The notes beneath the pieces are model-generated. The model did no database searches and was not told where the DNA came from. It worked only from the letters and a program-made list of their open reading frames with translations. This document shows, piece after piece, positions 1 to 64,000 of a DNA stretch of 64,000 nt; positions within the stretch are counted from its first letter, which is position 1; each line of letters starts with the position of its first letter. The DNA is taken from IMG/VR virus record IMGVR_UViG_3300041402_000314, positions 124,001 to 188,000 of that record; one strand, given 5' to 3'. This DNA comes from a virus. The translations under genes and the position numbers were made by a program.

Positions 1-1
1 G

Positions 2-100
2 CATGTCGAAAACCATTTCAAAAAATTGAAATCAACTATAAAAGACAATCTGGATATCATGACACCAGAACATAGAAAAATAGCGGAGAAGAAGGTATGA
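2..100 (+). CDS. 3' end of an unidentified gene
   Basis: A reading frame is open from base 2 and gives 32 codons ending HRKIAEKKV before a TGA. The TGA overlaps the next start (ATGA), so the two genes are probably translationally coupled. The tail is rich in Lys and Glu. The beginning lies outside the window and no family can be named. Confidence 0.55.
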   Translation, partial: HVENHFKKLKSTIKDNLDIMTPEHRKIAEKKV

Positions 101-297
101 GTAACGAAATATTAAATAAAATAGCTGGTGTCTTAGAAGAAGGCAAAGTAGTAAAATTGAGTAGTGATGGTGATATCAGTGTTAAAAAGGCTATAGCGAA
201 TCATATCACTATCAGAGATGATAGTGTCGGAGCCATAATTTCTATCAATAAAAAATATCTAAAAGATTTGGTAGATTTCATTCAAAAGGAATTTTAA
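97..297 (+). CDS. small protein with LxE leader (candidate internal head protein)
   Basis: 66 residues. The N-terminus MSNEILNKIAGVLEE|G is a divergent member of the leader family found in the next ~14 genes: an amphipathic stretch closing with L-E-E then Gly, which fits an (L/I)-x-E prohead-protease cut. The remaining ~50 residues look like a small alpha/beta domain of unknown role. It starts by ATGA overlap with the gene before. Packaging into the capsid is an inference from the leader; no function can be assigned to the mature part. Confidence 0.6.
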   Translation: MSNEILNKIAGVLEEGKVVKLSSDGDISVKKAIANHITIRDDSVGAIISINKKYLKDLVDFIQKEF

Positions 298-311
298 AGG
301 AGATTGAAAAG

Positions 312-473
312 GTGTATGATACCAAAGTAACATTGAAGAAAGTCGAAGAAGGTTATTATCATGGTTACTATGAAGGAAAGCAGATTCTAGGCGGTAAAAA
401 GAGTGAACTAGTTAGAATGATGAAACTGATGGTTCAGGGTATAATGGAATCCGAGAGAAAGAAGCTGACTTGA
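312..473 (+). CDS. small hypothetical protein, GTG start
   Basis: 53 residues from a GTG placed nine bases after AGGAG (298-302), beginning (M)YDTKVTLKKVEEGYYHGYYEG and ending ESERKKLT. No leader of the neighbouring type is present. The stop codon lies inside the -35 box of the promoter that follows. Not recognised. Confidence 0.45.
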   Translation: MYDTKVTLKKVEEGYYHGYYEGKQILGGKKSELVRMMKLMVQGIMESERKKLT

Positions 474-499
474 CAAACCATATCAATATGTAGTATAAT
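470..499 (+). promoter_or_regulatory. sigma70-type promoter
   Basis: TTGACA (470-475) and TATAAT (494-499) are both perfect consensus with an 18-base spacer. It is the only strong plus-strand sigma70-like promoter I found; nearby late genes use TATAAATA boxes. Transcription would start near 506, and there is no convincing gene before the terminator at 574-610. Confidence 0.75.
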
Positions 500-505
500 A
501 GAGAC

Positions 506-607
506 AACTTGGACAGAAAAAACTGTTATGACACACTAAAATATAGATAATCTTGATCTGAAATATGGTTGGTAAGCCTAGACGCTGTTAAGTCTAGGCT
601 TTTTTAT
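506..607 (+). ncRNA. candidate small RNA (~100 nt)
   Basis: The stretch between the consensus promoter and a strong intrinsic terminator has no convincing ORF; the only short frame is ATG 565, eight codons ending in TGT TAA, without a ribosome binding site. A small 5' hairpin (ACAG, six A, CTGT) and the terminator stem are the visible structures. It could be a regulatory RNA, or a transcribed leader attenuated before the gene at 658. Ends are estimated from the promoter and T-run. Confidence 0.45.
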
Positions 608-610
608 TTT
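574..610 (+). terminator. intrinsic terminator
   Basis: A perfect 10-bp stem (AAGCCTAGAC / GTCTAGGCTT) with an 8-base loop is followed by a T-rich tract (TTTTTATTTT). It closes the unit that starts at the 470-499 promoter and separates it from the late promoter at 618. Confidence 0.85.
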
Positions 611-617
611 CAGGATA

Positions 618-625
618 TATAAATA
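618..625 (+). promoter_or_regulatory. T4-type late promoter
   Basis: TATAAATA followed by ATTATAATAAA, 33 bases before the ATG at 658. It would drive the leader-protein cluster 658-5299, which has no other late box until 5371. Confidence 0.7.
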
Positions 626-657
626 ATTATAATAAACCTGTAATAAAGGAAACCACT

Positions 658-903
658 ATGAGCTTTAAGGATAAGATTATTAAGTATATCTGGAATAATC
701 TATTAGCATTTGATAGACAAGTTAATGCTCTTCTATGCGGAGACCCAGAGGAAACTATCAGTTCTCGTATGGGTAAATTAGTTGAGCAAGATAGATGTCC
801 TTTCTGTTATTTTATCTGTACACATTTTCTACACAAATTAGACCCAGATCATTGCCAGAAGTCAATTGACAGAGACGAAGGCGATGATGAAATAAAATTT
901 TAG
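658..903 (+). CDS. conserved small phage protein, Cys-rich C-terminus
   Basis: 81 residues. The core 'NALLCGDPEETISSRMGK' resembles a small conserved phage/bacterial family that carries a GGDPDETISSR-like signature. The second half holds a possible metal site (CPFCYFICTHFLH then DPDHC). Function unknown. It is the first gene after the late promoter and lacks the LxE leader of the following genes. Confidence 0.65.
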   Translation: MSFKDKIIKYIWNNLLAFDRQVNALLCGDPEETISSRMGKLVEQDRCPFCYFICTHFLHKLDPDHCQKSIDRDEGDDEIKF

Positions 904-913
904 GAGAATAAAT

Positions 914-1519
914 ATGTCAAGTTTCAAAGATTACATGACCAAAGAAAAGAATAATGATATCATCAATGATGGACATTTCCATGTAGAAAAGATGGGAGGT
1001 AGAACAGGTCCACCTATTAGAGTTAAGACCGATGATGGCAGAACAACCCATATCCATAATCAAAGTGATGGTAAGGATACAGTCGAAGCTAAAGATGTAG
1101 GTGGTTTCGTTAATAGGGATGATATAGAAGACAATGTAACTTCTCTTCCAAAAAGCCCAAATCATACCCATATGCAAACTGATGGACAGCATACCTCACC
1201 AGCTATATATCCTGAAGTAGAAGAAGATCAGAAGGGTATTAGTATCGGTGGTATCTCTGAGAAGATAGAACAAGTTCTTGAGGGTAAGGGTAAATTCGAT
1301 AAGAAAAATCTAAAAGGTAAAAATACCAAGATAATAGACCCTCATAACAAAGATAAGATTTGGTATTTTGATGATATACAGGATAATAAGATTAGAGTGA
1401 CACAAGTAGTTTTAGGTAGCATTACAGGTCAAAGTGTTATGTCACTTAAAGATGTGAATGAATTACTTAAAGGATTAGGCAAACAAAGTTTCGGTACTTT
1501 AGGATTTAGGGAGAATTAA
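914..1519 (+). CDS. His-rich protein with internal LxE leader motif
   Basis: 201 residues. The N-terminus MSSFKDYMTKE resembles the short F-x-x-Y leader of the genes at 3945 and 4594, but has T rather than L/I at the expected P3 position. The first half is rich in His and Asp with repeated HFH, THIH, HTH and TDGQHT motifs that could bind metal. Around residues 114-125 comes ISEKIEQVLEGK, a copy of the leader that heads the neighbouring genes, so the protein looks like a fusion of two cassette members with a possible internal processing site. No enzyme family is recognised. Confidence 0.65.
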   Translation: MSSFKDYMTKEKNNDIINDGHFHVEKMGGRTGPPIRVKTDDGRTTHIHNQSDGKDTVEAKDVGGFVNRDDIEDNVTSLPKSPNHTHMQTDGQHTSPAIYPEVEEDQKGISIGGISEKIEQVLEGKGKFDKKNLKGKNTKIIDPHNKDKIWYFDDIQDNKIRVTQVVLGSITGQSVMSLKDVNELLKGLGKQSFGTLGFREN

Positions 1520-1522
1520 ATA

Positions 1523-1857
1523 ATGGATTTAATAGAGAAGATAGAACAAGTATTAATTGAAGGTAAGATCAAAAAGTTTAAGGGTGATAATCCTTTTTCA
1601 AAATCAAATCTATATATGGTTGGAGCTGGTATGGATACGAATGGAAATCATGTGGTATCGATAAAATTTCCTAATTCCAGCGCATTTACAATTCAAACCG
1701 CTGGTAATTTGAACACCGCTCATGATGCATTGAGAGGGGTGAAAGATTATGAGACCGAAATAGATGATTCCACAAAAAGAAGATAGAAAAAGAGATTGTT
1801 GAATATGTCAAGGATTATGGGTCTAAGGCACAACAATCAAAACTAAAAACATATTAA
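1523..1857 (+). CDS. leader-family protein with an apparent frameshift near its end
   Basis: The uninterrupted frame 1523-1786 gives 87 residues starting MDLIEKIEQVLIE|G, a clear LxE leader. Immediately after the A5 run at 1774-1778 the -1 frame stays open and codes for ...KKIEKEIVEYVKDYGSK...KTY to a TAA at 1855-1857. That TAA abuts the Shine-Dalgarno of the next gene, exactly as in the other cassette genes. So the intact product is probably ~111 residues and either the A-run has lost one base (mutation or sequencing error) or ribosomes slip there. The mature domain is unknown. Confidence 0.6.
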
Positions 1858-1868
1858 AGGGGAATCAA

Positions 1869-2255
1869 ATGAAAATCATAGACAGGATAGACAATATTTT
1901 AAATGAAGCATCTAAAGAAATAGATGAGACTTCTGGTACTGAATTGGAAATGTATATAGAGAATGATAGCCAATTATATAGTCAACAATTTATTCCTATA
2001 GTAAAAAATCTGATGACTAAGAGAGCGCAGGGAAAATATGATAGTAAAAAGGCTGTTAAGCTCTTCATGTATCTTATGGAATCTGGAGCCAAGAAATATG
2101 TTAAGGATTTTGGCGGTACTTGGAATATAATGTTCAATAAGCCTACTAGAGAGTGGACAGCCAAAAGATTTGTGGAGAATTTCGATAACGAAGCCGAAAT
2201 AGGTGGTTACGATGAGTACATACCTAAAAAATATCAAAAGAAAGCTAAGAAATAG
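1869..2255 (+). CDS. leader-family protein
   Basis: 128 residues; leader MKIIDRIDNILNE|A. The mature part is a mixed-charge, probably helical protein with 'KNLMTKRAQGKYDSKKAVKL' near residues 44-63. The surviving frame and the N[IM]F/Tyr/Trp-containing middle suggest a folded domain, then a basic tail KKYQKKAKK. No family recognised. SD GGGGA precedes the ATG. Confidence 0.7.
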   Translation: MKIIDRIDNILNEASKEIDETSGTELEMYIENDSQLYSQQFIPIVKNLMTKRAQGKYDSKKAVKLFMYLMESGAKKYVKDFGGTWNIMFNKPTREWTAKRFVENFDNEAEIGGYDEYIPKKYQKKAKK

Positions 2256-2263
2256 GAGAAATA

Positions 2264-2992
2264 ATGAGAATCGTAGAGAAAATAGATAAGATATTAAACG
2301 AAGGTAAGAAGACAAAGATCAAGAAGCCGTCATGGAAGGAACTAAAGAAGCGTATCCAGAAACTTAAGAAGATAAAGTTTAAGAAACCTTCTAAGCCTAA
2401 GAATTCCATGACCATTACTAGCAGAATAAAGAAGAGTGCGAAAAAATTATTCAAAAGTCTCTTCAAAAAGATGAGATTAACAGAATCTAGTGATGCTAAA
2501 GTAAAAGCATTGGCTGATTTTAAGGAAGTAGAGACTGATGAAATCACTGATTTGAGTTATGGGTTTGAGGTTGATAGTGAAGAATATATGGTTCTTACTG
2601 ATTCAGAAGCGGATGATGCTACAAAGGAATATATAGAGGAAAGTATTTGGGCTTTTAACACAGATTTTCTTCTTGGTCAGATGACGTTAGCAGATGTCAA
2701 TAAATATTATGGTCTCGAAGATTCATATTACGATGAAGATACAGAAGAAGATGTCGAAATCGGTGATGATGAAGAAGTATTCTATATGGGTATGGGTATG
2801 ACATTAGAGGAATGGATTAAAGAAAAACAAGGCGAGTATGAAAGTGGTAATCAGGAATTACTTCGTCTCATAGATGATATCGATGAATTTGTAGAGGAAG
2901 CTATCAGATGGGATGGTAGAGGTCACTTCTTATCTTCTTATGATGGTGATGAGAATGAAGAAGGCGATTACTACATCTACAGAACAAATTAA
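2264..2992 (+). CDS. large leader-family protein with basic linker and second LxE site
   Basis: 242 residues, the longest of the cassette. Order seen: leader MRIVEKIDKILNE|G (1-14); a strongly basic stretch, about half Lys/Arg (15-70); a second cut-like motif RLTE|S near residue 75; then an acidic domain rich in Asp and Glu (80-242) with many Tyr/Trp. The layout suggests processing at two sites, releasing a basic peptide that could bind packaged DNA and an acidic protein. The function of the acidic domain is unknown. Confidence 0.7.
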   Translation: MRIVEKIDKILNEGKKTKIKKPSWKELKKRIQKLKKIKFKKPSKPKNSMTITSRIKKSAKKLFKSLFKKMRLTESSDAKVKALADFKEVETDEITDLSYGFEVDSEEYMVLTDSEADDATKEYIEESIWAFNTDFLLGQMTLADVNKYYGLEDSYYDEDTEEDVEIGDDEEVFYMGMGMTLEEWIKEKQGEYESGNQELLRLIDDIDEFVEEAIRWDGRGHFLSSYDGDENEEGDYYIYRTN

Positions 2993-3006
2993 GGAGAACT
3001 TAGATA

Positions 3007-3234
3007 ATGGATATTACAGAAAAGATGGAAATAATGTTAGGTGAAGCTTTTGACGTGGAAGAGTTCGATGATGTCAAATCTAAGGCATCTAAGAAGCTCT
3101 TCAAGGTCGTAGAAATTTTAATGAAGGGCGGTGCAAGGGTATTCAAGTTAAGACCTCTTGAAGGCAAAGCTACGGCTTCTGATGAGTTTGATGTCGAGAA
3201 CAAGAAATTCTTTAAAGAATACGTGGCTGCATAA
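3007..3234 (+). CDS. leader-family protein
   Basis: 75 residues; leader MDITEKMEIMLGE|A. The mature peptide is ~62 residues, with a helix-rich basic centre (SKASKKLFKVVEILMKGGARVFKL). SD GGAG before the ATG; the stop codon runs straight into the SD of the next gene (TAAGGAG), the standard spacing of this cluster. Not otherwise recognised. Confidence 0.65.
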   Translation: MDITEKMEIMLGEAFDVEEFDDVKSKASKKLFKVVEILMKGGARVFKLRPLEGKATASDEFDVENKKFFKEYVAA

Positions 3235-3246
3235 GGAGAGGGAAAT

Positions 3247-3583
3247 ATGAGTATTATAGACAAGATAGATAATATCACTGAAGGTAGAGATACGAGAGGA
3301 GTTCTAACAAAAAGAATCGATTTCGAGAAATTAATTAAGAAGATAAAAGGCATGACTGCTAGAAATGATCATACTGGAGCCTATATATTAATTTCTTCTG
3401 AGATACTGAAAAAATAAGAAGCTGGTAAAGATTTTTACTGCTATAGAAGATATTACCAATGTCGATAATGGGATGTCGGGGAATCTCTCTAAATTTAGTC
3501 ATGAGAAATATCAAGAAATGATGAATCTAGTCAAAGCAAAATTAGATGACCGAGATTATCAAGCAATATACCAATCAACATAA
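3247..3583 (+). pseudogene. leader-family gene split by a frameshift in an A run
   Basis: Frame one (3247-3417) encodes 56 residues starting MSIIDKIDNITE|G and ending SSEILKK at an A6 tract (3409-3414) followed by TAA. The +1 frame is open from 3410 and continues KLVKIFTAIEDITN...QAIYQST to a TAA at 3581-3583 that merges with the next gene's SD. Together they would make ~111 residues, like its neighbours. Either one extra A disrupts the gene, or it is a sequencing error, or ribosomes shift here. SD AGGAGAGG precedes the ATG. Confidence 0.6.
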
Positions 3584-3591
3584 GGAGAACT

Positions 3592-3936
3592 ATGAGTAAA
3601 TTAATAGATAAGATAGAAAGTGTATTGAATGAAGCTAAGAAAAGAAAAGCCTCTTTCGGGAAAACCAAAGATATGAGTTATGCTGTCCAGATTGATAGCC
3701 TAGATAGTAATGATTTCTATACTCAGGCATTCGGTAGACAAATTAGCGATCTGAGGAAAGCGGATGAATTTATTAAAACAGCTAAGAAAGGTTATGTTGA
3801 TGGTAAAGGCAAAGCAACACTTCCTGCCGTCAGAAAATGGGTAAAGGAAAATCAGCCTTCAGAATTCTATGCTAAATGGAAATCAGATAGTTCTTGGTAT
3901 AAAGATGATAGCATAGAAATCTTTTATAAGAAATAA
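3592..3936 (+). CDS. leader-family protein
   Basis: 114 residues; leader MSKLIDKIESVLNE|A, then a Lys/Arg-rich linker (KKRKASFGKTK) and a small domain with 'YAVQIDSLDSNDFYTQAF' and Trp/Tyr-rich C-terminus. SD GGAG eight bases before the ATG. Unknown function. Confidence 0.65.
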   Translation: MSKLIDKIESVLNEAKKRKASFGKTKDMSYAVQIDSLDSNDFYTQAFGRQISDLRKADEFIKTAKKGYVDGKGKATLPAVRKWVKENQPSEFYAKWKSDSSWYKDDSIEIFYKK

Positions 3937-3944
3937 GGAGAATC

Positions 3945-4118
3945 ATGAATTTCAAAGATTATATATTAAACGAAAAATCTAAAGAAGCTTCAGAAGTTCT
4001 ACAGCTTATGGATAAGGACGAAGACGCTGATTATGGAAAGGCTTTAAAAGCTGTTCTGAAGAAGTATCCTAAAGTTGATAAAAAGGCTTTGGAAAAAGAA
4101 TTGAATAAATATATTTAA
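3945..4118 (+). CDS. 57-residue leader-family protein
   Basis: SD GGAG and ATG at 3945. The N-terminus MNFKDYILNE|K is the short leader variant (F-x-x-Y-I-L-N-E) and is close in form to T4 internal-protein leaders. The mature ~47-residue peptide is almost all charged helix (KALKAVLKKYPKVDKKALEKEL). Too short to classify further. Confidence 0.6.
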   Translation: MNFKDYILNEKSKEASEVLQLMDKDEDADYGKALKAVLKKYPKVDKKALEKELNKYI

Positions 4119-4131
4119 GGAGATAGAACTA

Positions 4132-4359
4132 ATGGACATATTAGATAAGATAGACGCAGCACTAAACGAAGATTCAACTGAAAACGCAAAGAAAACCCTT
4201 CAAGCTATTATAGGTACTCTCAAGAAGTCTGAAGGAAAAGATAAGGATGAGATGCTAGATATGGCTAATGGTATAATGGATTACTACAAGAAAGAAAAAT
4301 CCTTTGCGCCTAAACAAGCCGAATGGATTTTCAATACCTCTAAAGCATTATTTAAGTAA
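4132..4359 (+). CDS. leader-family protein
   Basis: 75 residues; leader MDILDKIDAALNE|D. The mature part is helical and Lys-rich (TLQAIIGTLKKSEGKDKDEM, then YYKKEKSFAPKQAEWIF). Preceded by GGAG. No family recognised. Confidence 0.65.
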   Translation: MDILDKIDAALNEDSTENAKKTLQAIIGTLKKSEGKDKDEMLDMANGIMDYYKKEKSFAPKQAEWIFNTSKALFK

Positions 4360-4368
4360 GGATATAAA

Positions 4369-4581
4369 ATGGATATTATAGAAAAGATAGATGAAACATT
4401 AGAAGAAGCCACATCATCCGATGGTATAGATGTAAAGGGTTTACTGAATGATTTAAGAAAGGCCGAGAACAATATGAAACAATTAGCAAGTACGGTCAAT
4501 CATTTTAAACCCGGTAAAGTTAGAGCAGATGATTATGTCGAACCTATTAAAAATGCTGTTAAAAAATTAAAAGGTAAGTAA
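4369..4581 (+). CDS. leader-family protein
   Basis: 70 residues; leader MDIIEKIDETLEE|A. The mature ~57 residues form a likely helical hairpin (VKGLLNDLRKAENNMKQLAS ... VEPIKNAVKKLKGK). SD AAGGA precedes ATG. Unknown function. Confidence 0.65.
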   Translation: MDIIEKIDETLEEATSSDGIDVKGLLNDLRKAENNMKQLASTVNHFKPGKVRADDYVEPIKNAVKKLKGK

Positions 4582-4593
4582 AGGATTAATACT

Positions 4594-4842
4594 ATGTCAA
4601 AGACATTCATAGAATACCTCTCAGAGGCTAGATTTGACGTTATAAGCAAAGAAAAAACAAAAGATGGGCGGAAGCTTCACCATACAGTAGAAATCGCCTC
4701 TAAGACGAAAATAGACGTTGATGATGTCGCTACTAAAGTTGGTTATCCTCCAATGGCTTATGGATTGTCAAAATCCAAGGTAACTAAACTGGATAATGGA
4801 AATTTTAAATATGAATGGGATTCTGCTTCAAATGCAGGATAA
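4594..4842 (+). CDS. leader-family protein, T4-like short leader
   Basis: 82 residues; MSKTFIEYLSE|A matches the form of T4 internal-protein capsid-targeting peptides (about ten residues, aromatic, then L-x-E|A). The mature part looks like a beta-rich domain ending in YEWDSASNAG. Unknown beyond that. Confidence 0.65.
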   Translation: MSKTFIEYLSEARFDVISKEKTKDGRKLHHTVEIASKTKIDVDDVATKVGYPPMAYGLSKSKVTKLDNGNFKYEWDSASNAG

Positions 4843-4850
4843 GGAGAGAT

Positions 4851-5084
4851 ATGGATATAACTGAGAAGATAGATGTCATTCTCCTAGAAAACGAGCTAGA
4901 TGAGGGTATAAAAGAACTGGCAAAGAACGCTATAATCTCAGTATTGATAAGTATAGCAGTAATGGTAGGCGGTGGCTCACCAGTTAAATTAGCAGTCGAG
5001 AAGGCTCATAAAGAACATCGAGTTACGGATGTGAGTGTTGATCAGCTCGAAAAATTATATAAGTCAATAAAAACGAGGGTGTAA
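4851..5084 (+). CDS. leader-family protein with hydrophobic segment
   Basis: 77 residues from the ATG at 4851, chosen over the upstream in-frame ATG at 4815 because AAGGAGAG lies just before 4851 and 4815 is inside the previous gene. Leader MDITEKIDVILLE|N, followed by ELDEGIKELAKNAIISVLIS and a Gly-rich hydrophobic stretch (IAVMVGGGSP) that could insert in a membrane. An internal protein with a membrane-active helix would be notable, but the role is unknown. Confidence 0.6.
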   Translation: MDITEKIDVILLENELDEGIKELAKNAIISVLISIAVMVGGGSPVKLAVEKAHKEHRVTDVSVDQLEKLYKSIKTRV

Positions 5085-5086
5085 GG

Positions 5087-5299
5087 ATGGATATTTTAGA
5101 TAAGATAGAAGAAGCTACAGAGAAAAAGAAATTCAATCAGAAGAAATTCTTCATGGCTTATAATAAAGCGTTTACTGTAATGAGAGATATAGTAAGTGAC
5201 CCTAAATTTGGGTTAGATATTGAAGATGCTAGAAAATTAAATAATATAGCTAAAGAATTTTATGATTCTTCTGAAGAAATATGGAAAAGAAATAAATAA
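5087..5299 (+). CDS. last leader-family protein of the cluster
   Basis: 70 residues; MDILDKIEEATE|K is a shorter leader (I-E-E or A-T-E as possible cut sites). The mature part is basic and aromatic (KKKFNQKKFFMAYNKAF) then helical. It is followed by a terminator, so it ends the operon begun near 618. Confidence 0.6.
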   Translation: MDILDKIEEATEKKKFNQKKFFMAYNKAFTVMRDIVSDPKFGLDIEDARKLNNIAKEFYDSSEEIWKRNK

Positions 5300-5330
5300 A
5301 TTATCCTATCTACAAAGAAGGAAGAAGTTG

Positions 5331-5365
5331 GGCGGTGTCTATATCAGGCATCGCCTTTTTTATTT
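5331..5365 (+). terminator. intrinsic terminator
   Basis: GGCGGTG (5331-5337) pairs with CATCGCC (5349-5355, one G-T pair), followed by TTTTTTATTTT. It separates the leader-protein cluster from the late promoter at 5371. Confidence 0.8.
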
Positions 5366-5370
5366 TAAAG

Positions 5371-5378
5371 TATAAATA
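5371..5378 (+). promoter_or_regulatory. T4-type late promoter
   Basis: TATAAATA followed by CTTAAAAC, matching the extended form TATAAATAnTTAAAA seen at several other genes. It lies 39 bases upstream of the structural gene at 5417. Confidence 0.8.
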
Positions 5379-5416
5379 CTTAAAACGACTTAAATAGATA
5401 AAGGAGATTAATAAAT

Positions 5417-6643
5417 ATGGCTGGTAGAGATGTTAGTAATACTAACTTAGGTAAATTAGAAGCTTTGTATGATATCGTTGATGTTTTATCTGGAACTTCG
5501 GGAGAAGGAGAACAAAAAACGGCTTTCGATGAATTATTGATAGCAGAACTTACTCCAGTTATTCAATTACAATTTCCTTATAATATAAATACGGATTTAT
5601 TATCTATAACTACTTCCGTTTCTGGTGATGTCACTCAATCAAATACTAAAGCAGTTATTGAAACTGGAGCTAGTAGTAGCAGTTCAGCATCTATACAAAG
5701 TAAGAAAGTATTGAAATATAATCCCGGTCAAGGTTCCTTAGTTAGATTTACCGCGTTATTTACTGCTGGAGTAAATGGGTCATCTCAGTTAATTGGAGTC
5801 GGAGATGATCAAGATGGATTTTTTGTAGGTTGTGATGACACTACTTTTGGTATTTTAAGAAGACAGAATGGTGTTGATACATGGACATATCAAACTAATT
5901 GGAACGGTGATAAAGCAGATAATAGTGGAACTTTACCTGTTATAGATTTCACTAAAGGTAATGTATTTCAAATTCGATATCAATGGTTAGGTTATGGTGC
6001 TATAAAATTTTATATAGAAAACCCAAGCAATGGTAAATTAATATTAGTACATACAATTCCATATGCTAATGCTTATACGATAGCATCTATTTACAATCCT
6101 ACTTTACCATTATTTGTAAAGGCAGAAAATACTACAAATGATACTAATATTAAAATAGAAACATCTTCTTTAGCTGGATTCGTTGAGGGCAAATTAGAAA
6201 CTAAATCTTCTTCATTAGTGAAAGCTAAAGGTAATTTAAAAGCTGCAATAACTACAGAAACTAATCTTATAACGATTAGAAACAAAAGTACGTATCAATC
6301 AAAAACTAACAGAGTTAGAGTGAAGCCCATATTTATTTCATTGGCGAACGAAGGAACTAAAACTGTCAAGTACAGGTACTTGTTAAATGCTACTATCGGT
6401 GGTACGCCATCATTTAATAGTATAGATGTGAATAATTCAGTTATTGAATATGATATTGCTGGAACAACAATAACTGATGAAGGAAGTGAACTTTTTACTG
6501 TAGATTTAGCAAAATCTGATTCCGACCGAATAACTTTACCATTTGATATTCCTTTGAATCCCGGAGATTCATTAACTATTACAGCGGAGTCATCTTCATC
6601 TACAGATGCAGAAGCTTCAGTTACATGGGAAGAATTATTTTAA
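5417..6643 (+). CDS. virion structural protein (jelly-roll-like)
   Basis: 408 residues, no signal or membrane segment, rich in Ser, Thr, Asn and Gly. Residues ~60-230 hold a beta-rich domain with 'QLIGVGDDQDGFFVGCDD' followed by FGILRRQNGV, a pattern I associate with surface proteins of large phages; the C-terminal half (230-408) is a second beta domain ending EASVTWEELF. The N-terminus (SNTNLGKLEALYDIVDVLSG) resembles that of the protein at 8807 (NTNLAKLDVLISRLLA), suggesting a shared attachment segment. Strong late promoter. Capsid decoration or fibre component is the likely role, by inference. Confidence 0.65.
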   Translation: MAGRDVSNTNLGKLEALYDIVDVLSGTSGEGEQKTAFDELLIAELTPVIQLQFPYNINTDLLSITTSVSGDVTQSNTKAVIETGASSSSSASIQSKKVLKYNPGQGSLVRFTALFTAGVNGSSQLIGVGDDQDGFFVGCDDTTFGILRRQNGVDTWTYQTNWNGDKADNSGTLPVIDFTKGNVFQIRYQWLGYGAIKFYIENPSNGKLILVHTIPYANAYTIASIYNPTLPLFVKAENTTNDTNIKIETSSLAGFVEGKLETKSSSLVKAKGNLKAAITTETNLITIRNKSTYQSKTNRVRVKPIFISLANEGTKTVKYRYLLNATIGGTPSFNSIDVNNSVIEYDIAGTTITDEGSELFTVDLAKSDSDRITLPFDIPLNPGDSLTITAESSSSTDAEASVTWEELF

Positions 6644-6654
6644 AGGGAACTAAC

Positions 6655-6849
6655 ATGGATTCAGATATATTGGTTGATATGAGATCAAAGAAAATATTAG
6701 GCGGTTCCGCTTTCATACATAAGATAAAAGGTTATGTGATATGGAAAGTCTTGTCGATAGATAAGGCAGGAAAGATAAAAGATAATTTTACCTTCAAAGA
6801 CGAGATATTAGCCACTGAGAAATTCGAAGATATCACGGAGATCGATTAA
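6655..6849 (+). CDS. small hypothetical protein
   Basis: 64 residues from the ATG at 6655 (AAAGGGA just upstream; an earlier in-frame start lies inside the previous gene). Sequence MDSDILVDMRSKKILGGSAF... suggests a small beta domain ending EKFEDITEID. Its stop overlaps the stop of the minus-strand endonuclease. Not recognised. Confidence 0.5.
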   Translation: MDSDILVDMRSKKILGGSAFIHKIKGYVIWKVLSIDKAGKIKDNFTFKDEILATEKFEDITEID

Positions 6850-8030
6850 TGTTTTCCAAATACTGCCTCTTTGGGTGTCCAGCCGCAACGTAATCTGGAA
6901 GCTATGACACCATACTTATTTCTGGATATTTCAGCCCATTCTTTCATGGATTTTTTATCACCATCTATAGTTAGACCTTTCTTTTTTCCATAGACTGCCT
7001 TTTCGGGAGACCAACCTATATTCATTCTCCCTCTAATTATTTCTGGGGTATTCCCAGAAAGTTCAGCCCATTCTTTTATAGTTTTAGTTTCTCCGTTGAA
7101 TGTTAAATATTTCTTAGTTTTATGTTCGGAAAATACAGCTTCCTTTTCAGACCATCCATTTCCCAATCTGGTATGTATAGTATTGAAATTAGTTCCAGAT
7201 TTATTAGACCATTCCTTTACGGTTTTAGTTACGCCATTTATTGTTAAATATTTCTTATTTTTATGTTCTGAAAATACTGCTTCTTTAGGAGACCAACCAG
7301 CTTTTAGCCTCCCTCTTATAGTATTAAAGTCTATACCAGAAAGTTCAGACCATTTTTTCACAGATTTAGTTTCACCCTCTACAGTCAGATACAATGTTAT
7401 TTTACATTCATCTCTTATTATTGTCTCGATTCGTTTGCGAATTTGTTCAGGTGATTATTTCTTACCAAATTGGGAATGTTTTTCACCTCTTTGGGAGTCA
7501 CTAATTAATTTCCTAGTTTCTTCAGAATGTGTTTTACCATACATACCATTTTTCTCACCAGATGACATTTCTGAATATCTCAGTCTTTCTTCTGGATTTT
7601 CAAAACGTCTGATTTGTGCCTTTCGTAATTTCTCTATGGTTTCTTCAGTCGGTATATACCCACAACATCCTTCACCTCCATTAGTCTTATTGAGCAAAGG
7701 CCCTAATCCCAAATCTACTCTACCTACCACTCTTATTATATATCTTTCTTTAGCAAAGGCTTCCTGTTCTGTTACATTTTCTAATATCTTGATTATTTTA
7801 GGCTCATAACCATCTTCTATTATTTCTCTAAGTAGATTTAATTTATCCGAATCAATATCTGTATTAATAGCATCTTTGGCATGTACTTCACATCTATCAT
7901 CAAGACCTTTACCTCCATAGATAGGAAGATAGTCTAGTGTTAATTTACCGCCATCATAAATGAAAGTACCTGTATGTCTTGGGTCTAATATTATATATGT
8001 ATAGAAAATAGGGTCTTCGGGATTGGTCAT
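6846..8030 (-). pseudogene. GIY-YIG homing endonuclease interrupted by one in-frame stop
   Basis: The first part (8030 to 7455) is 191 residues: GIY-YIG nuclease (TYIILD near 12-17, IYGGKG near 38-43, catalytic-type Glu in ERYIIR, NKTNGGEG) then NUMOD3-type repeats (GKTHSEETRKLI, GEKHSQFGKK). A TAA at 7457-7455 follows. Without any change of frame the sequence continues SPEQIRKRIETIIRD and then four ~45-residue repeats (6846-7394) of the form YLTINGxTKTVKEWxxxSG...GWSxxEAVF, DNA-binding modules of homing endonucleases. Restoring the stop gives one ~394-residue protein. So it is a nonsense-disrupted mobile nuclease, or two separate polypeptides if a TTG at 7394 is used. Confidence 0.8.
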
Positions 8031-8131
8031 GATATTGCTCCTTATATAAATAGATGTGAGAGGGACAGCAAGTAGATTGCTCCACTTGTTGCTAGGTAGT
8101 TCGTGCTATCTAGCTAACCTCTTATTATAAC

Positions 8132-8139
8132 TATTTATA
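8132..8139 (-). promoter_or_regulatory. late promoter for the homing endonuclease
   Basis: Reading the minus strand gives TATAAATAGTTATAATAAGAGG, the same extended late-box form as on the plus strand. It lies about 100 bases upstream of the endonuclease start at 8030; the leader can fold (CTAGATAG with CTACCTAG, one mismatch). SD AAGGAG sits just before the start. Confidence 0.6.
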
Positions 8140-8162
8140 CATCGAGATATTTTTCTGGAAAC

Positions 8163-8170
8163 TATAAATA
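8163..8170 (+). promoter_or_regulatory. T4-type late promoter
   Basis: TATAAATA followed by GTTAAAAC, 27 bases before the gp14-like gene at 8197. It is divergent from the minus-strand box at 8132-8139. Confidence 0.8.
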
Positions 8171-8196
8171 GTTAAAACAATATTAAAAGGAATATT

Positions 8197-8781
8197 ATGA
8201 GTTTTAATTTTACTAACACTCCAGACAGAGCAGTGTATGAAAATACTTTAGCTGAAAGTATCGAAATTTTCGGAATTTCGATAGAATATCTCGTGGTTGA
8301 ATATGACGAAACCAAAGAAAAACTCTATGCTGAAGACAGCAAACCACATACAACCGCTAGATATTTGATGAAAGCACAGGCGGAGTATCTGGGTTCCGAG
8401 GATTTCATGCTAACAAAATTTGGGCTACAGAGCAGTGACCAAATGGAACTCGTCATATCAAAATCAAAATTCGAAGAAATCGTTGGCGATGGTGCGGAAC
8501 CCAAGAGCGGTGATCGTGTATATATTACTTATCAAGATAGATACTATACGGTCGCGGACGCGAAGGAAGAATCCAACATTTTTCTTCAACGGAAATTTTC
8601 GTGGATGCTTATTCTTAACCCTACTGACCTCATTGGAGCCGAAGTTACGCCTAATATTGGTGTACCTGATTATGAGGACGAAGAAGATATTTTTAATGAT
8701 AATGATCTTATCGATGAATTGGATGATGATATCGTAGTAGAGAAGACAGACGATGTTAATCCTTTCGGTGATTGGGAATAG
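8197..8781 (+). CDS. 14: neck protein, T4 gp14-like
   Basis: 194 residues. Alignable by eye with T4 gp14: LAESIEIFGISIEYLVVEY near 18-36 (gp14 has VAESIQMRGVECYYVPREY), then KFGLQSSDQMELVISKSKFE, 'EPKSGDRVYITYQDRYYTVA' and KFSWMLILNPTDLIG. The C-terminus is acidic and ends NPFGDWE (gp14 ends in a similar PFDND tail). In T4, gp14 with gp13 forms the neck that closes the filled head and receives the tail. Directly upstream of gp15 and gp16 homologues, in T4 order, apart from inserted genes. Confidence 0.85.
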   Translation: MSFNFTNTPDRAVYENTLAESIEIFGISIEYLVVEYDETKEKLYAEDSKPHTTARYLMKAQAEYLGSEDFMLTKFGLQSSDQMELVISKSKFEEIVGDGAEPKSGDRVYITYQDRYYTVADAKEESNIFLQRKFSWMLILNPTDLIGAEVTPNIGVPDYEDEEDIFNDNDLIDELDDDIVVEKTDDVNPFGDWE

Positions 8782-8806
8782 GAAAGGTTAATAAAGGAGA
8801 CTAATT

Positions 8807-9376
8807 ATGGCAGATGAAACACCAAATACTAATTTAGCGAAACTGGATGTTCTTATCAGTCGTTTACTTGCTGATGAAAATTCTGGTAACTTAAGAACAA
8901 TTAGTACCGTACATGAAAAAATCCACAAAGGAGAAATCTATGTATTTGGACATTATGATACATCGGTAGCTAATAATGGAAACCTAGACATTCTATTTAA
9001 AACAGGAGCTTCTTTAAGAAGTGATATTATAGTTAATATTGCCAGTACAGGAGATGCAGAAGTACGTATTTATGAGGCTCCTACGACAAGTGGTGATGGA
9101 ACACCTTTAACACCGAGAAATAAAAATAGGTACACAACTGATACCGTTACTTTTTCTGTTTTCCATACACCAACGGTTGATGTTGTCGGAACAGAATTAA
9201 TAAATCAGTTTGTTGCTGGTGGTTCTGGTGGTATAAAAATTGGTGCTTCTACTGAAGAAAGAGATGAATGGGTTTTTAAACATGGTGTAAATTATTTGTT
9301 AAGAGCAACAAATATATCTGGCCTATCTGCTAAAATAAATGTTGTTGCCTCCGTATATGAAGCATCTAATATCTGA
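8807..9376 (+). CDS. virion surface protein, paralogue of 56180-56737
   Basis: 189 residues. It shares with the protein at 56180 the motif HEKIH[KE]G near residue 42, then NG-x-x-DIL, RNKNR/RNNNF, a Gly-rich VxGG region, and a closing EWV...YLLR...SG segment, which together define a conserved beta-sandwich. Its N-terminus (NTNLAKLDVLISRLL) resembles that of the protein at 5417. These features suggest a capsid decoration or tail surface protein; exact placement is not visible in the sequence. SD AAGGAGA. Confidence 0.6.
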   Translation: MADETPNTNLAKLDVLISRLLADENSGNLRTISTVHEKIHKGEIYVFGHYDTSVANNGNLDILFKTGASLRSDIIVNIASTGDAEVRIYEAPTTSGDGTPLTPRNKNRYTTDTVTFSVFHTPTVDVVGTELINQFVAGGSGGIKIGASTEERDEWVFKHGVNYLLRATNISGLSAKINVVASVYEASNI

Positions 9377-9384
9377 TATAAATA
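9377..9384 (+). promoter_or_regulatory. T4-type late promoter
   Basis: TATAAATA followed by GTTAAAAC, beginning right at the stop codon of the preceding gene and 26 bases before the small gene at 9410; probably also serves gp15- and gp16-like genes downstream. Confidence 0.8.
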
Positions 9385-9409
9385 GTTAAAACATGAGGAG
9401 AAAGAATAG

Positions 9410-9562
9410 ATGGGTAATGATAAGACCAATAATAAAAAGTTTAATAGATCAATAACCTTAAATAAACTCAAAAGCTCTACAGATCAAAATAAGACCGTTA
9501 TGGCTATAGCATTTGAAGAAGTTCTGAGAGCAACAACAAATAAAACTAAACAGACTAACTAA
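9410..9562 (+). CDS. small hypothetical protein
   Basis: 50 residues from an ATG after GAGGAGAAAG: MGNDKTNNKKFNRSITLNKL then a helical part and an Asn/Thr/Lys-rich end. Ends two bases before the gp15-like gene, so the two are likely coupled. No family recognised. Confidence 0.55.
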   Translation: MGNDKTNNKKFNRSITLNKLKSSTDQNKTVMAIAFEEVLRATTNKTKQTN

Positions 9563-9564
9563 TT

Positions 9565-10323
9565 ATGAGAACCTATTTTTTCCCAAATATTTTAAAAAAA
9601 ATACATATAGCTTTCCTTTCCCAATTTAAGGATTTGCAAGTAGCTAAATATGATAGTGCTGGTAATATACTTAATATGAGACAGGTTCCTATCACATTCG
9701 GACATAAAGGTAAGGAAATATCTATAGCTCAGAAGAAGGACAAAAGAAATTATTCAACTTTTTTGCCAAGAATTGCCGTGATGATGTCATCTATTAATCC
9801 TGCTCCTGAAAAGAGTAGAGGTGGTCATCTCGTAGAATTATGTAAATATACTACTGGTAGCGCAGATACCCTCCAGAAGTTATATGGTGGTTATCCATAT
9901 AAAATAGGCTATACTCTAACTATTCTTACCGAACATATGGGTGAGGCCAGTCAAATAATAGAACAGATATTACCTAGTTTTGTTCCATTTAAAAATGTGA
10001 CTATCAGGGAATTTGATTTTCTTCCTAGTTTCACTAGAGATATTCCTATATTATTAACTAGCGTAACTCCTACATTTCAAGATGAAACCACAGAAGATGA
10101 AATCAAGAGAATAGAATTCGATATTGAGTTTGATGTTGATTGTATGTTTTATAGACCTATACTCACTAGTGATATTATCAAAACCGTTAATGTTGATCTA
10201 ATTGATAGTTCTTTAGTTCCAGATATAACAGGAAATGATTTAGCTGGTTATGAATATGCTGTTAGTGGTGACGATATTGATGATTTTGATGTATTGACCG
10301 ATGAATGGACTGAATATATTTAA
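9565..10323 (+). CDS. 15: tail sheath stabiliser / tail completion protein, T4 gp15-like
   Basis: 252 residues (T4 gp15 is 272). Shared landmarks: an N-terminal aromatic start (MRTYFFPNILKKIHIAFLSQF), RQVPITF (gp15: IRVPITY), LPRIAVMMSSINPAP, YPYKIGYTLTILTEHM, QIIEQILPSFVPF (gp15: QIVEQILPYFQPH), FTRDIPILLTSV, and EFDIEFDVDCMFYRP. gp15 forms the hexameric cap on the tail that joins it to the neck. Adjacent to gp14 and gp16 homologues. High confidence. Confidence 0.9.
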   Translation: MRTYFFPNILKKIHIAFLSQFKDLQVAKYDSAGNILNMRQVPITFGHKGKEISIAQKKDKRNYSTFLPRIAVMMSSINPAPEKSRGGHLVELCKYTTGSADTLQKLYGGYPYKIGYTLTILTEHMGEASQIIEQILPSFVPFKNVTIREFDFLPSFTRDIPILLTSVTPTFQDETTEDEIKRIEFDIEFDVDCMFYRPILTSDIIKTVNVDLIDSSLVPDITGNDLAGYEYAVSGDDIDDFDVLTDEWTEYI

Positions 10324-10331
10324 GGAGAAAT

Positions 10332-10502
10332 GTGAAAAACAGAACTAAGTTCAATTGGCAATGTCCTCATTGTAAGAAAAGAAACATAGAGTCGTGGAAT
10401 TTTCAATTTGATGTACCAAAAGTATATGAAGTTATTGTCCTTTGCTCTAAATGCAATGAAGAATCCAGAATTGATTTTCGTTTTAATATTATGCCTATAT
10501 AA
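10332..10502 (+). CDS. small zinc-ribbon protein, GTG start
   Basis: 56 residues from GTG after GGAGAAAT (the ATG one base earlier hits a stop at once). Two CxxC pairs (CPHC near 11-14, CSKC near 38-41) form a zinc ribbon. Function unknown. Confidence 0.5.
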   Translation: MKNRTKFNWQCPHCKKRNIESWNFQFDVPKVYEVIVLCSKCNEESRIDFRFNIMPI

Positions 10503-10523
10503 ACTTAGAGAAGAGAGGAACCT

Positions 10524-10871
10524 ATGGATTTAGAAAAATTTAGAATTGGTTTAGTATTTCGTAACAATGATATCATTGTTTTAGGTGAATATAAAGACGA
10601 TGGTACGATGGATGAAGATTCTATGGGTGTCATTTCTGATTTTGATTCCATATATGAAGACTTACCATTAAATAAATTTGGTGTAGTCGAAATCCAGAGA
10701 TCAGAGAAGAATGGTGAAGATCAAATAGAATTAAAAGATTATCATACTTATGCTATAGGTGAAAATGCAGGTATAGAAAGCGTTATGGAGATTTATAGAG
10801 AAGACTCAGAAGATTTTTTCGATATAATAAATGATCTATATGAGTCTATACTAAATGAAATCGCCCACTAA
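10524..10871 (+). CDS. hypothetical acidic protein
   Basis: 115 residues, strongly acidic, with 'FRIGLVFRNNDIIVLGEYKD' at the start suggesting a small beta domain and a helical tail (DIINDLYESILNEIAH). SD AGAGGA. The last codons overlap the next start at 10855. Not recognised. Confidence 0.6.
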   Translation: MDLEKFRIGLVFRNNDIIVLGEYKDDGTMDEDSMGVISDFDSIYEDLPLNKFGVVEIQRSEKNGEDQIELKDYHTYAIGENAGIESVMEIYREDSEDFFDIINDLYESILNEIAH

Positions 10872-11013
10872 TTATAAATGTGAAGCGTGTAAAGATACTG
10901 GTTATGTATCGGTAAAATGTCTAATAGAGGACTATAAAAGAAAATGTCCTTGTTGTTATGAGGTAAAAATAAATGAGCCAAAAAGAAGAAAAGACGATAG
11001 AGGAAATAACTAA
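10855..11013 (+). CDS. mini zinc-knuckle protein overlapping both neighbours
   Basis: 52 residues: two CxxC pairs (YKCEACKDTGY and KCPCCYE) resembling one half of a DnaJ-type zinc domain, then a basic tail (EPKRRKDDRGN). It starts inside the previous gene and runs 41 bases into the next. The motif supports a real gene but the long overlap lowers confidence. Confidence 0.4.
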   Translation: MKSPTNYKCEACKDTGYVSVKCLIEDYKRKCPCCYEVKINEPKRRKDDRGNN

Positions 11014-11176
11014 AGAGATCGACATTATTTTCCCTGTAATAGAATCCATTAAATCAATAGACTTACCTGATTATAATGACCCTTGCGCTGGATGTAGTAA
11101 TAATCCTAAAAATAATCCTCATGCATCTGGTATATGCGGATGTACATTACCTTATATGACCAGAACTACTTATTAA
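10973..11176 (+). CDS. small Cys-rich protein
   Basis: 67 residues. A helical N-terminus (KTIEEITKEIDIIF) is followed by a probable metal site: CAGCSNNPKNNPHASGICGC. SD GAGG. The same arrangement (CxxC then CxC) recurs in the next small gene, so the two may be relatives. Function unknown. Confidence 0.5.
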   Translation: MSQKEEKTIEEITKEIDIIFPVIESIKSIDLPDYNDPCAGCSNNPKNNPHASGICGCTLPYMTRTTY

Positions 11177-11202
11177 ATGTAATTATAGAGGAGAGCGACT
11201 AA

Positions 11203-11364
11203 ATGGACGATAAGGCTGACCCCGACATCGGCAATTATTTGTATGTGGGAGCCGACCCATGTATAGAATGTGTAAATGGATTATTCGGTACTAATGAAAA
11301 TGACTGTGACTGTATTTTAAAGAGGATGAGAGATGGACAAGAAAAAGAAGAAAGTAGCAGCTAA
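11203..11364 (+). CDS. small Cys-rich protein overlapping the small terminase gene
   Basis: 53 residues from an ATG after GAGGAGAG. Contains CIEC and NDCDC, a CxxC/CxC pattern like the preceding gene. The last ten codons overlap the start of the gp16-like gene (11333) in another frame. Confidence 0.45.
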   Translation: MDDKADPDIGNYLYVGADPCIECVNGLFGTNENDCDCILKRMRDGQEKEESSS

Positions 11365-11809
11365 AGGTTTGGATGATGCTTTTAACATTACCTATGAAGA
11401 AAGTGAATTACCTATTAAGGGTTCTGAGACCGATAATCTTCCTATCATCGATGGTGAGACAGGTAAGATATTAGACTTCCCTGAAGTAGAAAGTGATTTC
11501 GATTTCATTAAAAGAGAATTAAGAGCTAATGTTCAAATGGCTAAAGAAGCTCTCGATAGAGCTATAGAAATTCAGAAGGAAGATGAGAAGGCCAGAAATA
11601 CAGAAGTTATTGCTGATATGATCGACTCTATCAATAGCTGTCTTAAAGAGCTAGGTTCTATTAATAAAATAGAAACCGAGTTAGCTCTTAAGACAAATAA
11701 AGAAACTGGTGAAGATCATGGCGGTGGAGATGTCACTAACAATGTATTGGTTGTCGGTAATACATCCGAGATACTAAAACAAATAGCTGATGGGATGAAG
11801 AAGGATTAA
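11333..11809 (+). CDS. 16: small terminase subunit, T4 gp16-like
   Basis: 158 residues (T4 gp16 is 164). The acidic N-terminus is followed by DFDFIKRELRANVQMAKEAL (gp16: DYGVVRRNMHFQQQML), a central helical oligomerisation region (VIADMIDSINSCLKELGSIN), and the beta/C-terminal part NNVLVVGNTSEILKQIADGM (gp16: [20 protein letters not shown]). The small subunit recognises DNA and stimulates the gp17 motor. Unusually, gp17 is 15 kb away, beyond a minus-strand block. Confidence 0.85.
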   Translation: MDKKKKKVAAKGLDDAFNITYEESELPIKGSETDNLPIIDGETGKILDFPEVESDFDFIKRELRANVQMAKEALDRAIEIQKEDEKARNTEVIADMIDSINSCLKELGSINKIETELALKTNKETGEDHGGGDVTNNVLVVGNTSEILKQIADGMKKD

Positions 11810-11821
11810 TCCTTCTTCATC
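11794..11821. other. perfect palindrome at convergent gene ends
   Basis: A 28-base perfect inverted repeat (arm GATGAAGAAGGATT) covers the last codons of the gp16-like gene and the last codon of the minus-strand gene ending at 11817. There is no loop in DNA and no T-run on either side, so it is better read as an RNA 3' hairpin or transcription barrier than a classical terminator. Confidence 0.6.
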
Positions 11822-12020
11822 TCTCCTCTATAGTCTTATAGACAGTTTTAGGGTATTTCTCCAAGAAGGTTTCATTTCTTCCGCATTCATCGCAGATATG
11901 AGGATATTGTGGTGGGTAGCTTATTAGAGCAATTCCTGTTGGGTTCAGAGTTCCTTTACCGCATTCATCACATAGATATCTAATAAGATATGTTTTAACT
12001 TCCTGTTTTACTTCGGGCAT
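11817..12020 (-). CDS. small zinc-ribbon protein
   Basis: 67 residues: CDEC and CDECG pairs separated by 'GTLNPTGIALISYPPQYPH', a pattern I recall from small zinc-ribbon proteins of several phages. Last gene of the first minus-strand block. Probably nucleic-acid or protein binding; role unknown. Confidence 0.65.
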   Translation of the reverse strand: MPEVKQEVKTYLIRYLCDECGKGTLNPTGIALISYPPQYPHICDECGRNETFLEKYPKTVYKTIEER

Positions 12021-12021
12021 A

Positions 12022-12210
12022 TCATTTCTCCAATGCCTTTCTAAGGACTTCGGCTATAGATGCAAACTTACCATCATTCTCTATAGGAAATAGAACGTTC
12101 TCATATACATTATCTATCTTTTCACATAGAGCTATGATCAGATCGTCCTTATCCCTACAATTCATATTATACAACTTACCCAACTTTAAGTCTATATCAC
12201 TTCTGGTCAT
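12022..12210 (-). CDS. small hypothetical protein
   Basis: 62 residues, helical, MTRSDIDLKLGKLYNMNCRD... Its start overlaps the stop of the gene at 12207, implying coupling. Not recognised. Confidence 0.55.
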   Translation of the reverse strand: MTRSDIDLKLGKLYNMNCRDKDDLIIALCEKIDNVYENVLFPIENDGKFASIAEVLRKALEK

Positions 12211-12458
12211 GGTGCTATTAACCCCTCTTTAACCGCTTTATCTAATATAGCTGCAATTTCCTTCTCACTCACTGGAAGAAGAGTAATTGGAAACCCATGT
12301 TCTTTTGCTATATTATCTAATTGGTCTGTATTATAGGCAACGATTCTATTTTCTAATTTACCCTCAAGCCATTCGATATATTGGTGGTCGTTAATATTCC
12401 CACGTTTACCACTGGCCTGAAGACCAGTTTCCTTTTCATATGTCTCTTTAAGTGTCAT
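12207..12458 (-). CDS. hypothetical protein
   Basis: 83 residues from the ATG at 12458 (MTLKETYEKETGL), preferred over a TTG three codons earlier because GAGG lies nine bases upstream. Contains ..INDHQYIEWLEGKLEN.., typical of small early phage proteins that pair a helical N-terminus with a Trp. Function unknown. Confidence 0.55.
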   Translation of the reverse strand: MTLKETYEKETGLQASGKRGNINDHQYIEWLEGKLENRIVAYNTDQLDNIAKEHGFPITLLPVSEKEIAAILDKAVKEGLIAP

Positions 12459-12807
12459 TTTTATCAACCTCTTTCTTTAGTTTATCCCAATACTTCATTC
12501 GGTAGTTAATATCTTTACTTCCTAATACCATCTGGGATTTGAAATTGAAATTGAATTTTACCTTCTCGAATTCTTCTTCTATATAATTAGTGAAATCTTT
12601 ATCTTCTTTCAGCTTCTCAAATTTTCTCCAGTTCTGATCTGTCTTCTGTAGATCAGATACTAACCATAAGACGAAAGCTAGTAATATAAAAAACATACTG
12701 GAGCCTCCTGCATACATTCGGTATGGTTGAGGCATACTTAAACCACCGATGAAAAGACCAATAAATGTTAGAAAAGATAGCAGTCCGTGTTTCCAAGTAA
12801 TTCTCAT
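12448..12807 (-). CDS. two-helix membrane protein
   Basis: 119 residues. Two membrane segments (HGLLSFLTFIGLFIGGL near 7-23 and FFILLAFVLWLVSDL near 39-53), then a charged cytoplasmic domain of ~65 residues. No family recognised; overlaps the start of the gene at 12804. Confidence 0.6.
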   Translation of the reverse strand: MRITWKHGLLSFLTFIGLFIGGLSMPQPYRMYAGGSSMFFILLAFVLWLVSDLQKTDQNWRKFEKLKEDKDFTNYIEEEFEKVKFNFNFKSQMVLGSKDINYRMKYWDKLKKEVDKNDT

Positions 12808-13010
12808 TTAGTCTCCTTCTGATCACATAGTATCACTTTGGAATCTCTACCGAAAGCAGGAGCCATTCGATTATTGAAAGTATAATAAACTACTCCCTTG
12901 AGGCATATAGTAGACTCTCCACCATATGAATATATACCTTCTATATGTTCACTTTCGTTCTCACAGGCGAACAACATTAAAGCAACCAATATAATTAATA
13001 TCTTTTTCAT
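12804..13010 (-). CDS. small lipoprotein
   Basis: 68 residues. The signal peptide MKKILIILVALMLFA|C ends in a lipobox (LFAC, Cys at 16), so the mature protein is predicted to be lipid-anchored. The mature part contains GVVYYTFNNRMAPAFGRDSK followed by VILC, a signature I associate with a widespread small phage protein. Cell-envelope role is likely; function unknown. Confidence 0.65.
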   Translation of the reverse strand: MKKILIILVALMLFACENESEHIEGIYSYGGESTICLKGVVYYTFNNRMAPAFGRDSKVILCDQKETK

Positions 13011-13011
13011 T

Positions 13012-13143
13012 TTAATTCTCCATTAAAGTAATGATTACGATATAGAACGACATTATAACACATATCGTTGTTAATATGCAAGATAATATTATATGCCTTC
13101 GTCTCAATTTACTCTGATGTGCTGCATGTCTACCGAACGTCAT
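13012..13143 (-). CDS. 43-residue membrane protein
   Basis: Found between two larger genes: AGGAG, ATG at 13143, and 43 residues starting MTFGRHAAHQSKLRRRH followed by one hydrophobic helix (IILSCILTTICVIMSFYIVI). Basic N-terminus in the cytoplasm is expected. Its last codons (ATG GAG AAT TAA) supply the SD of the lipoprotein gene. Confidence 0.5.
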   Translation of the reverse strand: MTFGRHAAHQSKLRRRHIILSCILTTICVIMSFYIVIITLMEN

Positions 13144-13144
13144 T

Positions 13145-13492
13145 TTAGACTCCTAATGCTATACGGATTTCTTTAGCCTTATCTTCCCGACCACGATCAT
13201 ATGCCTCATTTTGAGCTTCAGATATGATTCTCATTATCTGATTTGGTTTCAAGATACTTAATCCTTGTTTAAAGGCATACAACTCTATAAATTCTTGGGT
13301 CTTTCCCTTTTCAATCAATTCCGTGATATGTGTTCCGACCAAGGATTTTTTGTTAATCCTTCCACCCAACATATTACCTTTACTGTACCAATATTCTTCA
13401 GTGTTTTCCGAAAGATCACTCATGTACCATACAGCAACCGCGCTATTGTATCTCCGTCTTGGCTTCTCACCAATATAAAAGTCATCCCACAT
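13145..13492 (-). CDS. hypothetical protein
   Basis: 115 residues, soluble, starting MWDDFYIGEKPRRRYNSAVA and ending in a charged helix (EAYDRGREDKAKEIRIALGV). SD GGAG. No family recognised. Confidence 0.55.
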   Translation of the reverse strand: MWDDFYIGEKPRRRYNSAVAVWYMSDLSENTEEYWYSKGNMLGGRINKKSLVGTHITELIEKGKTQEFIELYAFKQGLSILKPNQIMRIISEAQNEAYDRGREDKAKEIRIALGV

Positions 13493-13504
13493 AATAGGTC
13501 TCCT

Positions 13505-14026
13505 CTATTCTAATCTAAATTCTCTTATGATAGTTCCTTTAGGAACATGAAGGATATATTTGTTATAATGTCCAGCATCCGAAGTAGGATTTCCAGTTAA
13601 CCAAGTCATGAACCAATTTCTATGAGTTCTTATTATAAACTTCTCTACTGTAGGTTTGGTATGAGCATCCTCTTTAATATAACTCCTACTCTGTTCGAAT
13701 TTCTCTTTATGGTATCCATCATCTGTATATACATAAGCTTGATAGTACCATGTTGAGCTTATAGAGCCAGTACCTAATATAAAATCTCCTTGTAATCCGC
13801 TATTAGCATCTTTTAAGGAATAAATATATTCGGTTCTCCAAACAACCTGTTCTTCTGAATCAGGATTACCACTAGCGACTAAGAGTAGTAATAGAGTTAT
13901 GATACCTGAGACCACAAATCCTATACATGCTCCACCTATAATAGGCCAAATCTTTCTTTCTGCCCAATATGCTAGAATAGAAAAAATTACTGCTCCTGTT
14001 ACCATTATCCACATCGCACCATTCAT
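13505..14026 (-). CDS. membrane protein with extracytoplasmic domain
   Basis: 173 residues. Two N-terminal membrane segments (WIMVTGAVIFSILAYWAE and GACIGFVVSGIITLLLLLVA) precede a beta-rich domain with 'YSLKDANSGLQGDFILGTGS' and SSTWYYQAYVYTDDGYHKE. I recall small phage membrane proteins with this 'SL.D..G..G.F.LG.G.I' pattern; their function is unknown. Confidence 0.6.
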   Translation of the reverse strand: MNGAMWIMVTGAVIFSILAYWAERKIWPIIGGACIGFVVSGIITLLLLLVASGNPDSEEQVVWRTEYIYSLKDANSGLQGDFILGTGSISSTWYYQAYVYTDDGYHKEKFEQSRSYIKEDAHTKPTVEKFIIRTHRNWFMTWLTGNPTSDAGHYNKYILHVPKGTIIREFRLE

Positions 14027-14328
14027 TTCTTACCTCCATAATCTTTTTCATAGTTACCGCTATGTGAAAGTATCCAGTTTAGATAGCCCTCTTCTCCACA
14101 CTCAGGACAATCGTATTCTGGAAGGCTCTCTATTTTATCCATCTTCTCCTTAGAGACATAAAGAAGATGTTCACATTTCCTACATTGAAATACTAGGTCT
14201 TCCGTATCGCTCGATGTACTTTCCTTTTTCTGTTGAGAAGTCATTATGGCGATTTTATGTTTCATAGCCAATTTCTGTAGATCAGTAAAAAAGTCTAAAC
14301 CAGTTTCACCTATTATTTTAAGCTCCAT
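14023..14328 (-). CDS. zinc-ribbon protein
   Basis: 101 residues: CRKC (near 49-52) and CPECG (near 74-78) make a zinc ribbon after a helical N-terminus containing a Gln/Ser-rich linker. Overlaps the next start (ATGA). Role unknown. Confidence 0.55.
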   Translation of the reverse strand: MELKIIGETGLDFFTDLQKLAMKHKIAIMTSQQKKESTSSDTEDLVFQCRKCEHLLYVSKEKMDKIESLPEYDCPECGEEGYLNWILSHSGNYEKDYGGKK

Positions 14329-14694
14329 CTAATCCTCCAATACCGTATATATGGTTTTATTCTCTTCGATGGAATCCACAACAATATCATTCCAACAGTC
14401 AATATTTTCATACCATATGAAACCATGACTGCCGTTTTGTTCTATCAGCAAACCGATATACCAACCAGCATACCATTGTTGATTGACCTGTTCGATGTTG
14501 TATATTTTATTGGTCTCAGTTTTCTTTATCTTCTTACCAATCAGAGGATGATCTTCTAAAACGATGTTGTGGTTATTATTTGGCATTCCTAGACGTTTTC
14601 TTTCATTTCTAATGGCATTGTATAGGTCTAGGTTCAAACTGTCCCTGTATGGGAAATTTGAGCCTTCTGGACTACTTTCTGTTAGGATATACAT
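14329..14694 (-). CDS. hypothetical protein
   Basis: 121 residues with many Trp/Tyr in the middle (VNQQWYAGWYIGLLIEQNGS), suggesting a compact beta domain. Start overlaps the stop of the small membrane gene before it (TGATG). Not recognised. Confidence 0.55.
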   Translation of the reverse strand: MYILTESSPEGSNFPYRDSLNLDLYNAIRNERKRLGMPNNNHNIVLEDHPLIGKKIKKTETNKIYNIEQVNQQWYAGWYIGLLIEQNGSHGFIWYENIDCWNDIVVDSIEENKTIYTVLED

Positions 14695-14858
14695 CAGTCA
14701 TTTACTCCTTTAGTTTTATTTCTCGTAATAAGATAGAAAAGAGAACTTAAACCCCAATAAAGCATGAATACCACGAAAGGAATCTTGCCTATACAAATGA
14801 GGACAGCTAAAATCATTCCGAGTATAAGCCACAATATGGCGAAACCAGTAAGTAACAT
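14694..14858 (-). CDS. 54-residue membrane protein
   Basis: ATG at 14858, 54 residues: MLLTGFAILWLILGMILAVL then a second hydrophobic stretch (PFVVFMLYWGLSSLFYLI) and a short basic tail. TGATG overlap with the next gene supports it. Function unknown. Confidence 0.5.
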   Translation of the reverse strand: MLLTGFAILWLILGMILAVLICIGKIPFVVFMLYWGLSSLFYLITRNKTKGVND

Positions 14859-14859
14859 C

Positions 14860-15057
14860 TTAAAACTCCGTTTCTTTTATTATATCTTCCATCCACTCAA
14901 CTATTTTTTCACTTTCTACCTGTCTTCTTCTGTATTCCATATAGATGAGAGTTATTTCATTTTCCAACTCAGATATCTTACCTTTGGTTTTATCATATCT
15001 TCTTCTCAAATCCGCAGTCGTAAGCAATTCCAATTCTTTACTTATTACTTCAGACAT
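14860..15057 (-). CDS. coiled-coil protein
   Basis: 65 residues, almost wholly helical with heptad-like Leu/Ile/Glu spacing (TADLRRRYDKTKGKISELEN). The start is nested in the end of the zinc protein at 15045. Function unknown. Confidence 0.5.
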   Translation of the reverse strand: MSEVISKELELLTTADLRRRYDKTKGKISELENEITLIYMEYRRRQVESEKIVEWMEDIIKETEF

Positions 15058-15224
15058 CTTACTTCTCCTTTAGTTTCGTCTCTAAATAATGTTTTTCTCT
15101 GAGATGTTACACTACCTACAAAGTCTTCTGCACATTTTTCACACATACCATGAGTTATACTTTTATCATCGAAGGGTTCTTTCTCTCCCATCGGCCTATT
15201 ACACCACGAACAGATTCTAATCAT
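15045..15224 (-). CDS. 59-residue zinc-finger protein
   Basis: AAGGAGA before ATG 15224. Carries CSWCNRPM near residues 5-12 and MCEKC near 31-35, a zinc ribbon with the ITHGMC spacing common in small phage zinc proteins. Overlaps the start of the next gene by 13 bases. Confidence 0.55.
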   Translation of the reverse strand: MIRICSWCNRPMGEKEPFDDKSITHGMCEKCAEDFVGSVTSQRKTLFRDETKGEVRCLK

Positions 15225-15233
15225 TATTTCTCC

Positions 15234-15575
15234 TTACCAAGAAAATCCAGTTGAAATACCATATGCTAAGATCATACCTATTACCATTTCAGTAAAGGCA
15301 TAATAAACGACATCATGGTAATCAAATTTCATCGCAATCCAAAATATGCTTATATTCACTATATGAAATAGAGTTCCGAATATTAAAGTTCTCTGAAATC
15401 CAAATCCATATTCATCAGCGAGAAACATATAGGGAACTATTACACCCATTCCTACACAGAAATAAGATACCATTATAAAAACGGATATGCAAACTGGTAT
15501 AGCGAATACTATTTTAAGAAATATAGCACCATAAGGCTCTATCCTATCATATGTAGTTATATCTAACGTAGACAT
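15234..15575 (-). CDS. three-helix membrane protein
   Basis: 113 residues with three hydrophobic helices (FLKIVFAIPVCISVFIMVSY, LIFGTLFHIVNISIFWIAM, MVIGMILAYGIST). No charged functional motif. Unknown. Confidence 0.55.
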   Translation of the reverse strand: MSTLDITTYDRIEPYGAIFLKIVFAIPVCISVFIMVSYFCVGMGVIVPYMFLADEYGFGFQRTLIFGTLFHIVNISIFWIAMKFDYHDVVYYAFTEMVIGMILAYGISTGFSW

Positions 15576-15715
15576 TTATCTATCTCCTTACATTCTTCCT
15601 TTAGATAGCATTCGATACACTTCTGCTTGAAGTCTTCGGCCTCTAATTTATTAAGAAGCTTTTGGACTTTCTTGACGTTCTCTTTGTTACGATCTTTTAG
15701 ATTATTTACGAACAT
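15563..15715 (-). CDS. 50-residue Cys-containing protein
   Basis: ATG at 15715 with a weak upstream SD. MFVNNLKDRNKENVKKVQKL then CIEC and EEC...KC, a plausible four-Cys metal site in a helical frame. Start of the next gene overlaps its end. Confidence 0.4.
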   Translation of the reverse strand: MFVNNLKDRNKENVKKVQKLLNKLEAEDFKQKCIECYLKEECKEIDKCLR

Positions 15716-15755
15716 GAGAATATAGTAACATAAGCGATATCAGATGCCAAGTAAA

Positions 15756-15950
15756 TTAATTAGGTAGTCTTACAAAGGCAACGACAAAATCCAATATCAG
15801 AGATATGATGATACCCACCGTGAGCAATAATATCAAATATGGGAGTCTTAAGATAAGCGTATATTTATCTGATTCCACATAACACCTGATAAAATAATCC
15901 ATTGTAGTCTTCATCAGACTGTCTTTATAAGTGTAAGAATTAGAACGCAT
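15756..15950 (-). CDS. single-pass membrane protein
   Basis: 64 residues; one C-terminal hydrophobic helix (PYLILLLTVGIIISLILDFV) after a polar N-terminus. Shares its first base with the stop of the preceding gene. Unknown function. Confidence 0.5.
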   Translation of the reverse strand: MRSNSYTYKDSLMKTTMDYFIRCYVESDKYTLILRLPYLILLLTVGIIISLILDFVVAFVRLPN

Positions 15951-16135
15951 TACTTCCGATCTCCTCTGATATGACTTCCTATGAATCCAGCTATAGCTTC
16001 TTCAATAGTGGGATAATTCCACGCAGCATTATCATGTCTAATTATAACTCTCTCAGATGCTATATCATAATATATTTCTAAACGTTTGTCTTTAGATGTA
16101 ATCTTTTTGAGTATATCAGTTAATGGTATATCCAT
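15950..16135 (-). CDS. small hypothetical protein
   Basis: 61 residues, MDIPLTDILKKITSKDKRLE... with a small alpha/beta pattern (ERVIIRHDNAAWNYPTIEEA). Note that its N-terminus superficially recalls the LxE leaders but lacks the L-x-E, so it is not counted in that family. Confidence 0.5.
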   Translation of the reverse strand: MDIPLTDILKKITSKDKRLEIYYDIASERVIIRHDNAAWNYPTIEEAIAGFIGSHIRGDRK

Positions 16136-16413
16136 TATTTTGTTCCCTCTGGATAATAGTTTATATATTTTCCGTTTGATGCCATAAAGGATAAATATTT
16201 CGGGTAGTGAAATCTATGAGTTACATCTTCAAAGTCCACTCCTTCAAACTGGACCTTGGTGTACTGTTTAGTTTCGTGTTTAAAGTCACTTCCTTCGAAA
16301 AACACCGAATATTTATTTTTCTTTGGAAGATATTCAACCGTAATATTACGGATGTCGCCCACCTCTATCTTTACATTTGTTGTTATATTTTCACCATCAA
16401 AAATAATCTTCAT
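16135..16413 (-). CDS. hypothetical beta-rich protein
   Basis: 92 residues with alternating polar and hydrophobic residues (TVEYLPKKNKYSVFFEGSDF) typical of a small beta barrel or sandwich. One base from the next gene. Unknown. Confidence 0.5.
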   Translation of the reverse strand: MKIIFDGENITTNVKIEVGDIRNITVEYLPKKNKYSVFFEGSDFKHETKQYTKVQFEGVDFEDVTHRFHYPKYLSFMASNGKYINYYPEGTK

Positions 16414-16414
16414 T

Positions 16415-16735
16415 TTACTGCTCCTCGTCTTCTTCGTCTATCGGATTAAGAACATATTCTCTAGCCAATTCGATTTGGTTAGTGATGAGATCAGATATTT
16501 TCTTATGGGTCTCTATAGTATCATGCTCTTCTTCGACTGTCAAGTAAATATATGAGCCGAAATGACCATTATAATCAACACTATGGATACCATCTATCTT
16601 TTCGAGAGACATATAAAGACATTTACTTGACTCATCATAAGGAATATCGCCCTCGTATTTATCGATGGATAGGAACTCATCAACATCCTCTATAGCAATA
16701 GCATAGCTTTTAGAAACCATTTCAAATTTAAGCAT
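16415..16735 (-). CDS. hypothetical protein
   Basis: 106 residues from ATG 16735 (MLKFEMVSKSYAIAIEDVDE), chosen because GGAG lies eight bases upstream; an earlier start would sit deep in the preceding gene. Acidic C-terminus PIDEEDEEQ. Unknown. Confidence 0.55.
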   Translation of the reverse strand: MLKFEMVSKSYAIAIEDVDEFLSIDKYEGDIPYDESSKCLYMSLEKIDGIHSVDYNGHFGSYIYLTVEEEHDTIETHKKISDLITNQIELAREYVLNPIDEEDEEQ

Positions 16736-16934
16736 CGTATTTCTCCAAGAGTTCATTTTTTATTTCCATGAGCGCATCCTGCTCTCGGATGAATTCTCTG
16801 GTTTTATGGATAAGATTTGAGGTATTGTGTAATTTCGTCTTTTCGGTTTCATCTTCAGTCTTACTAGCCTTATTCGAAATCATCCAATAGAATTTTTCCA
16901 GTTCCTCTAATATCTTTTCGCCTTCGAGATTCAT
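16728..16934 (-). CDS. coiled-coil protein
   Basis: 68 residues, fully helical (LEELEKFYWMISNKASKTED, HKTREFIREQDALMEIKNEL). First gene after the promoter at 16976-17004. Unknown. Confidence 0.5.
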   Translation of the reverse strand: MNLEGEKILEELEKFYWMISNKASKTEDETEKTKLHNTSNLIHKTREFIREQDALMEIKNELLEKYDA

Positions 16935-16975
16935 GTCTTGCCTCCAATTAAGATTATGTCTGACTTACTAAATAC

Positions 16976-17004
16976 ATCATATCAGAACTAATCCTTCTTG
17001 TCAA
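16976..17004 (-). promoter_or_regulatory. sigma70-type early promoter
   Basis: Minus strand: TTGACA (17004-16999), 17-base spacer, TATGAT (16981-16976), with TGA just before the -10 and GTATTTAGTAAGTC after it. It starts the run 16934 to 11817. The -35 box lies inside the end of the upstream gene. Confidence 0.8.
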
Positions 17005-17647
17005 GATAAATCTCAATGTTTTCGAAACCATATTTTTCTAATTCCTTGGCATAGTCTTCAGCCTCATCCCTAGTCAACCCATATTTGTCTGGTCTTAGAG
17101 ATATAGGATGATCACCAGTAACATACCATTTTTCTTTTCGGTCTTTGGCTTCGTGTATTACAAGATGGAAGTTCTGGGCATTAGTCTTAGCTCTTCGCTC
17201 ACCATTACAGTATTTAGGGTCACAGTTACGCACAAACCAATCGGTTATCATATCATAATCAACCATACGACTGATTGGATGCCAGAATAATACCTTGAGG
17301 TCATCTACAGTATTCCATAGAACAGAAATGTTTACAGGCATATCATTTACTTCACCGACCTTTACCATCAGACCAGAATTATCCTGTACCCACTCATTTT
17401 TACGTTCCTGACAATCTTTCCATAGATAGAGACTTTCACAGCTATTGGCCTCAACCACAAAATCAGTTGTTTTGAATCGAGTATCTGAATGTTTAGTTAG
17501 GTCATATTCATTCACGTCTGACGGCTTTAAGGGAACTGCAATATGTCTGGGGTCTGTGTTGATATGAAACCATAGATTCCCATTATATCGAATTTTCTCT
17601 CCACAAGCAACACAAATAGCTTCTTCACCTTTTTTAGGGTCTTTCAT
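16988..17647 (-). CDS. hypothetical protein with N-terminal zinc finger
   Basis: 219 residues. CVACGEKIRYNGNLWFHINT followed by DPRH gives a C-C-H-H type finger near residues 12-34. The remainder is a mixed domain with 'KVLFWHPISRMVDYDMITDW' and a Cys pair (NCDPKYC). Possibly DNA binding; no family recognised. Confidence 0.55.
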   Translation of the reverse strand: MKDPKKGEEAICVACGEKIRYNGNLWFHINTDPRHIAVPLKPSDVNEYDLTKHSDTRFKTTDFVVEANSCESLYLWKDCQERKNEWVQDNSGLMVKVGEVNDMPVNISVLWNTVDDLKVLFWHPISRMVDYDMITDWFVRNCDPKYCNGERRAKTNAQNFHLVIHEAKDRKEKWYVTGDHPISLRPDKYGLTRDEAEDYAKELEKYGFENIEIYLDKKD

Positions 17648-17648
17648 C

Positions 17649-17864
17649 TTATTTCTCCCTCTGACTTTCTAATAGGTTTTCGAAATCGATCTGATAATTA
17701 GATAAATCAGTTAGGTCATATGGGTTTATAGGTACACCATGTCTATGACTAGAAGTAACTCTATTTATCTTCCCTAACAATTTCTGAATACCCATCATCA
17801 ACTCTTTATTTTTACAAGTATGTGTAAGGGATTCGCCTTTACAGCCTAGACAAATTTCACTCAT
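17649..17864 (-). CDS. small Cys-containing protein
   Basis: 71 residues; MSEICLGCKGESLTHTC forms a probable three- or four-ligand metal site, followed by a helical part containing the polar SSHRHGVPINPYDLTDL stretch. Unknown. Confidence 0.5.
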   Translation of the reverse strand: MSEICLGCKGESLTHTCKNKELMMGIQKLLGKINRVTSSHRHGVPINPYDLTDLSNYQIDFENLLESQREK

Positions 17865-17866
17865 GA

Positions 17867-18523
17867 TTAGCTCTCCTCTCCGAGTATATTAAGGATTTCG
17901 GTCTCTTGCTCAATGAGCGTAGAGATAACTTCCTTTATCTGTTCAACAGTAAGCTCCTTATATCTGAGATATTTCGGATTCTTGCTATAATTATCATCAG
18001 AGAATTTTATTCTTTTCTCGCCATGTATGATAAAAGAATAACCTCTATATTCGAACGTAGTCTGAAATTCTGATCTGGAATATGTTTCCAGTTCCACACC
18101 TTCGAAGTTACTGATAACGAATTTTTTGTTATCCTCTTTAATGGGTTTATATTCTCCATCTTCTTTGAGAATCTTCGAGGCATCAGTAAGCATCTCAATG
18201 ACTCTCTTATCAAGAGCGGTAACATCGACCTCGCTGAAATCCTTTCTCAGTTTATTGGCCTTGAGATCATCTAACTTACCGTTATAACCAGCTACCGCAC
18301 TAACCTTTAGTCTGATAGCATGTTTATTTTCACGTATCCATGATTCTGTAAATACTCTTTCCCTGTGGATAGTGACGACAGCATTTTTTCTATAATCAAT
18401 GATGTTGGTCCTGATTTCGCTACCGTCAAGCTCATAAATGTTATTGATGGCATTCAATCTTAATAGAAGGTTTTCCCATCTCAGTTGTAACGCCTCTTGT
18501 TCTGCTCTCGCTTGATCATTCAT
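17867..18523 (-). CDS. hypothetical protein
   Basis: 218 residues. Helical at both ends (EQEALQLRWENLLLRLNAIN; EQIKEVISTLIEQETEILNI) with a beta-rich centre. First gene after the promoter 18564-18592. No family recognised. Confidence 0.55.
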   Translation of the reverse strand: MNDQARAEQEALQLRWENLLLRLNAINNIYELDGSEIRTNIIDYRKNAVVTIHRERVFTESWIRENKHAIRLKVSAVAGYNGKLDDLKANKLRKDFSEVDVTALDKRVIEMLTDASKILKEDGEYKPIKEDNKKFVISNFEGVELETYSRSEFQTTFEYRGYSFIIHGEKRIKFSDDNYSKNPKYLRYKELTVEQIKEVISTLIEQETEILNILGEES

Positions 18524-18563
18524 TTTGATTCTCCATATAAAGTTAATTCCGATTTATGAATAC

Positions 18564-18592
18564 AGCATATCAGAACATAACCTAGATGTCAA
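18564..18592 (-). promoter_or_regulatory. sigma70-type early promoter
   Basis: Minus strand: TTGACA (18592-18587), 17 bases, TATGCT (18569-18564), preceded by TGA and followed by GTATTCATAAATCGG, like the other promoters of this block. Confidence 0.75.
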
Positions 18593-18822
18593 GTATTATT
18601 ATTTAATATTTTCTCATATTCCCTAATTGGTCTGGTAACGAGTAAATCCGCCCTGAGATTCATACCAATATTTTGTATATTATTCATAGCTTCACCAGCA
18701 TATGATATATCTCCACTATCTCTCATACTACGAGCTGTACGATCAAGATCAATCGCATAGTCTCTTAATTGGTTTGCCATACGATCAATAACTTCCGCTG
18801 TTGGTTCTACATCTATTTTCAT
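18589..18822 (-). CDS. small helical protein
   Basis: 77 residues, MKIDVEPTAEVIDRMANQLR..., helical with Asp/Arg-rich centre. GGAGG before ATG; coupled to the next upstream gene by ATGA overlap. Its 3' end contains the -35 box of the next promoter. Confidence 0.55.
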   Translation of the reverse strand: MKIDVEPTAEVIDRMANQLRDYAIDLDRTARSMRDSGDISYAGEAMNNIQNIGMNLRADLLVTRPIREYEKILNNNT

Positions 18823-18968
18823 GATATTTCCTCCGCTTGTTCTATTAAACGTTTAGCACGTTGTAATGATGATTCATAAAGAGAAATGAATCCTTCAGCA
18901 TTAAACCATATAGCCATTTTCAATTCCTCTTTAGCTAGAATTAATAATATGCGTTTTCTGGTAGACAT
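18819..18968 (-). CDS. 49-residue protein
   Basis: AGAGGAG and ATG 18968 give MSTRKRILLILAKEELKMAI... with a helical basic end (SSLQRAKRLIEQAEEIS). A second start (MAIWFN) with its own SD is possible. Unknown. Confidence 0.45.
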   Translation of the reverse strand: MSTRKRILLILAKEELKMAIWFNAEGFISLYESSLQRAKRLIEQAEEIS

Positions 18969-19241
18969 TTAAAAATGCTCCTCTGAGTCATCACCAATAC
19001 AATCATATGCTTTCCTATCATAACTAGAACTAAATCCTAGAAATAAAGAATTTAAAACAGCCGTGATGAGTATAAATGGAAATAGATAAAATAAAGATTC
19101 TAAATCTCTAACGGTAACTACATCAAAATTCATAGTTGCTAAGACAATTAAGCCTAAGATTAACCCACCGAACATTCCAAAGAAAGTGATGATAGTAAGT
19201 CTTTTAAATATCCGAGATTTATTAAGATAGTTTTCAAACAT
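18969..19241 (-). CDS. two-helix membrane protein
   Basis: 90 residues; hydrophobic segments ITFFGMFGGLILGLIVLATM and LFPFILITAVLNSLFLGF, charged ends. Directly follows another membrane gene. Unknown. Confidence 0.55.
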   Translation of the reverse strand: MFENYLNKSRIFKRLTIITFFGMFGGLILGLIVLATMNFDVVTVRDLESLFYLFPFILITAVLNSLFLGFSSSYDRKAYDCIGDDSEEHF

Positions 19242-19242
19242 T

Positions 19243-19506
19243 TTATTTCTCCTTCTTTCTTTTAGATGAATATAATACTTTTTCTTGGTCTACTGTTTTC
19301 CACCATTTATTCCAATACTTTTGAAAAATATCAAGTGAGAAAAATAAGAGAACAAAAAGAAGTGTAAAGAATCCTAACATCCCAACTTCCAATATAAATG
19401 GTATATCTTTGACTTTAATTTCTCCAGCATCATTTAATATAATAATACTACTACCAATGATTCCAGAAAGCAACCATAAAATTGCAATTAAAATAAAATC
19501 AATCAT
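19243..19506 (-). CDS. two-helix membrane protein
   Basis: 87 residues; segments IDFILIAILWLLSGIIGSSI and GMLGFFTLLFVLLFFSLDIF, with a basic C-terminus (YSSKRKKEK). Pairs with the gene at 18969. Unknown. Confidence 0.55.
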   Translation of the reverse strand: MIDFILIAILWLLSGIIGSSIIILNDAGEIKVKDIPFILEVGMLGFFTLLFVLLFFSLDIFQKYWNKWWKTVDQEKVLYSSKRKKEK

Positions 19507-19510
19507 TGTA

Positions 19511-19864
19511 TTAATCCTCCATTAATTCAAGACATTGATTAAGTGTTATTAAGGCAAAAGGCATATCTAATTTATATTTAGCGCAATCTCTTACTACAAG
19601 ACCACGTTTAAGACAGCTCTTAGCTGGTGAACCTATTTTACAGTCATTATCTTTGCCTCCACCTTCACAGGTATATTCTATTAATCGGTATATACCATCT
19701 GCTCTAGTCTTACCCTCTCTTATCCACCACGTAGGTATAAAAACAAGTTCTGAAGGGATTACTTCACCTGATATAAGATGAGTTGTGATACCATCTGTCA
19801 ATTCGGCAAATTTAATACCAGTCAACTTACTTATCTTGATCATCTTCGTTAGTTTATCTTTCAT
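19511..19864 (-). CDS. hypothetical protein
   Basis: 117 residues from ATG 19864 (AGGAGAAGTCTG upstream); the longer frame would begin inside the preceding gene. Several Cys (EYTCEGGGKDNDC, SCLKRG, RDCAKY) suggest a metal site or disulfides. Unknown. Confidence 0.5.
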   Translation of the reverse strand: MKDKLTKMIKISKLTGIKFAELTDGITTHLISGEVIPSELVFIPTWWIREGKTRADGIYRLIEYTCEGGGKDNDCKIGSPAKSCLKRGLVVRDCAKYKLDMPFALITLNQCLELMED

Positions 19865-20381
19865 CAGACTTCTCCTTTTCAATCGCCTGTTTGACATCTT
19901 CTTCCATCCCTAATACACATTCTTTAACAAACCTCTTCTTTAAATATATTTCACCGCAAGGTTTCTTCATTGGTTGTACACCGACTATTTCATTTTTGTA
20001 TAACTGAGGAAATACCCTTCTAACAGGTAACTCTATTAACTGCCAATGATTGAATAGTTCTTTGAGTAATCTTATCGCCCTTTCTAAAGCCGATTCTTTA
20101 TTATGTTTTCCTTTTGGCGGATAAGGTATTTCTTCATATGTACCATCTGGCAACACATTCCAAACTTTATCACTATCAAAATTGGTTTCTGATGCATCTG
20201 GATTAAGATGTATATGATTATGACCTCTAGGGTTTATCCAGAATACATGTTCTTTCGGATTCCTTAAACAAACATATACAGAATTTCCATCCATTACTCT
20301 ACGCCAACTTTCTTGTCTTTCTATTAGACTTTGACAAATAGGGCAATGTCGCATACCTGTTATTCTGGAAGCTTCATTCAT
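19854..20381 (-). CDS. hypothetical protein with zinc finger
   Basis: 175 residues. Near the N-terminus: HCPICQSLI, later VCLRNPKEHVFWIN, a C-C-C-H type finger; then a Pro-rich linker and a helical end. GGGAGC precedes the ATG. Possibly nucleic-acid binding; unknown. Confidence 0.5.
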   Translation of the reverse strand: MNEASRITGMRHCPICQSLIERQESWRRVMDGNSVYVCLRNPKEHVFWINPRGHNHIHLNPDASETNFDSDKVWNVLPDGTYEEIPYPPKGKHNKESALERAIRLLKELFNHWQLIELPVRRVFPQLYKNEIVGVQPMKKPCGEIYLKKRFVKECVLGMEEDVKQAIEKEKSDER

Positions 20382-20384
20382 TTG

Positions 20385-20594
20385 TCAAGCTCCCTTAAAG
20401 ATAATAGCATTGATTTCTTTAATTCGCTCCAAATACAATTCAGTCATTTTCTTTCCGTGAGCATCATCACCGAGTCCATCATGTCTCAAATCCAAAGCCA
20501 TATGATTTAAAGCTGCTCTTATGGTCATGGCATGAGCATCATTTAACACTATATTATTAACGGTGATTTTAGGTTCTTTATATATGTTACCCAT
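20385..20594 (-). CDS. small conserved-looking protein
   Basis: 69 residues from ATG 20594 (GGGAG upstream). Contains DAHAMTIRAALNHMALDLRH, a helical His-rich segment. Similar short sequences occur in phages as far as I recall; function unknown. Confidence 0.5.
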   Translation of the reverse strand: MGNIYKEPKITVNNIVLNDAHAMTIRAALNHMALDLRHDGLGDDAHGKKMTELYLERIKEINAIIFKGA

Positions 20595-20596
20595 TT

Positions 20597-20914
20597 TCAA
20601 ACTCCCTCTAACTTATCTATAAGTTTCTGGTTTTCAAATATTTCAATATGTGGTGTTGTTTCATGTGGGCATACATCAGGAAGAATCAAAACCGAGTTAC
20701 CATGTTGTTCAAGAACTGCAAGCAATGCCTCTTGATTCCTCTTTAGAGCCTCTAACAATTCCAATGCTACAAGAGCGAGTCTATCTTTACCACCAAAACA
20801 ATTATCACAGTAACAATTTTCTCTTGCTATCGGTGTATCATCCTCATCGTATATGTCACTATACATTGGGTTACGTTTATCTTTATAACAAAGATCATCA
20901 TATAGTTTACTCAT
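20597..20914 (-). CDS. hypothetical Cys-containing protein
   Basis: 105 residues from ATG 20914 (AAGGTGG upstream). CYCDNCFGG gives a Cys cluster followed by a long helix (RLALVALELLEALKRNQEAL). First gene after promoter 20956-20984. Unknown. Confidence 0.55.
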   Translation of the reverse strand: MSKLYDDLCYKDKRNPMYSDIYDEDDTPIARENCYCDNCFGGKDRLALVALELLEALKRNQEALLAVLEQHGNSVLILPDVCPHETTPHIEIFENQKLIDKLEGV

Positions 20915-20955
20915 CACAACCACCTTTAATTAGTGTTTCAATTGATTATGAGTAC

Positions 20956-20984
20956 AGCTTATCACAGGTAAATATGAATGTCAA
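20956..20984 (-). promoter_or_regulatory. sigma70-type early promoter
   Basis: Minus strand: TTGACA (20984-20979), 17 bases, TAAGCT (20961-20956) with preceding TGTGA and following GTACTCATAATCAA. Nearly identical in its -10 and downstream part to the promoter at 22249. Confidence 0.75.
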
Positions 20985-21005
20985 GAACTATTTTAATTAA
21001 ATTTA

Positions 21006-21158
21006 TTATTTAAGGTATGAGCCTAATAAATATGCAACGGCTATTACTGCACTGAAAATACCACCAACACATAAAGACTTCATATCCATATCCATTCCGA
21101 GACCTATGACTATTCCTGAAATGATAATCCATGCTGCTAATTTTATATATAAATTCAT
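21006..21158 (-). CDS. 50-residue membrane protein
   Basis: GGAG and ATG 21158; MNLYIKLAAWIIISGIVIGL, an MDMDMK turn, then SLCVGGIFSAVIAVAYLLGS. Two helices. Unknown. Confidence 0.5.
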   Translation of the reverse strand: MNLYIKLAAWIIISGIVIGLGMDMDMKSLCVGGIFSAVIAVAYLLGSYLK

Positions 21159-21397
21159 TTTACTCTCCTTAAAGCACTCTTTTTGATTCCCAGAAATTGA
21201 GCTGTAGACGCATTTGATTTACATACTGTCCTAAAAGATGAATCGAAGTGATGACCAACCACTTCACTATTCATAACGCCAGAAATGAGACGAACTATCG
21301 TTCCTTTCTTAACGCCCGAATGACCGTTAGTTAAAACTTCATATTCATCATCACTTAAATTATGTAATTTACCATCATATCCCTTTATCTGTTTCAT
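21155..21397 (-). CDS. hypothetical protein
   Basis: 80 residues from ATG 21397 (GGGAG upstream), MKQIKGYDGKLHNLSDDEYE..., beta-rich, ending KKSALRRVK. Coupled with the next gene by overlap. Unknown. Confidence 0.5.
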   Translation of the reverse strand: MKQIKGYDGKLHNLSDDEYEVLTNGHSGVKKGTIVRLISGVMNSEVVGHHFDSSFRTVCKSNASTAQFLGIKKSALRRVK

Positions 21398-21398
21398 T

Positions 21399-21638
21399 TT
21401 ATTCTCCCTCTCTGCCGAAGTAATCAAGGCTAAACCAACTACCATTATCCACTAACTCTGTATACAGTCCGTCTATTGATGTTTCCAAGCAATAAAGACT
21501 ATCTCTTTCTGAATAGAAAAACCTTTGGCCTTTAGCACCTAATCTTTTCAACATGTTATTCGCTAACTTACATTGCTCTTCAGCATGTTCTTTGTTCTCA
21601 ATCTTTACCAGTTCAATCCATACTTTAGTTTTAGTCAT
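21399..21638 (-). CDS. hypothetical protein
   Basis: 79 residues, starts MTKTKVWIELVKIENKEHAE and has an alpha/beta pattern ending SWFSLDYFGREGE. Unknown. Confidence 0.5.
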   Translation of the reverse strand: MTKTKVWIELVKIENKEHAEEQCKLANNMLKRLGAKGQRFFYSERDSLYCLETSIDGLYTELVDNGSWFSLDYFGREGE

Positions 21639-21673
21639 TTGATCGCTCCTTTATATTTGATAATTTACCAACC

Positions 21674-21850
21674 TTAGATACCATATGTCTCGATTGCTTT
21701 ATTCATTTGATCTTTAGTAATCAACCGAACCTCAAAACCAGCGTCATTCCATGCCTTTACAGTTACTAATGATATTGACACATTTTTTGGGTCTGCACTG
21801 ACGATTCCTAAAATTTTCTCACCCATTAGAGGGAATGCACAATAATACAT
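21674..21850 (-). CDS. 58-residue hypothetical protein
   Basis: GGAG and ATG 21850 give MYYCAFPLMGEKILGIVSAD ... VTVKAWNDAGFEVRLITKDQ, a small alpha/beta protein. No family recognised. Confidence 0.5.
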   Translation of the reverse strand: MYYCAFPLMGEKILGIVSADPKNVSISLVTVKAWNDAGFEVRLITKDQMNKAIETYGI

Positions 21851-21862
21851 ATTATTTCTCCT

Positions 21863-22207
21863 TTATGAAGTAATTCTACCAGCTTTCGAAGCGTCTTCAG
21901 CGTATATACTGAGAGGAAAGTTAAACGATGCGTACCTATCTCTTTCGACACCCAGACCAAATGGTGGGAATCTCATTGCTTCGAGTTCATCCCTAGAAAC
22001 GTATCCTAACTCAGGGAACCCTTGCCCAAGATCACAGAGACCGAAGAACATTCTGCTCTCCTCGTCATATTCCGTAATTAACCATGTACATGCTCCGCCA
22101 CCGAAAAACTTAACTACTGGTATGAAGTCAGACTCCCCACCAGACTCTTGATTGATCTTAGAGTTCCTAACCAGCTTATCTTCGATTATCTTAGTCATTA
22201 GTTTCAT
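21863..22207 (-). CDS. DUF2958 family protein
   Basis: 114 residues matching DUF2958 as I know it: VKFFGGGACTWLITEYD near 32-48, FFGLCDLGQGFPELGYVSRD, then PPFGLGVERD and a final LS-x-YAEDA. The family is common on plasmids, integrative elements and phages and has no established biochemical function. Start fixed by GGAG six bases upstream. First gene after promoter 22249-22277. Confidence 0.8.
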   Translation of the reverse strand: MKLMTKIIEDKLVRNSKINQESGGESDFIPVVKFFGGGACTWLITEYDEESRMFFGLCDLGQGFPELGYVSRDELEAMRFPPFGLGVERDRYASFNFPLSIYAEDASKAGRITS

Positions 22208-22248
22208 TTCGATCTCCTTTAATTAATGTTTCTCTTAATTATGAGTAC

Positions 22249-22277
22249 AGCTTATCATAGGTAGATGTGGAAGTCAA
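22249..22277 (-). promoter_or_regulatory. sigma70-type early promoter
   Basis: Minus strand: TTGACT (22277-22272), 17 bases, TAAGCT (22254-22249), preceded by ATGA and followed by GTACTCATAATTAA. Confidence 0.75.
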
Positions 22278-22289
22278 GAACTATTTTAT

Positions 22290-22326
22290 AAAAAAAGGTA
22301 GGCCGAATTAACGACCCACCTTTTTG
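22290..22326 (-). terminator. bidirectional intrinsic terminator
   Basis: Arms 22295-22304 and 22313-22322 pair over 10 bp (two G-T pairs in RNA), loop of eight bases, with seven T following on the minus strand and five on the plus strand. It ends the channel/TAXI/DUF2491/PspA operon just after the PspA-like gene. Confidence 0.85.
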
Positions 22327-22346
22327 ATACCATATATTTATTATTG

Positions 22347-23108
22347 TTACTTCTTAAGAGCAGCTAAACGATCTTGAATACTCATAGTGGAAGTATCATC
22401 TCCACCACCCATAGCAGCCGTGATATTGGGGTCTTCATCGAGTCCACCAGTAGGCTTCAGAAGACGTGCTTTCATTGTTGATGCATCGGCAGACGCTTTG
22501 GCATCATCAGTACGTTTCTGCATGGCTTCGATAGCAGTATTGATACCACCTGTCTTGCTCCTAATACCACTGGCAAGCTCGGCACGTTTCGCCTTCTTCT
22601 TAGCACGTTCCTCTGCCAGTTGTGCTTTCTGCATACCCTGTTTTGCCTTCTTAAGTTCGGCACGAGCATCTTTGAGAGTATCAGCCGCTTCAGAAGCGGT
22701 AGCTTCGAGTTCATCCAACATTTCCTTGGCATCGATAGCTTCTTGCTTCTCACGCTCGACATCATCTCCCATTTCTTCGAGAAGACCAAGAAGGGTTCCG
22801 AGACTAGCGGATAGAGAGGCAACCTTTGTATCATCGTCTCCTGCTTCTGCTATCTGATTCTGAAGAGTCTCGGCAGCTTGTAACCTCTGATTATAGAGCT
22901 TGACGATTTCATCCGCTTCCCTCTGCTCCTTTCCATGCTCGACTCTCGCCTGACCAGCTTCTTTAAGAATCTGATTTAGGTTATCATCCATCATTTTGAT
23001 GGTGGCTTCAGTAGCTCCCTCGGTATCGTATCTAACGATAGCACCAGCAAGAGCCTCACCCGCATCTTCGATTTTTGTTTTTGTAAACGCTGATAGAAAT
23101 TTTAACAT
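22347..23108 (-). CDS. PspA/IM30-like coiled-coil protein (YjfJ type)
   Basis: 253 residues, almost entirely long charged helices. Ala/Glu/Lys-rich coiled coil runs from ~35 to ~200, with a linker and short C-terminal helix SIQDRLAALKK; the N-terminal amphipathic MLKFLSAFTKTKIEDAGEAL fits the membrane-binding helix of PspA proteins. PspA/Vipp/IM30 proteins polymerise on stressed inner membranes and limit proton leak. The DUF2491 gene immediately upstream supports the YjfJ branch, because yjfJ and yjfK are neighbours in E. coli. Coiled coils are easily over-assigned, so family membership rests partly on context. Last gene of a four-gene operon. Confidence 0.65.
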   Translation of the reverse strand: MLKFLSAFTKTKIEDAGEALAGAIVRYDTEGATEATIKMMDDNLNQILKEAGQARVEHGKEQREADEIVKLYNQRLQAAETLQNQIAEAGDDDTKVASLSASLGTLLGLLEEMGDDVEREKQEAIDAKEMLDELEATASEAADTLKDARAELKKAKQGMQKAQLAEERAKKKAKRAELASGIRSKTGGINTAIEAMQKRTDDAKASADASTMKARLLKPTGGLDEDPNITAAMGGGDDTSTMSIQDRLAALKK

Positions 23109-23127
23109 TTTATTTCTCCTTTTTATT

Positions 23128-23808
23128 TTAGATTATTGATAGTGACATAGGATGAATTGTAAATCCTTTATATATGACTATATTAGCAAATACCTCACCC
23201 ATATCATCTTCCAGATCGAATTCGACTGCTACCAGTAGATATTCTGTTTCATCGCTGTTGAGAAACCTGTTGAATAGCATAGCATCACTATTATATTCGC
23301 CTTCTTCGGCTTCAGATTGTTCACCAGTTATTTCAATATCTTCCACAATACTGACTGGAGATGACCATTCACCGCTACCCCAAAGTCGTAAATAGGTTTC
23401 ATCGTCTGGAGTCTCAATATCGGAATAGCCTATTAGACCGTCATCCGTATCAAGCCAATCACTCCAATCTTCATCCGATTGAGGCTCAAACCCATAAGTC
23501 TGTTTGAAGAGAATAACTTCAGAACCATCCTTATTGAGTTGCATGAATACTTCATTATCGTTTTCCGTATTCTTCATGTAGACTCTATAAGTCTTATCTC
23601 CGAATATCTTGAGTCGGGAAATTGCGAGGACGGTGTATTTACCGCCCTCGAACCATTCCAATTCAGGATTTAAGAGAGATGGGGTATCATCCAAAGTTAT
23701 CAGGCTGTTTAATCTGATTCCTAGAGGAGCATCATCATGGACAATACCCTTTTTGGAATCCTTACGTTCCTTTAACTTATGTTTGAAGTAATCACCGACA
23801 AAACTCAT
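23128..23808 (-). CDS. DUF2491 (YjfK-like) protein
   Basis: 226 residues, mostly beta, soluble. Features I associate with DUF2491/YjfK: GIRLNSLITLDD near 30-41, YRVYMKN...EVFMQL, IGYSDIETPDDETYLRLWG, AMLFNRFL...TEYLLVAVE, and an ending IVIYKGFTIHPMSLSII. Function of YjfK is unknown; in E. coli its gene lies beside the PspA homologue yjfJ, as here. It starts just two bases beyond the TAXI protein stop, indicating one operon. Presence in a phage early region suggests envelope control. Confidence 0.75.
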   Translation of the reverse strand: MSFVGDYFKHKLKERKDSKKGIVHDDAPLGIRLNSLITLDDTPSLLNPELEWFEGGKYTVLAISRLKIFGDKTYRVYMKNTENDNEVFMQLNKDGSEVILFKQTYGFEPQSDEDWSDWLDTDDGLIGYSDIETPDDETYLRLWGSGEWSSPVSIVEDIEITGEQSEAEEGEYNSDAMLFNRFLNSDETEYLLVAVEFDLEDDMGEVFANIVIYKGFTIHPMSLSII

Positions 23809-23810
23809 GA

Positions 23811-25415
23811 TTATCTCCCACTCGCCTGATTTCTGATAGAGGGTATAACACTATTTATCTCTTCCAGAAGGGCATCAAATACGGCTGGATTTTTATTCTT
23901 CCATTTGTTGGAAATGATCATATCCATATCAACGGTAATGGTATCGATATCACTGCTACCAAGCCATCCAGATTGGAGTTTACCGTAAGTACCTGCCTTG
24001 ATAGTACCGAACTTATAAATTGGCTTATTACCGGGGTCTTTCAGATTATCAAGACTACCATCTTCGATATTAGCCAATTTAAGTTCACCTCTACTACCAA
24101 GTTGTACGGCATTCCTCATGCTTCTGGCATTGATACCAGTAACAGCCAGTAAACAATCGGCTTGCCCATTAGTAACCTTAAGTACATTACCGCTCATACT
24201 CTTAGAGACCTTTACATTCACATCAGCATAATCGCTATTCTCGGCAACGAAATTTGCCCATGTCAGATAAGAACCAGAGTTTTCATAACCCACGAGAACC
24301 GTATTACCTGAGTCGAGGTCATCAATAGAATTGATATCGGCTTCAGTGTTACAAATAAGATGAGCATACTCGGTATATACAGACGGTATCCTTGAATAAT
24401 TTAGCTTAGAGTTGTTCTTCTGAGCATGAATCCAGTAACCGTCTCTTTGTACAAATGCAGCATCACAATGACCAGCATCTATTTTCTTGAGGTTATCCAT
24501 AGTACCTTCTGTACGAAGAACCTTTCCGTCTACGCTCATAGTAGCATTAGAAATCACGTTACCTGCATAGTAATACATACCGTCTGTTCCACCTGTACAA
24601 ATAGTTAGTGTAGGCTTAACGGCATTTGTTACGTCCTGAGATAGTGCAATATCAGCATCAACGCCTTCAGGAAGATAATTGGTATCGCGTGTACCGCTCA
24701 TCTGAGATACTTCACGATCAAGACGATCAAGCTTTGCTCTTAGCTCGGCATTCTCTCTTGCTTGCATATTAGCTTCCTGTCTCCAACCCTGATAACCAGC
24801 ATTGTTATATTGGTTATATGCAAAACTATTATTTGAATTATCTAGCATCATGTAAAGGAACATCGCATCCCACATACCGTAGCTCGAAGAACCGTAATAT
24901 ACATATGATGGCGCATTGTAGCCACTATAATATGAAGTCCTTCTGGTATCATAAGTTCTCGGATTATAATTAGAAGTCCTTTGGGCAATTTTATTATTAC
25001 TATATTTTCTCTTCAGCTTTGAAGTACGTACTGCTTTCTGCTTAGAGGTCTGAGTCTTCTTATTCGACTTCTTGAATTTAGAAGTATACGCAGCACTACG
25101 CTTCTTCGCTACAGTCTTCGGTGCTTTATTTTTAGCCCTTTGCTTACTAATCTTTGTCTTAGATGAGGTAGTCTTTGAGACTGCCTTCATTTTTCTCTTC
25201 GGCCTAGAAGTTGTTACGGTCTTAGACCTTGAAGAACTTCTCTTTCTTGCGTTTGAGAAAGAGCTTTTTGAACTACCCCAACTCTTTGAACTTGAGAAGC
25301 TTTTGGATGAAGAAAAACTCCTTCCGCCTCCACCCCTCCGAGCCTCTACTTCAACATAAGTCCATGTTGATATGAGAATCAATGCCAGTGCTATAATACT
25401 CAATTTGGTTTTCAT
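23811..25415 (-). CDS. secreted TAXI-type solute-binding protein with basic low-complexity arm
   Basis: 534 residues. Signal peptide 1-25 (MKTKLSIIALALILISTW..EVEA), then a Ser/Lys/Arg-rich arm (26-155) of SSSK/SSKS repeats, a Tyr/Asn-rich stretch, a short coiled coil (ENAELRAKLDRLDREVSQMS near 220-240) and from ~268 a TAXI/NMT1-type periplasmic binding domain: LTICTGGTDGMYYYAGNVIS, GHCDAAFVQRDG, DLDSGNTVLVGYENSGSYLT, GQADCLLAV, and an ending with KNKNPAVFDALLEEIN. TAXI proteins normally deliver ligands to TRAP transporters, but no transporter gene is present. Its neighbour is a ligand-gated channel, so a sensory or channel-partner role is possible (inference). Confidence 0.75.
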   Translation of the reverse strand: MKTKLSIIALALILISTWTYVEVEARRGGGGRSFSSSKSFSSSKSWGSSKSSFSNARKRSSSRSKTVTTSRPKRKMKAVSKTTSSKTKISKQRAKNKAPKTVAKKRSAAYTSKFKKSNKKTQTSKQKAVRTSKLKRKYSNNKIAQRTSNYNPRTYDTRRTSYYSGYNAPSYVYYGSSSYGMWDAMFLYMMLDNSNNSFAYNQYNNAGYQGWRQEANMQARENAELRAKLDRLDREVSQMSGTRDTNYLPEGVDADIALSQDVTNAVKPTLTICTGGTDGMYYYAGNVISNATMSVDGKVLRTEGTMDNLKKIDAGHCDAAFVQRDGYWIHAQKNNSKLNYSRIPSVYTEYAHLICNTEADINSIDDLDSGNTVLVGYENSGSYLTWANFVAENSDYADVNVKVSKSMSGNVLKVTNGQADCLLAVTGINARSMRNAVQLGSRGELKLANIEDGSLDNLKDPGNKPIYKFGTIKAGTYGKLQSGWLGSSDIDTITVDMDMIISNKWKNKNPAVFDALLEEINSVIPSIRNQASGR

Positions 25416-25442
25416 GTTACTTTATCCTCCTATATTTCCTTA

Positions 25443-26477
25443 TTAGTTTAAATGTAGTTTTAAAATATTGCTCCACCTTGAACATGACGTATAATCAATT
25501 ACACTCCGATTCACCTCCTCCCTCAATTTACTATTCTGTTTAAATAATATTCCATAACTTTCTATATTGAAGTTAGCTTTATGTAAGGTAACACTATTGT
25601 TATCCTTTGTCAAGTGTTTTAATGTAGCATAGTCATAAAATACCACATCATGTAAACCTGCCTCCAGAGATTCGAGAGCATCTTCAGCGGAATCGAGACT
25701 TGAATATTGTACTCCCAGACTAGATAAAAGTTTACTACTGGCAGTATATGACGATGTAGCTATCTTCCCTTTATTACTTAACCACTTCACTGACTTATTG
25801 GTTTCGCTGATATTACTTAATGTAGCAGTAGCCGCCAGAGTAGCTATAAATGAACTGACTAAGATCAGTGCAATATACATCCAGACGGTAGTAGCAAGAC
25901 GGCCTTTTGCTGTTTTGGGAGCTTTATCACCTAGTCCGACAGTAGTAGCTACCACATGAGTAAACCAATATGTATTGAGCCAACCCTTAAAGCCTTTTCC
26001 AAAATCAGGATTATTACGCTCAAAATACCATATAACGGTAGCGATGAAACCGACAATAATTAAATAATTGATACAGGCGATTATAAAATCTACAGATATT
26101 AAGTTACTGATTACCATTAAGAATGTATTATCGGATTTTGTGGCTATTCCAGACGGTGAAGAAAAGTAAGGGTGTGAGAAATCATATTCCTTTTCTCTCT
26201 CGGATGTAATTGTGATAGCGGATAGACCGACATCGACCTCACCAGTTTTGATTTGAGAAAGTATATCTGTTAAAGAAAGTTCCTTTATATCGTAAGTATA
26301 ACCATTCCTAGAAGCAACTGCTTTCCAGAGGTCTATTGTGATTCCATACCAGATACCTCTCTCATCCTTCATAGAGAAAGGTGGCATCTCATCTGTAGCC
26401 ACTACCAAATGGGTTTGGGCATTAGCAGTAGATGTAATGCTTAGAATTAATAGTATGTAAATAAGTAGTCTTTTCAT
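25443..26477 (-). CDS. GluR0-like ligand-gated potassium channel
   Basis: 344 residues from ATG 26477 (GGAGAC upstream; an ATG at 26489 overlaps the -10 box). Order: signal peptide 1-20 (cut ANA|QTH); first half of a type-3 solute-binding domain 22-125, including ITITSEREKEYDFSHPYF, whose Arg matches the ligand carboxylate-binding Arg of the family; membrane helix ~131-151; pore loop with TTVGLGD at 178-184, a K+ selectivity filter (TVGYGD type with Leu for Tyr); membrane helix ~196-218; second half of the binding domain 228-330. This S1-M1-P-M2-S2 plan is that of prokaryotic glutamate receptor channels. I know of no phage example. Confidence 0.85.
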   Translation of the reverse strand: MKRLLIYILLILSITSTANAQTHLVVATDEMPPFSMKDERGIWYGITIDLWKAVASRNGYTYDIKELSLTDILSQIKTGEVDVGLSAITITSEREKEYDFSHPYFSSPSGIATKSDNTFLMVISNLISVDFIIACINYLIIVGFIATVIWYFERNNPDFGKGFKGWLNTYWFTHVVATTVGLGDKAPKTAKGRLATTVWMYIALILVSSFIATLAATATLSNISETNKSVKWLSNKGKIATSSYTASSKLLSSLGVQYSSLDSAEDALESLEAGLHDVVFYDYATLKHLTKDNNSVTLHKANFNIESYGILFKQNSKLREEVNRSVIDYTSCSRWSNILKLHLN

Positions 26478-26487
26478 GATTGTCTCC

Positions 26488-26516
26488 ATTATACCTAATT
26501 ATAATTTATTTGTCAA
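26488..26516 (-). promoter_or_regulatory. consensus sigma70 promoter of the channel operon
   Basis: Minus strand: TTGACA (26516-26511), 17 bases, TATAAT (26493-26488), both perfect. The start site expected ~7 bases on is about 26481, only four bases before the channel ATG at 26477, so the SD (GGAGAC) would be outside this transcript: a nearly leaderless mRNA, unless the gene is also read from upstream. Confidence 0.8.
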
Positions 26517-26878
26517 GCTTTATTTTCAATTTCCCTTATGGAATGTTCCATACTTTTAATTCCATTATTGTTTTCTTTTCTTATCTCGAAGAAATTTTCC
26601 ATCGACAAATCTCTATACATTAAAAGTCTAGCATATATTGAGGTGAAGTCATTATTAATTTTGAATACATCACCTGTTGTTTTTAAGTCCTGATTAAATC
26701 TAATTACATATATAATAGCTTGGGCAGAATATTTCTTTCTACCTGCTTTCTTCATTTTATATGCTAGTTGTTTAAATTCCTTAAAGATATGTGGATTTTC
26801 TTGGTGGAATTCTTTAAACCGTTTTAAGGTCCTTTTTGAATAATGTCCAAATAACCCATTCCATTTTTCGTCTTTCAT
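26513..26878 (-). CDS. conserved phage/bacterial protein, paralogue of 33332-33673
   Basis: 121 residues. Shared with the protein at 33332: ENP-x-[IV]-[FY]-K-x-F, GRKKYSAQAIIYVIRF (GRKHYSHWAVAQRIRW), D-FKINNDF-x-x-[IL]-YARLL-x-YR, and a final [FG]FFxxR/K. I recall this domain ('FKINN...YARL...FF') in many small phage and bacterial proteins; function unknown. Confidence 0.65.
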   Translation of the reverse strand: MKDEKWNGLFGHYSKRTLKRFKEFHQENPHIFKEFKQLAYKMKKAGRKKYSAQAIIYVIRFNQDLKTTGDVFKINNDFTSIYARLLMYRDLSMENFFEIRKENNNGIKSMEHSIREIENKA

Positions 26879-26897
26879 TTTATTTCTCCCTTGGTTA

Positions 26898-27122
26898 TTA
26901 ATGTTTCACATACTGATTATAATGTACTATGTCAAAATAAGGAATCCATCTTGTAAACTCACAACCGCAATCTATTCCTATTAGTGGCAACCTCTCAGGG
27001 TCTAAACTTACAACTTTACCAATATATTCTGGCCTGTCTTGACAATCATAAGTTTTTCTGGAAAAATGCTTTACGCTATCACCGATATTTAATTCGATGT
27101 CGTTTCTGTCTGATGTTTTCAT
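26898..27122 (-). CDS. small beta-barrel-like protein
   Basis: 74 residues from ATG 27122 (GGAGAT upstream). Pattern LNIGDSVKHFSRKTY ... GKVVSLDPERLPLIGI resembles small SH3-like barrels. First gene after promoter 27170-27198. Not identified. Confidence 0.5.
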   Translation of the reverse strand: MKTSDRNDIELNIGDSVKHFSRKTYDCQDRPEYIGKVVSLDPERLPLIGIDCGCEFTRWIPYFDIVHYNQYVKH

Positions 27123-27169
27123 TACCAATCTCCTATCTCTATTGAAGTTAACTCCGACTTACTGATTAC

Positions 27170-27198
27170 ATCATATCAAGCCCTACTAAAAAAGTCAA
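27170..27198 (-). promoter_or_regulatory. sigma70-type early promoter
   Basis: Minus strand: TTGACT (27198-27193), 17 bases, TATGAT (27175-27170), preceded by TTGA and followed by GTAATCAGTAAGTCGG. It faces away from the late promoter of the terminase gene 17 bases to its right. Confidence 0.8.
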
Positions 27199-27214
27199 GA
27201 AAAAAAGTTAGGTG

Positions 27215-27222
27215 TATAAATA
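27215..27222 (+). promoter_or_regulatory. T4-type late promoter
   Basis: TATAAATA followed by ATTATAGATTATAGGAG, 21 bases upstream of the large terminase ATG. Confidence 0.8.
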
Positions 27223-27242
27223 ATTATAGATTATAGGAGAAT

Positions 27243-28868
27243 ATGGCTAAAAAAGATTATTATTTGGACGAAGAGGGAAACCCTGTTTTACCGTCCAATA
27301 CAACATTACTTCCCAAAATCGCGCGATACGATGGCAAGCCTAAAATCAAACGTGCTGGCATTAAAATGGAGCTTACTAGAGATCAGCTAGAAGAGATGGC
27401 TAAATGCTCTGCTGACGTAGAATACTTCATGTCAAGATATTGTTATATCGTTCACCCAGACAAGGGTAAACATAATATAGAGCTATATCCTTTTCAGTAT
27501 GACTTTGTTAATCACCTAAGAGATAATAGATTTTCTATTGTATTGGCTCCCAGACAATGCGGTAAATCTACAATTACTGCAATGTATGTACTCCACTATA
27601 TTCTTTTCAATGATGATAAGAAAGCTATTATCATGGCTAACAAGCTAAAGATAGCCAAAGAGATATTCCAGAAAGTTAGGATTGCCTATGAGTATCTACC
27701 GATTTTCCTTCAGGCTGGTGTCGTAGAATGGGCAAAGACTAGCTGTACCCTAGAGAATGGTTCTGGATGTTCTGCTGAAGCGACTAGCGCAGACGGTATG
27801 AGGGGTATATCTGGAAACCTTATTATCCTTGATGAGTTTGCTTTCCTCAAGAAGAATATAGCTGATGAATTCTTTACATCCATGTATCCGACTATATCAG
27901 CATCCAAAGAGGCGAAACTTATAATCATCTCTACTCCGAATGGTATGAACCACTATCATTCGATATGGAATAAAGCGGTTAAAAAGAAGAATACATTTGC
28001 GCCATTCAAGGTTAAATGGAATGATGTACCTGATCGTGATGAAGATTTCAAAGAAGAAACAATTAAGAATATTGGTAAGCTTAAATGGAATCAGGAATAT
28101 GAGTGTTCCTTTATAGGTAGTTCTAAAACATTAATTAAACCAGAAATTCTTGAGCAGTTAGAATCCGCAGACCCTATAGAGATTATAGATAACTGTTTTA
28201 AGATATACGAACAACCTATTGCTGGAAATACCTATGTTGTAGGTGCAGACTCCGCTAAAGGTACTGGTGGTGATTATTCTGTTTCTCAAGTCATAGATAT
28301 TACAGCCTTTCCATTTAGACAAGTTGCCGTCTATAGGAATAATGAGATAAGCACAAATAAGTATGGTGATAAAGTATATGAAATAGCTATGAAGTATAAT
28401 GAAGCTTTTGTCATGTGCGAGAATAACGATGTCGGTCAAGCAGTAGTGAATAAATTATGGCATGACTTAGAATACGAGAATCTAGTCAACTATGCTGCTA
28501 CTAAAGCTGGTAGAAAAGATATAGGTATTAGAGCTACCAAGAAAACTAAATCTATGGGATGTGATCTACTTCAGGAATTCTTTGAGGATTTCTTAATAGA
28601 GATATTTGACTTAGATACCATATATGAAATATCTAAATTCGAGGAAACATCTACTGGTATATTCAAGGCAGAAGATGGAGAACATGACGATACTGTTATG
28701 GCTCTTCTCTGGGCATTGTTTATTATAAAGACTAATTATATTGACCGAGAAGATGATATCAGGGCTTCTAGGGATAGTGATGAAGACCAATATGATGATG
28801 AACCACTAGCACCCATCATAATCGATGGGGCTGGTGAAGAAGACGGTAATTTTTTATTCCATAACTAA
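27243..28868 (+). CDS. 17: terminase large subunit, T4 gp17-like
   Basis: 541 residues (T4 gp17: 610). ATPase: Walker A APRQCGKST at 102-110, Walker B LIILDEF at 193-199, coupling motif ST at 230-231 (IIISTPNG). Nuclease: D336 in GADSAKGTGGD, E393 in CENNDVGQ, and DD at 482-483 (GEHDDTVMAL), the expected RNase H-fold acidic triad. It packages DNA into proheads and makes the headful cut. The acidic C-terminus is short. Isolated on the plus strand between two minus-strand blocks, with its own late promoter and AGGAG site; gp16 lies 15 kb upstream. Confidence 0.97.
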   Translation: MAKKDYYLDEEGNPVLPSNTTLLPKIARYDGKPKIKRAGIKMELTRDQLEEMAKCSADVEYFMSRYCYIVHPDKGKHNIELYPFQYDFVNHLRDNRFSIVLAPRQCGKSTITAMYVLHYILFNDDKKAIIMANKLKIAKEIFQKVRIAYEYLPIFLQAGVVEWAKTSCTLENGSGCSAEATSADGMRGISGNLIILDEFAFLKKNIADEFFTSMYPTISASKEAKLIIISTPNGMNHYHSIWNKAVKKKNTFAPFKVKWNDVPDRDEDFKEETIKNIGKLKWNQEYECSFIGSSKTLIKPEILEQLESADPIEIIDNCFKIYEQPIAGNTYVVGADSAKGTGGDYSVSQVIDITAFPFRQVAVYRNNEISTNKYGDKVYEIAMKYNEAFVMCENNDVGQAVVNKLWHDLEYENLVNYAATKAGRKDIGIRATKKTKSMGCDLLQEFFEDFLIEIFDLDTIYEISKFEETSTGIFKAEDGEHDDTVMALLWALFIIKTNYIDREDDIRASRDSDEDQYDDEPLAPIIIDGAGEEDGNFLFHN

Positions 28869-28881
28869 AAGGAGAAATAAA

Positions 28882-28980
28882 ATGTTTTATTGTAAACTAT
28901 GTACAACCACTTTTAATCTGTTGGGTGACTCATCTAGTATTGCATTGATACTATGTGCGACTTTAACAGTATTAGGATAA
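28882..28980 (+). CDS. 32-residue protein downstream of terminase
   Basis: AAAAGGAGAAATAAA then ATG: MFYCKLCTTTFNLLGDSSSI followed by a hydrophobic tail (ALILCATLTVLG). One CxxC and a short membrane-like helix. The excellent SD supports translation; its last codons overlap the end of the minus-strand gene. Unknown. Confidence 0.45.
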   Translation: MFYCKLCTTTFNLLGDSSSIALILCATLTVLG

Positions 28981-29220
28981 CGTTTTAGTTTTACTGATAT
29001 GATCTTCCAATAACTCATAAGCCTTTTTTAAATTATCTAAAAGAGGCTTATGAGATGGAGTCATAATATAGAGTTCCTTACTATCGGAAGTCTCAGGGAT
29101 AACTACGTTTAACGCATTATCTGGACAGCCTTTAATTTCAGCATTAATGCTATTGGCTAGTTTCTTTAAATTAGTGATAGCTTCTAAGGCTTCACTAGCC
29201 TTTTCTTTTCCTGTTTTCAT
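28972..29220 (-). CDS. hypothetical protein
   Basis: 82 residues, helical ends (EKASEALEAITNLKKLANSI; LLDNLKKAYELLEDHISKTK) around a short beta part. The 3' region of the gene forms a 17-bp hairpin in RNA (29014-29054). Unknown. Confidence 0.5.
   Translation of the reverse strand: MKTGKEKASEALEAITNLKKLANSINAEIKGCPDNALNVVIPETSDSKELYIMTPSHKPLLDNLKKAYELLEDHISKTKTLS
29014..29054. other. 17-bp inverted repeat near gene end
   Basis: Arms 29014-29030 and 29038-29054 pair over 17 bp (one G-T), loop of seven bases; core CTCATAAGCCT / AGGCTTATGAG. It lies within the minus-strand gene and just beyond the plus-strand terminase unit, so plus transcripts would carry a very stable 3' hairpin. No T-run follows, so RNA protection or pausing fits better than intrinsic termination. 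Confidence 0.5.
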
Positions 29221-29762
29221 TACTGCTCCTTTGGTATCTTGAGAATCACTTTCATATAGGGTGTATCTCCATCTTTACATAAAAGATTTTCCACTATATA
29301 GTCCATAGTTTCTACATTACACGCGAGATAGTTTTGTATTCCGTCAAAAAGATGAGCCTGTTCTATCACTATAGTTTCTACGTTCTCATCCTCATCTTCA
29401 ACTGGCGGTCTGGTTCTCTTCCATCCATTTTTCCCATGAATGATTTCTTTATCTACTTTACTGATATATCCAGTTATTCCAATTGTACGCAAACCATTAA
29501 CACTATCACAGATAGTAAATAATAGTGCGCCAGATTTTTCCCATAGTTCACCCTCATTATCAGGTCTGATTTCTCTCTCTTTATAATAAGGTCGCCAACC
29601 AGCATTGTTTATATTACTCAATCCTATAGGTTCTCTTCTGACATCACCAAATCTATCAAACCAATATACTGCATCATTATGAAAATCTTTTCTAGCATAT
29701 AGATTTTCATAATCTGATAAAATTGCCTTTCCAGTTTCTTCTAAAGCGGATTCTATATTCAT
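29220..29762 (-). CDS. paralogous phage protein (family with 32176 and 32778)
   Basis: 180 residues from ATG 29762, which shares ATGA with the stop of the preceding gene (the TTG at 29792 has no SD). Family landmarks: ALEETGKA, W-x-PYYKEREIRP, ELWEKSGALLFTI, IHGKNGWKR, and ENVETIVIEQ. The same landmarks occur in order in the genes at 32176 and 32778. Function unknown; three diverged copies indicate expansion. Confidence 0.6.
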   Translation of the reverse strand: MNIESALEETGKAILSDYENLYARKDFHNDAVYWFDRFGDVRREPIGLSNINNAGWRPYYKEREIRPDNEGELWEKSGALLFTICDSVNGLRTIGITGYISKVDKEIIHGKNGWKRTRPPVEDEDENVETIVIEQAHLFDGIQNYLACNVETMDYIVENLLCKDGDTPYMKVILKIPKEQ

Positions 29763-30166
29763 GATACTAATTTTTTCCTCGTAGCGTCCCAATATGAATC
29801 GCGATAACCAGTATCACAATAATAATCATTAGATTGAACTTTGGAGAATATCTGACTGATTTTAATATCATTCGAACCAAGGATATTGATAAACCAATTA
29901 CCTTCTTTCGTTTCAGGTAGAGCAGACTCAATCTTTTTCCAAAGTAGATACTTATTCACATGTATATTATACTCATCGTCACGATAAGCGTCATAGAGAG
30001 CAAGTATATTCTTAACCGAGGCATCGGGTACAGTTAGAACCGTTCGGTTCTTCTCCTGCAATCTACGGGCTTCTATTTCCTGTTCCCTCTTTTCTATTCT
30101 AGCCTGTATTTCTGCTTTTTGTTTTGCTTTCTCTTTTCTCTTCTTCTGTACATATTTAAAGATCAT
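29759..30166 (-). CDS. basic coiled-coil protein
   Basis: 135 residues from ATG 30166, ten bases after GGAGG. N-terminus YVQKKRKEKAKQKAEIQARI and EKREQEIEARRLQEKNR is a highly charged helix; the C-terminal part (NIHVNKYLLWKKIESALPET) is a folded domain. Unknown. Confidence 0.5.
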   Translation of the reverse strand: MIFKYVQKKRKEKAKQKAEIQARIEKREQEIEARRLQEKNRTVLTVPDASVKNILALYDAYRDDEYNIHVNKYLLWKKIESALPETKEGNWFINILGSNDIKISQIFSKVQSNDYYCDTGYRDSYWDATRKKLVS

Positions 30167-30819
30167 CGGTTCCATTCCTCCACTTGTCTTAAAATTTCAA
30201 TAGCAATTCCTTCTTTTTCCATACAGGTTGTTGCGCCTTCATTAGTTACGATATGAGCGACATGACAATTTTCTCTAATCATTTCCTCTTTATCATTGGT
30301 AACAACCATATCACAGCCATTTTTATCTATAGATTCATACCCAAGATTAACTAGCTCTCTATAAGACGCTCCTACCTCAAACTTAAACCCAACAAGGTAA
30401 GCTTCTGGATTCCATTTCTTTATATAGGAAATCACCTTTGGAGTCTTTCTGATATTATCTCTCATATAATCTATGAAAGCATCAGCATCATTAGACTTCA
30501 CCTTAACAGGATTCTCTCTATTGAATGTGAAATCGGATACAGCCATAGCATGGATAATAACATCAGCTTTGGGAACATATCTTTCCATTTTCTCCATAAG
30601 GTCTTTAGTGTCTTTAACATCAATAAACCATAGTCTTTCATCGTTATAATACGGGTTTGGTAATATGGAATTTCTACCATGTATAAAAAATACATCATGT
30701 CCGTCTTTCAAAAATGTTTCAGCTATAATAGCACCTAATTTCCCTGTACTGATATTAGTAAGGACTCGGACATCATCGATATATTCAGTTGTCCCACCAG
30801 ATGTAATTAATATTTTCAT
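30163..30819 (-). CDS. coaB: phosphopantothenate-cysteine ligase (CoaB, stand-alone)
   Basis: 218 residues. Motifs: SGGTTEYID 7-15, VRVLTNISTGKLG 17-29 (nucleotide-binding N-terminal part), HAMAVSDF 90-97, KTPKVI 125-130, GFKFEV 144-149 and VVTND 172-176 with the conserved Asn. CoaB joins 4'-phosphopantothenate and cysteine using a nucleotide triphosphate, the second step from pantothenate to coenzyme A. The form is the stand-alone enzyme known from streptococci rather than the fused CoaBC of most bacteria. ATGA overlap with the M23-like gene; CoaC, which acts next, is two genes upstream. Confidence 0.88.
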   Translation of the reverse strand: MKILITSGGTTEYIDDVRVLTNISTGKLGAIIAETFLKDGHDVFFIHGRNSILPNPYYNDERLWFIDVKDTKDLMEKMERYVPKADVIIHAMAVSDFTFNRENPVKVKSNDADAFIDYMRDNIRKTPKVISYIKKWNPEAYLVGFKFEVGASYRELVNLGYESIDKNGCDMVVTNDKEEMIRENCHVAHIVTNEGATTCMEKEGIAIEILRQVEEWNR

Positions 30820-31361
30820 CGTTGCCTCGCTATGTCTATTAGGATTTGTGTAGGGTCTACCAGATAATCTGGTAGATGCTCACCAAGTTTCCAAGGTATA
30901 CCAGTAGTCATATAGGATTTAAGAGCTAAGTGAAGCATAGTCGTAGGCCGACCCTTATCTGTTTTCAACACTCTTCTAACGTCACCTAGATATGTTCCAG
31001 TTACAACCCTATCTCCTATCTTTAACATCCTATCTATTTTTATTTCACCATAACAGAATATACCAGACTCCCCTCTAATGTATATTCCTTCGGTCTCTTC
31101 CCACCAAGGACAATCAGCATTGGCTCCAGTGAAAGCCTCCATCAGAACTACTGTACCGTCTTCAATAGAATATACTGGCGTATGCTCTGGACAATATAAA
31201 TCTATTCCTTTATGGATATCATGTTTTCTATCGACTCCAAATGCGCCTACATGACTATCTACAGGAATTTCTACCTCTTTCGTTATATCGATATCTTGGA
31301 AACTCATCGAATTTCCAGTAATACCCTTATATATCATATTTAGTGGAAATGTCTTATTCAT
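30816..31361 (-). CDS. M23-type peptidase-like protein, catalytic base missing
   Basis: 181 residues from ATG 31361 (GAGG ten bases upstream). An M23/lysostaphin-like fold: H50-x-x-x-D54 (HDIHKGIDLY), PVYSIEDGTVV at 62-72, IKIGD turn (LKIGDRVVTGTYLG), and LHLAL with H144. The first His of the usual H-x-H is Met here (M142), so the three zinc ligands survive but the usual base does not. It may be a non-catalytic regulator, or use another base. Its position between two CoA enzymes is unexplained; both borders overlap, so the three are one operon. Confidence 0.65.
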   Translation of the reverse strand: MNKTFPLNMIYKGITGNSMSFQDIDITKEVEIPVDSHVGAFGVDRKHDIHKGIDLYCPEHTPVYSIEDGTVVLMEAFTGANADCPWWEETEGIYIRGESGIFCYGEIKIDRMLKIGDRVVTGTYLGDVRRVLKTDKGRPTTMLHLALKSYMTTGIPWKLGEHLPDYLVDPTQILIDIARQR

Positions 31362-31899
31362 AAAACTCATCCTCATTTTTCATAATTTCAGAGACTATAA
31401 CATCTACTGGAGCCAACTTACCTCTCCCTATATCTCCACACGCAAGACGGCCTTCTACTGGACGAATTATAACAATCCCATCCTCGATAAGCCGATCTAT
31501 ATTTCTTTTATTAGCTGGAGCATAATACATAACTGTATTCATGGCAGGACAGACTATAACAAATCTCTTTTTCATAGCCATATATGTCGTGCTGATCAGA
31601 TCATCGGCTATACCATTTGCCATCTTACCGATAATATTGGCAGTAGCAGGAGCTATGACCATTTTATGCGCCCACTCTTGAGCGTATTGTATATGAGATA
31701 TTTCACCGTTACTATCATCGAAGGTATTAGTAATGACACCCTCACCAGACAATGCAGCCAAAGTACATTCACCTATCATATATTTGGCATTCTCCGACAT
31801 CATAACTTTCACATTACAATCATTCTTTCTGAGTAGGTTAATAAGGTCACATGCCTTGTATGCTGATATGCTACTGGTAACTGCTAAAAGTATGTTCAT
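31354..31899 (-). CDS. coaC: phosphopantothenoylcysteine decarboxylase (CoaC, stand-alone)
   Basis: 181 residues, a complete flavoprotein decarboxylase of the HFCD family: AVTSSISAYKA at 6-16 (FMN binding), catalytic His69 in SHIQYA, APATANIIGKMANGIADD at 83-100, substrate clamp PAMNTVMY at 118-125, and Cys154 in GRLACGDIGRG. It decarboxylates phosphopantothenoylcysteine to phosphopantetheine. All key residues are present, so activity is expected. Length is typical of stand-alone CoaC. First of the CoaC - M23-like - CoaB operon; SD GGAG. Confidence 0.9.
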   Translation of the reverse strand: MNILLAVTSSISAYKACDLINLLRKNDCNVKVMMSENAKYMIGECTLAALSGEGVITNTFDDSNGEISHIQYAQEWAHKMVIAPATANIIGKMANGIADDLISTTYMAMKKRFVIVCPAMNTVMYYAPANKRNIDRLIEDGIVIIRPVEGRLACGDIGRGKLAPVDVIVSEIMKNEDEFYE

Positions 31900-31901
31900 T
31901 C

Positions 31902-32183
31902 TTACTCCTCAAATAAATTATAACATTTTGGTCTGTTAGCTAGGTCTGATAATACATCACCATGACAACTATTTGGCTTACACCAACACCCTAATATTTT
32001 ACCCTCTAGTTCTGGTAAGGAATTCATGAGGTCTGGTTGATCGAGAATCCAAGCCCTATATTTATCAATGACTTCCTTTCTGGTTCCGTCCTTACCTATG
32101 ATAAATGGATTACTCCACTTAGAAGGTCGGCCTATATAAAGATCGAATCTATCCTTCTCACAATGGACTACTAAATTATCCAC
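31902..32183 (-). CDS. DUF4326 protein
   Basis: 93 residues. Near-complete DUF4326 match from memory: DLYIGRPSKWSNPFIIGKDG, TRKEVIDKYRAWILDQPDL, then LPELEGKILGCWCKP and CHGDVLSDLA. The family is small, widespread in phages and mobile elements and without proven function. GTG start inside the end of the upstream gene, suggesting translational coupling. Confidence 0.85.
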   Translation of the reverse strand: MDNLVVHCEKDRFDLYIGRPSKWSNPFIIGKDGTRKEVIDKYRAWILDQPDLMNSLPELEGKILGCWCKPNSCHGDVLSDLANRPKCYNLFEE

Positions 32184-32781
32184 GTTCTACTTTTTCACAA
32201 TCATCGACCACTATTAAAGACACCTCATCATCTACAATATATCTATTCTTGTCTTCGAACCCCCATCCATACTCTATATCTTCTATGCCAATTATTCTAT
32301 ATGCTCTGCCTATTTTATCTTTATACCAAAAATTATCATTCGAACAATCTGTTATTTTTACCCAGAAAGGAAATTCAGGTTCCATATTCTCCAAAACCCT
32401 ATCAGCATATTCCTTCATTGATTCCTCTACGGCTGGACAGAGACGTGTCCATCCATTTTTACCATGAATAACATCTGACCCTAACTCTTTATTATTTCCA
32501 TCAACAAAGCATATGTCATCAACGCAATATTTGACAGTAAAATATTTATTACCATCTTTCTCCCACATTTCTTCTGCATCTTCTGGCCTTATCTTTTCAT
32601 CTTCGACATAAGGCAACCACTCGGTATTCATTATGGGATGTATAGATACCCTAAACGTCTTTTCATTAGTCCCATAATTAAACCAATAAAGGTCATCTTC
32701 GAATATAGTAACATATCCACCACAATCATCATTCACTGGAATAGCTTTCCCTGTTGGTATCAGGGCATCTTTAATATTCAT
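32176..32781 (-). CDS. paralogous phage protein (family with 29220 and 32778)
   Basis: 201 residues. ALIPTGKA at the start, W-x-PYVEDEKIRPEDAEEMW, NKYFTVKY, VIHGKNGWTRLCP, then a divergent acidic C-terminus with several Trp. Directly followed (upstream) by its closest paralogue at 32778, sharing ATGA. Unknown function. Confidence 0.6.
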   Translation of the reverse strand: MNIKDALIPTGKAIPVNDDCGGYVTIFEDDLYWFNYGTNEKTFRVSIHPIMNTEWLPYVEDEKIRPEDAEEMWEKDGNKYFTVKYCVDDICFVDGNNKELGSDVIHGKNGWTRLCPAVEESMKEYADRVLENMEPEFPFWVKITDCSNDNFWYKDKIGRAYRIIGIEDIEYGWGFEDKNRYIVDDEVSLIVVDDCEKVERG

Positions 32782-33332
32782 TTCTTCTCCTCCGCTGGTA
32801 TTATGAGTATCATTTTCATAGGTGGTTTCATGGTTAATTCAGTATGTTGAAAGTAAGTCATATCACTTTTTGAATTGACTAAATCAGGATAGAAATAGAC
32901 TTCATTATGGATTTCTTTTCTTTTCCATTTTACCCCTTCAATCTCTATCCTCTCCACATTCTCATCTTTTACTTTGGGATATTCACGAATCCAACCGTCT
33001 TTGCTATGAATAGCCCTTGCTATACCCGTAACGCTCTGACCACTCTCGTTAACGAACTCTAATGAAGCACCAGAAATCCGAATAGTAAAATATTTATAAG
33101 CACCTCTCTTCCATAATTCAAATGCATTCTCAGGAACTATCTCTTCGACTTCATGGTATGGTTCCCAATCACCTTCTAAGATATCTAAGTGTCCGACTTC
33201 TCTATCACAAGCTCCTGATCTTACATCCACCCACCAAAGAGTATCATCAAACCATTTAACATATTCAACTTTTTCACCATCCAATACCAATACTACTTTC
33301 CCTGTTGGTTCTAAAGCATCTTTAATATCCAT
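32778..33332 (-). CDS. paralogous phage protein (family with 29220 and 32176)
   Basis: 184 residues: ALEPTGKVVLVLDGEKVEYV, WEPYHEVEEIVPENAFELW, YKYFTIRISG, AIHSKDGWIREYP, DENVERIEIEGVKWK. Ends in a hydrophobic PPMKMILIIP segment, as in the 29220 copy (TPYMKVILKIP). Unknown function. Confidence 0.6.
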   Translation of the reverse strand: MDIKDALEPTGKVVLVLDGEKVEYVKWFDDTLWWVDVRSGACDREVGHLDILEGDWEPYHEVEEIVPENAFELWKRGAYKYFTIRISGASLEFVNESGQSVTGIARAIHSKDGWIREYPKVKDENVERIEIEGVKWKRKEIHNEVYFYPDLVNSKSDMTYFQHTELTMKPPMKMILIIPAEEKK

Positions 33333-33673
33333 TATTTCCCTCTCACTCTTTTCATTTTCTTAAATTTAAAGAATCCATACATTTCAGGATTTCTATATAC
33401 AACCAATCTAGCATATAAGGCTATCAGATCATTAGATAGCTTGAACTCACTACCTTGAGTCTCTATAGTCGTATACCATCTTATTCTTTGAGCAACCGCC
33501 CAATGACTATAGTGTTTCCTGCCTGTTTTAAATGCTTCTAAGGAAAACTTTTCAAATGATTTATAGATATCAGGATTCTTCTTATGATATCCCATAAAGG
33601 TTTTCATAAGCCCTTTATCTGCACCACCAAACAATTCCTGTTTTAATGTCAATCTCTCATTGGAGACTTTCAT
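33332..33673 (-). CDS. paralogue of the 26513-26878 protein
   Basis: 113 residues from ATG 33673 (GGAG six bases before; the longer frame starts inside the upstream gene). Shares KKNPDIYKSFEKF, GRKHYSHWAVAQRIRW, FKLSNDLIALYARLVVYRNP and GFF with the earlier copy. Unknown function. Confidence 0.6.
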   Translation of the reverse strand: MKVSNERLTLKQELFGGADKGLMKTFMGYHKKNPDIYKSFEKFSLEAFKTGRKHYSHWAVAQRIRWYTTIETQGSEFKLSNDLIALYARLVVYRNPEMYGFFKFKKMKRVRGK

Positions 33674-34059
33674 TTCTTCTCCAGAAGTTTTTGTGCGCCC
33701 ATCCATATCTCTCTAGCCCAAAAACTCTTTTCTTTGGGGTCATGGGTACGTACCCATTTCGCATAAGGAGATTTTCTATTTTCACAAGGCATTTCCACAC
33801 ATTCTATTTTAGGATAAGACCATAGCTCATAAAGAGAACAATAAGCTTTACAATTCTTTTCATCCCCATCTACCATCGCCTTAGATTTTCTCCTTGTGAA
33901 TTCACAGCAAGAGCAACTACAATTCATATAGTCATACTTTCTCCATTCAGGCCAACTACTTTTTTGAGCCACTGGATTTTCCTCTAACCATTTCCATAGC
34001 TCAATAGTTATTTCAATTGATTTCTTTTTCGTCAGTCTATATTTTATAAATTCTTCCAT
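33670..34059 (-). CDS. Cys-rich hypothetical protein
   Basis: 129 residues with W-rich start (IELWKWLEENPVAQKSSWPE) and a Cys cluster CSCSCCEF then NCKAYC and PC. Multiple Cys ligands suggest zinc. Similar 'C.CCEY...C..CPL' proteins occur in phages as I recall. Unknown role. Confidence 0.5.
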   Translation of the reverse strand: MEEFIKYRLTKKKSIEITIELWKWLEENPVAQKSSWPEWRKYDYMNCSCSCCEFTRRKSKAMVDGDEKNCKAYCSLYELWSYPKIECVEMPCENRKSPYAKWVRTHDPKEKSFWAREIWMGAQKLLEKK

Positions 34060-34283
34060 TAGTCTACTCCTTCAAAACATCCATAATCTTCCATAGCTTC
34101 TCTTAAAAGAAGATGTACCATAGGGTCAAAACTTTTATGAAGCATACCATAATATTTTATTATCTGTTTTGCGTCCACATCGCCTTCTTCTGCCTTTAGA
34201 CCAATCTTCTTACCATGTTCTATTAATATCGGAAGCGTTGATGCATCAAACATATCCCTGTCTATTTGCCAACTTGTATTCAT
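34059..34283 (-). CDS. small hypothetical protein
   Basis: 74 residues, helical, MNTSWQIDRDMFDASTLPIL...; GGGAG before ATG. Stop shares bases with the next start (TAATG). Unknown. Confidence 0.5.
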   Translation of the reverse strand: MNTSWQIDRDMFDASTLPILIEHGKKIGLKAEEGDVDAKQIIKYYGMLHKSFDPMVHLLLREAMEDYGCFEGVD

Positions 34284-34436
34284 TTAGTCTCCCTTCAAAG
34301 CTTTCATAATTACTTCATATTCTGCTCTGGTTATACGACAACCAGAACACTTAATTGAATTACCCGAAGTCATTTTCTGTCTAAGGCTTTCTATTACATC
34401 TTCCTTAGTCAGTTCCTTATCTATTATATCACTCAT
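34284..34436 (-). CDS. 50-residue protein next to a strong promoter
   Basis: MSDIIDKELTKEDVIESLRQ..., with one CSGC, then a helical basic end. The promoter at 34448-34476 would start transcription about five bases before this ATG, leaving almost no leader. An adjacent ATG just upstream is an alternative start. Confidence 0.5.
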   Translation of the reverse strand: MSDIIDKELTKEDVIESLRQKMTSGNSIKCSGCRITRAEYEVIMKALKGD

Positions 34437-34447
34437 CATAACCTCAT

Positions 34448-34476
34448 ATTATATCATTAAAAGAATTCTTTGTCAA
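34448..34476 (-). promoter_or_regulatory. consensus sigma70 promoter
   Basis: Minus strand: TTGACA (34476-34471), 17 bases, TATAAT (34453-34448), both perfect. The -35 box overlaps the end of the NADAR gene. It reads into the block 34436 to 28972. Confidence 0.8.
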
Positions 34477-34936
34477 TAACTGTTTCACCGTCTCTGATTC
34501 CCATCAAGAGTTTACCTAATAGATTCTTACCCTCAGTAAGGAGACAATTAATACACACACAATCGCCCCAGATATTATCATGCCAGTTATTCCATTCTAC
34601 TATCTCACCTTCGGTCTCATCCAGACGTTTACGCCATTCAGTACCTTCAGCGAATTTATGTCTGAGAGCCATCATCATAACACCTACTTTGATGTTCTCC
34701 CAATCATCTCTTATAATCAATTTACGTCCAGCTCTTTTAGATTTAGCTGCTGACATCTCACCAACGACTGATCTTAGATAACGGTCTTTTGTTTTCATGG
34801 ACTGATAGAATGCTTCGGGAGTTTTGGATACAATACCATCATAATCCATTGGTGTTTCAAATGGTTCAAAGTTACTAAACCAATTATATACGTAGCCATT
34901 TCTATAGGATATATTACTTGGAACTTTTCTTCTCAT
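34457..34936 (-). CDS. NADAR family protein (YbiA/DUF1768-like)
   Basis: 159 residues covering a whole NADAR domain: NWFSNFEPFETPM near 18-30, TPEAFYQSMKT near 38-48, AAKSKRAGRK, DWENIKV, then VEWNNWHDNIWGDC and NLLGKLLMGIR near the end. The family acts on N-glycosidic or ADP-ribosyl linkages; some members remove ADP-ribose from guanine in DNA and act as antitoxins to DarT1 enzymes. A phage copy could undo ADP-ribosylation used as host defence (inference). Key aromatic and acidic residues look intact. Confidence 0.85.
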   Translation of the reverse strand: MRRKVPSNISYRNGYVYNWFSNFEPFETPMDYDGIVSKTPEAFYQSMKTKDRYLRSVVGEMSAAKSKRAGRKLIIRDDWENIKVGVMMMALRHKFAEGTEWRKRLDETEGEIVEWNNWHDNIWGDCVCINCLLTEGKNLLGKLLMGIRDGETVIDKEFF

Positions 34937-35119
34937 TCAGTCTTCTCCCATTAACCAGCTTTTACATCTTTCCTCATCATGAATTATGACATTAAAGAAA
35001 TGGTCACGATCTCTCTTATATCTCTTTTCACATTCTTCAGAACAGGCAAAGTCACCATCAACACCTAAAAGAATAGCTCCGTATTCTGGTACATCTCCTT
35101 TACATACCCAACATTTCAT
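34937..35119 (-). CDS. small zinc-finger protein
   Basis: 60 residues: CWVCKG near 3-8 and CSEECEKRY near 26-34, with the spacing of TRASH/MYM-like treble-clef fingers. AGGAG before ATG. Role unknown. Confidence 0.6.
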   Translation of the reverse strand: MKCWVCKGDVPEYGAILLGVDGDFACSEECEKRYKRDRDHFFNVIIHDEERCKSWLMGED

Positions 35120-35121
35120 TA

Positions 35122-35544
35122 TTACTCCTCGATCACATGTCTTTCAGTAAACAGCTCCATTGCCTTGTCCTGATCTTCCTGATAGAATATGATGGAGTCA
35201 GTAATCAAAAATAGATTACAAAGGAATTGGCCTAGTCTTATTTGAGGATGTTTAACAACATACTTAGTGAAATAAAGCTGGATAGCATCGGTATATTGTG
35301 TTTCATTGACTTTTGGATTCTCCATCATTATTCTCCATTCACAATCAGCATAGTGATTTTCGACTATACCATTAATTTCTGGTGCAGACCTTTTACAATC
35401 GGCACATCGCTGATATGGATTACCGCCACCAATTGGCTCGGAAGGATAATCAAAATTTAACTTTTTATCTTCAAACTTTTTGAATCTAACCTCGGCCTGA
35501 TAATCATCAGGATTAAAATGTCGGCTTTCCATATCACCACTCAT
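35122..35544 (-). CDS. hypothetical protein with Cys-His motif
   Basis: 140 residues from ATG 35544 (GGAGG upstream). YQRCADCKRSAP ... ENHYADCEWR could bind zinc; the second half is helical and hydrophobic (RLGQFLCNLFLITDSIIFYQ). First gene of the second minus-strand block. Unknown. Confidence 0.5.
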   Translation of the reverse strand: MSGDMESRHFNPDDYQAEVRFKKFEDKKLNFDYPSEPIGGGNPYQRCADCKRSAPEINGIVENHYADCEWRIMMENPKVNETQYTDAIQLYFTKYVVKHPQIRLGQFLCNLFLITDSIIFYQEDQDKAMELFTERHVIEE

Positions 35545-35571
35545 AATACATTCCTCCATTATTTAAACCCT

Positions 35572-35600
35572 ATTATAACAGAATGGAACTCTTCTGTCAA
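35572..35600 (-). promoter_or_regulatory. consensus sigma70 promoter
   Basis: Minus strand: TTGACA (35600-35595), 17 bases, TATAAT (35577-35572). Back to back with the late promoter at 35616 that reads the sheath gene. Confidence 0.85.
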
Positions 35601-35615
35601 GAAAAATCCTGAAAG

Positions 35616-35623
35616 TATAAATA
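35616..35623 (+). promoter_or_regulatory. T4-type late promoter
   Basis: TATAAATA followed by ATTAAAACATT, 41 bases upstream of the tail sheath ATG. Confidence 0.85.
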
Positions 35624-35663
35624 ATTAAAACATTAAGAACTATTATTTTAAGGAGATAGATTT

Positions 35664-37304
35664 ATGCCACAATTACTTTCACCCGATGTAAACATAGTCG
35701 AAAGAGATTTAAGTGCTTTTGTTGCGTCTGTAGCTACCAGTATAGCAGTATATGTAGGTAGGGCTACTAAAGGACCAGTATGGGAAAAGACACAGGTTTC
35801 CAATGAAAGACAGTTTGCAGAACTATTCGGTGAGCCGACATCAACTGATTATGAGGATTTTTTTACCGCTGCTGGATTCCTTCAGTATGGTAACACCTTG
35901 TATTACACAAGAGTCGTTGATACCGCAACTGCTAAAAACTCACAATTAAACGTAAGCACTGGTGCTGCTCCTTCTGCTGGAGATGGTGATTATGTTGCTG
36001 ATTGGGAAGAATATACGCCCTCATTCGGTGCTGAGAAAATGCAAGTGTACGCTAAGTATCCGGGAGCTTACGGTGACACTGATTTCAAAGTAGCAATGAT
36101 CAGTAATACAGATTGGGCTACTATAGGTACATCACCTACTCTCTCTGGTTATGAGTCTGTCATCGATCAAGGTCCAGAGCTTGCTACAGAATTCCTTGTT
36201 ATCGTATCTGCTCTACAGTCAGATGGAGAATATGAAATCCTCGAAACTTACCTTGTTTCTGATACCGAAGGAACTAAGGACTTCGAAGGCAATAACATGT
36301 ATGTCGATGAGGTCATTAATAAAGGCTCAAACTACATACTAGTATTCAATAATACTGGCGTGTCCGCTGAACTACAGTCGTTTGCTGAGACTGCTCCTGC
36401 TAATGGTGCGGACGGTGATATAAATGAAGCCGATATCGTACTAGGATATGATCTTTATGATAACCCTGAAGAAATCGAAATCAACTATGTGATAGGTGGT
36501 AGTCATACTACTGTTGCAACTGCAAATGCTATTCTTGCGCTATGTGTTGCAAGAGCAGACTGTTTTGCGATTCTCGATGTTCCTAAATCTGATGTTGTAG
36601 GTATTGCTAGTATTTCAACCGCTGTAAGTAATGTAGTAGACTATAGAAAGACGGAACTTAATGCTAATACTTCTTACGGTGCGCTATATGCTAACTGGCT
36701 TTATATCTATGATAAATATAACGATACAAACAGATGGGTTCCGAGTGGTGGTCATGTAGCTGGTATCTATGCCCATACTGCTAATGTAGAGGATGCATGG
36801 TTCGCTCCTGCTGGACTTAATAGAGGTATTTTGAGTAACGTTATTAAGCTGGCTATGAATCCGGGTAAATCTTATAGAGATACGCTATATAAGAATCAAA
36901 TCAATCCATTGGTTAGTTTCCCCGGTCAAGGAATTAGTGTTTGGGGTCAAAAGACTCTCCAGACTAAACCTTCTGCATTCGATAGAGTTAATGTTAGATT
37001 ACTCTTTCTATACATGGAAAAAGCTATTGGTAGAAGTGCAAAATATGTTGTTTTCGAACAAAATGATCAGCTTACTAGAAGTATCTTTAAGAACCAGATT
37101 GAACCATTCCTTGATGATATCAAAGGCAGAAGAGGTATATATGACTTCTTAGTATTGGTAGATGAATCCGTTAATACGCCCGAAAGAGTGGACAGAAATG
37201 AGTTTCATTGTGAAATTTTCGTAAAACCAGTTAAGAGTGCAGAATTTATCGTACTTCGTTTCACTGCGACAAAAACTGGTGTAGACTTTAGTGAGTTAAC
37301 TTAA
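35664..37304 (+). CDS. 18: tail sheath protein, T4 gp18-like
   Basis: 546 residues (T4 gp18: 659). Typical sheath start PDVNIVERDLSAFVASVATS and a conserved C-terminal half: CVARADCFAILDVPKS, Y-x-W-x-x-VPSGGHVAGIYA, EDAWFAPAGLNRG near 373-385, NPLVSFPGQGISVWGQKTLQ, and FLYMEKAIGRSAKYVVFEQN. It polymerises around the tube and contracts on infection. A 32-base piece of this gene recurs at 60765. SD AAGGAG. Confidence 0.95.
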   Translation: MPQLLSPDVNIVERDLSAFVASVATSIAVYVGRATKGPVWEKTQVSNERQFAELFGEPTSTDYEDFFTAAGFLQYGNTLYYTRVVDTATAKNSQLNVSTGAAPSAGDGDYVADWEEYTPSFGAEKMQVYAKYPGAYGDTDFKVAMISNTDWATIGTSPTLSGYESVIDQGPELATEFLVIVSALQSDGEYEILETYLVSDTEGTKDFEGNNMYVDEVINKGSNYILVFNNTGVSAELQSFAETAPANGADGDINEADIVLGYDLYDNPEEIEINYVIGGSHTTVATANAILALCVARADCFAILDVPKSDVVGIASISTAVSNVVDYRKTELNANTSYGALYANWLYIYDKYNDTNRWVPSGGHVAGIYAHTANVEDAWFAPAGLNRGILSNVIKLAMNPGKSYRDTLYKNQINPLVSFPGQGISVWGQKTLQTKPSAFDRVNVRLLFLYMEKAIGRSAKYVVFEQNDQLTRSIFKNQIEPFLDDIKGRRGIYDFLVLVDESVNTPERVDRNEFHCEIFVKPVKSAEFIVLRFTATKTGVDFSELT

Positions 37305-37306
37305 GA

Positions 37307-37314
37307 TATAAATA
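37307..37314 (+). promoter_or_regulatory. T4-type late promoter
   Basis: TATAAATA followed by TTTAAGGAAGG, two bases after the sheath stop codon. It would read the nuclease gene at 37408 and genes beyond. Confidence 0.75.
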
Positions 37315-37351
37315 TTTAAGGAAGGACAGTGGGTAGCTCCCATTGATGATG

Positions 37352-37405
37352 TGTTTACTCCATATCATCTTACTTCCATACATAACTTAAATAATGGAGT
37401 AAACA
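37352..37405 (+). promoter_or_regulatory. hairpin hiding a ribosome binding site
   Basis: TGTTTACTCCAT (37352-37363) pairs perfectly with ATGGAGTAAACA (37394-37405). The right arm contains the GGAG at 37396-37399 that serves the nuclease ATG at 37408, so a folded transcript would block initiation. Unlike the 58429 element, the late promoter here lies outside the hairpin, so late mRNA would also fold. Confidence 0.7.
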
Positions 37406-37407
37406 TT

Positions 37408-38388
37408 ATGAAAGAAAAAATAATTTGTCATATTTGCTATAAAGAATTTAATTCTATTCTTAGTTTATCGAGACACATCAAACCCGCTCACAGTATATCA
37501 AGTAAAGATTATTTTGATAAATTTATCAAAAAAGAGAAAAGTGGTTTATGCTCAGTATGTTCAAATCCTACTCGTTTTGTTAATTTCGGTATAGGATACA
37601 AAAAATATTGTTCAAATAGCTGTCATAACAGAGATAAGAAAGCTCTGACAGATATAAGAGATGCACTTATCTATGAAGAAAAAATAAAAACCGAAACGAT
37701 AGTTTTTGACTGTGAGATTTGCGGATATAAAATTTTTAATAACTATCATGGTATTGGTTCTCATCTAAAACATAAACATAACTTATCTATACAAGAATAT
37801 TATGATAAATATTATTTAGAAAATATATTAGATAAGAAATGTAACATTTGTGACCGAGAAACATCATTTCGCTCTTTAGAAGTTGGGTATACTAAATATT
37901 GCTCTATTTCTTGTAGTAACAAGGAAGAGGTTAACATATTAGCAAGAAAGAAAGGTATAAATAAGAAAGAAGTAAAGGAGAGACAGTCTCGTAATTTATC
38001 ACAGAGAATTTTAAATGGGACTTTTAATCCATTCGCTAAAAAATTTAAAACTGGATATTTTTATTCTGAGAAAAATCAGAAAGATTTGTATTACCGTTCA
38101 TCATATGAATTAAAAGCATATCAAATGTTGGAACAGATGTCTTTAGTTAACATATATGAAACTGAACCATTTAGAATACCTTATAAGGATATGAAAGGTG
38201 TAACTAGAAATTATATACCTGATATTTTGATTATCTATGAAGATGGTATGAGAGAATTGGTAGAAGTGAAACCAGAAAATTTATTAAAGGATGAAACCAT
38301 TCAAATAAAAACAGAATCTGCCAAACAGTATTGTAAAGCCAATAACATGTCCTTTAATATATGGACTGAAAAATTCCTAGAACTATAA
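37408..38388 (+). CDS. zinc-finger PD-(D/E)XK nuclease, probable homing endonuclease
   Basis: 326 residues from ATG 37408 (GGAG eight bases before); an upstream extension lies in the hairpin leader. Zinc motifs in series: CHICYKEF...RHIKPAH, CSVC...YCSNSC, CEICGY...HLKHKH, CNIC...YCSISC. A Lys-rich linker follows, then a TnsA-like nuclease domain (~240-326): YYRSSYELKAYQML, YIPDILIIYEDGMRELVEVKP with the D...E-V-K catalytic core, and a final Lys/Trp-rich part. Insertion between sheath and tube genes, and RBS masking, are typical of phage homing nucleases (inference). Confidence 0.75.
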   Translation: MKEKIICHICYKEFNSILSLSRHIKPAHSISSKDYFDKFIKKEKSGLCSVCSNPTRFVNFGIGYKKYCSNSCHNRDKKALTDIRDALIYEEKIKTETIVFDCEICGYKIFNNYHGIGSHLKHKHNLSIQEYYDKYYLENILDKKCNICDRETSFRSLEVGYTKYCSISCSNKEEVNILARKKGINKKEVKERQSRNLSQRILNGTFNPFAKKFKTGYFYSEKNQKDLYYRSSYELKAYQMLEQMSLVNIYETEPFRIPYKDMKGVTRNYIPDILIIYEDGMRELVEVKPENLLKDETIQIKTESAKQYCKANNMSFNIWTEKFLEL

Positions 38389-38391
38389 ATA
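38384..38391 (+). promoter_or_regulatory. T4-type late promoter
   Basis: TATAAATA followed by ATTAAAAAGGA, overlapping the nuclease stop codon and 16 bases before the leader-family gene at 38407. Confidence 0.8.
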
Positions 38392-38406
38392 ATTAAAAAG
38401 GATAAT

Positions 38407-38661
38407 ATGAGTACCATAGATAAGATAGATAGTCTATTAGAAGCGAAGAAACCTCTAAAAGGAAAAGTGGTGGACTTAGCTAAAAAATTCAAGAAAGGTG
38501 ATATTGTCAAAAGGAAAGATGGTAAGCCCTTTCTTGATACAGGAAGCCATGAATTAAATCCAGCATATCGACTAAAAGTACGTGATGTTGAAGAAGGTAA
38601 AATATGGATTGAATATTCAATCGGGTGGATTAACCCAGAAAAATTAATAAAAACCAAATAG
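38407..38661 (+). CDS. leader-family protein outside the main cluster
   Basis: 84 residues; MSTIDKIDSLLE|A has the same leader as the 5' cluster. The mature part looks like a small KOW/SH3-type barrel (KKFKKGDIVKRKDGKPFLDT, LKVRDVEEGKIWIEYSIGWI). It lies 33 kb from its relatives, next to the nuclease gene, so it may have moved with it. Function unknown. Confidence 0.65.
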   Translation: MSTIDKIDSLLEAKKPLKGKVVDLAKKFKKGDIVKRKDGKPFLDTGSHELNPAYRLKVRDVEEGKIWIEYSIGWINPEKLIKTK

Positions 38662-38703
38662 AGTTAACATAAAAATATATAGATAAATAAGGAGAAATAA
38701 AAC

Positions 38704-39213
38704 ATGCCTTTCAATGTTTCAGAATTTAGAGCAAAAGTAAGGGATTTTGCTAGACAATACCTATTCGAGATGGAGATTCTTTTTCCACAACCAGTAGGTA
38801 AAGGCGAAATCGCTAACTGGACGGTAGAAGCGTCCGCAATACCCGGAAGAATCATCGAGCCAATTGATGTTCCTTTCATGGGACAGCAATATAAAATAGC
38901 TGGAATGGTGTCATATGACCCTTGGAATATAACCTTTAGAATGGATGATGGCTATGAAGTATATAAGCTTTTCAGAGCATGGTCTGAGTTAGTTCATGGT
39001 ACTGAGTCTAATATCGCTGCGTTCCCTGCACAATACAAGTCTAACCCGATTGTATACCAATTGGATTCTGCTGGAAATAGACTGAATGCAATCACTCTTA
39101 ACGGTGCGTGGCCTTCAACTGTTAGTGAAATCGCCATTACTCAAGGTGATTCTGCTGTACAGACATTTGATGTAACATTCGATTATGACTTCAGTAAATT
39201 TGAAGTCCTTTAA
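38704..39213 (+). CDS. 19: tail tube protein, T4 gp19-like
   Basis: 169 residues (T4 gp19: 163). Landmarks: ARQYLFEMEILFP near 16-28, VEASAIPGRIIEPIDVPFMG, the GQQYKIAG-x-VSYDPWNITFR tube motif, YKLFRAWSELVHG, and AITQGDSAVQTFDVTFDYDF at the end. Forms the inner tube through which DNA passes. Followed by a strong 3' hairpin. Confidence 0.95.
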   Translation: MPFNVSEFRAKVRDFARQYLFEMEILFPQPVGKGEIANWTVEASAIPGRIIEPIDVPFMGQQYKIAGMVSYDPWNITFRMDDGYEVYKLFRAWSELVHGTESNIAAFPAQYKSNPIVYQLDSAGNRLNAITLNGAWPSTVSEIAITQGDSAVQTFDVTFDYDFSKFEVL

Positions 39214-39229
39214 TATCAACTAATAATTA

Positions 39230-39261
39230 CCTGTGAGGGTAGGCAATCTTACCCTCACAGG
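39230..39261 (+). terminator. 3' hairpin after the tube gene
   Basis: CCTGTGAGGGTA (39230-39241) pairs perfectly with TACCCTCACAGG (39250-39261), loop of eight bases. The sequence after it is T/C-mixed (AATATTCTCTTCC), not a clean T-run, so it may terminate weakly or stabilise the abundant tube mRNA. Confidence 0.6.
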
Positions 39262-39327
39262 AATATTCTCTTCCCCCCATTACTTCCAGCTACACCCTCT
39301 GACGTAAATCTCTGCGTCCACTACCTA

Positions 39328-39353
39328 TATAAATAATTGAAAAACTATAAATA
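39328..39353 (+). promoter_or_regulatory. two tandem late promoters
   Basis: TATAAATA at 39328-39335 (then ATTGAAAA) and again at 39346-39353 (then CTTAAAAT), 18 bases apart, both ahead of the hub gene at 39375. The second has the better downstream match to other late boxes. Confidence 0.75.
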
Positions 39354-39374
39354 CTTAAAATGGGAGAACTGTAA

Positions 39375-40130
39375 ATGAGTAAACTTGATGATGTGTTAAA
39401 TCATATGGAGGAAACCACCTATTCTTTTAATGTACCGCTACTTAGTAACAAGAAAGAAAAGGTAGAGTTTAGACCTCTTAAAACTAAAGATCAGAAATTA
39501 TTGGCGGTAGAAGGTGCTGATGGAACGAGTAAATTTGATAATTTCACAATAATGCTCAAACTTCTCGATAGCTGTCTCCGTAAAAACAAAACATCTCTAG
39601 GTAGTATGCTACTGGAAGATTTTTATTGGTTGATTATAAATCTAAGAATAAAGTCTTTGGGTAACACACTGGAATTATATGGTACTTGCGAACAATGTAA
39701 TACTAATAAAATTCCTTTCGTATTAGATTTGGAAAAGGATATGGAGATAACTTATTTAGACGGTATCAAGAATAACGAATTAAAAATATCCGATAAATTA
39801 ACTTTATTCCTTAAGCACATATGCCTTGAAGACATGTTAGAAATTCTTAAAAGAGAAGAAGATACTGATGGCGGTGGTATGGAATTATCACTGGCTTACA
39901 TGATTGATTATATAGAATTTAATGAAGAGATAATCGATGTAGATAATACCGATAGTAGAATAGCATTGATGGATGAATTATCTGCTGATCAATTAAAGTA
40001 TTTTAAAACATTCCTCGAAGAAAATGCTTTTGGTATGAAAGTAAAAAAGAGTTTCAAATGTACTAATGAAAAATGTGGAGAGGAAACTAAAGTAGAATTA
40101 GAAGGTTTTGATATAATTGATTTTTTTTAA
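39375..40130 (+). CDS. baseplate hub/assembly protein, T4 gp26-like, with -1 frameshift extension
   Basis: 251 residues in the zero frame. Fits the T4 gp26-type baseplate family: RPLKTKDQKLLAVEGADG near 31-48, LLDSCLRKNKTSLGSMLLED, LIINLRIKSLGNTLELYGTC, with CEQC near 111-114 and CTNEKCGEE near 231-239 as metal site. It ends ATT GAT TTT TTT TAA; slipping back one base at T-TTT-TTT (40121-40127) gives ~60 further residues to 40309. It sits between tube and tape measure, where tail chaperones with such frameshifts are usual. Confidence 0.8.
   Translation: MSKLDDVLNHMEETTYSFNVPLLSNKKEKVEFRPLKTKDQKLLAVEGADGTSKFDNFTIMLKLLDSCLRKNKTSLGSMLLEDFYWLIINLRIKSLGNTLELYGTCEQCNTNKIPFVLDLEKDMEITYLDGIKNNELKISDKLTLFLKHICLEDMLEILKREEDTDGGGMELSLAYMIDYIEFNEEIIDVDNTDSRIALMDELSADQLKYFKTFLEENAFGMKVKKSFKCTNEKCGEETKVELEGFDIIDFF
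40121..40127 (+). other. predicted -1 frameshift slippery site
   Basis: The T8 run contains T-TTT-TTT in phase with the zero frame of the hub gene, followed at once by TAA. Re-reading one base back continues as F-F-L-I-T-V-Q-G-E and then the 40127-40309 frame without a stop. The stop codon next to the slip site should increase pausing. Confidence 0.65.
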
Positions 40131-40309
40131 TAACTGTTCAAGGCGAAGTGACATTTGAAGACCTCTTATATGAAATACACTATCTAAGTACCCATTGTAA
40201 TATGGATTCGAGGTATGTAGAGAATCTACCTATATTCGAAAGAGAATTCCATATACACACACTAATAGCTAGATTAAAGAAGGAAGCTGATGCCAACGAA
40301 GGAAAGTAA
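40127..40309 (+). CDS. frameshift extension or separate small hub/chaperone protein
   Basis: In the -1 frame: TVQGEVTFEDLLYEIHYLS, then NMDSRYVENLPIFEREFHIH and LIARLKKEADANEGK. The helical YEDLM/EIHYLS-type start and 'LP..ER...' centre resemble the small tail-assembly proteins coded next to the hub gene in other myoviruses. If not made by frameshifting it could start at GTG 40148 (MTFEDLLYE), though the SD is weak. Overlaps the tape-measure start by 20 bases. Confidence 0.6.
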   Translation, partial: LITVQGEVTFEDLLYEIHYLSTHCNMDSRYVENLPIFEREFHIHTLIARLKKEADANEGK

Positions 40310-41945
40310 AGAAATAGGGAAAGAAATTAAGAATGCCTTTAAAGTGCCGTCTGAAGAGATGGTTAAAGTCATTACTGAAATCAATAGGACTACAGAGAAT
40401 AAAATTGCCGATCTATCGAAATCGCAAAAAACGTTCTTAAAGGGTTTTGTTGAAAAAGAATCTCCTCTATTAGACAAAACATTCAAATTCTTCAAAGAAG
40501 GTAAGAAGCGAGAAAAAATAAAGGCGATTCTACAGGCTAAGACTATGGGACCAGTAATGGTGAAAGGTCTTTCTCTCGGTCTACTTAAATTCGGAATTGG
40601 TGGTGCTTTAGGCGCAGCTAAAATATTTGACGTAACTGAAAAATATCAGGATTATGTTAAAGATGCGGATGCCGAGAAAAAACAAGAAATGGTTAACCTT
40701 GTCGATGAATTGAGAAGTGGTGAAAATCCTAAGACTATGGAAGAGATCGAAAAGACCTTGAAGAAGCAAGGTGTTAAGGGCTTCGAGTTAACTGCTATCA
40801 TGAAGGATTATTCTAAGATACTCGATGATCGCATGAGGGAAGTAGTTACTCAGGGTCTTGAATCTAAAAAAGAAACAAATTCGATTCTTTCCGAACTAGT
40901 AGAAAAAGGCGTTATAAGTAAAGGAGATTTAAAAGCTCAAGAAGATGTTAAGCTAAAAGTTCAAAAGGCTAAGAAGAAACAAATACCTGCTACTAAAGTA
41001 GAACAGAAGACTTCCGATACTCTCCAGAAATTAACCAATGTAACTGGTGTTGTTGGTGACGAGAATAAAGAAAAATTAGTCGAGATAGCTCAAGCCATAG
41101 ATAAGAATCGTTATGAGATTGTTAATGTACAGGAATATCTTAATTTGATGGTCGATACTCAAAAAGATAGTAATAAAGTAGCTATCGAGAGAGCGACCAT
41201 TGACGATAAGAGATTAAATCTCGAAAAGCAAGTAGAACAGAATGATCAACTAAGACATCTCGAACTTATGAAAGCTGGTGAAGATGGTGGAGATGGTAAG
41301 GGTGGTCTATTTGAAGGCTTCAAGGGATTTAAAACAGCCTTATCAAGTGCTATTCCTCTTATAAAGGGTTTGGGTACTGCTGGTCTAGTTGCTGGTGCTG
41401 CATTTGCTGGATTTAAAATTGGTGGGGAAATCAATAAAGGTATTAATAGTATGGTCTCTTTCCTAACTGGTAAAGAAGGTGATACATTTGGTGGATGGTT
41501 ATATGATATAACTCATCCTAGCGAAGATAGAGTTGAAGTAGAAGCAAAAGCTGGAAAAAAGACTACTGGTGTTATAGCTGAAATGAATGAACTTAGAAAG
41601 ACATTTGGTTCTGGGTTTCAGAGAAAATTAAAGGCTCGTGGATATACAGGACCGATGACTCGCAAATCAGTTACCGAGTTCTTTGAATCTCAAAAGAAAC
41701 CTTCCCTTCAGAAAGAAGTGGAGAAAGCTGAAGCAACAAAGATTAAAATGGAAAAGGAACGCAAACAAAAGGAAATGGCTATATTTGAGAGAATGTCAGA
41801 TGAAGATGCCATTAGTGCAATAACAGCAAAAGCATTGGCTGAGATGAATATTAATGTGGGCGGTGGCGTTAGTAAATTGGATAAGATACCTTCCAATTCT
41901 GATGATCTACCACTAGCATATGCAGCTAAAGGAGGAACTTCTTAA
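40290..41945 (+). CDS. 29: tape measure / baseplate hub protein, T4 gp29-like
   Basis: 551 residues (T4 gp29: 590), mainly helical and charged, with a central Gly/Ala hydrophobic part (LIKGLGTAGLVAGAAFAGFK near 357-376) and an earlier one (GLLKFGIGGALGAAKIFD). Both are usual in tape-measure proteins. Position directly after the tube and hub/chaperone genes and before gp48/54- and gp27-like genes supports the call. No peptidase or lysozyme domain is visible. Confidence 0.8.
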   Translation: MPTKESKEIGKEIKNAFKVPSEEMVKVITEINRTTENKIADLSKSQKTFLKGFVEKESPLLDKTFKFFKEGKKREKIKAILQAKTMGPVMVKGLSLGLLKFGIGGALGAAKIFDVTEKYQDYVKDADAEKKQEMVNLVDELRSGENPKTMEEIEKTLKKQGVKGFELTAIMKDYSKILDDRMREVVTQGLESKKETNSILSELVEKGVISKGDLKAQEDVKLKVQKAKKKQIPATKVEQKTSDTLQKLTNVTGVVGDENKEKLVEIAQAIDKNRYEIVNVQEYLNLMVDTQKDSNKVAIERATIDDKRLNLEKQVEQNDQLRHLELMKAGEDGGDGKGGLFEGFKGFKTALSSAIPLIKGLGTAGLVAGAAFAGFKIGGEINKGINSMVSFLTGKEGDTFGGWLYDITHPSEDRVEVEAKAGKKTTGVIAEMNELRKTFGSGFQRKLKARGYTGPMTRKSVTEFFESQKKPSLQKEVEKAEATKIKMEKERKQKEMAIFERMSDEDAISAITAKALAEMNINVGGGVSKLDKIPSNSDDLPLAYAAKGGTS

Positions 41946-43003
41946 TGGCAACAGCGAATAATCCTAATGAAAATAGAATAGCTACAGTTCCTAGAAATTG
42001 GAAAACCATGTTCGGAAACAAGAACGATGGTGACATTAATAATATGTTTCTGGTTATTGAAGCATGGTCCCCGCCGTCAATTAAGGTTCTCACTACCGAT
42101 CTGACTAATATATATAATTATGCGTCCTCAGAGTTCCTAGAAGGCTTTAGATTCTTTTATCCGAGGGATAACATACAAGAACAGATTAAACACTCCTATA
42201 GCGAATCCTCGTCCACCTACAGCGAAGCTATAGCTGGATTCAGAGGCGGACTTACTAAAAATCTTACTGCGGTAGTAGAAGCTAGTACAGGTGCAACAGG
42301 CGGAGCATTAACTGAAGAACCTCATATTTTTACTAAATCAGAAAGAAGATCATTCTCTATTAATATACCACTAATAGCTTATGATGATTTGGAAAAGGAT
42401 ATATATGCGATAACTAAGTTTTTTAGAAAAAATTCTTATCCGAGAAGATCAAATGATTCTGGGGGAAAAGCTCTTCTTAATACAATTCAATATCCTAGCG
42501 TATTTAAAATAAGAGGTGGTTTGTTCGATACAAACCAACCCGCGAAAGGTAGCACATTTGTATTAGAAGATTGTACGTTCGACTATAATCCAAATGTCAA
42601 GTCATTTATAAAAGGATTACCAACAGAAGTTGTTTTAACATTAGGCTTTACTGAGTTGAATCTTTTATTTGGTGAAGATTTTGACGCTACTCCAGTGAAT
42701 GTAAATATTGGAGAATCTGGTGGTGCATCTACACTACCATCCAAGAACAAATTCAATGAAGGGGCGATTGGTATGAGAGGGGAAACTGCTCTTATAACTG
42801 ATGTTAGTGAATATCTCAGAAAGTCTAAATTAGCTAAGAGAATTACTAATTTACCAGAAACAATAGAAGGTAAATTAAAGGACGAGGCAAGAAGTATAGT
42901 TCAAGAAAGTTCGTTGTATAAAAAAGTTACGGCACTGACTGATAATGACCCTGTACATCTTGCCGAAGTAAAGGCAATATTGGGTAAGATAAGAGGATTA
43001 TAA
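41945..43003 (+). CDS. baseplate tube-initiator protein, T4 gp48/gp54-like
   Basis: 352 residues. VPRNWKTMFGN near 15-25, YDDLEKDIYAITKFFRKNSY in the middle, then 'FKIRGGLFD' and VLTLGFTELNLLFGEDFD near 230-247, a closing segment typical of the gp48/gp54 tube-like proteins that cap the baseplate and start tube assembly. Which of the two it matches better cannot be settled by eye. Start shares bases with the tape-measure stop. Confidence 0.7.
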   Translation: MATANNPNENRIATVPRNWKTMFGNKNDGDINNMFLVIEAWSPPSIKVLTTDLTNIYNYASSEFLEGFRFFYPRDNIQEQIKHSYSESSSTYSEAIAGFRGGLTKNLTAVVEASTGATGGALTEEPHIFTKSERRSFSINIPLIAYDDLEKDIYAITKFFRKNSYPRRSNDSGGKALLNTIQYPSVFKIRGGLFDTNQPAKGSTFVLEDCTFDYNPNVKSFIKGLPTEVVLTLGFTELNLLFGEDFDATPVNVNIGESGGASTLPSKNKFNEGAIGMRGETALITDVSEYLRKSKLAKRITNLPETIEGKLKDEARSIVQESSLYKKVTALTDNDPVHLAEVKAILGKIRGL

Positions 43004-43004
43004 T

Positions 43005-43340
43005 ATGGCTAAAAAAATAAGAAGCGGTACAAAGTCAATTATAAATATTTTAGGGTATACGGAATATAACGGCGAGACCATTACTAATATATTCCAAAAA
43101 TTTAGCATCAAGCAAAGTAATTTACTTAACGTTAACTTCTATGATGAATATATCGTACAAAGTAGCGATAGATGGGACAGTATTTCATATAAGTTTTACA
43201 ATACTACAACTCTTTGGTGGATGATAGCTAATTATAATGGAATATTTGACCCTTTCGAAGAATTGGTAGTAGGTGAAAAAATTAAAATAGTTAAACCAGA
43301 ATTGGTATCAAGTCTAATTCTAGGATTGAGAAATAGATAA
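43005..43340 (+). CDS. 53: baseplate wedge protein, T4 gp53-like (LysM-type)
   Basis: 111 residues, shorter than T4 gp53 (196). Residues 45-100 (YIVQSSDRWDSISYKFYNTT, then LWWMIANYNGIFDPFEEL and VGEKIKIV) have the LysM-like core of gp53: D-x-W-D-x-I-x-x-x-x-Y, LWW-x-I, and N-x-I-x-DPF. In T4, gp53 clamps wedges around the hub. Confidence 0.75.
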   Translation: MAKKIRSGTKSIINILGYTEYNGETITNIFQKFSIKQSNLLNVNFYDEYIVQSSDRWDSISYKFYNTTTLWWMIANYNGIFDPFEELVVGEKIKIVKPELVSSLILGLRNR

Positions 43341-43342
43341 AA

Positions 43343-44587
43343 ATGGCAGAACATAAAATAACATATAAATTAAAGGGCATTAAACCGCCTTATGTTGGTG
43401 GAGAAATAGAAATTAATCCAACTGCGGTTGTTCAATTTTACTTCATAGAAAGTATAGAAAACATGTTTCTAACTGGTAAGATAGAAATAGAAGATATTGG
43501 AGGTCTCTTAGAAAAACTCCCATTGACAGGAGAAGAAACACTAGAAGTTATTATAGAGCAAGACTTAAAAGGCGATACCGAAATAATTTCTCTAAAGACA
43601 CTGGAATTTGAATTCTATAATATTGAATTGGGAATTACTGATAGAATTAAAACAACTAAGTATATATGTCATCTAGTGGAAAAAGGTTTTTTTGATTTTG
43701 TTAATAAGAGTTATAGTAAGTCGTATAAAGAGAAACACGTAAGCGATATAGTTGAAGATATATGTAAAAATCAACTCGGTTTAGAAAGCGATCAATATGA
43801 TGTAGAAGATACTTCAGATAAAGTAAATTTTATAATTCCGTATTGGAAACCTCTTACTTCATTGAAATATTTTACGAGGATTGCAAGGAGAAAACAAAGC
43901 CCAACTGAAAGCGGTTATCTTTTTTACTCTACTACAGGCGATGAGGATACTGAGAATCCTATCAAAAAATTCGTTTCTTTCGCTACTCTATTAGAAGTAA
44001 AACCAGATACAAGTGCAGAAAAAAAATATTACTTTAAGAAGAATAGTATCAATCCTAATTTTATCAATAACTTTCAAGATGTTAAAAATCCTAATTTTAA
44101 GAATAGAAAGATACTGAAAGATGGTGTTTCTGGAAAGAAATATTACGGTGTGGATTTTGTAACTGATAAGACACTCTATACCGTTGAAAAGAAATATAGT
44201 GAATTTGTAGCCAGTGCTAAAATGTCTGGGAATGTATCATATCTTTCTATTGGATTAGATGACGTGGATAGCGAAGTAGAATTTATGGGCTATCCAGATA
44301 GAAAATTAATAGAGGCACGACAAGATTTTAGATTTAGAATGTCTTTAGAGAGCTTTAATAAAAGAGAAGTTCTTGTTGATGGAGCATTGAATAGAAATTG
44401 CGGAAAGACCATATATGTCGAACAGGCAACCGATAATCCAGATGAGCTACATAATGTCGAACATTCTGGTACATGGTTAATAAAAACTATTACTCATAGC
44501 TTCATGATAAAATCTTATGATCAGAAACTTGTAATATTAAAGGACGCTTACGAGTCCACTGAAGTAGAAGGTCATGATAGTGTATAA
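43343..44587 (+). CDS. 27: baseplate hub protein, gp27-like
   Basis: 414 residues (T4 gp27: 391). N-terminal tube-like barrel (INPTAVVQFYFIESIENMFL, then KIEIEDIGGLLEKLPLTGEE) followed by a LysM-less second part with 'VNFIIPYWKPLTSLKYFTRI' and a C-terminal barrel (MSLESFNKREVLVDGALNRN, WLIKTITHSFM). Position just before the spike gene is as in many contractile phages. gp27 trimer connects tube to gp5 spike. Confidence 0.75.
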   Translation: MAEHKITYKLKGIKPPYVGGEIEINPTAVVQFYFIESIENMFLTGKIEIEDIGGLLEKLPLTGEETLEVIIEQDLKGDTEIISLKTLEFEFYNIELGITDRIKTTKYICHLVEKGFFDFVNKSYSKSYKEKHVSDIVEDICKNQLGLESDQYDVEDTSDKVNFIIPYWKPLTSLKYFTRIARRKQSPTESGYLFYSTTGDEDTENPIKKFVSFATLLEVKPDTSAEKKYYFKKNSINPNFINNFQDVKNPNFKNRKILKDGVSGKKYYGVDFVTDKTLYTVEKKYSEFVASAKMSGNVSYLSIGLDDVDSEVEFMGYPDRKLIEARQDFRFRMSLESFNKREVLVDGALNRNCGKTIYVEQATDNPDELHNVEHSGTWLIKTITHSFMIKSYDQKLVILKDAYESTEVEGHDSV

Positions 44588-44590
44588 ATA
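44583..44590 (+). promoter_or_regulatory. T4-type late promoter
   Basis: TATAAATA followed by TTCATAAGGAG, overlapping the hub stop codon and 20 bases before the spike ATG. Confidence 0.65.
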
Positions 44591-44609
44591 TTCATAAGGA
44601 GAAAAAATA

Positions 44610-45593
44610 ATGTTTAGTCATGAAACTTTCAATCAGACAGAAACTAATTTCAATCATATTTATTTAGGTGTTGTAGAAGATAATAACGACCCTGATAAAG
44701 CAGGAAAGGTACAGGTAAGAATAGCTGGTTTACATACACCTAAGAAATCTCAGTCAAATACTGAGGGTATTCCAACAGAAGAATTACCTTGGGCTTTGCC
44801 GATGATGCCAATTACAAGTGGTGCGGTAAGCGGTCTAGGATATAATGGTGTTCCTGTACAGGGTGATTGGGTAGCTCTTTTCTTTATCGGTGGTAATCAC
44901 AATAATCCTGTTTATTTTGGAACATTAAAAAGTAAACCTGTTACTCCTGTAGATAGTAGCAAGGGATTTAATGACCCTAAAGGTAAATATCCTCTGGAAA
45001 CAGATAAAGCCGATTGGAATAAAGAGGCTAGATATGATGGCTCAGAAGAACTAAAATCATTAAAGGATGGAAATGTTGAAACCTTTGAACCTTCATCACC
45101 AGCGGAACCAGTTTATCCGAACAACACTGTATTTGAGACTCCAGATGGCGGTATTGTTGTTGAATATGATTCAACTCCTACTAAAGAAAGATGGCATGTT
45201 TTTCATAAGGCTTCAAAGTCATATATTGAGATTGGTCCGAATGGTGATATGGTAATGAAAAGCACTGGTGATAAATATGAGATATCAGCAAAAGGTAGAA
45301 AAATATTTGTAAAGGACAATGATGTTCAACAGATAGATGGTAATCTCACTATAACTGTTGCTGGTGATGCTACATTAGAAGCGACTAATATTAAGCTTGA
45401 TGTATCAACAGTTATAGATGCATTAGCAGCTACTATAAATTTAGGTTCGGGTGCTGAAAAGGCTGTTTTAGGTGATACCCTTGCAATTTTATATGCAGCA
45501 CATACGCATTTAACAACATCACCCGGAAACCCGACAAGTATACCGAGCAACGTCTTAACTACAGCATTATCAAACAAGGTAAATTTAGATTAA
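44610..45593 (+). CDS. 5: central spike protein, gp5/VgrG-like without lysozyme
   Basis: 327 residues. N-terminal OB domain 15-115 (IYLGVVEDNNDPDKAGKVQV, LPMMPITSGAVSGLG, VPVQGDWVALFFIGGN, NPVYFGTL), a Pro/Glu-rich linker, and a repetitive beta-helix 170-300 (IEIGPNGDMVMKSTGDKYEI, NLTITVAGDATLEA), ending with AHTHLTTSPGNPTSIPS, a pattern common at spike C-termini. Unlike T4 gp5 there is no lysozyme between the two parts, so cell-wall cutting must come from another protein. Confidence 0.85.
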   Translation: MFSHETFNQTETNFNHIYLGVVEDNNDPDKAGKVQVRIAGLHTPKKSQSNTEGIPTEELPWALPMMPITSGAVSGLGYNGVPVQGDWVALFFIGGNHNNPVYFGTLKSKPVTPVDSSKGFNDPKGKYPLETDKADWNKEARYDGSEELKSLKDGNVETFEPSSPAEPVYPNNTVFETPDGGIVVEYDSTPTKERWHVFHKASKSYIEIGPNGDMVMKSTGDKYEISAKGRKIFVKDNDVQQIDGNLTITVAGDATLEATNIKLDVSTVIDALAATINLGSGAEKAVLGDTLAILYAAHTHLTTSPGNPTSIPSNVLTTALSNKVNLD

Positions 45594-45608
45594 AAAGGTA
45601 TATAAGAT

Positions 45609-46103
45609 ATGACAACTAATATTTCAACAGCACATCCAACTAAATTTAGATTAGTATTTCCTTTTCTTCCTTTCTTAGGAGAGAACGAGAAAGGAGATGC
45701 CTTAATATTATATTGTAGTGAAGTAACACTACCCGATTTAAGTATGGAACCAGATATTATACCTAATCAAATGTATGATAGTAAATTCGCTACAAAAAAT
45801 CTAAGTTATGGTGATATGGAGGTAGTATATACTATCGATGAGAAATTCACCAACTATAAATTGCTATTTGAGTGGATGATGTATCTTAAAGACCCTGAAA
45901 GATTTGAAGTTAGAAATGAAAAGATAGATGCCAGTCTTATGATCTATACTAATAATGATAACCCTACATTCAAGTTTAATTTGAAAAGTATATTCCCCAT
46001 TAATCTTAGTGGAATTAACTTCAGCAAGAAAACTGCTGATACTGAGGATATGGAAAATAATGTAACATTCGCAATGGAATATTACTTAATAGAGGAAGTA
46101 TAA
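45609..46103 (+). CDS. tube-like baseplate protein
   Basis: 164 residues with the tube-fold pattern: STAHPTKFRLVFPFLPF, LYCSEVTLPDLSM, KNLSYGDMEVVYTIDEKFTN, LFEWMMYLKDPERF, FPINLSGINF and a final EYYLIEEV. It belongs to the tail-tube/baseplate-tube class rather than being the main tube (gp19 is at 38704). A gp54-type or hub-adaptor role is plausible. Confidence 0.6.
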   Translation: MTTNISTAHPTKFRLVFPFLPFLGENEKGDALILYCSEVTLPDLSMEPDIIPNQMYDSKFATKNLSYGDMEVVYTIDEKFTNYKLLFEWMMYLKDPERFEVRNEKIDASLMIYTNNDNPTFKFNLKSIFPINLSGINFSKKTADTEDMENNVTFAMEYYLIEEV

Positions 46104-46104
46104 T

Positions 46105-46491
46105 ATGGCTAATGGAGATAGTATATATTCTGATTTAGACATGAAATGGAGAAAGTTGACCAGCGGTGATGTTTATAAGGTGTTTGATGAGACAGCTATA
46201 AACCAAGCACTTCTTTCCCTTTTTAGTACCTTTAAGGGTGAAAGATATTTCAACCCTACATATGGCTCACGGATACCTTTTCTTCTCTTCGAACCTTTTG
46301 ATTCGTTGACGGCACAGCTTATTGTAGAGGACATTCAGGAATCCGTAAGAGTATGGGAACCTAGAGTAGAAATAACAGATTTGGATATTGATATGGATTT
46401 CGATAAACAAGTTTATAACGTAACAATGGTTTATAGAATAAAATCAACTACAGAAACAGGTCTTTTCGAAACCATACTAAAAACAAAATAA
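46105..46491 (+). CDS. 25: baseplate wedge protein gp25
   Basis: 128 residues (T4 gp25: 132). Signature: DLDMKWRKLTSGDVYKVFDE, ALLSLFSTFKGERYFNPTYG, SRIPFLLFEPFD, I-x-x-x-VRVWEPRVEI. gp25-like proteins form the wedge core with gp6 and gp53 and are conserved across contractile systems. Confidence 0.92.
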   Translation: MANGDSIYSDLDMKWRKLTSGDVYKVFDETAINQALLSLFSTFKGERYFNPTYGSRIPFLLFEPFDSLTAQLIVEDIQESVRVWEPRVEITDLDIDMDFDKQVYNVTMVYRIKSTTETGLFETILKTK

Positions 46492-46499
46492 TATAAACA

Positions 46500-46507
46500 T
46501 ATAAATA
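46500..46507 (+). promoter_or_regulatory. T4-type late promoter
   Basis: TATAAATA followed by ATTACATAGATT, 37 bases before the gp6-like ATG. Confidence 0.75.
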
Positions 46508-46543
46508 ATTACATAGATTCCAAACTATTATAAAGGATTATAC

Positions 46544-48076
46544 ATGGCATTACAACTAAACTATTCGTCTTTCGATTTCAACACTATCAAACAAAATTTG
46601 ATTACCTTACTCGAAAATGACCCTGTTTTCAAAGACTATAATTTTGGAGGGAGTAATATCAATACCTTCATCGAATTGATTTCTGGTATTGGAGACCTAT
46701 TCAATTTTTACATCAATGCGATGGCTGATGAATCATACATCCAATCTTCTGAATTATATGAAACTGTGAATAAATTGGTAAACCTTATAGGTTACAATCC
46801 TAGTGGCTATACGGCTTCTTCTCTTACTGTAGATTTATCGGCATCTATAGATTTTTCTAATGATGATGACTACTTTGAGATACCCAAATGGACTGGTTTT
46901 AGTGTTTTCTCGACTTCTCCAGAAGGTGAAGATATAAAATATACCAATCCTTCTAAGGTAATATCCGTAGGTGTTGCCGGAACTAATATATTTGATGATA
47001 GTGTTTTTCTAATTCAGGGTATAAAGGAAGTATCAGACCCTTATATAGGTACAGGTAATGCCTTTCAGACTATAGAAATAGAAGAAGATAAAGCTATTGA
47101 GGGATATATAGAAGTAACTATAGATGATGTAGTATGGACTTATGTTGAAAACTTACATAGAAATGTAGATAGTACCTCGAAAGTATTCACCACTAGATAT
47201 AACAAAAACAAGAAAGTCGAACTCTCTTTTGGAGATGGAGTTTTTGGCGTTATTCCTCCAATGAGTTCGGAAATTATTGTTACCTATATCAAAACATTGG
47301 GCGTGGATGGACAGATAGGAGCCAATGAAGTAACTGAAATGGACACTCCTATAGTAATTACTTTAGCTAACGGTACACCTACTGAAACAGAAATAGATTT
47401 TATTATTACTCAAACAGACGCTTCAGATGGAGGTAGGATACCTCTTAGTATTGAAGAAGTGAGAGAGTATGGTCCTAAATCATTCAGAACTCAAGATAGA
47501 GTAGTTACATCTCAAGATCATGAAGATATATTAATTTCGGAGTTTAGTGAATATGTCTTACAGGCAATAGTATTAAGCAGTGATGATTATTTTGATTTAT
47601 CGGGCGAATCTCCATCTACTAGCGGTAATTATTATAACAATGCTTATCTATATGTTTTACCTATAACAGGAAACACCATTACAGGTAACTTACAACAAGA
47701 GATGTTAGACTTCTTAGAAGATTATAAAATGGCTACCCTACATTATAATCTAAAGAATGTGGATTTTAGGGATATAGATACTGATATCAGCTTTAAGAGA
47801 CAGCCAGAAACCGTTAGAACTGTATTGGAAGTTAGCACCGATATCGAAACCACAGTAAAGGGATATTTTAGTAGATCAGAAAGAAAAATAAGTGAGGATT
47901 TGAAATATTCAGACCTTCTCAGTCAATTACAGAGTATAGAGGGAATATCTAGTTTAACTCTTTCACTCAGTTCTGATTTAGAAGCTGGCCTTAAGTATGA
48001 AAACATAGAGATGGGATTAGTACAATTCCCTATATTAAACAATTTAACTATAGCCTCCGCTGGAACAGGAGAATAA
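46544..48076 (+). CDS. 6: baseplate wedge protein gp6-like (baseplate J family)
   Basis: 510 residues (T4 gp6: 660). LITLLENDPVFKDYNFGGSN and INTFIELISGIGDLFNFYIN near the start, LVNLIGYNPSGYTASS, VELSFGDGVFGVIPP (the conserved FGDGxxG motif near 228-238), IPLSIEEVREYGPKSFRTQD (Px-s-xee...ap..f...nRaVt region) and RVVTSQDHEDIL. gp6 dimers build the baseplate ring. Confidence 0.92.
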   Translation: MALQLNYSSFDFNTIKQNLITLLENDPVFKDYNFGGSNINTFIELISGIGDLFNFYINAMADESYIQSSELYETVNKLVNLIGYNPSGYTASSLTVDLSASIDFSNDDDYFEIPKWTGFSVFSTSPEGEDIKYTNPSKVISVGVAGTNIFDDSVFLIQGIKEVSDPYIGTGNAFQTIEIEEDKAIEGYIEVTIDDVVWTYVENLHRNVDSTSKVFTTRYNKNKKVELSFGDGVFGVIPPMSSEIIVTYIKTLGVDGQIGANEVTEMDTPIVITLANGTPTETEIDFIITQTDASDGGRIPLSIEEVREYGPKSFRTQDRVVTSQDHEDILISEFSEYVLQAIVLSSDDYFDLSGESPSTSGNYYNNAYLYVLPITGNTITGNLQQEMLDFLEDYKMATLHYNLKNVDFRDIDTDISFKRQPETVRTVLEVSTDIETTVKGYFSRSERKISEDLKYSDLLSQLQSIEGISSLTLSLSSDLEAGLKYENIEMGLVQFPILNNLTIASAGTGE

Positions 48077-48086
48077 TAAATAAGAC

Positions 48087-50090
48087 ATGGCATTTAATCC
48101 TATTACAACAGGTTCACCTTTTGATGGTTTTTTCGAAGAACATCTTCCCAAATTCTTCTTCGAAAAATTCAAAGGAAATGACTTAATTAGAATTCAGAGT
48201 ATCCTATCTAATTTGGAAATAGCTTTCGATAATATTTATCAGAAAACAAAAGAATTTCCAGATAATTTGGATATTGATATTGCTGAAGTAAAATATCTTT
48301 TTCATCTAGGGTCATTATTGGGCATTCCCGATATTGAGGATTTAAGTAAATATTTCGATAGTGATGGAAATTTAGATACCGCATTAATAAATCAGAGTCA
48401 GTATGATAAGTTATATGTCCATCAAAGAACTCAAATTGCGGATGCTGTTGCTGGCTATCTATTAAAAGGAACTAAAGAAAGCATCATAAGATTATTACAA
48501 AGTTATGGAATAATTACAGATGTTAGGGAGCTATGGGCGGAGAATATCATAGAAGGACCGTATTTTGAATATGAAAATTCATTAATAACTAGATATGGAA
48601 GTGCTATAACTGGTTCAGTATCGGGAGACGTATATACTGAAGACGAGCCTATTGATATAATTTCGGAGATTTCGGCTACGGTTCCATCGATAACAGGAAT
48701 AGGCGATATTGAACAATTCGAAATGAATAACTATGGGTACAAATATTTATTGGATGATAATAATACGCTTTATTATAAAACATCTACAGTAGCCGAAATA
48801 TCTGGAAGTACAGAAGACACATGGTACGAATATGATTCATCCACATTGACTATAAGTGGGGATATTATAGAGTTTAAATTATTAAACGATAAAATTTATC
48901 TAAGAACAGATGCCTATGATCTAGCGGTTTTAGATTATCATCTTGACGATCTAACCATTACCCCAGATTTCAGCATTGATAATAATGATCTAATATTCTT
49001 TGATTTCATCGAAAATGGAACATATATCTTCTTGGATAGGGACTCTAAACTAGAAGTAAGAAACGTTGATGATTATCAGCGTCTAGCTAATAGTATTGAT
49101 AAGCCTGTAAGCAATACCGAAGATATCAATCAAATATTATTAAAAGAAGATAAAGAGTATCTGATTATAAATACTAACAAGAAAGGATATATTTTAAACG
49201 TTGATACGAACGGAGGAACTTATAATCTAAATTCTCCTGCTACCGTATATGATTTATTAATAGACTCGGACGAAATCAACTATAAAGGTTTTCGTATTGA
49301 AGACAACTCTTTCACTATTTTAAAATACAATACTTCTGATATTGCTTTAACTGGTAGTTATTTTAGTTTTGATGACGATGATAATATGTCGATCACAACC
49401 CCAACCGTTTCAATTGCTTTCACTGAAGTAAATGATTACCACCAACATTTGGAACGTGTTTTGGTATTAGGTGACACTAATTTTGGAATTTTTAACTTAA
49501 AAGATAAATCTATAGTTGTTTATAATTATGTGACAACAGGCTACGATTATAAAAAAGTTTTTGATTTGGATTTGTTTTACTTCTTAAGATTTAGTGGGTC
49601 TGATTTAGACCTAACAAAAATAACTGGATGGAACTCTTTTAAAGAATTTCTATACAAAACACATTATTTTGATTTAACCGTTGGTGAAGATATTTTAGAT
49701 GGAGTTATCGATTTTACCATTACTACCTCTTCATTAAGAACATTTGTAGAAGATTTACTATTATTAGTTAAACCCATTCATACTGAATTAAGAGCGTTAA
49801 CTACGATATTTGCTAATTATTTAGAAGATAGTATTACTGTTACTAATAATGATTTATTATCGGAAGTTCCTGTCGTTTCGGGCGGCCCTGAATTCTCATT
49901 AATAATGTTAGCGAAATATAATGGTATACATCCTTGGAAACGAACAAATGCACAACCTCTTAAATATAATAACGATGGGATTGGCGGAAATCCGACATTC
50001 AAATATGGTGATACCACCTTCAATTTTGAAATTGATACCGATAATACCGATTTAGATAATTTAGTGTATTATAACACATCTTTACCATAA
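48087..50090 (+). CDS. baseplate/tail protein with gpI-like N-terminus and beta-propeller-like middle
   Basis: 667 residues. N-terminal ~160: FEEHLPKFFFEKFKGNDLIR, LGSLLGIPDI, then QIADAVAGYLLKGTKESIIR and LLQSYGIITDVRELW, a pattern of P2 gpI/T4 gp7-type wedge proteins. The middle (170-530) has repeated short beta blades with DD/YD turns and 'YKYLLDDNNTLYYKTST', suggesting a propeller or repeats. The C-terminus (540-667) is another helical-beta part ending in an Asp-rich tail. Follows gp6, as gp7 does in T4. Confidence 0.65.
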   Translation: MAFNPITTGSPFDGFFEEHLPKFFFEKFKGNDLIRIQSILSNLEIAFDNIYQKTKEFPDNLDIDIAEVKYLFHLGSLLGIPDIEDLSKYFDSDGNLDTALINQSQYDKLYVHQRTQIADAVAGYLLKGTKESIIRLLQSYGIITDVRELWAENIIEGPYFEYENSLITRYGSAITGSVSGDVYTEDEPIDIISEISATVPSITGIGDIEQFEMNNYGYKYLLDDNNTLYYKTSTVAEISGSTEDTWYEYDSSTLTISGDIIEFKLLNDKIYLRTDAYDLAVLDYHLDDLTITPDFSIDNNDLIFFDFIENGTYIFLDRDSKLEVRNVDDYQRLANSIDKPVSNTEDINQILLKEDKEYLIINTNKKGYILNVDTNGGTYNLNSPATVYDLLIDSDEINYKGFRIEDNSFTILKYNTSDIALTGSYFSFDDDDNMSITTPTVSIAFTEVNDYHQHLERVLVLGDTNFGIFNLKDKSIVVYNYVTTGYDYKKVFDLDLFYFLRFSGSDLDLTKITGWNSFKEFLYKTHYFDLTVGEDILDGVIDFTITTSSLRTFVEDLLLLVKPIHTELRALTTIFANYLEDSITVTNNDLLSEVPVVSGGPEFSLIMLAKYNGIHPWKRTNAQPLKYNNDGIGGNPTFKYGDTTFNFEIDTDNTDLDNLVYYNTSLP

Positions 50091-50102
50091 CAGGAGATTA
50101 AA

Positions 50103-50627
50103 ATGATAGAAATTAAAGATGAAAGCAGTTCAATATTAAAAGGCGAACTCCATATTAAAATGTTTGACCGCGATGAACTAATTTTTGAAGGCTCGGAAAG
50201 AAATTTGGTAGTGGATAATAGTCAAATAATAGTAACTGGTTTGATTGCTTCAGATTTTGCGAATTATACTATATCACAAATAGGATTCGGTGATGGTACA
50301 ACTCCTGCTATATCAGGCGATGCTATACTTCAAGGAGATTATACTAGAAAGAAAGATGCTGATATAGGCGATAATGTAATATTTGGAGCTAATATAGCAC
50401 AGGTTTATTGGAATGTTGACTATGATAATGATATAGGTGGAAAAACATTCGAGGGCGGTATAGGCGGTACTTGGACTGATGGCGACCCATTTACAATAAA
50501 GGAATTTGGATTATTTTCTACTAATAATAATATATTCAATAGAATTGTTTGGACAGGACCAGATTTAGTTATGGATGTGGGTATACAAATCGAAGGGCAT
50601 TTCGCAATAACAGTAAACATAACTTAA
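50103..50627 (+). CDS. tail fibre/baseplate accessory protein
   Basis: 174 residues with YTISQIGFGDGTTPAISGDA, a motif common in proteins that anchor fibres to baseplates, and a beta-rich end (TIKEFGLFSTNNNIFNRIVW). Directly after the gp7/gpI-like gene and before a fibre-like gene. Confidence 0.6.
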   Translation: MIEIKDESSSILKGELHIKMFDRDELIFEGSERNLVVDNSQIIVTGLIASDFANYTISQIGFGDGTTPAISGDAILQGDYTRKKDADIGDNVIFGANIAQVYWNVDYDNDIGGKTFEGGIGGTWTDGDPFTIKEFGLFSTNNNIFNRIVWTGPDLVMDVGIQIEGHFAITVNIT

Positions 50628-50643
50628 AAATAAGGATTATAAC

Positions 50644-51786
50644 ATGGCGATAATTAGCGATACTTCAATAACACCAATATTGAGTTCAGACGATGTAACC
50701 GCTGAGACTGCGAATACTGCTCACGATGAATTGAAAGTCCATATAGAAACTTTAAATACTTATCTTTCTGCACAAGTCGAGGATTGGATTGTTATCGATT
50801 CCGAAGGCGATTATGCAACATTAACGGCTTATCTTGCAGATGCACCAGCGGCAGGAGATAGAATACTTGTTAAGGAAGATCAAACCGTTACCGTCCAGAC
50901 GGGTATCCCTTCAGATGTAACTATAAAGTTTCTGGATGGCGCGAACCTTTTAAGCTCGACCGCAATTGCTACATCATTATTGAAGATGGGAAGCAACGTT
51001 ATAATTGAAGGCGTATTAAATATTGTTATGAATCAAGCCGGAACAACTGCAAAAGCAGTTGAGTTTGATGGAGACAATGTAGTTGGTAAAATAAATGTTT
51101 CTAATGTATCGTCAGGTATAGTGACAACTGCTTATCACATCAATGGTAATAAAACAGGAAATAGAATTGATGGGTTTGTTCAAAATACAGGAGGCGGTAC
51201 ATTAACAAATTACTTTATTGATAATTCTACTGAGGATTCAAACCTATTGATACTTGTGGACGCTGCAAATAATATAATTAGAACTAACGGAACTGCTTTT
51301 GTTGATTTATTGAATCCACAAGATATTGCAGGAGAAAAAACATTGCTTTCTAGCCCCATATTAAAAGGCACGGCTCCATCTTTGAGACTTGAAGAAACTG
51401 GCGTAGCTGCGGATAATGGAAAATGGGCTATCGCTGCCAACGGTGAAATATTAACTTTAGCTGTGGTCAATGATGCTGAATCGAGTTCGTCTACCGCGTT
51501 AGCTATAAGCAGAACTGATACAACAGTTGATACAATTAATTTATTACCAACTAATTTACAACACAATGGAACAAAAATACCTACTGTCAGCAGTACAGAT
51601 ACATTGTCAAATAAATCCTTTTCCGATTTGCCTGTATGCGATGTTGGAATAACTCTAGTTCCGGGAGGCACTACTACCCCAACGCATAGTGCGCCGCTAG
51701 GGACTTTATGGGTTGGTTCTAATGCTACTTTATGGATAAATGAAAACGGTGCTACACAGTGGATAATTGTTGGACTTCAAAATTAA
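50644..51786 (+). CDS. tail fibre / spike-like protein
   Basis: 380 residues. A helical N-terminal anchor (1-55), then YATLTAYLADAPAAGDRILV and a ladder of short beta strands (VIIEGVLNIVMN, VVGKINVSNVSS) like a right-handed beta-helix (~55-215), then a Ser/Thr/Asn-rich shaft and a compact C-terminal cap ending in 'LGTLWVGSNATLWINENGA' and WIIVGLQN. Host-binding role by context; no enzyme motif seen. Confidence 0.65.
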   Translation: MAIISDTSITPILSSDDVTAETANTAHDELKVHIETLNTYLSAQVEDWIVIDSEGDYATLTAYLADAPAAGDRILVKEDQTVTVQTGIPSDVTIKFLDGANLLSSTAIATSLLKMGSNVIIEGVLNIVMNQAGTTAKAVEFDGDNVVGKINVSNVSSGIVTTAYHINGNKTGNRIDGFVQNTGGGTLTNYFIDNSTEDSNLLILVDAANNIIRTNGTAFVDLLNPQDIAGEKTLLSSPILKGTAPSLRLEETGVAADNGKWAIAANGEILTLAVVNDAESSSSTALAISRTDTTVDTINLLPTNLQHNGTKIPTVSSTDTLSNKSFSDLPVCDVGITLVPGGTTTPTHSAPLGTLWVGSNATLWINENGATQWIIVGLQN

Positions 51787-51798
51787 TATTTCGATTTA

Positions 51799-51921
51799 AT
51801 GGCTGTTAAAAGTGAAGATGAGAGTATAGCACATATAAATTGGCAATGTCCTAATTATATTTGTCAAGATATTCCTGCAAAATTAGTAGTGGAAACTTTT
51901 AATCAAGAAATTTTTAAATGA
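51799..51921 (+). CDS. possible 40-residue peptide
   Basis: ATG 51799 opens MAVKSEDESIAHINWQCPNY... to TGA 51921. There is no recognisable ribosome binding site and no family match; it could be chance. It lies just before a terminator. Confidence 0.25.
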   Translation: MAVKSEDESIAHINWQCPNYICQDIPAKLVVETFNQEIFK

Positions 51922-51925
51922 GTGT

Positions 51926-51966
51926 AAAACATGAGAAGTTATCCCTAGAACTTCTCATGTTTTTTG
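51926..51966 (+). terminator. strong intrinsic terminator between convergent genes
   Basis: ACATGAGAAGTT (51929-51940) pairs perfectly with AACTTCTCATGT (51949-51960), loop of eight bases, then TTTTTT on the plus strand and an A-run on the other side, so it can also end the minus-strand gene at 51977. Confidence 0.9.
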
Positions 51967-51976
51967 ATTTATCTTT

Positions 51977-52363
51977 TTAAAAGTTTAATCTTCCTTCAAG
52001 TATATTAAATTTACCTGCATTATTACTTGCGTACCTACCATCTACAGCGTGTTGGCATTCATGCCTAAACTTTATCTCAAAGTTACCAACTTCTTTTTTA
52101 ATCCCTAAAGCATAGTTAATTTGCTTAGGGTATGCTCCACGCTCATCTATATCTCTCATTAATGTTGTCTCTTTAATAAAGAGTGTAGGCCACTTCTTAG
52201 ATTTGATCTCTATATATATTCCTGCGTAGTAAGATATGTCTCTACCCTCTAAACCGATTTTCCCATAATTAAGATACTTTCCTAAAAACAAATATCCCGA
52301 TGTTTCAGCAAAACATGTAGACGGAAATAGTAGTAATAATAAAAGTAAGATCATTTTTTTCAT
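51977..52363 (-). CDS. secreted protein of unknown function
   Basis: 128 residues. Signal peptide MKKMILLLLLLLFPSTCFA|E (1-19). The mature part alternates strands (SGYLFLGKYLNYGKIGLE, YYAGIYIEIKS) and contains FRHECQHAVDGRYA, a His-rich segment, then a terminal strand ending NILEGRLNF, which suggests a small outer-membrane barrel-like or periplasmic protein. It stands alone on the minus strand inside the late region with its own sigma70-type promoter and terminator, so it is expressed early. Envelope modification or superinfection exclusion is possible (inference). Confidence 0.6.
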   Translation of the reverse strand: MKKMILLLLLLLFPSTCFAETSGYLFLGKYLNYGKIGLEGRDISYYAGIYIEIKSKKWPTLFIKETTLMRDIDERGAYPKQINYALGIKKEVGNFEIKFRHECQHAVDGRYASNNAGKFNILEGRLNF

Positions 52364-52408
52364 TTTATCCTCTCCTCCATTAAAGTTATCTCACTCACTT
52401 ATAATTAC

Positions 52409-52437
52409 ATCATACCACAACCATTCAGTAAAGTCAA
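52409..52437 (-). promoter_or_regulatory. sigma70-type early promoter
   Basis: Minus strand: TTGACT (52437-52432), 17 bases, TATGAT (52414-52409), followed by GTAATTATAAGTGAG, like the promoters of the 11-27 kb block. Serves only the secreted-protein gene at 51977-52363. Confidence 0.75.
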
Positions 52438-52463
52438 TCATTTTTTCAATAAAAAGTAAAAGA

Positions 52464-52471
52464 TATAAATA
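52464..52471 (+). promoter_or_regulatory. T4-type late promoter
   Basis: TATAAATA followed by ATTGAAAG, 43 bases before the first lysis-cassette gene. Confidence 0.75.
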
Positions 52472-52513
52472 ATTGAAAGTAATTTTATTTCATTTAAGGA
52501 CAAATTATAAACC

Positions 52514-52888
52514 ATGACTGAAGAAGAAAAATTAGAAAGGAGAGAGTCATTGAGTGAAGATGCTATCGAAGACGTAGTTAGAAAAACTTTACAGCGGATG
52601 AACGGCGAGAAAGACATCATTGCTAATAGAGCCACTGATAGAATTGTCAAGGAAATGAGTAAAAAATTCCATCTTGACTTCGAGGACGAAGAAGAAAAGA
52701 AGCAATTTAAAGCATCTATACCACAATTAATTGAACTAAATAAATATCTTAATACTACCAAAAAAAGTGCTAGATGGATAGTCCTGCTTTTATTAGCATG
52801 GGCGTTACAAGATGTTTTCGCATGGGTTTGGGAAACTTCCAAAGCTTTATACGATTGGATAGAAGTATTAAAAATTAGCGGGAAATAA
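52514..52888 (+). CDS. membrane-anchored helical protein of the lysis cassette
   Basis: 124 residues: a long charged helix region (ERRESLSEDAIEDVVRKTLQ ...), then one C-terminal membrane helix (RWIVLLLLAWALQDVFAWVW near 90-109). Immediately before the endolysin. It could be a holin partner or antiholin; no family match. Confidence 0.5.
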   Translation: MTEEEKLERRESLSEDAIEDVVRKTLQRMNGEKDIIANRATDRIVKEMSKKFHLDFEDEEEKKQFKASIPQLIELNKYLNTTKKSARWIVLLLLAWALQDVFAWVWETSKALYDWIEVLKISGK

Positions 52889-52890
52889 TT

Positions 52891-53448
52891 ATGATAGTTT
52901 ATTGGAGCGTAGGACATGACGCAAAGCGAAAAGGCGCATATAATGAGAAATATAACATATATGAATATGATGTATGTGTTGAACTAACTCAATATTGCAT
53001 CGAGGAAGCACTAGGATTGGATATAGACAGCGAAAAAGTTTATTCCGACTGTCTGGGTGCAGCAATAAAAGAAATCAATCAGAAGGCAAATACGGACGAT
53101 ATAGCTATAGAGGTTCATGTTAACTCCATCTCTGCTCAACATGCGGATAGAATTCATGGTTGTGAAGTCGAATACTATAAAGGCAGTAAGCGAGGAAAAA
53201 AATTAGCATATTATGTCCAGAACTCAATAAAGGCTTTTCATAAATTGAGAGATTGTAAGAACGATGCTAGAGACGATCTTGGATTTTTAGAGAAGACTAA
53301 ATGTACTGCTATCATCCCAGAACCTTTCTTTCTTTCGAGTGATCAAAATGTACAGCGATTTCTAATAGGCGATAGAGAAGCAAAATTACGAGGTCTTGCA
53401 TATACGATAGCTTTAGGCGTAAAACAATTTATAGATCAGGAGACGTAA
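52891..53448 (+). CDS. endolysin, N-acetylmuramoyl-L-alanine amidase (Amidase_3)
   Basis: 185 residues. Zinc ligands H9 (VGHDAKRKGAYN), E25 (IYEYD) and H76 (AIEVHVNS), and catalytic E144 (IIPEPFF) all in place; also HGCEVEYYKGS between. Cleaves the amide between N-acetylmuramic acid and L-alanine in peptidoglycan. No signal peptide, so it relies on a holin. Stop overlaps the next start. Confidence 0.88.
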   Translation: MIVYWSVGHDAKRKGAYNEKYNIYEYDVCVELTQYCIEEALGLDIDSEKVYSDCLGAAIKEINQKANTDDIAIEVHVNSISAQHADRIHGCEVEYYKGSKRGKKLAYYVQNSIKAFHKLRDCKNDARDDLGFLEKTKCTAIIPEPFFLSSDQNVQRFLIGDREAKLRGLAYTIALGVKQFIDQET

Positions 53449-53741
53449 TGGCTGAAGAAAAGAAATTAGGATTTTGGGGATACTTTAAACCATTGGTTTG
53501 TGATAATGATAGTGGATTGTCATTAGGGAGGATATCTTTCTGGATAGTTCTTTATAAGGCTCTAAGCATATGGGAAGTTATCGTAAGCACTAAGGGAGAG
53601 GTGTCTATAGTAGATATACCACCATATTTATTTTATCTATTAGGCGCATTACTAGCTTATGGATGTTATAAAAAATTAACAGACCCGAAATCCATCATAT
53701 TAATTAAAGCGTGGAAAGGAACGGATAAAGAAAATGTTTAG
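53448..53741 (+). CDS. probable holin
   Basis: 97 residues, two membrane helices (GRISFWIVLYKALSIWEVIV near 27-46 and PPYLFYLLGALLAYGCYKKL near 57-76) with a charged N-terminus and C-terminus. Size, topology and place after the endolysin fit a class II holin. Confidence 0.6.
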   Translation: MAEEKKLGFWGYFKPLVCDNDSGLSLGRISFWIVLYKALSIWEVIVSTKGEVSIVDIPPYLFYLLGALLAYGCYKKLTDPKSIILIKAWKGTDKENV

Positions 53742-54156
53742 TGCAATAATAGATATTTTTAAGAACTTAACAGCCATTATAAAGAATCTGAATCTAACTA
53801 GAGAACAGACTATTATAGCCTTATGTGTCTTTGCGTTAGCGGGGAGCTTATGGGCAGTCAGTCATTATAAAGGTGAGGCCAATAAATTTGAAATAGATTT
53901 ACTTTCTACTCAAAAAGAATTGTTCATCGAAAGAAATAATCCGACAATCGATACTAATATCAAAGAGAAGAAACAGCTACAGTCTGAATTGAATAATAAG
54001 AACAAAGAATTAGTAATGCTTTATAAAAAATATAACGATCTTCTGAGTAGTGGAATCACATACACAGAAGCAATGGAGGGATTAGGTGATATCAACAATA
54101 CGCAAGACATCTGTGATGCTTGGGTTCGTCTTGGTTTCTATATTTGTGACGAATAG
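53734..54156 (+). CDS. inner-membrane spanin-like (Rz-like) protein
   Basis: 140 residues. N-terminal membrane helix (TIIALCVFALAGSLWAVSHY near 25-44) followed by a periplasmic coiled coil (LLSTQKELFIERN; IKEKKQLQSELNNKNKELVM) and a short end with two Cys. This is the layout of an i-spanin. The next gene starts inside it in another frame, as Rz1 does in Rz. Confidence 0.65.
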   Translation: MFSAIIDIFKNLTAIIKNLNLTREQTIIALCVFALAGSLWAVSHYKGEANKFEIDLLSTQKELFIERNNPTIDTNIKEKKQLQSELNNKNKELVMLYKKYNDLLSSGITYTEAMEGLGDINNTQDICDAWVRLGFYICDE

Positions 54157-54508
54157 CGCATTTGCCGAAGAAGATAAAAAAGTACATTTAAACGTTCCAC
54201 ATTCTATGAATGCTCTCATAACTTTTCAACATTGTAAAGTAAATTCAAAAGTCAAAGATGAAAAGATAATTGTCCTCAGTGATATTATAGCAAAGGAAGA
54301 AGAAAAAGTCAAGAATCTTTTTGATCAGAATAGATTATCTATTGAGAATAGTGATATGCATAAGAAGCAAGCTAAAGAATGGAAGAAAGAATATAAACAA
54401 TGTACAAAGGAATTGATAGATGCTAAAGACTGGCCTATATGGAAATTCGATTTTAAAAGTATAAGTGTAGGTTCAATATTAACATTACTTGCAATATTAG
54501 TAATTTAG
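54116..54508 (+). CDS. periplasmic lysis protein with C-terminal membrane helix
   Basis: 130 residues from ATG 54116 (MLGFVLVSIFVTNSAFA|EED: signal peptide, no lipobox Cys). A coiled-coil periplasmic part (DIIAKEEEKVKNLFDQNRLS, KQAKEWKKEYKQCTKELIDA) then a final hydrophobic helix (SVGSILTLLAILVI). Nested start and position suggest an outer-spanin replacement, but the missing lipobox and terminal membrane helix resemble a reversed u-spanin instead. Upstream alternative start at 54086 adds ten residues. Confidence 0.5.
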   Translation: MLGFVLVSIFVTNSAFAEEDKKVHLNVPHSMNALITFQHCKVNSKVKDEKIIVLSDIIAKEEEKVKNLFDQNRLSIENSDMHKKQAKEWKKEYKQCTKELIDAKDWPIWKFDFKSISVGSILTLLAILVI

Positions 54509-54519
54509 GAGATAAATAA

Positions 54520-55023
54520 ATGCTTAAAAAATCAAATGTAGAAATAGTATATCAAATTGAAAGATATACACCAGATATCAAAACAAAGACCGTTAATGTA
54601 GAGATAGCAACGGGTACTATTTTAGATGGTATTTTCGTGTCAGATAACAGAGGACTAACTTTTCTTTCAATATCTAATATCCCCGATAAAACTATACAAA
54701 AATCAGAATCTTTGATTGTTGATGTAAATGGTCAAGTAACCCTATCAGAAACGCCAATCGATAATAATGACATAGAAGTCGGTGGAGTAGCACAAGAACC
54801 CATTACAGGCCAATTAGTAACTTGTTCTGGTTATGTAGAAAATGATATTGTGGCTGTTAGTTATTACCATATTGTGGCAGGTAGAAATTGGTTTAATGAA
54901 GCAGCTAATTTTGTTAAAGAAGATAATCCTGAATACGCAGGATTAGATGATTATCAATATAACGCTAAAAGATTATGGTCTATACTTATTGAAATGGGAT
55001 TAATATCAGGAGCGATTGTATAA
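54520..55023 (+). CDS. hypothetical virion-region protein
   Basis: 167 residues, beta-rich first part (VEIVYQIERYTPDIKTKTVN, DGIFVSDNRGLTFLSISNIP) and a helical, aromatic end (YQYNAKRLWSILIEMGLISG). AGGAG before ATG; abuts the SPRY gene. Possibly a fibre adaptor; not recognised. Confidence 0.5.
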   Translation: MLKKSNVEIVYQIERYTPDIKTKTVNVEIATGTILDGIFVSDNRGLTFLSISNIPDKTIQKSESLIVDVNGQVTLSETPIDNNDIEVGGVAQEPITGQLVTCSGYVENDIVAVSYYHIVAGRNWFNEAANFVKEDNPEYAGLDDYQYNAKRLWSILIEMGLISGAIV

Positions 55024-55665
55024 ATGGCAATAACTTACGCCACATGGAATCCTGCTGATAAAGGACCGAGGATAGGTACTAGCGGGGGTGATCTTACTGC
55101 ATATAAAACTGCAACTGTCCCATGGAACGCAATCAGGGCGACACAAGGGAAGTCTTCAGGAAAATGGTATTTTGAGGTAACATTAGGGGCAGGGGCTTTA
55201 GATGATGTAGTTTTGGGATTTGGGACTATTGATTCATACCTTGGTGATGCTGCTGCCATCCATGGCCTTCCGGGTTTTGATACTTCTCCTGATTATAGTT
55301 GGGGATGGTTTGCTGGAGATGGTAAGCAAAGATATTATAATAGAGTTACCGGAGCATTAATATTTACTGCTGTAGGTAGTGATATTATTCGTTTAAAAGT
55401 TGATTTAGATAGTGGGTATGCTTATATAGCAAAAAATGGAGGAGCGTTTAGCGCAACAACACTTAACAATACGAGCATGGCAGGATTAGATATATACCCT
55501 ATGGCTGGATTATATACCCAGAACCACTATTGTATCGCTAATTTCGGGGCATCATCTTTTACCTATTCTGTCCCTGATGGATATAATTCAGGATGGTATG
55601 AAGGCGAAGAACCTGCTGGAAATAGGCGAAGAAAAGTAATACAAACAAGACAATTAGGAAATTAA
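55024..55665 (+). CDS. SPRY-domain surface protein
   Basis: 213 residues. SPRY/concanavalin-like pattern: SSGKWYFEVTLG near 45-56, VVLGFGTIDSYLGDA, SWGWFAGDGKQRYYN, DIIRLKVDLDSGYAYIAKNG near 119-138, then YPMAGLY and FGASSFTYSVPDGYNSGW at the end. Phage SPRY domains of this type occur on fibres and mediate binding to surface ligands. Role in adsorption is inferred. Confidence 0.75.
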   Translation: MAITYATWNPADKGPRIGTSGGDLTAYKTATVPWNAIRATQGKSSGKWYFEVTLGAGALDDVVLGFGTIDSYLGDAAAIHGLPGFDTSPDYSWGWFAGDGKQRYYNRVTGALIFTAVGSDIIRLKVDLDSGYAYIAKNGGAFSATTLNNTSMAGLDIYPMAGLYTQNHYCIANFGASSFTYSVPDGYNSGWYEGEEPAGNRRRKVIQTRQLGN

Positions 55666-55666
55666 T

Positions 55667-56176
55667 ATGTGGAAATTACAAGCAACCGCAACAATAAATC
55701 TAAAAATTCCATTAATTAATAGTGATGGTACACAAGCTATAGGGGAGACTTCTGGCCTATTCACTAAAATTATAGCTCCAGACGGAAGCGTTATAAGCGG
55801 ATACACAGAAGCAACTTTTAGTGAGCCGAATAGCGATGGTGTATATAATGTGTCTTTTCCTTCTAATGCTCCTACGAAAGCGTTTTTACTTGAAGATCAA
55901 GCCAATCCATATAGTGTAACTCTCGATAGTTCAACCGCAGATGTTGAATCTATGACTATTAATGTATGGATAACCTCTGTATATCCTTGGGAAACATCTT
56001 TAGAATCTACACTAGAAAGTATTAGTGGAGATATCCAAGATATAGAATTTGATACTACTGGTTTAGCCTTAGAATCTACCTTAGAATCTGTCAGTGGTGA
56101 TATAAATAGTATTAAGGGTACAGGTTATGATGAAAATATACACAGTCTTAAAGAAATTAAAAATAGAATAGGATAA
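55667..56176 (+). CDS. virion surface protein with repeat ISGDI motif
   Basis: 169 residues. Beta domain 1-105 with an Ig-like rhythm (NLKIPLINSDGTQAIGETSG, DGVYNVSFPSNAPTKAF), then a helical tail with two copies of [LE]STLES[IV]SGDI (residues ~110-145). The SGDI repeat also occurs in the protein at 57491 (LGVSGDIEDI), suggesting assembly partners or shared trimerisation segments. Confidence 0.55.
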   Translation: MWKLQATATINLKIPLINSDGTQAIGETSGLFTKIIAPDGSVISGYTEATFSEPNSDGVYNVSFPSNAPTKAFLLEDQANPYSVTLDSSTADVESMTINVWITSVYPWETSLESTLESISGDIQDIEFDTTGLALESTLESVSGDINSIKGTGYDENIHSLKEIKNRIG

Positions 56177-56179
56177 TAC

Positions 56180-56737
56180 ATGGCTGGAATAAATATAGTA
56201 GATAGTGTAAAAATATTAGGCAATGATGATGCTTCTGAAGCTATCGTAGACCAATACAATAAAGCTTTAGCTGTTATTACTACCGAACATGAAAAAATCC
56301 ATGAAGGAAAGGGATATACAGTTAGTTTAGATTTTATAGTTCCTGAAAACGGATTTGTTGATATTTTAATGGTTAATCCTGCTCTAAATTGGCCTCACTT
56401 AAGATATTATGCTAGTGAAACAACTGGTGCGCCATGTCAAATATGTTTTTTTAGAGAGCCAACTGTAAATGATAATGGTTCATTGGCATCTAGTAGAAAT
56501 AATAATTTTAATTCCGACAATATATCCAATATGCAAGTGTATTCCGCTCCTGATATTGCTGATGTTGGCGATGAACAAGATTGTGATTATATTGTAGGCG
56601 GAAAGTTTGAAGGTGGGTCAGTATCACCAGCAATAAATGAATGGGTATTAGTTCCTTCAGAAAAATATTTGCTACGATTTGAAAATAAATCAGGAATACC
56701 AGTAGACTTAAATATACACCTATTTTATTATGAATAA
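56180..56737 (+). CDS. virion surface protein, paralogue of 8807-9376
   Basis: 185 residues: HEKIHEGKGY near 36-45, ENGFVDILMVNP, RNNNFNSDN, YIVGGKFEGG, NEWVLVPSEKYLLRFENKSG in the same order as in the 8807 protein. Two widely separated copies in one phage suggest use at two positions on the virion. Confidence 0.6.
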   Translation: MAGINIVDSVKILGNDDASEAIVDQYNKALAVITTEHEKIHEGKGYTVSLDFIVPENGFVDILMVNPALNWPHLRYYASETTGAPCQICFFREPTVNDNGSLASSRNNNFNSDNISNMQVYSAPDIADVGDEQDCDYIVGGKFEGGSVSPAINEWVLVPSEKYLLRFENKSGIPVDLNIHLFYYE

Positions 56738-56749
56738 AAGGAGAATTAA

Positions 56750-57478
56750 ATGAGAGGTTGGTCAAATATACAAGCTATAGGAGAAAGAGATAGTATAGCT
56801 GTAGTTTCTCAAGGTAGTGATTTATGGCATCATCCCACTATAACTTCTATAACTACTCCGCCTAGTGGTGGAGAGCAGATGGAAATATACAGCACTGATG
56901 ATGAAGATAATATTATAGGTACTGGTATCAGACAAATTTATCTTCATTATTTAGATTCTGCTGGTGATGCTGCTTATGAAATATTAGATATGGATGGGAC
57001 TACGCCTGTTGCTACCAGTGCTGATGATATACGATTTATACAAGACATACATTCTATATCTAATGGCGATAATGGAGTAGCAGTAGGGAATATATTTATA
57101 AGAAGCATAGCCAATCCAACAACAAACATATATGACTTTATAGAATTGGGTGGAAATATGTCATTAACTATTCAAAAAATGGTTCCTGCTAATAAGACTT
57201 TATATATAACTCATTGGCATGGTTCGGCATCTGGAAAAAATTCTGTAGCTATGAGGCTTAGAAGTACCGATCATCATGGCGAATTATTTGAAAATACATT
57301 TATATTTAAAGATACTGTCGCTCTTGAAAACTCGTCTTTTAGTAGAACTTGGAGCAAAGAAGAATGGGTTCCTATTCCAGAATTCTCTATTGTAAAGATT
57401 TCTGTTTGGACTTCTGGAGCTGGAGCAAATGTAGCTGGCGGTTGGAATGGTGTCTTAATAGATAAAACAAGCACATAA
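56750..57478 (+). CDS. virion surface protein
   Basis: 242 residues, beta-rich, with ITTPPSGGEQMEIYSTDDED near 36-55 and 'TLYITHWHGSASGKNSVAM' near 171-189; related in style to the neighbour at 56180 but not clearly homologous. AGGAG before ATG. Possibly a decoration or fibre protein. Confidence 0.5.
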   Translation: MRGWSNIQAIGERDSIAVVSQGSDLWHHPTITSITTPPSGGEQMEIYSTDDEDNIIGTGIRQIYLHYLDSAGDAAYEILDMDGTTPVATSADDIRFIQDIHSISNGDNGVAVGNIFIRSIANPTTNIYDFIELGGNMSLTIQKMVPANKTLYITHWHGSASGKNSVAMRLRSTDHHGELFENTFIFKDTVALENSSFSRTWSKEEWVPIPEFSIVKISVWTSGAGANVAGGWNGVLIDKTST

Positions 57479-57490
57479 AGGATATTATAA

Positions 57491-58423
57491 ATGCAATCAT
57501 ATTTTAAACATGGCATGGGTGATGCCTTAACACTATATTTCGAAATCTTCAGAAATAATGTTGGTCAAACTGGCGAGACACCTACTGTAGCCATCCAGAA
57601 AAAATCTAATGATGAATGGCTAAATGATACTCTCGATGGATGGCAAGCAGAATATAATGATATTGCTTTATCTGAAGCCTCTTCTGCTGATCTACCCGGT
57701 ATATACAATATTAATATTTCCCATATAGATGCTACTGCCGAAACATACAATTGCTATTTCAAAAATACTGGCGATAATGCTGGAAGTGATTTTGAAGCTC
57801 ATGTATTCACTGGAGCAGTTTATGTTCCTTCAAGTTCTGCATATGCGTCTGAAACTGTTCTAGGCCACTTGGATGATATCAAACACAAAGATGGTAATAA
57901 GACCTTTGACAATACTACAGATTCCTTAGAGGCTATTGTTGATAATGGTGTGAGTTCTGCCGACTTAGACTTGATCGCTAAAGAGGCTACTCTACTTGGC
58001 GTATCTGGAGACATAGAAGATATTAATTCTGGATTATTTGATGTAGGCGGAGACATAGCCAAAGTTATCGTTCAACCAGTACAAGGTAATTTCGATTATA
58101 CTAGCATCAAGAATCAGAGAGTTGAGATCAAACGTGGTTCTAGTGCCGATATACCTTATTCTCTAAGTCAAAATATCAGTGGTTATGACGTATATTTCGG
58201 AGTTAAGAAGGACTTTAGAAGCGATACCTTTGATATCCTAGAGAAAGACATTACGGCATATGTATCAGACTTCGAGACTGGTACAGGAACTATAAACTTA
58301 ACTGTTGCCGAAACTGACCTAGAAGATGGTGACTACATAGGTGAAATGAGACTAGAGCAAGGCGATGAAGTAGTTAAGCCTGTCGAATTCAGACTACGAA
58401 TACTACCGACTATTTTCACATAA
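57491..58423 (+). CDS. virion surface protein, BppU-like C-terminal domain
   Basis: 310 residues. N-terminal beta domain (1-120) with a GIYNINISHIDATAE-type strand pattern, a helical middle (EATLLGVSGDIEDINSG), and a C-terminal domain (~205-310) RVEIKRGSSADIPYSL, ISGYDVYFGVKKDF, TGTINLTVAETDLEDGDYIG, MRLEQGDEVV, resembling the BppU-like domains that receive baseplate upper proteins. Last gene before the glycosylation cluster. Confidence 0.55.
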   Translation: MQSYFKHGMGDALTLYFEIFRNNVGQTGETPTVAIQKKSNDEWLNDTLDGWQAEYNDIALSEASSADLPGIYNINISHIDATAETYNCYFKNTGDNAGSDFEAHVFTGAVYVPSSSAYASETVLGHLDDIKHKDGNKTFDNTTDSLEAIVDNGVSSADLDLIAKEATLLGVSGDIEDINSGLFDVGGDIAKVIVQPVQGNFDYTSIKNQRVEIKRGSSADIPYSLSQNISGYDVYFGVKKDFRSDTFDILEKDITAYVSDFETGTGTINLTVAETDLEDGDYIGEMRLEQGDEVVKPVEFRLRILPTIFT

Positions 58424-58428
58424 CTACC

Positions 58429-58471
58429 GACTCCTTTGTGATATAAATAATTAAAATATCACAAAGGAGTC
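58429..58471 (+). promoter_or_regulatory. 16-bp inverted repeat enclosing a late promoter and an RBS
   Basis: Arms GACTCCTTTGTGATAT (58429-58444) and ATATCACAAAGGAGTC (58456-58471) are perfectly complementary, loop of 11 bases. The right arm holds the SD (AAAGGAG) of the ATG at 58474. The TATAAATA box begins in the left arm and runs into the loop, so the late start (~58455) falls at the right arm. Read-through RNA would fold and hide the SD; late RNA lacks the left arm and stays open. T4 uses this arrangement for several late genes. Confidence 0.8.
58442..58449 (+). promoter_or_regulatory. T4-type late promoter inside a hairpin
   Basis: TATAAATA followed by ATTAAAATATC, 25 bases before the first glycosyltransferase ATG. 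Its overlap with the inverted repeat 58429-58471 is what couples transcription start to translation control. Confidence 0.85.
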
Positions 58472-58473
58472 TT

Positions 58474-59229
58474 ATGTCTGATCAAAGAGTTTCCATTATT
58501 ATCCCGAATAAAAATAGTTATGAAATGTTAAAGGATTGCATTGATTCTATTTTCCTTACCACCTCTTATCCCAACTACGAGATAGTCATTGTAGAAAATG
58601 GGTCAACAGAGGAAGATATATTTGAGTATTATGAAATCTTGAAAAAGAATCATAGTAATCTCAGAGTATTCACCTATAAAGAACCTTTCAATTTTTCCGC
58701 TATAAACAATTTTGCTGTCCGACAAACAAACAGTGAATTCCTGTTATTTCTCAATAATGATACCAAAATAATCAATGAAGATTGGCTAATCGCTATGGTT
58801 CGCATTCTTAAGAATAAAAAGAATGGCGTAGCTGGTGCTACTCTCCTTTACGATGATGATACTGTCCAACATGCAGGAATAGCAACAGACCCTAAATGGA
58901 TAGCATACCACATCAACCATAAAATTACAAGAGAAAACATTCCGACTAAATCAATGACGGTTGATGCTGTTACTGGCGCATGTTTATTAACTACAACCGA
59001 TATATTCAATAAGGTGGGTGGCTTCGATGAGAACCTTCCTATTGCATATAATGATGTCGATTTCTGTCTAAAGGTAAGAGATAGAGGCTACAAGATTAAA
59101 TGGACTCCGAATTCTCTACTATATCATTACGAATCTAAGACAAGAGGATTGGATGACGGAACAGAGAAGAGAGCTAGACTTAAACGTGAATCTGAATACA
59201 TGAGGTCAAAATGGAAGACAAAACTTTAG
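58474..59229 (+). CDS. glycosyltransferase family 2
   Basis: 251 residues. GT-A fold start VSIIIPNKNSYEMLKDCIDS, VENGSTEED near 37-45, the metal-binding LNNDTK near 89-94 (NDT in place of DxD), VDAVTGACLLTT and GGFDENLPIAYNDVDFCLKV near 184-203, typical of rhamnosyl-type GT2 enzymes. Acts on sugar nucleotides, target unknown: virion proteins, phage DNA or host surface. Starts a cluster of six sugar-related genes. Confidence 0.85.
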   Translation: MSDQRVSIIIPNKNSYEMLKDCIDSIFLTTSYPNYEIVIVENGSTEEDIFEYYEILKKNHSNLRVFTYKEPFNFSAINNFAVRQTNSEFLLFLNNDTKIINEDWLIAMVRILKNKKNGVAGATLLYDDDTVQHAGIATDPKWIAYHINHKITRENIPTKSMTVDAVTGACLLTTTDIFNKVGGFDENLPIAYNDVDFCLKVRDRGYKIKWTPNSLLYHYESKTRGLDDGTEKRARLKRESEYMRSKWKTKL

Positions 59230-59996
59230 TCAATTTAGTAATAGTCACATTTAATCGTTGGGAATATACCGAACAGTGTATACCGAGTATAAGAGAAACC
59301 GCTTCTGATAATATTCCATACATAATAACCGTTGTCGATAATGGCTCGACTGATGGGACTCCAGACAAATTAAAGGAAATGTATAATGCTGGTCTCATAG
59401 ATCATCTTATATTACTCAAAGAGAATATCGGTATCTCTAAGGCTCAAAATCTAGGGTGGAAATGTCATGAAGAAGTTCCTTTCTATGCTAAGATAGATAA
59501 TGATATTATATTCAATAAAAATGGCTGGTTAAATGGCATTATAAATACTTTTGAGAAGACCACCAATATCGGTGCTTTAGGTTATCAATGCTCTGATGAC
59601 GGTGCTGAATACCCTGCTGTTATAGATAACGGAGTCGAGTATAGAGTTAAGAATGGCAATATTGGCGGAGCCTGTTTCTTCGTACCGAAACATATCAATG
59701 AGGAACTAGGATATTGGTGTGAGGAATATGGCAAGTATGGTGAAGAGGATGCCGACTATGGGATGCGTATTACCGTCTCAGGCCACTTAAATTGTTATAT
59801 GATGGATAGGTCTACCATTACCCATTTACCAGACGAGAAAGGCGATTATAGGTCTTTCAAGGATAATGAGAGAGAAGAGAACTTGAAGGGAAATTTCTGG
59901 AATCTGATCAAGGAATATAGAGCTGGAAAAAGACCTTTGAAAATAGAGACAAATATTTTAGATGAAGCTGATATCGAAGGAGAATATATAAGATGA
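59211..59996 (+). CDS. glycosyltransferase family 2
   Basis: 261 residues: LVIVTFNRWEYTEQCIPSIR, VDNGSTDGTPDK near 42-53, NIGISKAQNLGW, AKIDNDIIF near 92-100 (D-x-D), IGGACFFVPK and YGEEDADYGMRITVSGHLNC. Overlaps the previous gene by 19 bases. Substrates not readable from sequence. Confidence 0.85.
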   Translation: MEDKTLVNLVIVTFNRWEYTEQCIPSIRETASDNIPYIITVVDNGSTDGTPDKLKEMYNAGLIDHLILLKENIGISKAQNLGWKCHEEVPFYAKIDNDIIFNKNGWLNGIINTFEKTTNIGALGYQCSDDGAEYPAVIDNGVEYRVKNGNIGGACFFVPKHINEELGYWCEEYGKYGEEDADYGMRITVSGHLNCYMMDRSTITHLPDEKGDYRSFKDNEREENLKGNFWNLIKEYRAGKRPLKIETNILDEADIEGEYIR

Positions 59997-60430
59997 AAAT
60001 ACCTGAATTGATAGACGAATATTTTGAAATTCTTGATAGATTGATTGAAATTAATAAATTAAGAAGAGAGGAAATCCATGTTAACATAAAAAATATGATA
60101 GGTTCCCAATATTACATTGATGAATACTGTACAATTAAATGTGATATTGGGAGACAAACTGGAAAGTCTGAATATGTTAGGAGAAGAGGTAATAAAAATA
60201 CATTAGTAATTGTAACTAAGTCCGCATATAAGGCACATTATAAAGATTTTGAGGGAACGGTAATGTCACCAATAGAGATTATGAACGGTAAGATACGTGG
60301 AATTGAAAGATTCGAAACCATATTTATAGAGGAACCTTCTTTTACTCTTAAGAATGTTTCTAAAGATCAATTATATAATGAGTTGGTGGATAATACGAAA
60401 GAACAAACCTTTATTATATTAGGAATGTAA
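59993..60430 (+). CDS. small P-loop protein (truncated ATPase-like)
   Basis: 145 residues. IGRQTGKSEYV near 51-61 is a Walker A-like motif of the R-Q-x-GK-[ST] kind seen in terminase and helicase ATPases; NTLVIVTKSAYKAHY follows as the next strand, and IFIEEPSF near 109-116 is Walker B-like. The frame is too short for a whole motor, so it is either a minimal NTPase or a derived binding protein. Start overlaps the previous stop. Confidence 0.55.
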   Translation: MKIPELIDEYFEILDRLIEINKLRREEIHVNIKNMIGSQYYIDEYCTIKCDIGRQTGKSEYVRRRGNKNTLVIVTKSAYKAHYKDFEGTVMSPIEIMNGKIRGIERFETIFIEEPSFTLKNVSKDQLYNELVDNTKEQTFIILGM

Positions 60431-60431
60431 G

Positions 60432-60809
60432 ATGAAGAAAGAATATGCTCATGAAATTGATATGACTCACCTAGTACCACCATATAAGGCAAAAGAAAGC
60501 GATCTTATTTTTAATAATAGACCTACTCAGGAAGATGTTATTAAAGCTGAAAGGGATGATAAACTTATTATTATATTATTAGAAGTTCCTGAATTGACTT
60601 GTGATGAGCTGATTGCGTTTACAAAGGGATATCTAAATTGTTTAGGAATTGAAGAATCTAGCCTTAACATACAAACATATGTGGTATCTGAAATAATAGA
60701 TTATGATGGTTGGAAAGAGAGTTTTCTTAAAAATTATTTACTGATTAACGAAATGCATGAGCCTTGGTTTGCTCCTGCTGGATTTAATAGAGGTATGATA
60801 AAAAAATGA
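60432..60809 (+). CDS. hypothetical protein ending in a tail-sheath motif
   Basis: 125 residues. The first 110 are unrecognised (LIIILLEVPELTCDELIAF...). The last 16 (EPWFAPAGFNRGMIKK) copy the WFAPAGLNRG hallmark of the sheath protein, and 32 nucleotides (60765-60796) match the sheath gene (36798-36829) except at two bases. A short sheath sequence has been pasted on, or the match preserves a recombination or nuclease site. Not a sheath protein. Confidence 0.55.
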   Translation: MKKEYAHEIDMTHLVPPYKAKESDLIFNNRPTQEDVIKAERDDKLIIILLEVPELTCDELIAFTKGYLNCLGIEESSLNIQTYVVSEIIDYDGWKESFLKNYLLINEMHEPWFAPAGFNRGMIKK

Positions 60810-60845
60810 AAATTGGACTTGTAGATTAAGGCGACAAACTAACGA

Positions 60846-60853
60846 TATAAATA
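60846..60853 (+). promoter_or_regulatory. T4-type late promoter
   Basis: TATAAATA followed by CTTAAAATAAT, 33 bases before the methyltransferase-like ATG. Confidence 0.8.
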
Positions 60854-60885
60854 CTTAAAATAATAGCTTATAGGAGAAAGAAAAA

Positions 60886-61443
60886 ATGGAATACGAATTA
60901 GGTGAACCAGCTAAAATTATATTGAAGGAACTGACTGATAGAGGACATTTAGATAAAGATAATTTACCTAAAATATGGATAGAAACAGGTACGTATAAAG
61001 GTCATAGTACAAAAAGTTTCGCAGAAGTATTTGACCATGTTTATACTATTGAAATCAAACCAGAATTAACCGAAGAGGCTAAAGAATATTGTAAAGACTT
61101 TGATAACATTACATATTTGAATGGTCCTTCTCCCACAGTATTGAATGAGCTATTACCTACCTTAAAAGAAACTTATGCTATATTCTTAGATGCTCATCAT
61201 AGTGGTGGTGATACTGGTCTTGATGAGAAATACGGAGCGCATGGAACGCCTCTTGAAGAGGAACTAGCCATTATAGGGAAATACAGTAAAGACGGTCTTA
61301 TCGTAATCGATGATTGTGTAGACCTTGGCTCTTATAATTACCCAACTCCTCAAAAATTAGAAACTGTTATGAAGGGTATTAATGGTAACTATAAGGTGGA
61401 GTTCATGGAAATACTTAGACGTATAGGCGTATGCTACACGTAA
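60886..61443 (+). CDS. class I SAM methyltransferase-like protein
   Basis: 185 residues. IETGTYKGHSTKSF near 31-44 (motif I, G-x-G variant GTYKG), VYTIEIKPEL near 51-60 with the acidic residue after strand 2, NITYLNGPSPTVLNEL, and IFLDAHHSGG near 99-108. The 'LDAHxSGG' family resembles small O-methyltransferases found in phage and sugar clusters. It may methylate a glycan made by the neighbours. Confidence 0.65.
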   Translation: MEYELGEPAKIILKELTDRGHLDKDNLPKIWIETGTYKGHSTKSFAEVFDHVYTIEIKPELTEEAKEYCKDFDNITYLNGPSPTVLNELLPTLKETYAIFLDAHHSGGDTGLDEKYGAHGTPLEEELAIIGKYSKDGLIVIDDCVDLGSYNYPTPQKLETVMKGINGNYKVEFMEILRRIGVCYT

Positions 61444-61467
61444 GATAAAATCTTAGGAGAATTGAAA

Positions 61468-62196
61468 ATGAAATTAGCTTTATTGTGTCCGACAAGAGAA
61501 AGAGTAGGGAGTGTTAGAAGATTAGTCGATTCTATTTTAGCGACAACTACCGATACCAACAACATAATTCTTTATCTAGGAATAGATGATGACGACCCTA
61601 CTAAAGGGGAAGTGGAAGAAATGGTTTCAGAATATTCTTTTGTTAAAGTAATCACTGTTCCTAGTGACGGCACAGGAGAATTCATAGGGTTGGGAAAAAT
61701 ATGGAATCATATGGTAACAGAAGTACCCGATGAAATATTTGCTATGATAGGCGATGATATGGTTTTCGAAACCAAAAATTGGGATGTCGAGATACTAGGG
61801 GAATTTGAAAGAAGTGCAGATAAGATAATTCTCGTCCATTGTAATGACGGTATGAGAGGTATCAATGAGCCTTTGGCTGTCAATTCGTTTATATCCAGAA
61901 TATATTATGAAACATTTGGACAATATGTGAGAGAAGAATGGAAACATGAGTATCATGATACATGGTTACATGATGTTTTCACTAGGTTAGGAAGAAGAAT
62001 CTATAGACATGATATAGTTTTATTCCATCACCATCCATGCAATCCAAATTCAGAGGCAGTTGGTGATAAAACCACCGAAAGATTGGATTCTTCAAGAACT
62101 CATAATAATGATGCGAACCCACATAAATCGTTCGAAGACTTAATTCCATTAAGAGTAGCAGAAGTGGCTAAATTACAGGAGATTATCAATGGTTAA
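61468..62196 (+). CDS. glycosyltransferase (GT-A, GT2-like)
   Basis: 242 residues from ATG 61468 (AGGAG upstream; the TTG two codons earlier is not used). ALLCPTRERVGSVRRLVDSI near 4-23, LYLGIDDDDP, AMIGDDMVFET near 91-101 as the metal-binding turn, and a His-rich end (YRHDIVLFHHHPCNPNSEAV). Late-stage GT of the cluster; donor unknown. Confidence 0.7.
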   Translation: MKLALLCPTRERVGSVRRLVDSILATTTDTNNIILYLGIDDDDPTKGEVEEMVSEYSFVKVITVPSDGTGEFIGLGKIWNHMVTEVPDEIFAMIGDDMVFETKNWDVEILGEFERSADKIILVHCNDGMRGINEPLAVNSFISRIYYETFGQYVREEWKHEYHDTWLHDVFTRLGRRIYRHDIVLFHHHPCNPNSEAVGDKTTERLDSSRTHNNDANPHKSFEDLIPLRVAEVAKLQEIING

Positions 62197-62755
62197 ATTA
62201 TCCTTATTAATATGTACATTGGAAAATCGAAAAGACTTTCTAGCTAAATTAATGGCTTGTATTGATAAGCAAAAGACAGATGAAGTGGAGGTGCTATTTT
62301 CTCTTGATAATGGGGATAAGACAACAGGGCAGAAAAGAAACGAATTGTTAGAGCAAGCTCAAGGCGAATATACGGCTTTCTTGGACGATGATGATATGAT
62401 ATCAGATGACTATGTTTCGTTAGTCTTGGATGCTATCAATAAAAGCAATCCTGATGTAATAGGTATGCATCTCTTAATGACCGTAGATGGTGAGAACGAA
62501 GAACGTACATATCATGCCCTGAAGTATGATCATTGGTGGGATGAACCAGACCCAGAAAGACCGGGTAGAACCAGATATTTTAGAAATCCAAATCATCTCA
62601 ATCCAGTAAAAAAAGAATTAGCTTTAAAAACAAAATTCATAGATACTGATTGGGGCGAAGACCTTGAATATAGTAAAGGATTGCTCCAGTATCTCAAAAC
62701 CGAAGAATATATCGAATCTCCGATATACTACTATCTCTGTAGGAGCAATAAATGA
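62189..62755 (+). CDS. glycosyltransferase family 2, short
   Basis: 188 residues: LSLLICTLENRKDFLAKLMA, FSLDNGDKTTGQKRNELLEQ, and TAFLDDDDMISDDYV near 68-82, the metal-binding DDDD. Overlaps the previous gene by eight bases. Compact relative to typical GT2 enzymes. Confidence 0.75.
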   Translation: MVKLSLLICTLENRKDFLAKLMACIDKQKTDEVEVLFSLDNGDKTTGQKRNELLEQAQGEYTAFLDDDDMISDDYVSLVLDAINKSNPDVIGMHLLMTVDGENEERTYHALKYDHWWDEPDPERPGRTRYFRNPNHLNPVKKELALKTKFIDTDWGEDLEYSKGLLQYLKTEEYIESPIYYYLCRSNK

Positions 62756-63432
62756 ACATAAGAATTGACCAGTCCGCAGGTTTTGGCGATATCTTTTTCT
62801 GTCAAAAAATAGGAAGGAGATTGATCGAGCTTGGACATACGGTATATTGGCCTATTTTTCATGGATATAGTTATGTATCCCAATATATACCTGAATTCCG
62901 TTGGTGTGAACCACCAGCGAACGAAGGTTTTGAAAATTTAAACCTCGGACAGGCAAGCATTTTAATCGGATGGGATGACCCTAGTGATATCGATGATAAG
63001 GTCATGGAATCCAAATACGATTACGCTAATACTCTTTATGATATTGGCGACTATTCGGATTGGCCTGATTATCTCAAAATAAACAGATATCACGACAAAG
63101 AGAAATTATTATCTGATAAGGTTCTTAAAAATGTTCCCGATGAATTTTGTGTCATAAATAGACATTTCGCAACTGAATGTTTATTTCTTGAAGAAGAGAT
63201 AAAATCAGATTTGCCTATAGTAGAGATAAACAAACTACCCGGATTTACCTTATTTGATTGGTGTGGAGTCTTGGAGAAGGCGACTGAGATTAGGATTCCC
63301 GATTCCAGCTTTCCATATCTCGTAGAAATGTTAGATACTACCGATGACCTTTACATGTATAATCGTACAGGGGAACCCTATATAAGAACTAAAAAGATTT
63401 GGAAGAAAAAATGGAGGTTTATGGATTCATGA
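62752..63432 (+). CDS. GT-B-like glycosyltransferase / glycan protein
   Basis: 226 residues. SAGFGDIFFCQKIGRRLIEL near 8-27 followed by GHTVYWPIF, resembling the N-terminal domain of heptosyltransferase-like (GT9) enzymes, and a later donor-site-like region (TLFDWCGVLEKATEIRIPDS, SFPYLVEML). I recall similar proteins in other large phages. Enzymatic role likely but unproven. ATGA overlap with both neighbours. Confidence 0.6.
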   Translation: MNIRIDQSAGFGDIFFCQKIGRRLIELGHTVYWPIFHGYSYVSQYIPEFRWCEPPANEGFENLNLGQASILIGWDDPSDIDDKVMESKYDYANTLYDIGDYSDWPDYLKINRYHDKEKLLSDKVLKNVPDEFCVINRHFATECLFLEEEIKSDLPIVEINKLPGFTLFDWCGVLEKATEIRIPDSSFPYLVEMLDTTDDLYMYNRTGEPYIRTKKIWKKKWRFMDS

Positions 63433-64000
63433 AATTTTTAATAACAGGCGTAGACGGATTTGTAGGTAAACATTTAGCTGATGTCCTTCTCGGAAAGGGT
63501 TGTGAAGTATATGGTCTCACCAGAAGAACGAAACACGATGAATCGAACATAACGTATTTATTCGAAGATATAAACGATAAGGTGGGAATATATAAGCTAT
63601 TCAAAGAACATTCTTTTGATGGTGTATTCCATCTAGCAGGATTAACCCATCCACCGACATCATTTAAAGAACCAGTACAATATTTTGAGACCAATGCTTT
63701 AGGGTCTATAAATATATGTGATGCTATACAGAAGACAAATAAAGAATGTGTGTTGATGCAATGTTCTACTCCAGAAGTTTATGGTATATGTCCTAGTGAT
63801 AAAGAGATAGATGAATCCTTTCCACTTAGACCTATGAACCCTTATGGAGTTTCTAAAGCAGGAGCAGATTTATATATTTTAGAAAGAGCTAGAAATAACG
63901 AGATAAAGGCATTCCTTACCAGAAGTGGTTCGCATACTGGTCCGGGTAGACCTGCTAATTATTCAATATCTTCAGATGCTATTCAGATAGCTAAAATATT
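63429..64000 (+). CDS. NAD(P)-dependent sugar epimerase/dehydratase (5' part)
   Basis: 190 codons before the window ends. SDR fold: GVDGFVGKHL near 7-16 (the GxxGxxG nucleotide motif), FHLAGLTHP near 66-74, CSTPEVYG near 115-122 (catalytic Ser/Thr region) and YGVSKAGADLY near 141-151 with the YxxxK pair. Closest in pattern to GDP-mannose 4,6-dehydratase type enzymes, making an activated deoxysugar for the glycosyltransferases upstream. C-terminal half not seen. Confidence 0.85.
   Translation, partial: MKFLITGVDGFVGKHLADVLLGKGCEVYGLTRRTKHDESNITYLFEDINDKVGIYKLFKEHSFDGVFHLAGLTHPPTSFKEPVQYFETNALGSINICDAIQKTNKECVLMQCSTPEVYGICPSDKEIDESFPLRPMNPYGVSKAGADLYILERARNNEIKAFLTRSGSHTGPGRPANYSISSDAIQIAKI

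What the first reader, a model, noticed from the sequence alone, without database searches (positions are those of the whole stretch)
6846..8030. Homing endonuclease cut by exactly one in-frame stop
The GIY-YIG/NUMOD3 part and the four-repeat DNA-binding part are in the same frame, joined by 20 codons reading SPEQIRKRIETIIRD..., and separated only by TAA at 7455-7457. Just before the stop the protein reads GEKHSQFGKK, just after it SPEQIRKR, so the stop replaces one residue of a NUMOD3 repeat. Either recent inactivation, or a suppressed stop, or a functional split.
Basis: seen in the sequence. Interest (0 to 1): 0.5.

Follow-up and report, generated by a model that had tools for sequence, protein, structure and literature searches.

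The report
Broken homing-endonuclease gene with RNA leader
A selfish DNA-cutting gene in a large T4-like phage appears to have been switched off by one stop codon, and its start carries a folded RNA leader, apparently undescribed, that unrelated genes of the same selfish kind share.

Summary
On the minus strand, 8030-6846 is one GIY-YIG/NUMOD3/four-repeat homing-endonuclease gene, cut by one in-frame TAA (7457-7455) inside a NUMOD3 motif. The best reading is a recent nonsense inactivation. The downstream half is open for 202 codons, its repeats show past protein-level selection, and no start with a Shine-Dalgarno site follows the stop. No UAA-reading tRNA was found among the resolved tRNAs. 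Relatives have varied sense residues here. A second endonuclease gene of this phage is also cut by one stop (TGA, L139), as is L012 in another phage. A sequencing error cannot be excluded without reads.

The more interesting part lies upstream. The gene starts from a T4-type late promoter and a three-way-junction RNA leader. I found 16 distinct copies in at least five phage groups; 14 sit directly before endonuclease genes of four nuclease types. The helices covary strongly (19 of 23 pairs). Rfam has no match. Structured leaders on phage endonuclease genes are known (I-TevI, segB, mobE); this shared, portable junction seems new.

The parts
8132..8139 (-). T4-type late promoter box TATAAATA of the endonuclease gene
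   Evidence: 27 TATAAATA in the window vs 15.8 expected; 14 of 27 lie just upstream of an ORF start (within 60 nt on +, 130 nt on -); a (C/T)TAAATA-like box precedes the leader copies
8059..8122 (-). three-way-junction RNA leader (P1-UUA-P2-AA-P3 with GCAA loop-CUGUC-P1')
   Evidence: shared with 15 other distinct copies; 19 of 23 pairs covary, 0 of 500 shuffles reach the score
8038..8043 (-). Shine-Dalgarno AAGGAG, directly after CUAUUUAUAU, which is complementary to the promoter box
7458..8030 (-). N half, 191 aa: GIY-YIG nuclease and NUMOD3
7710..8003 (-). LEM-3-like GIY-YIG domain (PF22945), residues 10-107
7434..7526 (-). NUMOD3 match that spans the stop (residues 169-199 of the read-through)
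7455..7457 (-). in-frame TAA
6849..7454 (-). C half, 202 aa, open; predicted helix then four beta-beta-alpha-alpha-alpha repeats
7263..7391 (-). repeat 1 of the DNA-binding array
7122..7250 (-). repeat 2
6981..7109 (-). repeat 3
6849..6977 (-). repeat 4
37320..37377 (-). degenerate copy of the leader without Shine-Dalgarno or endonuclease gene
   Evidence: 56.1 bits with model R2, but that model contains this copy; 31.5 bits with R1, which does not

Best explanation
This is a free-standing, late-expressed homing-endonuclease gene of a T4-like phage. Its ancestor made one protein: a GIY-YIG nuclease, a NUMOD3 linker and four tandem DNA-binding repeats of the kind otherwise seen on HNH homing endonucleases. 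A nonsense mutation inside a NUMOD3 motif now ends translation after 191 residues. The product keeps the nuclease domain and loses its DNA-aiming array, so homing is most likely lost (inferred). The break is recent, because the orphaned half is still intact. The gene is read from its own late promoter through a three-way-junction RNA leader that it shares with other endonuclease genes. The leader most likely confines or boosts translation to late transcripts: transcripts from upstream would carry the promoter box and could pair it with the complementary stretch next to the ribosome site, as for I-TevI. This leader mechanism is inferred, not shown.
For: NUMOD3 homology spans the stop. The C half is open for 202 codons; with 104 of 1818 single changes making a stop, absence of a second stop bounds neutral divergence since the break at about 0.087. 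Repeat-to-repeat dN is 0.28-0.49 against dS 0.9-2.3, and the N half against the intact paralogue L140 has dN 0.17 and dS 1.38: selection acted on both halves before the break. Three GIY-YIG paralogues of the same phage are uninterrupted. The stop column in relatives holds H, K, L, Q, N and others. The same kind of lesion occurs in L012 (TGA), where L016-L018 are 94.6% identical and L016 reads on, and in L139 of the same phage (TGA). Decay stages sit side by side in this genome: intact (L140-L142), one stop (window, L139), solo leader (L138), degenerate leader (37 kb). Leader.
Against: No reads and no close relative of this phage were available, so neither the base itself nor population variants were checked. 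No other fusion of GIY-YIG/NUMOD3 with these repeats was found, so the intact ancestor is inferred. Three of three in-frame stops seen (window, L139, L012) fall near a domain junction, which a split hypothesis would also predict. The outer pairing that would gate translation stops short of the Shine-Dalgarno itself, and in L141 the lowest-energy fold is not the three-way junction.
Confidence: 0.75

Rival explanations
1. The TAA is a sequencing or assembly error; the gene is intact in the phage.
For: The record is a single metagenome-derived virus contig; both halves look otherwise undamaged.
Against: Many genes of the window are long and uninterrupted; a second endonuclease of the same record has its own stop, and such lesions occur in another phage.
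Confidence: 0.12
2. Functional split: the 191-aa nuclease works alone, or with the C half made from an internal start.
For: Some relatives are GIY-YIG/NUMOD3 proteins of similar length with little behind NUMOD3 (L006, L007). Stops in window, L139 and L012 lie near domain junctions. Repeat arrays of this type also occur without a nuclease domain in the same frame (L087, L089).
Against: The first in-frame starts after the stop are TTG (+63) and GTG (+96), neither with a Shine-Dalgarno; NUMOD3 is cut through the middle; no relative with the two halves as separate genes was found.
Confidence: 0.08
3. The stop is read through or suppressed so that some full-length enzyme is made.
For: The phage carries an amber-suppressor-like tRNA (anticodon CUA, L215:3929-4002 -), so recoding exists in principle.
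Against: A CUA anticodon reads UAG, not UAA (textbook). None of the other resolved tRNAs reads UAA or UGA (one tRNA-like match not resolved). TAA ends 39 of 51 long ORFs, 17 of them in the same TAAT context. L139 has a different stop in a different context.
Confidence: 0.05

Closest known systems
I-TevI-type GIY-YIG/NUMOD3 homing endonucleases (phrog_314; TIGR01453)
   Same: GIY-YIG nuclease, NUMOD3, C-terminal DNA-binding part; late promoter and structured leader (PMC2988022 passages)
   Different: DNA-binding part is a four-repeat array found on HNH enzymes; gene interrupted by a stop; the TIGR01453 score (48.2) is below its cut-off (56.05)
HNH homing endonucleases with C-terminal 'TKTIKEW..GW' repeats (phrog_3377; e.g. 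Staphylococcus phage SEP9, Bacillus phage 035JT004, Neobacillus L124)
   Same: same repeat unit, one to three copies
   Different: HNH nuclease instead of GIY-YIG; fewer repeats
RNA-structured leaders of I-TevI, I-TevII, I-TevIII, segB and Aeh1 mobE (PMC2988022, PMC3014915: passages read)
   Same: late promoter next to the gene, RNA structure before the start, predicted block of upstream-initiated transcripts
   Different: those are hairpins that cover the ribosome site; here a covarying three-way junction sits between promoter and ribosome site and is shared by unrelated nuclease families
seg43 of Aeromonas phage 25 (PMC2988022, passage)
   Same: stable RNA structure upstream of, and not covering, the ribosome site of a segD-like endonuclease gene
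   Different: described as a simple hairpin; model R2 finds nothing in that phage genome

Membership tests
GIY-YIG homing endonuclease | GIY-YIG domain | tested here: met
   PF22945 37.7 bits, cut-off 27; catalytic residues look present by eye (recalled motif, no call)
GIY-YIG homing endonuclease | NUMOD3 linker | tested here: met
   PF07460 47.9 bits, spans the stop in the read-through
GIY-YIG homing endonuclease | C-terminal DNA-binding module in the same polypeptide | tested here: not met
   separated by TAA; paralogues L140-L142 keep theirs
GIY-YIG homing endonuclease | cuts and copies itself into an empty site | not testable with these tools
   no empty-site relative found
Nonsense-inactivated gene | single stop, homology continues in frame, intact relatives exist | tested here: met
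Nonsense-inactivated gene | stop present in the phage DNA (reads) | not testable with these tools
   no reads held
I-TevI-type leader control | late promoter inside the 5' arm of an RNA helix | tested here: met
   UAUAAAUAG / CUAUUUAUA complementarity in the window; mean longest outer helix over 16 copies 8.1 nt vs 6.4 shuffled, 0 of 200 shuffles as high; both arms are AT-rich, so this is weak
I-TevI-type leader control | ribosome site sequestered in that helix | tested here: inconclusive
   the helix ends next to AAGGAG and does not cover it
Known Rfam RNA family | match to a curated covariance model | tested here: not met
   no match in the window or in 7 loci at gathering score; none at E<=1 for 7950-8250

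The most novel reading that the evidence does not exclude
The leader is a new family of cis-acting structured RNA that travels with, and is exchanged between, phage homing-endonuclease genes of unrelated nuclease types (GIY-YIG, T5orf172, endonuclease VII-like/HNH, DUF7487). It has an invariant junction (UAA or similar / AA / CUGUC), freely covarying helices and a GNNA-capped helix. It forms the 5' end of the late mRNA (expected from the promoter position, not mapped) and acts as a dedicated expression module for selfish genes. It outlives the genes it serves as solo or degenerate copies.
Probability: 0.7. Interest if true: 0.62.

Novelty: new variant of a known kind. Interest (0 to 1): 0.5.

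Why it matters
The stop itself is an ordinary step in the life of a selfish gene, but this genome shows several steps at once: intact genes, genes with one stop, a leader without a gene, a worn leader. The leader matters more. If phage endonuclease genes of unrelated families carry one exchangeable RNA module, then their expression control is itself a shared mobile part. That can be tested directly with reporters, and the module gives a sequence tag for finding endonuclease genes and their scars. It also raises the question of what the conserved junction binds.

Tried and rejected
Close relatives of this phage to read the sense codon or an empty site: none (blastn of 6001-9400 in phages; neck protein in viral contigs and phages). 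A GIY-YIG/NUMOD3 + repeat fusion elsewhere: none among the ORFs of 80 N-half loci, 7 C-half loci, 18 pattern loci and 7 phage loci; one genome-contig scan gave only an HNH enzyme (L124). Suppressed stop: rejected, see rivals. Internal restart: no ribosome site. Fold search of the C-half model (mean pLDDT 70.4, pTM 0.29, single sequence) gave no PDB match at E<=0.001, so the DNA-binding role rests on family matches. PHROG label 'Panton-Valentine leukocicin' for phrog_201 was taken as a mislabel of a DNA-metabolism family, a judgement from its category. The 23-bit R2 hit in G036 was rejected: GC-rich, no late box, no endonuclease. Antisense hits of R1 disappeared with R2 and were dropped from counts. 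blastn of two leaders against phages: none. Literature: six searches listed no paper on this leader; only open-licence papers are held, and the Aeh1 mobE paper was not held. Papers: PMC3014915, PMC2988022, PMC11855218 and PMC9964418 were seen as passages only; the rest as listings.

Full report
What is there. The window is 124001-188000 of a 204,149-base virus record. It is T4-like: a neck protein (8197), a tail sheath stabilizer (9565) and a baseplate wedge-like protein (46544) are encoded, and TATAAATA late-promoter boxes are enriched, 27 against 15.8 expected, 14 of them just upstream of ORF starts. Between two plus-strand genes lies a minus-strand reading frame, 8030-6846, with exactly one internal stop, TAA 7457-7455.

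The protein. The first 191 residues are a LEM-3-like GIY-YIG nuclease domain with NUMOD3. The 202 residues after the stop hold a predicted helix and four repeats of about 43 residues. The NUMOD3 profile matches straight across the stop when an X stands there, so the two parts were one protein. The repeats are those found, one to three at a time, at the C-terminus of HNH homing endonucleases in phages of Bacillus, Staphylococcus, Klebsiella, Lactobacillus and Enterococcus. None of the ORFs matching the N half in the loci fetched up to one search carried the repeats (100 ORFs at E<=0.01, many of them duplicates). The fusion is therefore a domain swap seen once here. Its nearest paralogue in the same phage (L140; 69% identity over residues 2-139) has an unrelated tail with repeated WYNDGK..QPEDWVLGR units, so the same nuclease domain has been joined to different DNA-binding tails.

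Why inactivation. Both halves show past protein-level selection, and the C half has gathered no second stop. Three paralogues in the genome are uninterrupted. At the stop column 51 aligned segments from relatives give H 11, K 10, L 6, Q 5, N 4 and other residues 14, with one gap, duplicates included: a variable place. The tRNA set contains a CUA amber-suppressor-like tRNA but nothing resolved that reads UAA or UGA. A second endonuclease gene in the genome (L139, Zn-finger-like N half, T5orf172 C half) is interrupted by one in-frame TGA. In L012, a GIY-YIG gene of another phage, TGA stands at the NUMOD3/C-module junction where L016 reads on; the two and L017, L018 are 94.6% identical over 911 bases. 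Homing-endonuclease genes are expected to degenerate when empty sites run out (PMC2988022, passage). A sequencing error remains possible because no reads are held.

The leader. Aligning the four GIY-YIG genes of the genome showed that similarity begins about 110 bases upstream of the start codons, at the TATAAATA box. A covariance model of those four leaders (R1) found two more strong copies in the genome: one before the broken L139 gene, one (L138) followed by only eleven codons. A weak one sits at window 37394-37290 (31.5 bits). A DNA pattern taken from helix P3 and its flanks alone found nine viral contigs with ten sites. All ten match R1 (47.6-81.2 bits), and all precede endonuclease-like ORFs or, in L148, a truncated one. 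P1 and P2 were not part of that pattern, yet they pair in all of these with different sequences.

Refined model. R2, built from 12 distinct copies, found four further distinct copies in one 248-kb record, each 24-27 bases before an endonuclease VII/HNH-type ORF. In all there are 16 distinct copies. On the MAFFT alignment of 12, 94.0% of cells pair and 19 of 23 pairs have two-sided changes, score 0.698 against 0.236 shuffled. On the model-fitted alignment (22 rows, 16 distinct) 92.2% pair, again 19 of 23 pairs, 0.628 against 0.214. No shuffle of 500 reached either covariation score; the count of further pair types was not exceptional (88 and 116 of 500 shuffles as high).

Context of the 16 copies. 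Eleven stand before uninterrupted endonuclease ORFs (L140, L141, L142, L143, L144, L147 twice, L175, L176, L177, L178). Two stand before endonucleases with one in-frame stop (window, L139). One stands before a 47-codon remnant (L148). Two have none (L138, 37 kb). Nuclease types: GIY-YIG, T5orf172, endonuclease VII/HNH-like, DUF7487 with homing-endonuclease PHROGs. The copies fall into at least five phage groups (G000; the G004 group; G002; G005; G006), grouped by shared identical copies, not by a tree.

Controls. Of the 41 other records searched whole (36 viral contigs with GIY-YIG or NUMOD3 loci or pattern hits, 5 named phages), one gave a weak hit, judged chance. None of T4, Aeromonas phages 25 and Aeh1, B23, P-SSM2 and S-PM2 gave any. 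R1 found none in 82 loci. Rfam has no match. Limits: copies outside G000 were reached through a P3 pattern, so P3 sequence conservation among them is partly by selection, and the true spread is unknown.

How the leader may work. The box places the expected late transcript start near P1 (recalled T4 spacing), so late mRNA would begin with the junction. Upstream-initiated RNA would also hold the box itself, which is complementary to the CUAUUUAUA-type stretch just before AAGGAG. In I-TevI, segB and mobE such pairing hides the ribosome site until late transcripts omit the 5' arm (PMC3014915 and PMC2988022, passages). Here the outer helix ends beside the site and does not cover it, and the inner junction is conserved beyond what a simple block needs, so it may bind something or stabilise the mRNA. 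In one copy (L141) the lowest-energy fold is a different one. These steps are inferred.

Verdict. The finding as given is real and most likely an ordinary inactivated homing endonuclease of unusual domain make-up. Its leader belongs to an RNA element that I could not find described, within the limits of an open-licence library and six searches.

Noticed in passing
L139:2323-1358 (-) = about G000:C1:82822-81857: Second leader-bearing endonuclease gene (Zn-finger-like N half, T5orf172 C half) of the same phage, also cut by exactly one in-frame stop (TGA, L139 1846-1844) in the linker.
   Followed up: partly
L138:2800-2689 (-) = G000:C1:75299-75188: Solo leader with promoter box, Shine-Dalgarno and start codon, but only 11 codons follow; no endonuclease gene left.
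   Followed up: partly
window 37378-37319 (-): Degenerate leader copy without Shine-Dalgarno, between two plus-strand genes; possible scar of a lost endonuclease gene.
   Followed up: partly
L215:3929-4002 (-) = about G000:C1:5928-6001: tRNA with anticodon CUA (ARAGORN calls it Pyl), a likely amber suppressor, in a cluster of some 30 phage tRNAs.
   Followed up: partly
window 14026-13145 (-): ORF 14026-13505 ends in TAG and the frame runs on for 119 codons into what ORF listing gives as the next gene; with a CUA tRNA in the phage this could be an amber read-through fusion or just adjacent genes.
   Followed up: no
L012 about 3910-4670 (+): GIY-YIG gene with in-frame TGA at the NUMOD3/C-module junction; L016-L018 are 94.6% identical, and L016 reads on.
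   Followed up: partly
L140:1350-2297 and L142:1227-2264, L141:1194-2024: Paralogues carry a different C-terminal repeat (YN-DG ... QPEDWVLGR type), four units in L140 and one each in the others; no clear Pfam family for it.
   Followed up: no
L147 (IMGVR_UViG_3300027896_000657): A 9-kb contig with two leaders before two unrelated endonucleases (endonuclease VII-like and DUF7487), the clearest case of the leader shared between families.
   Followed up: partly
G000:C1:88665-88781 (+): tRNA-like match of 117 bases far from the tRNA cluster, apparently with an insert near the anticodon loop; anticodon not resolved, possible intron.
   Followed up: no
window 8045-8052 (+): A plus-strand TATAAATA box lies inside the minus-strand leader, opposite the CUAUUUAUA stretch; the leader may also hold an antisense late promoter.
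   Followed up: no
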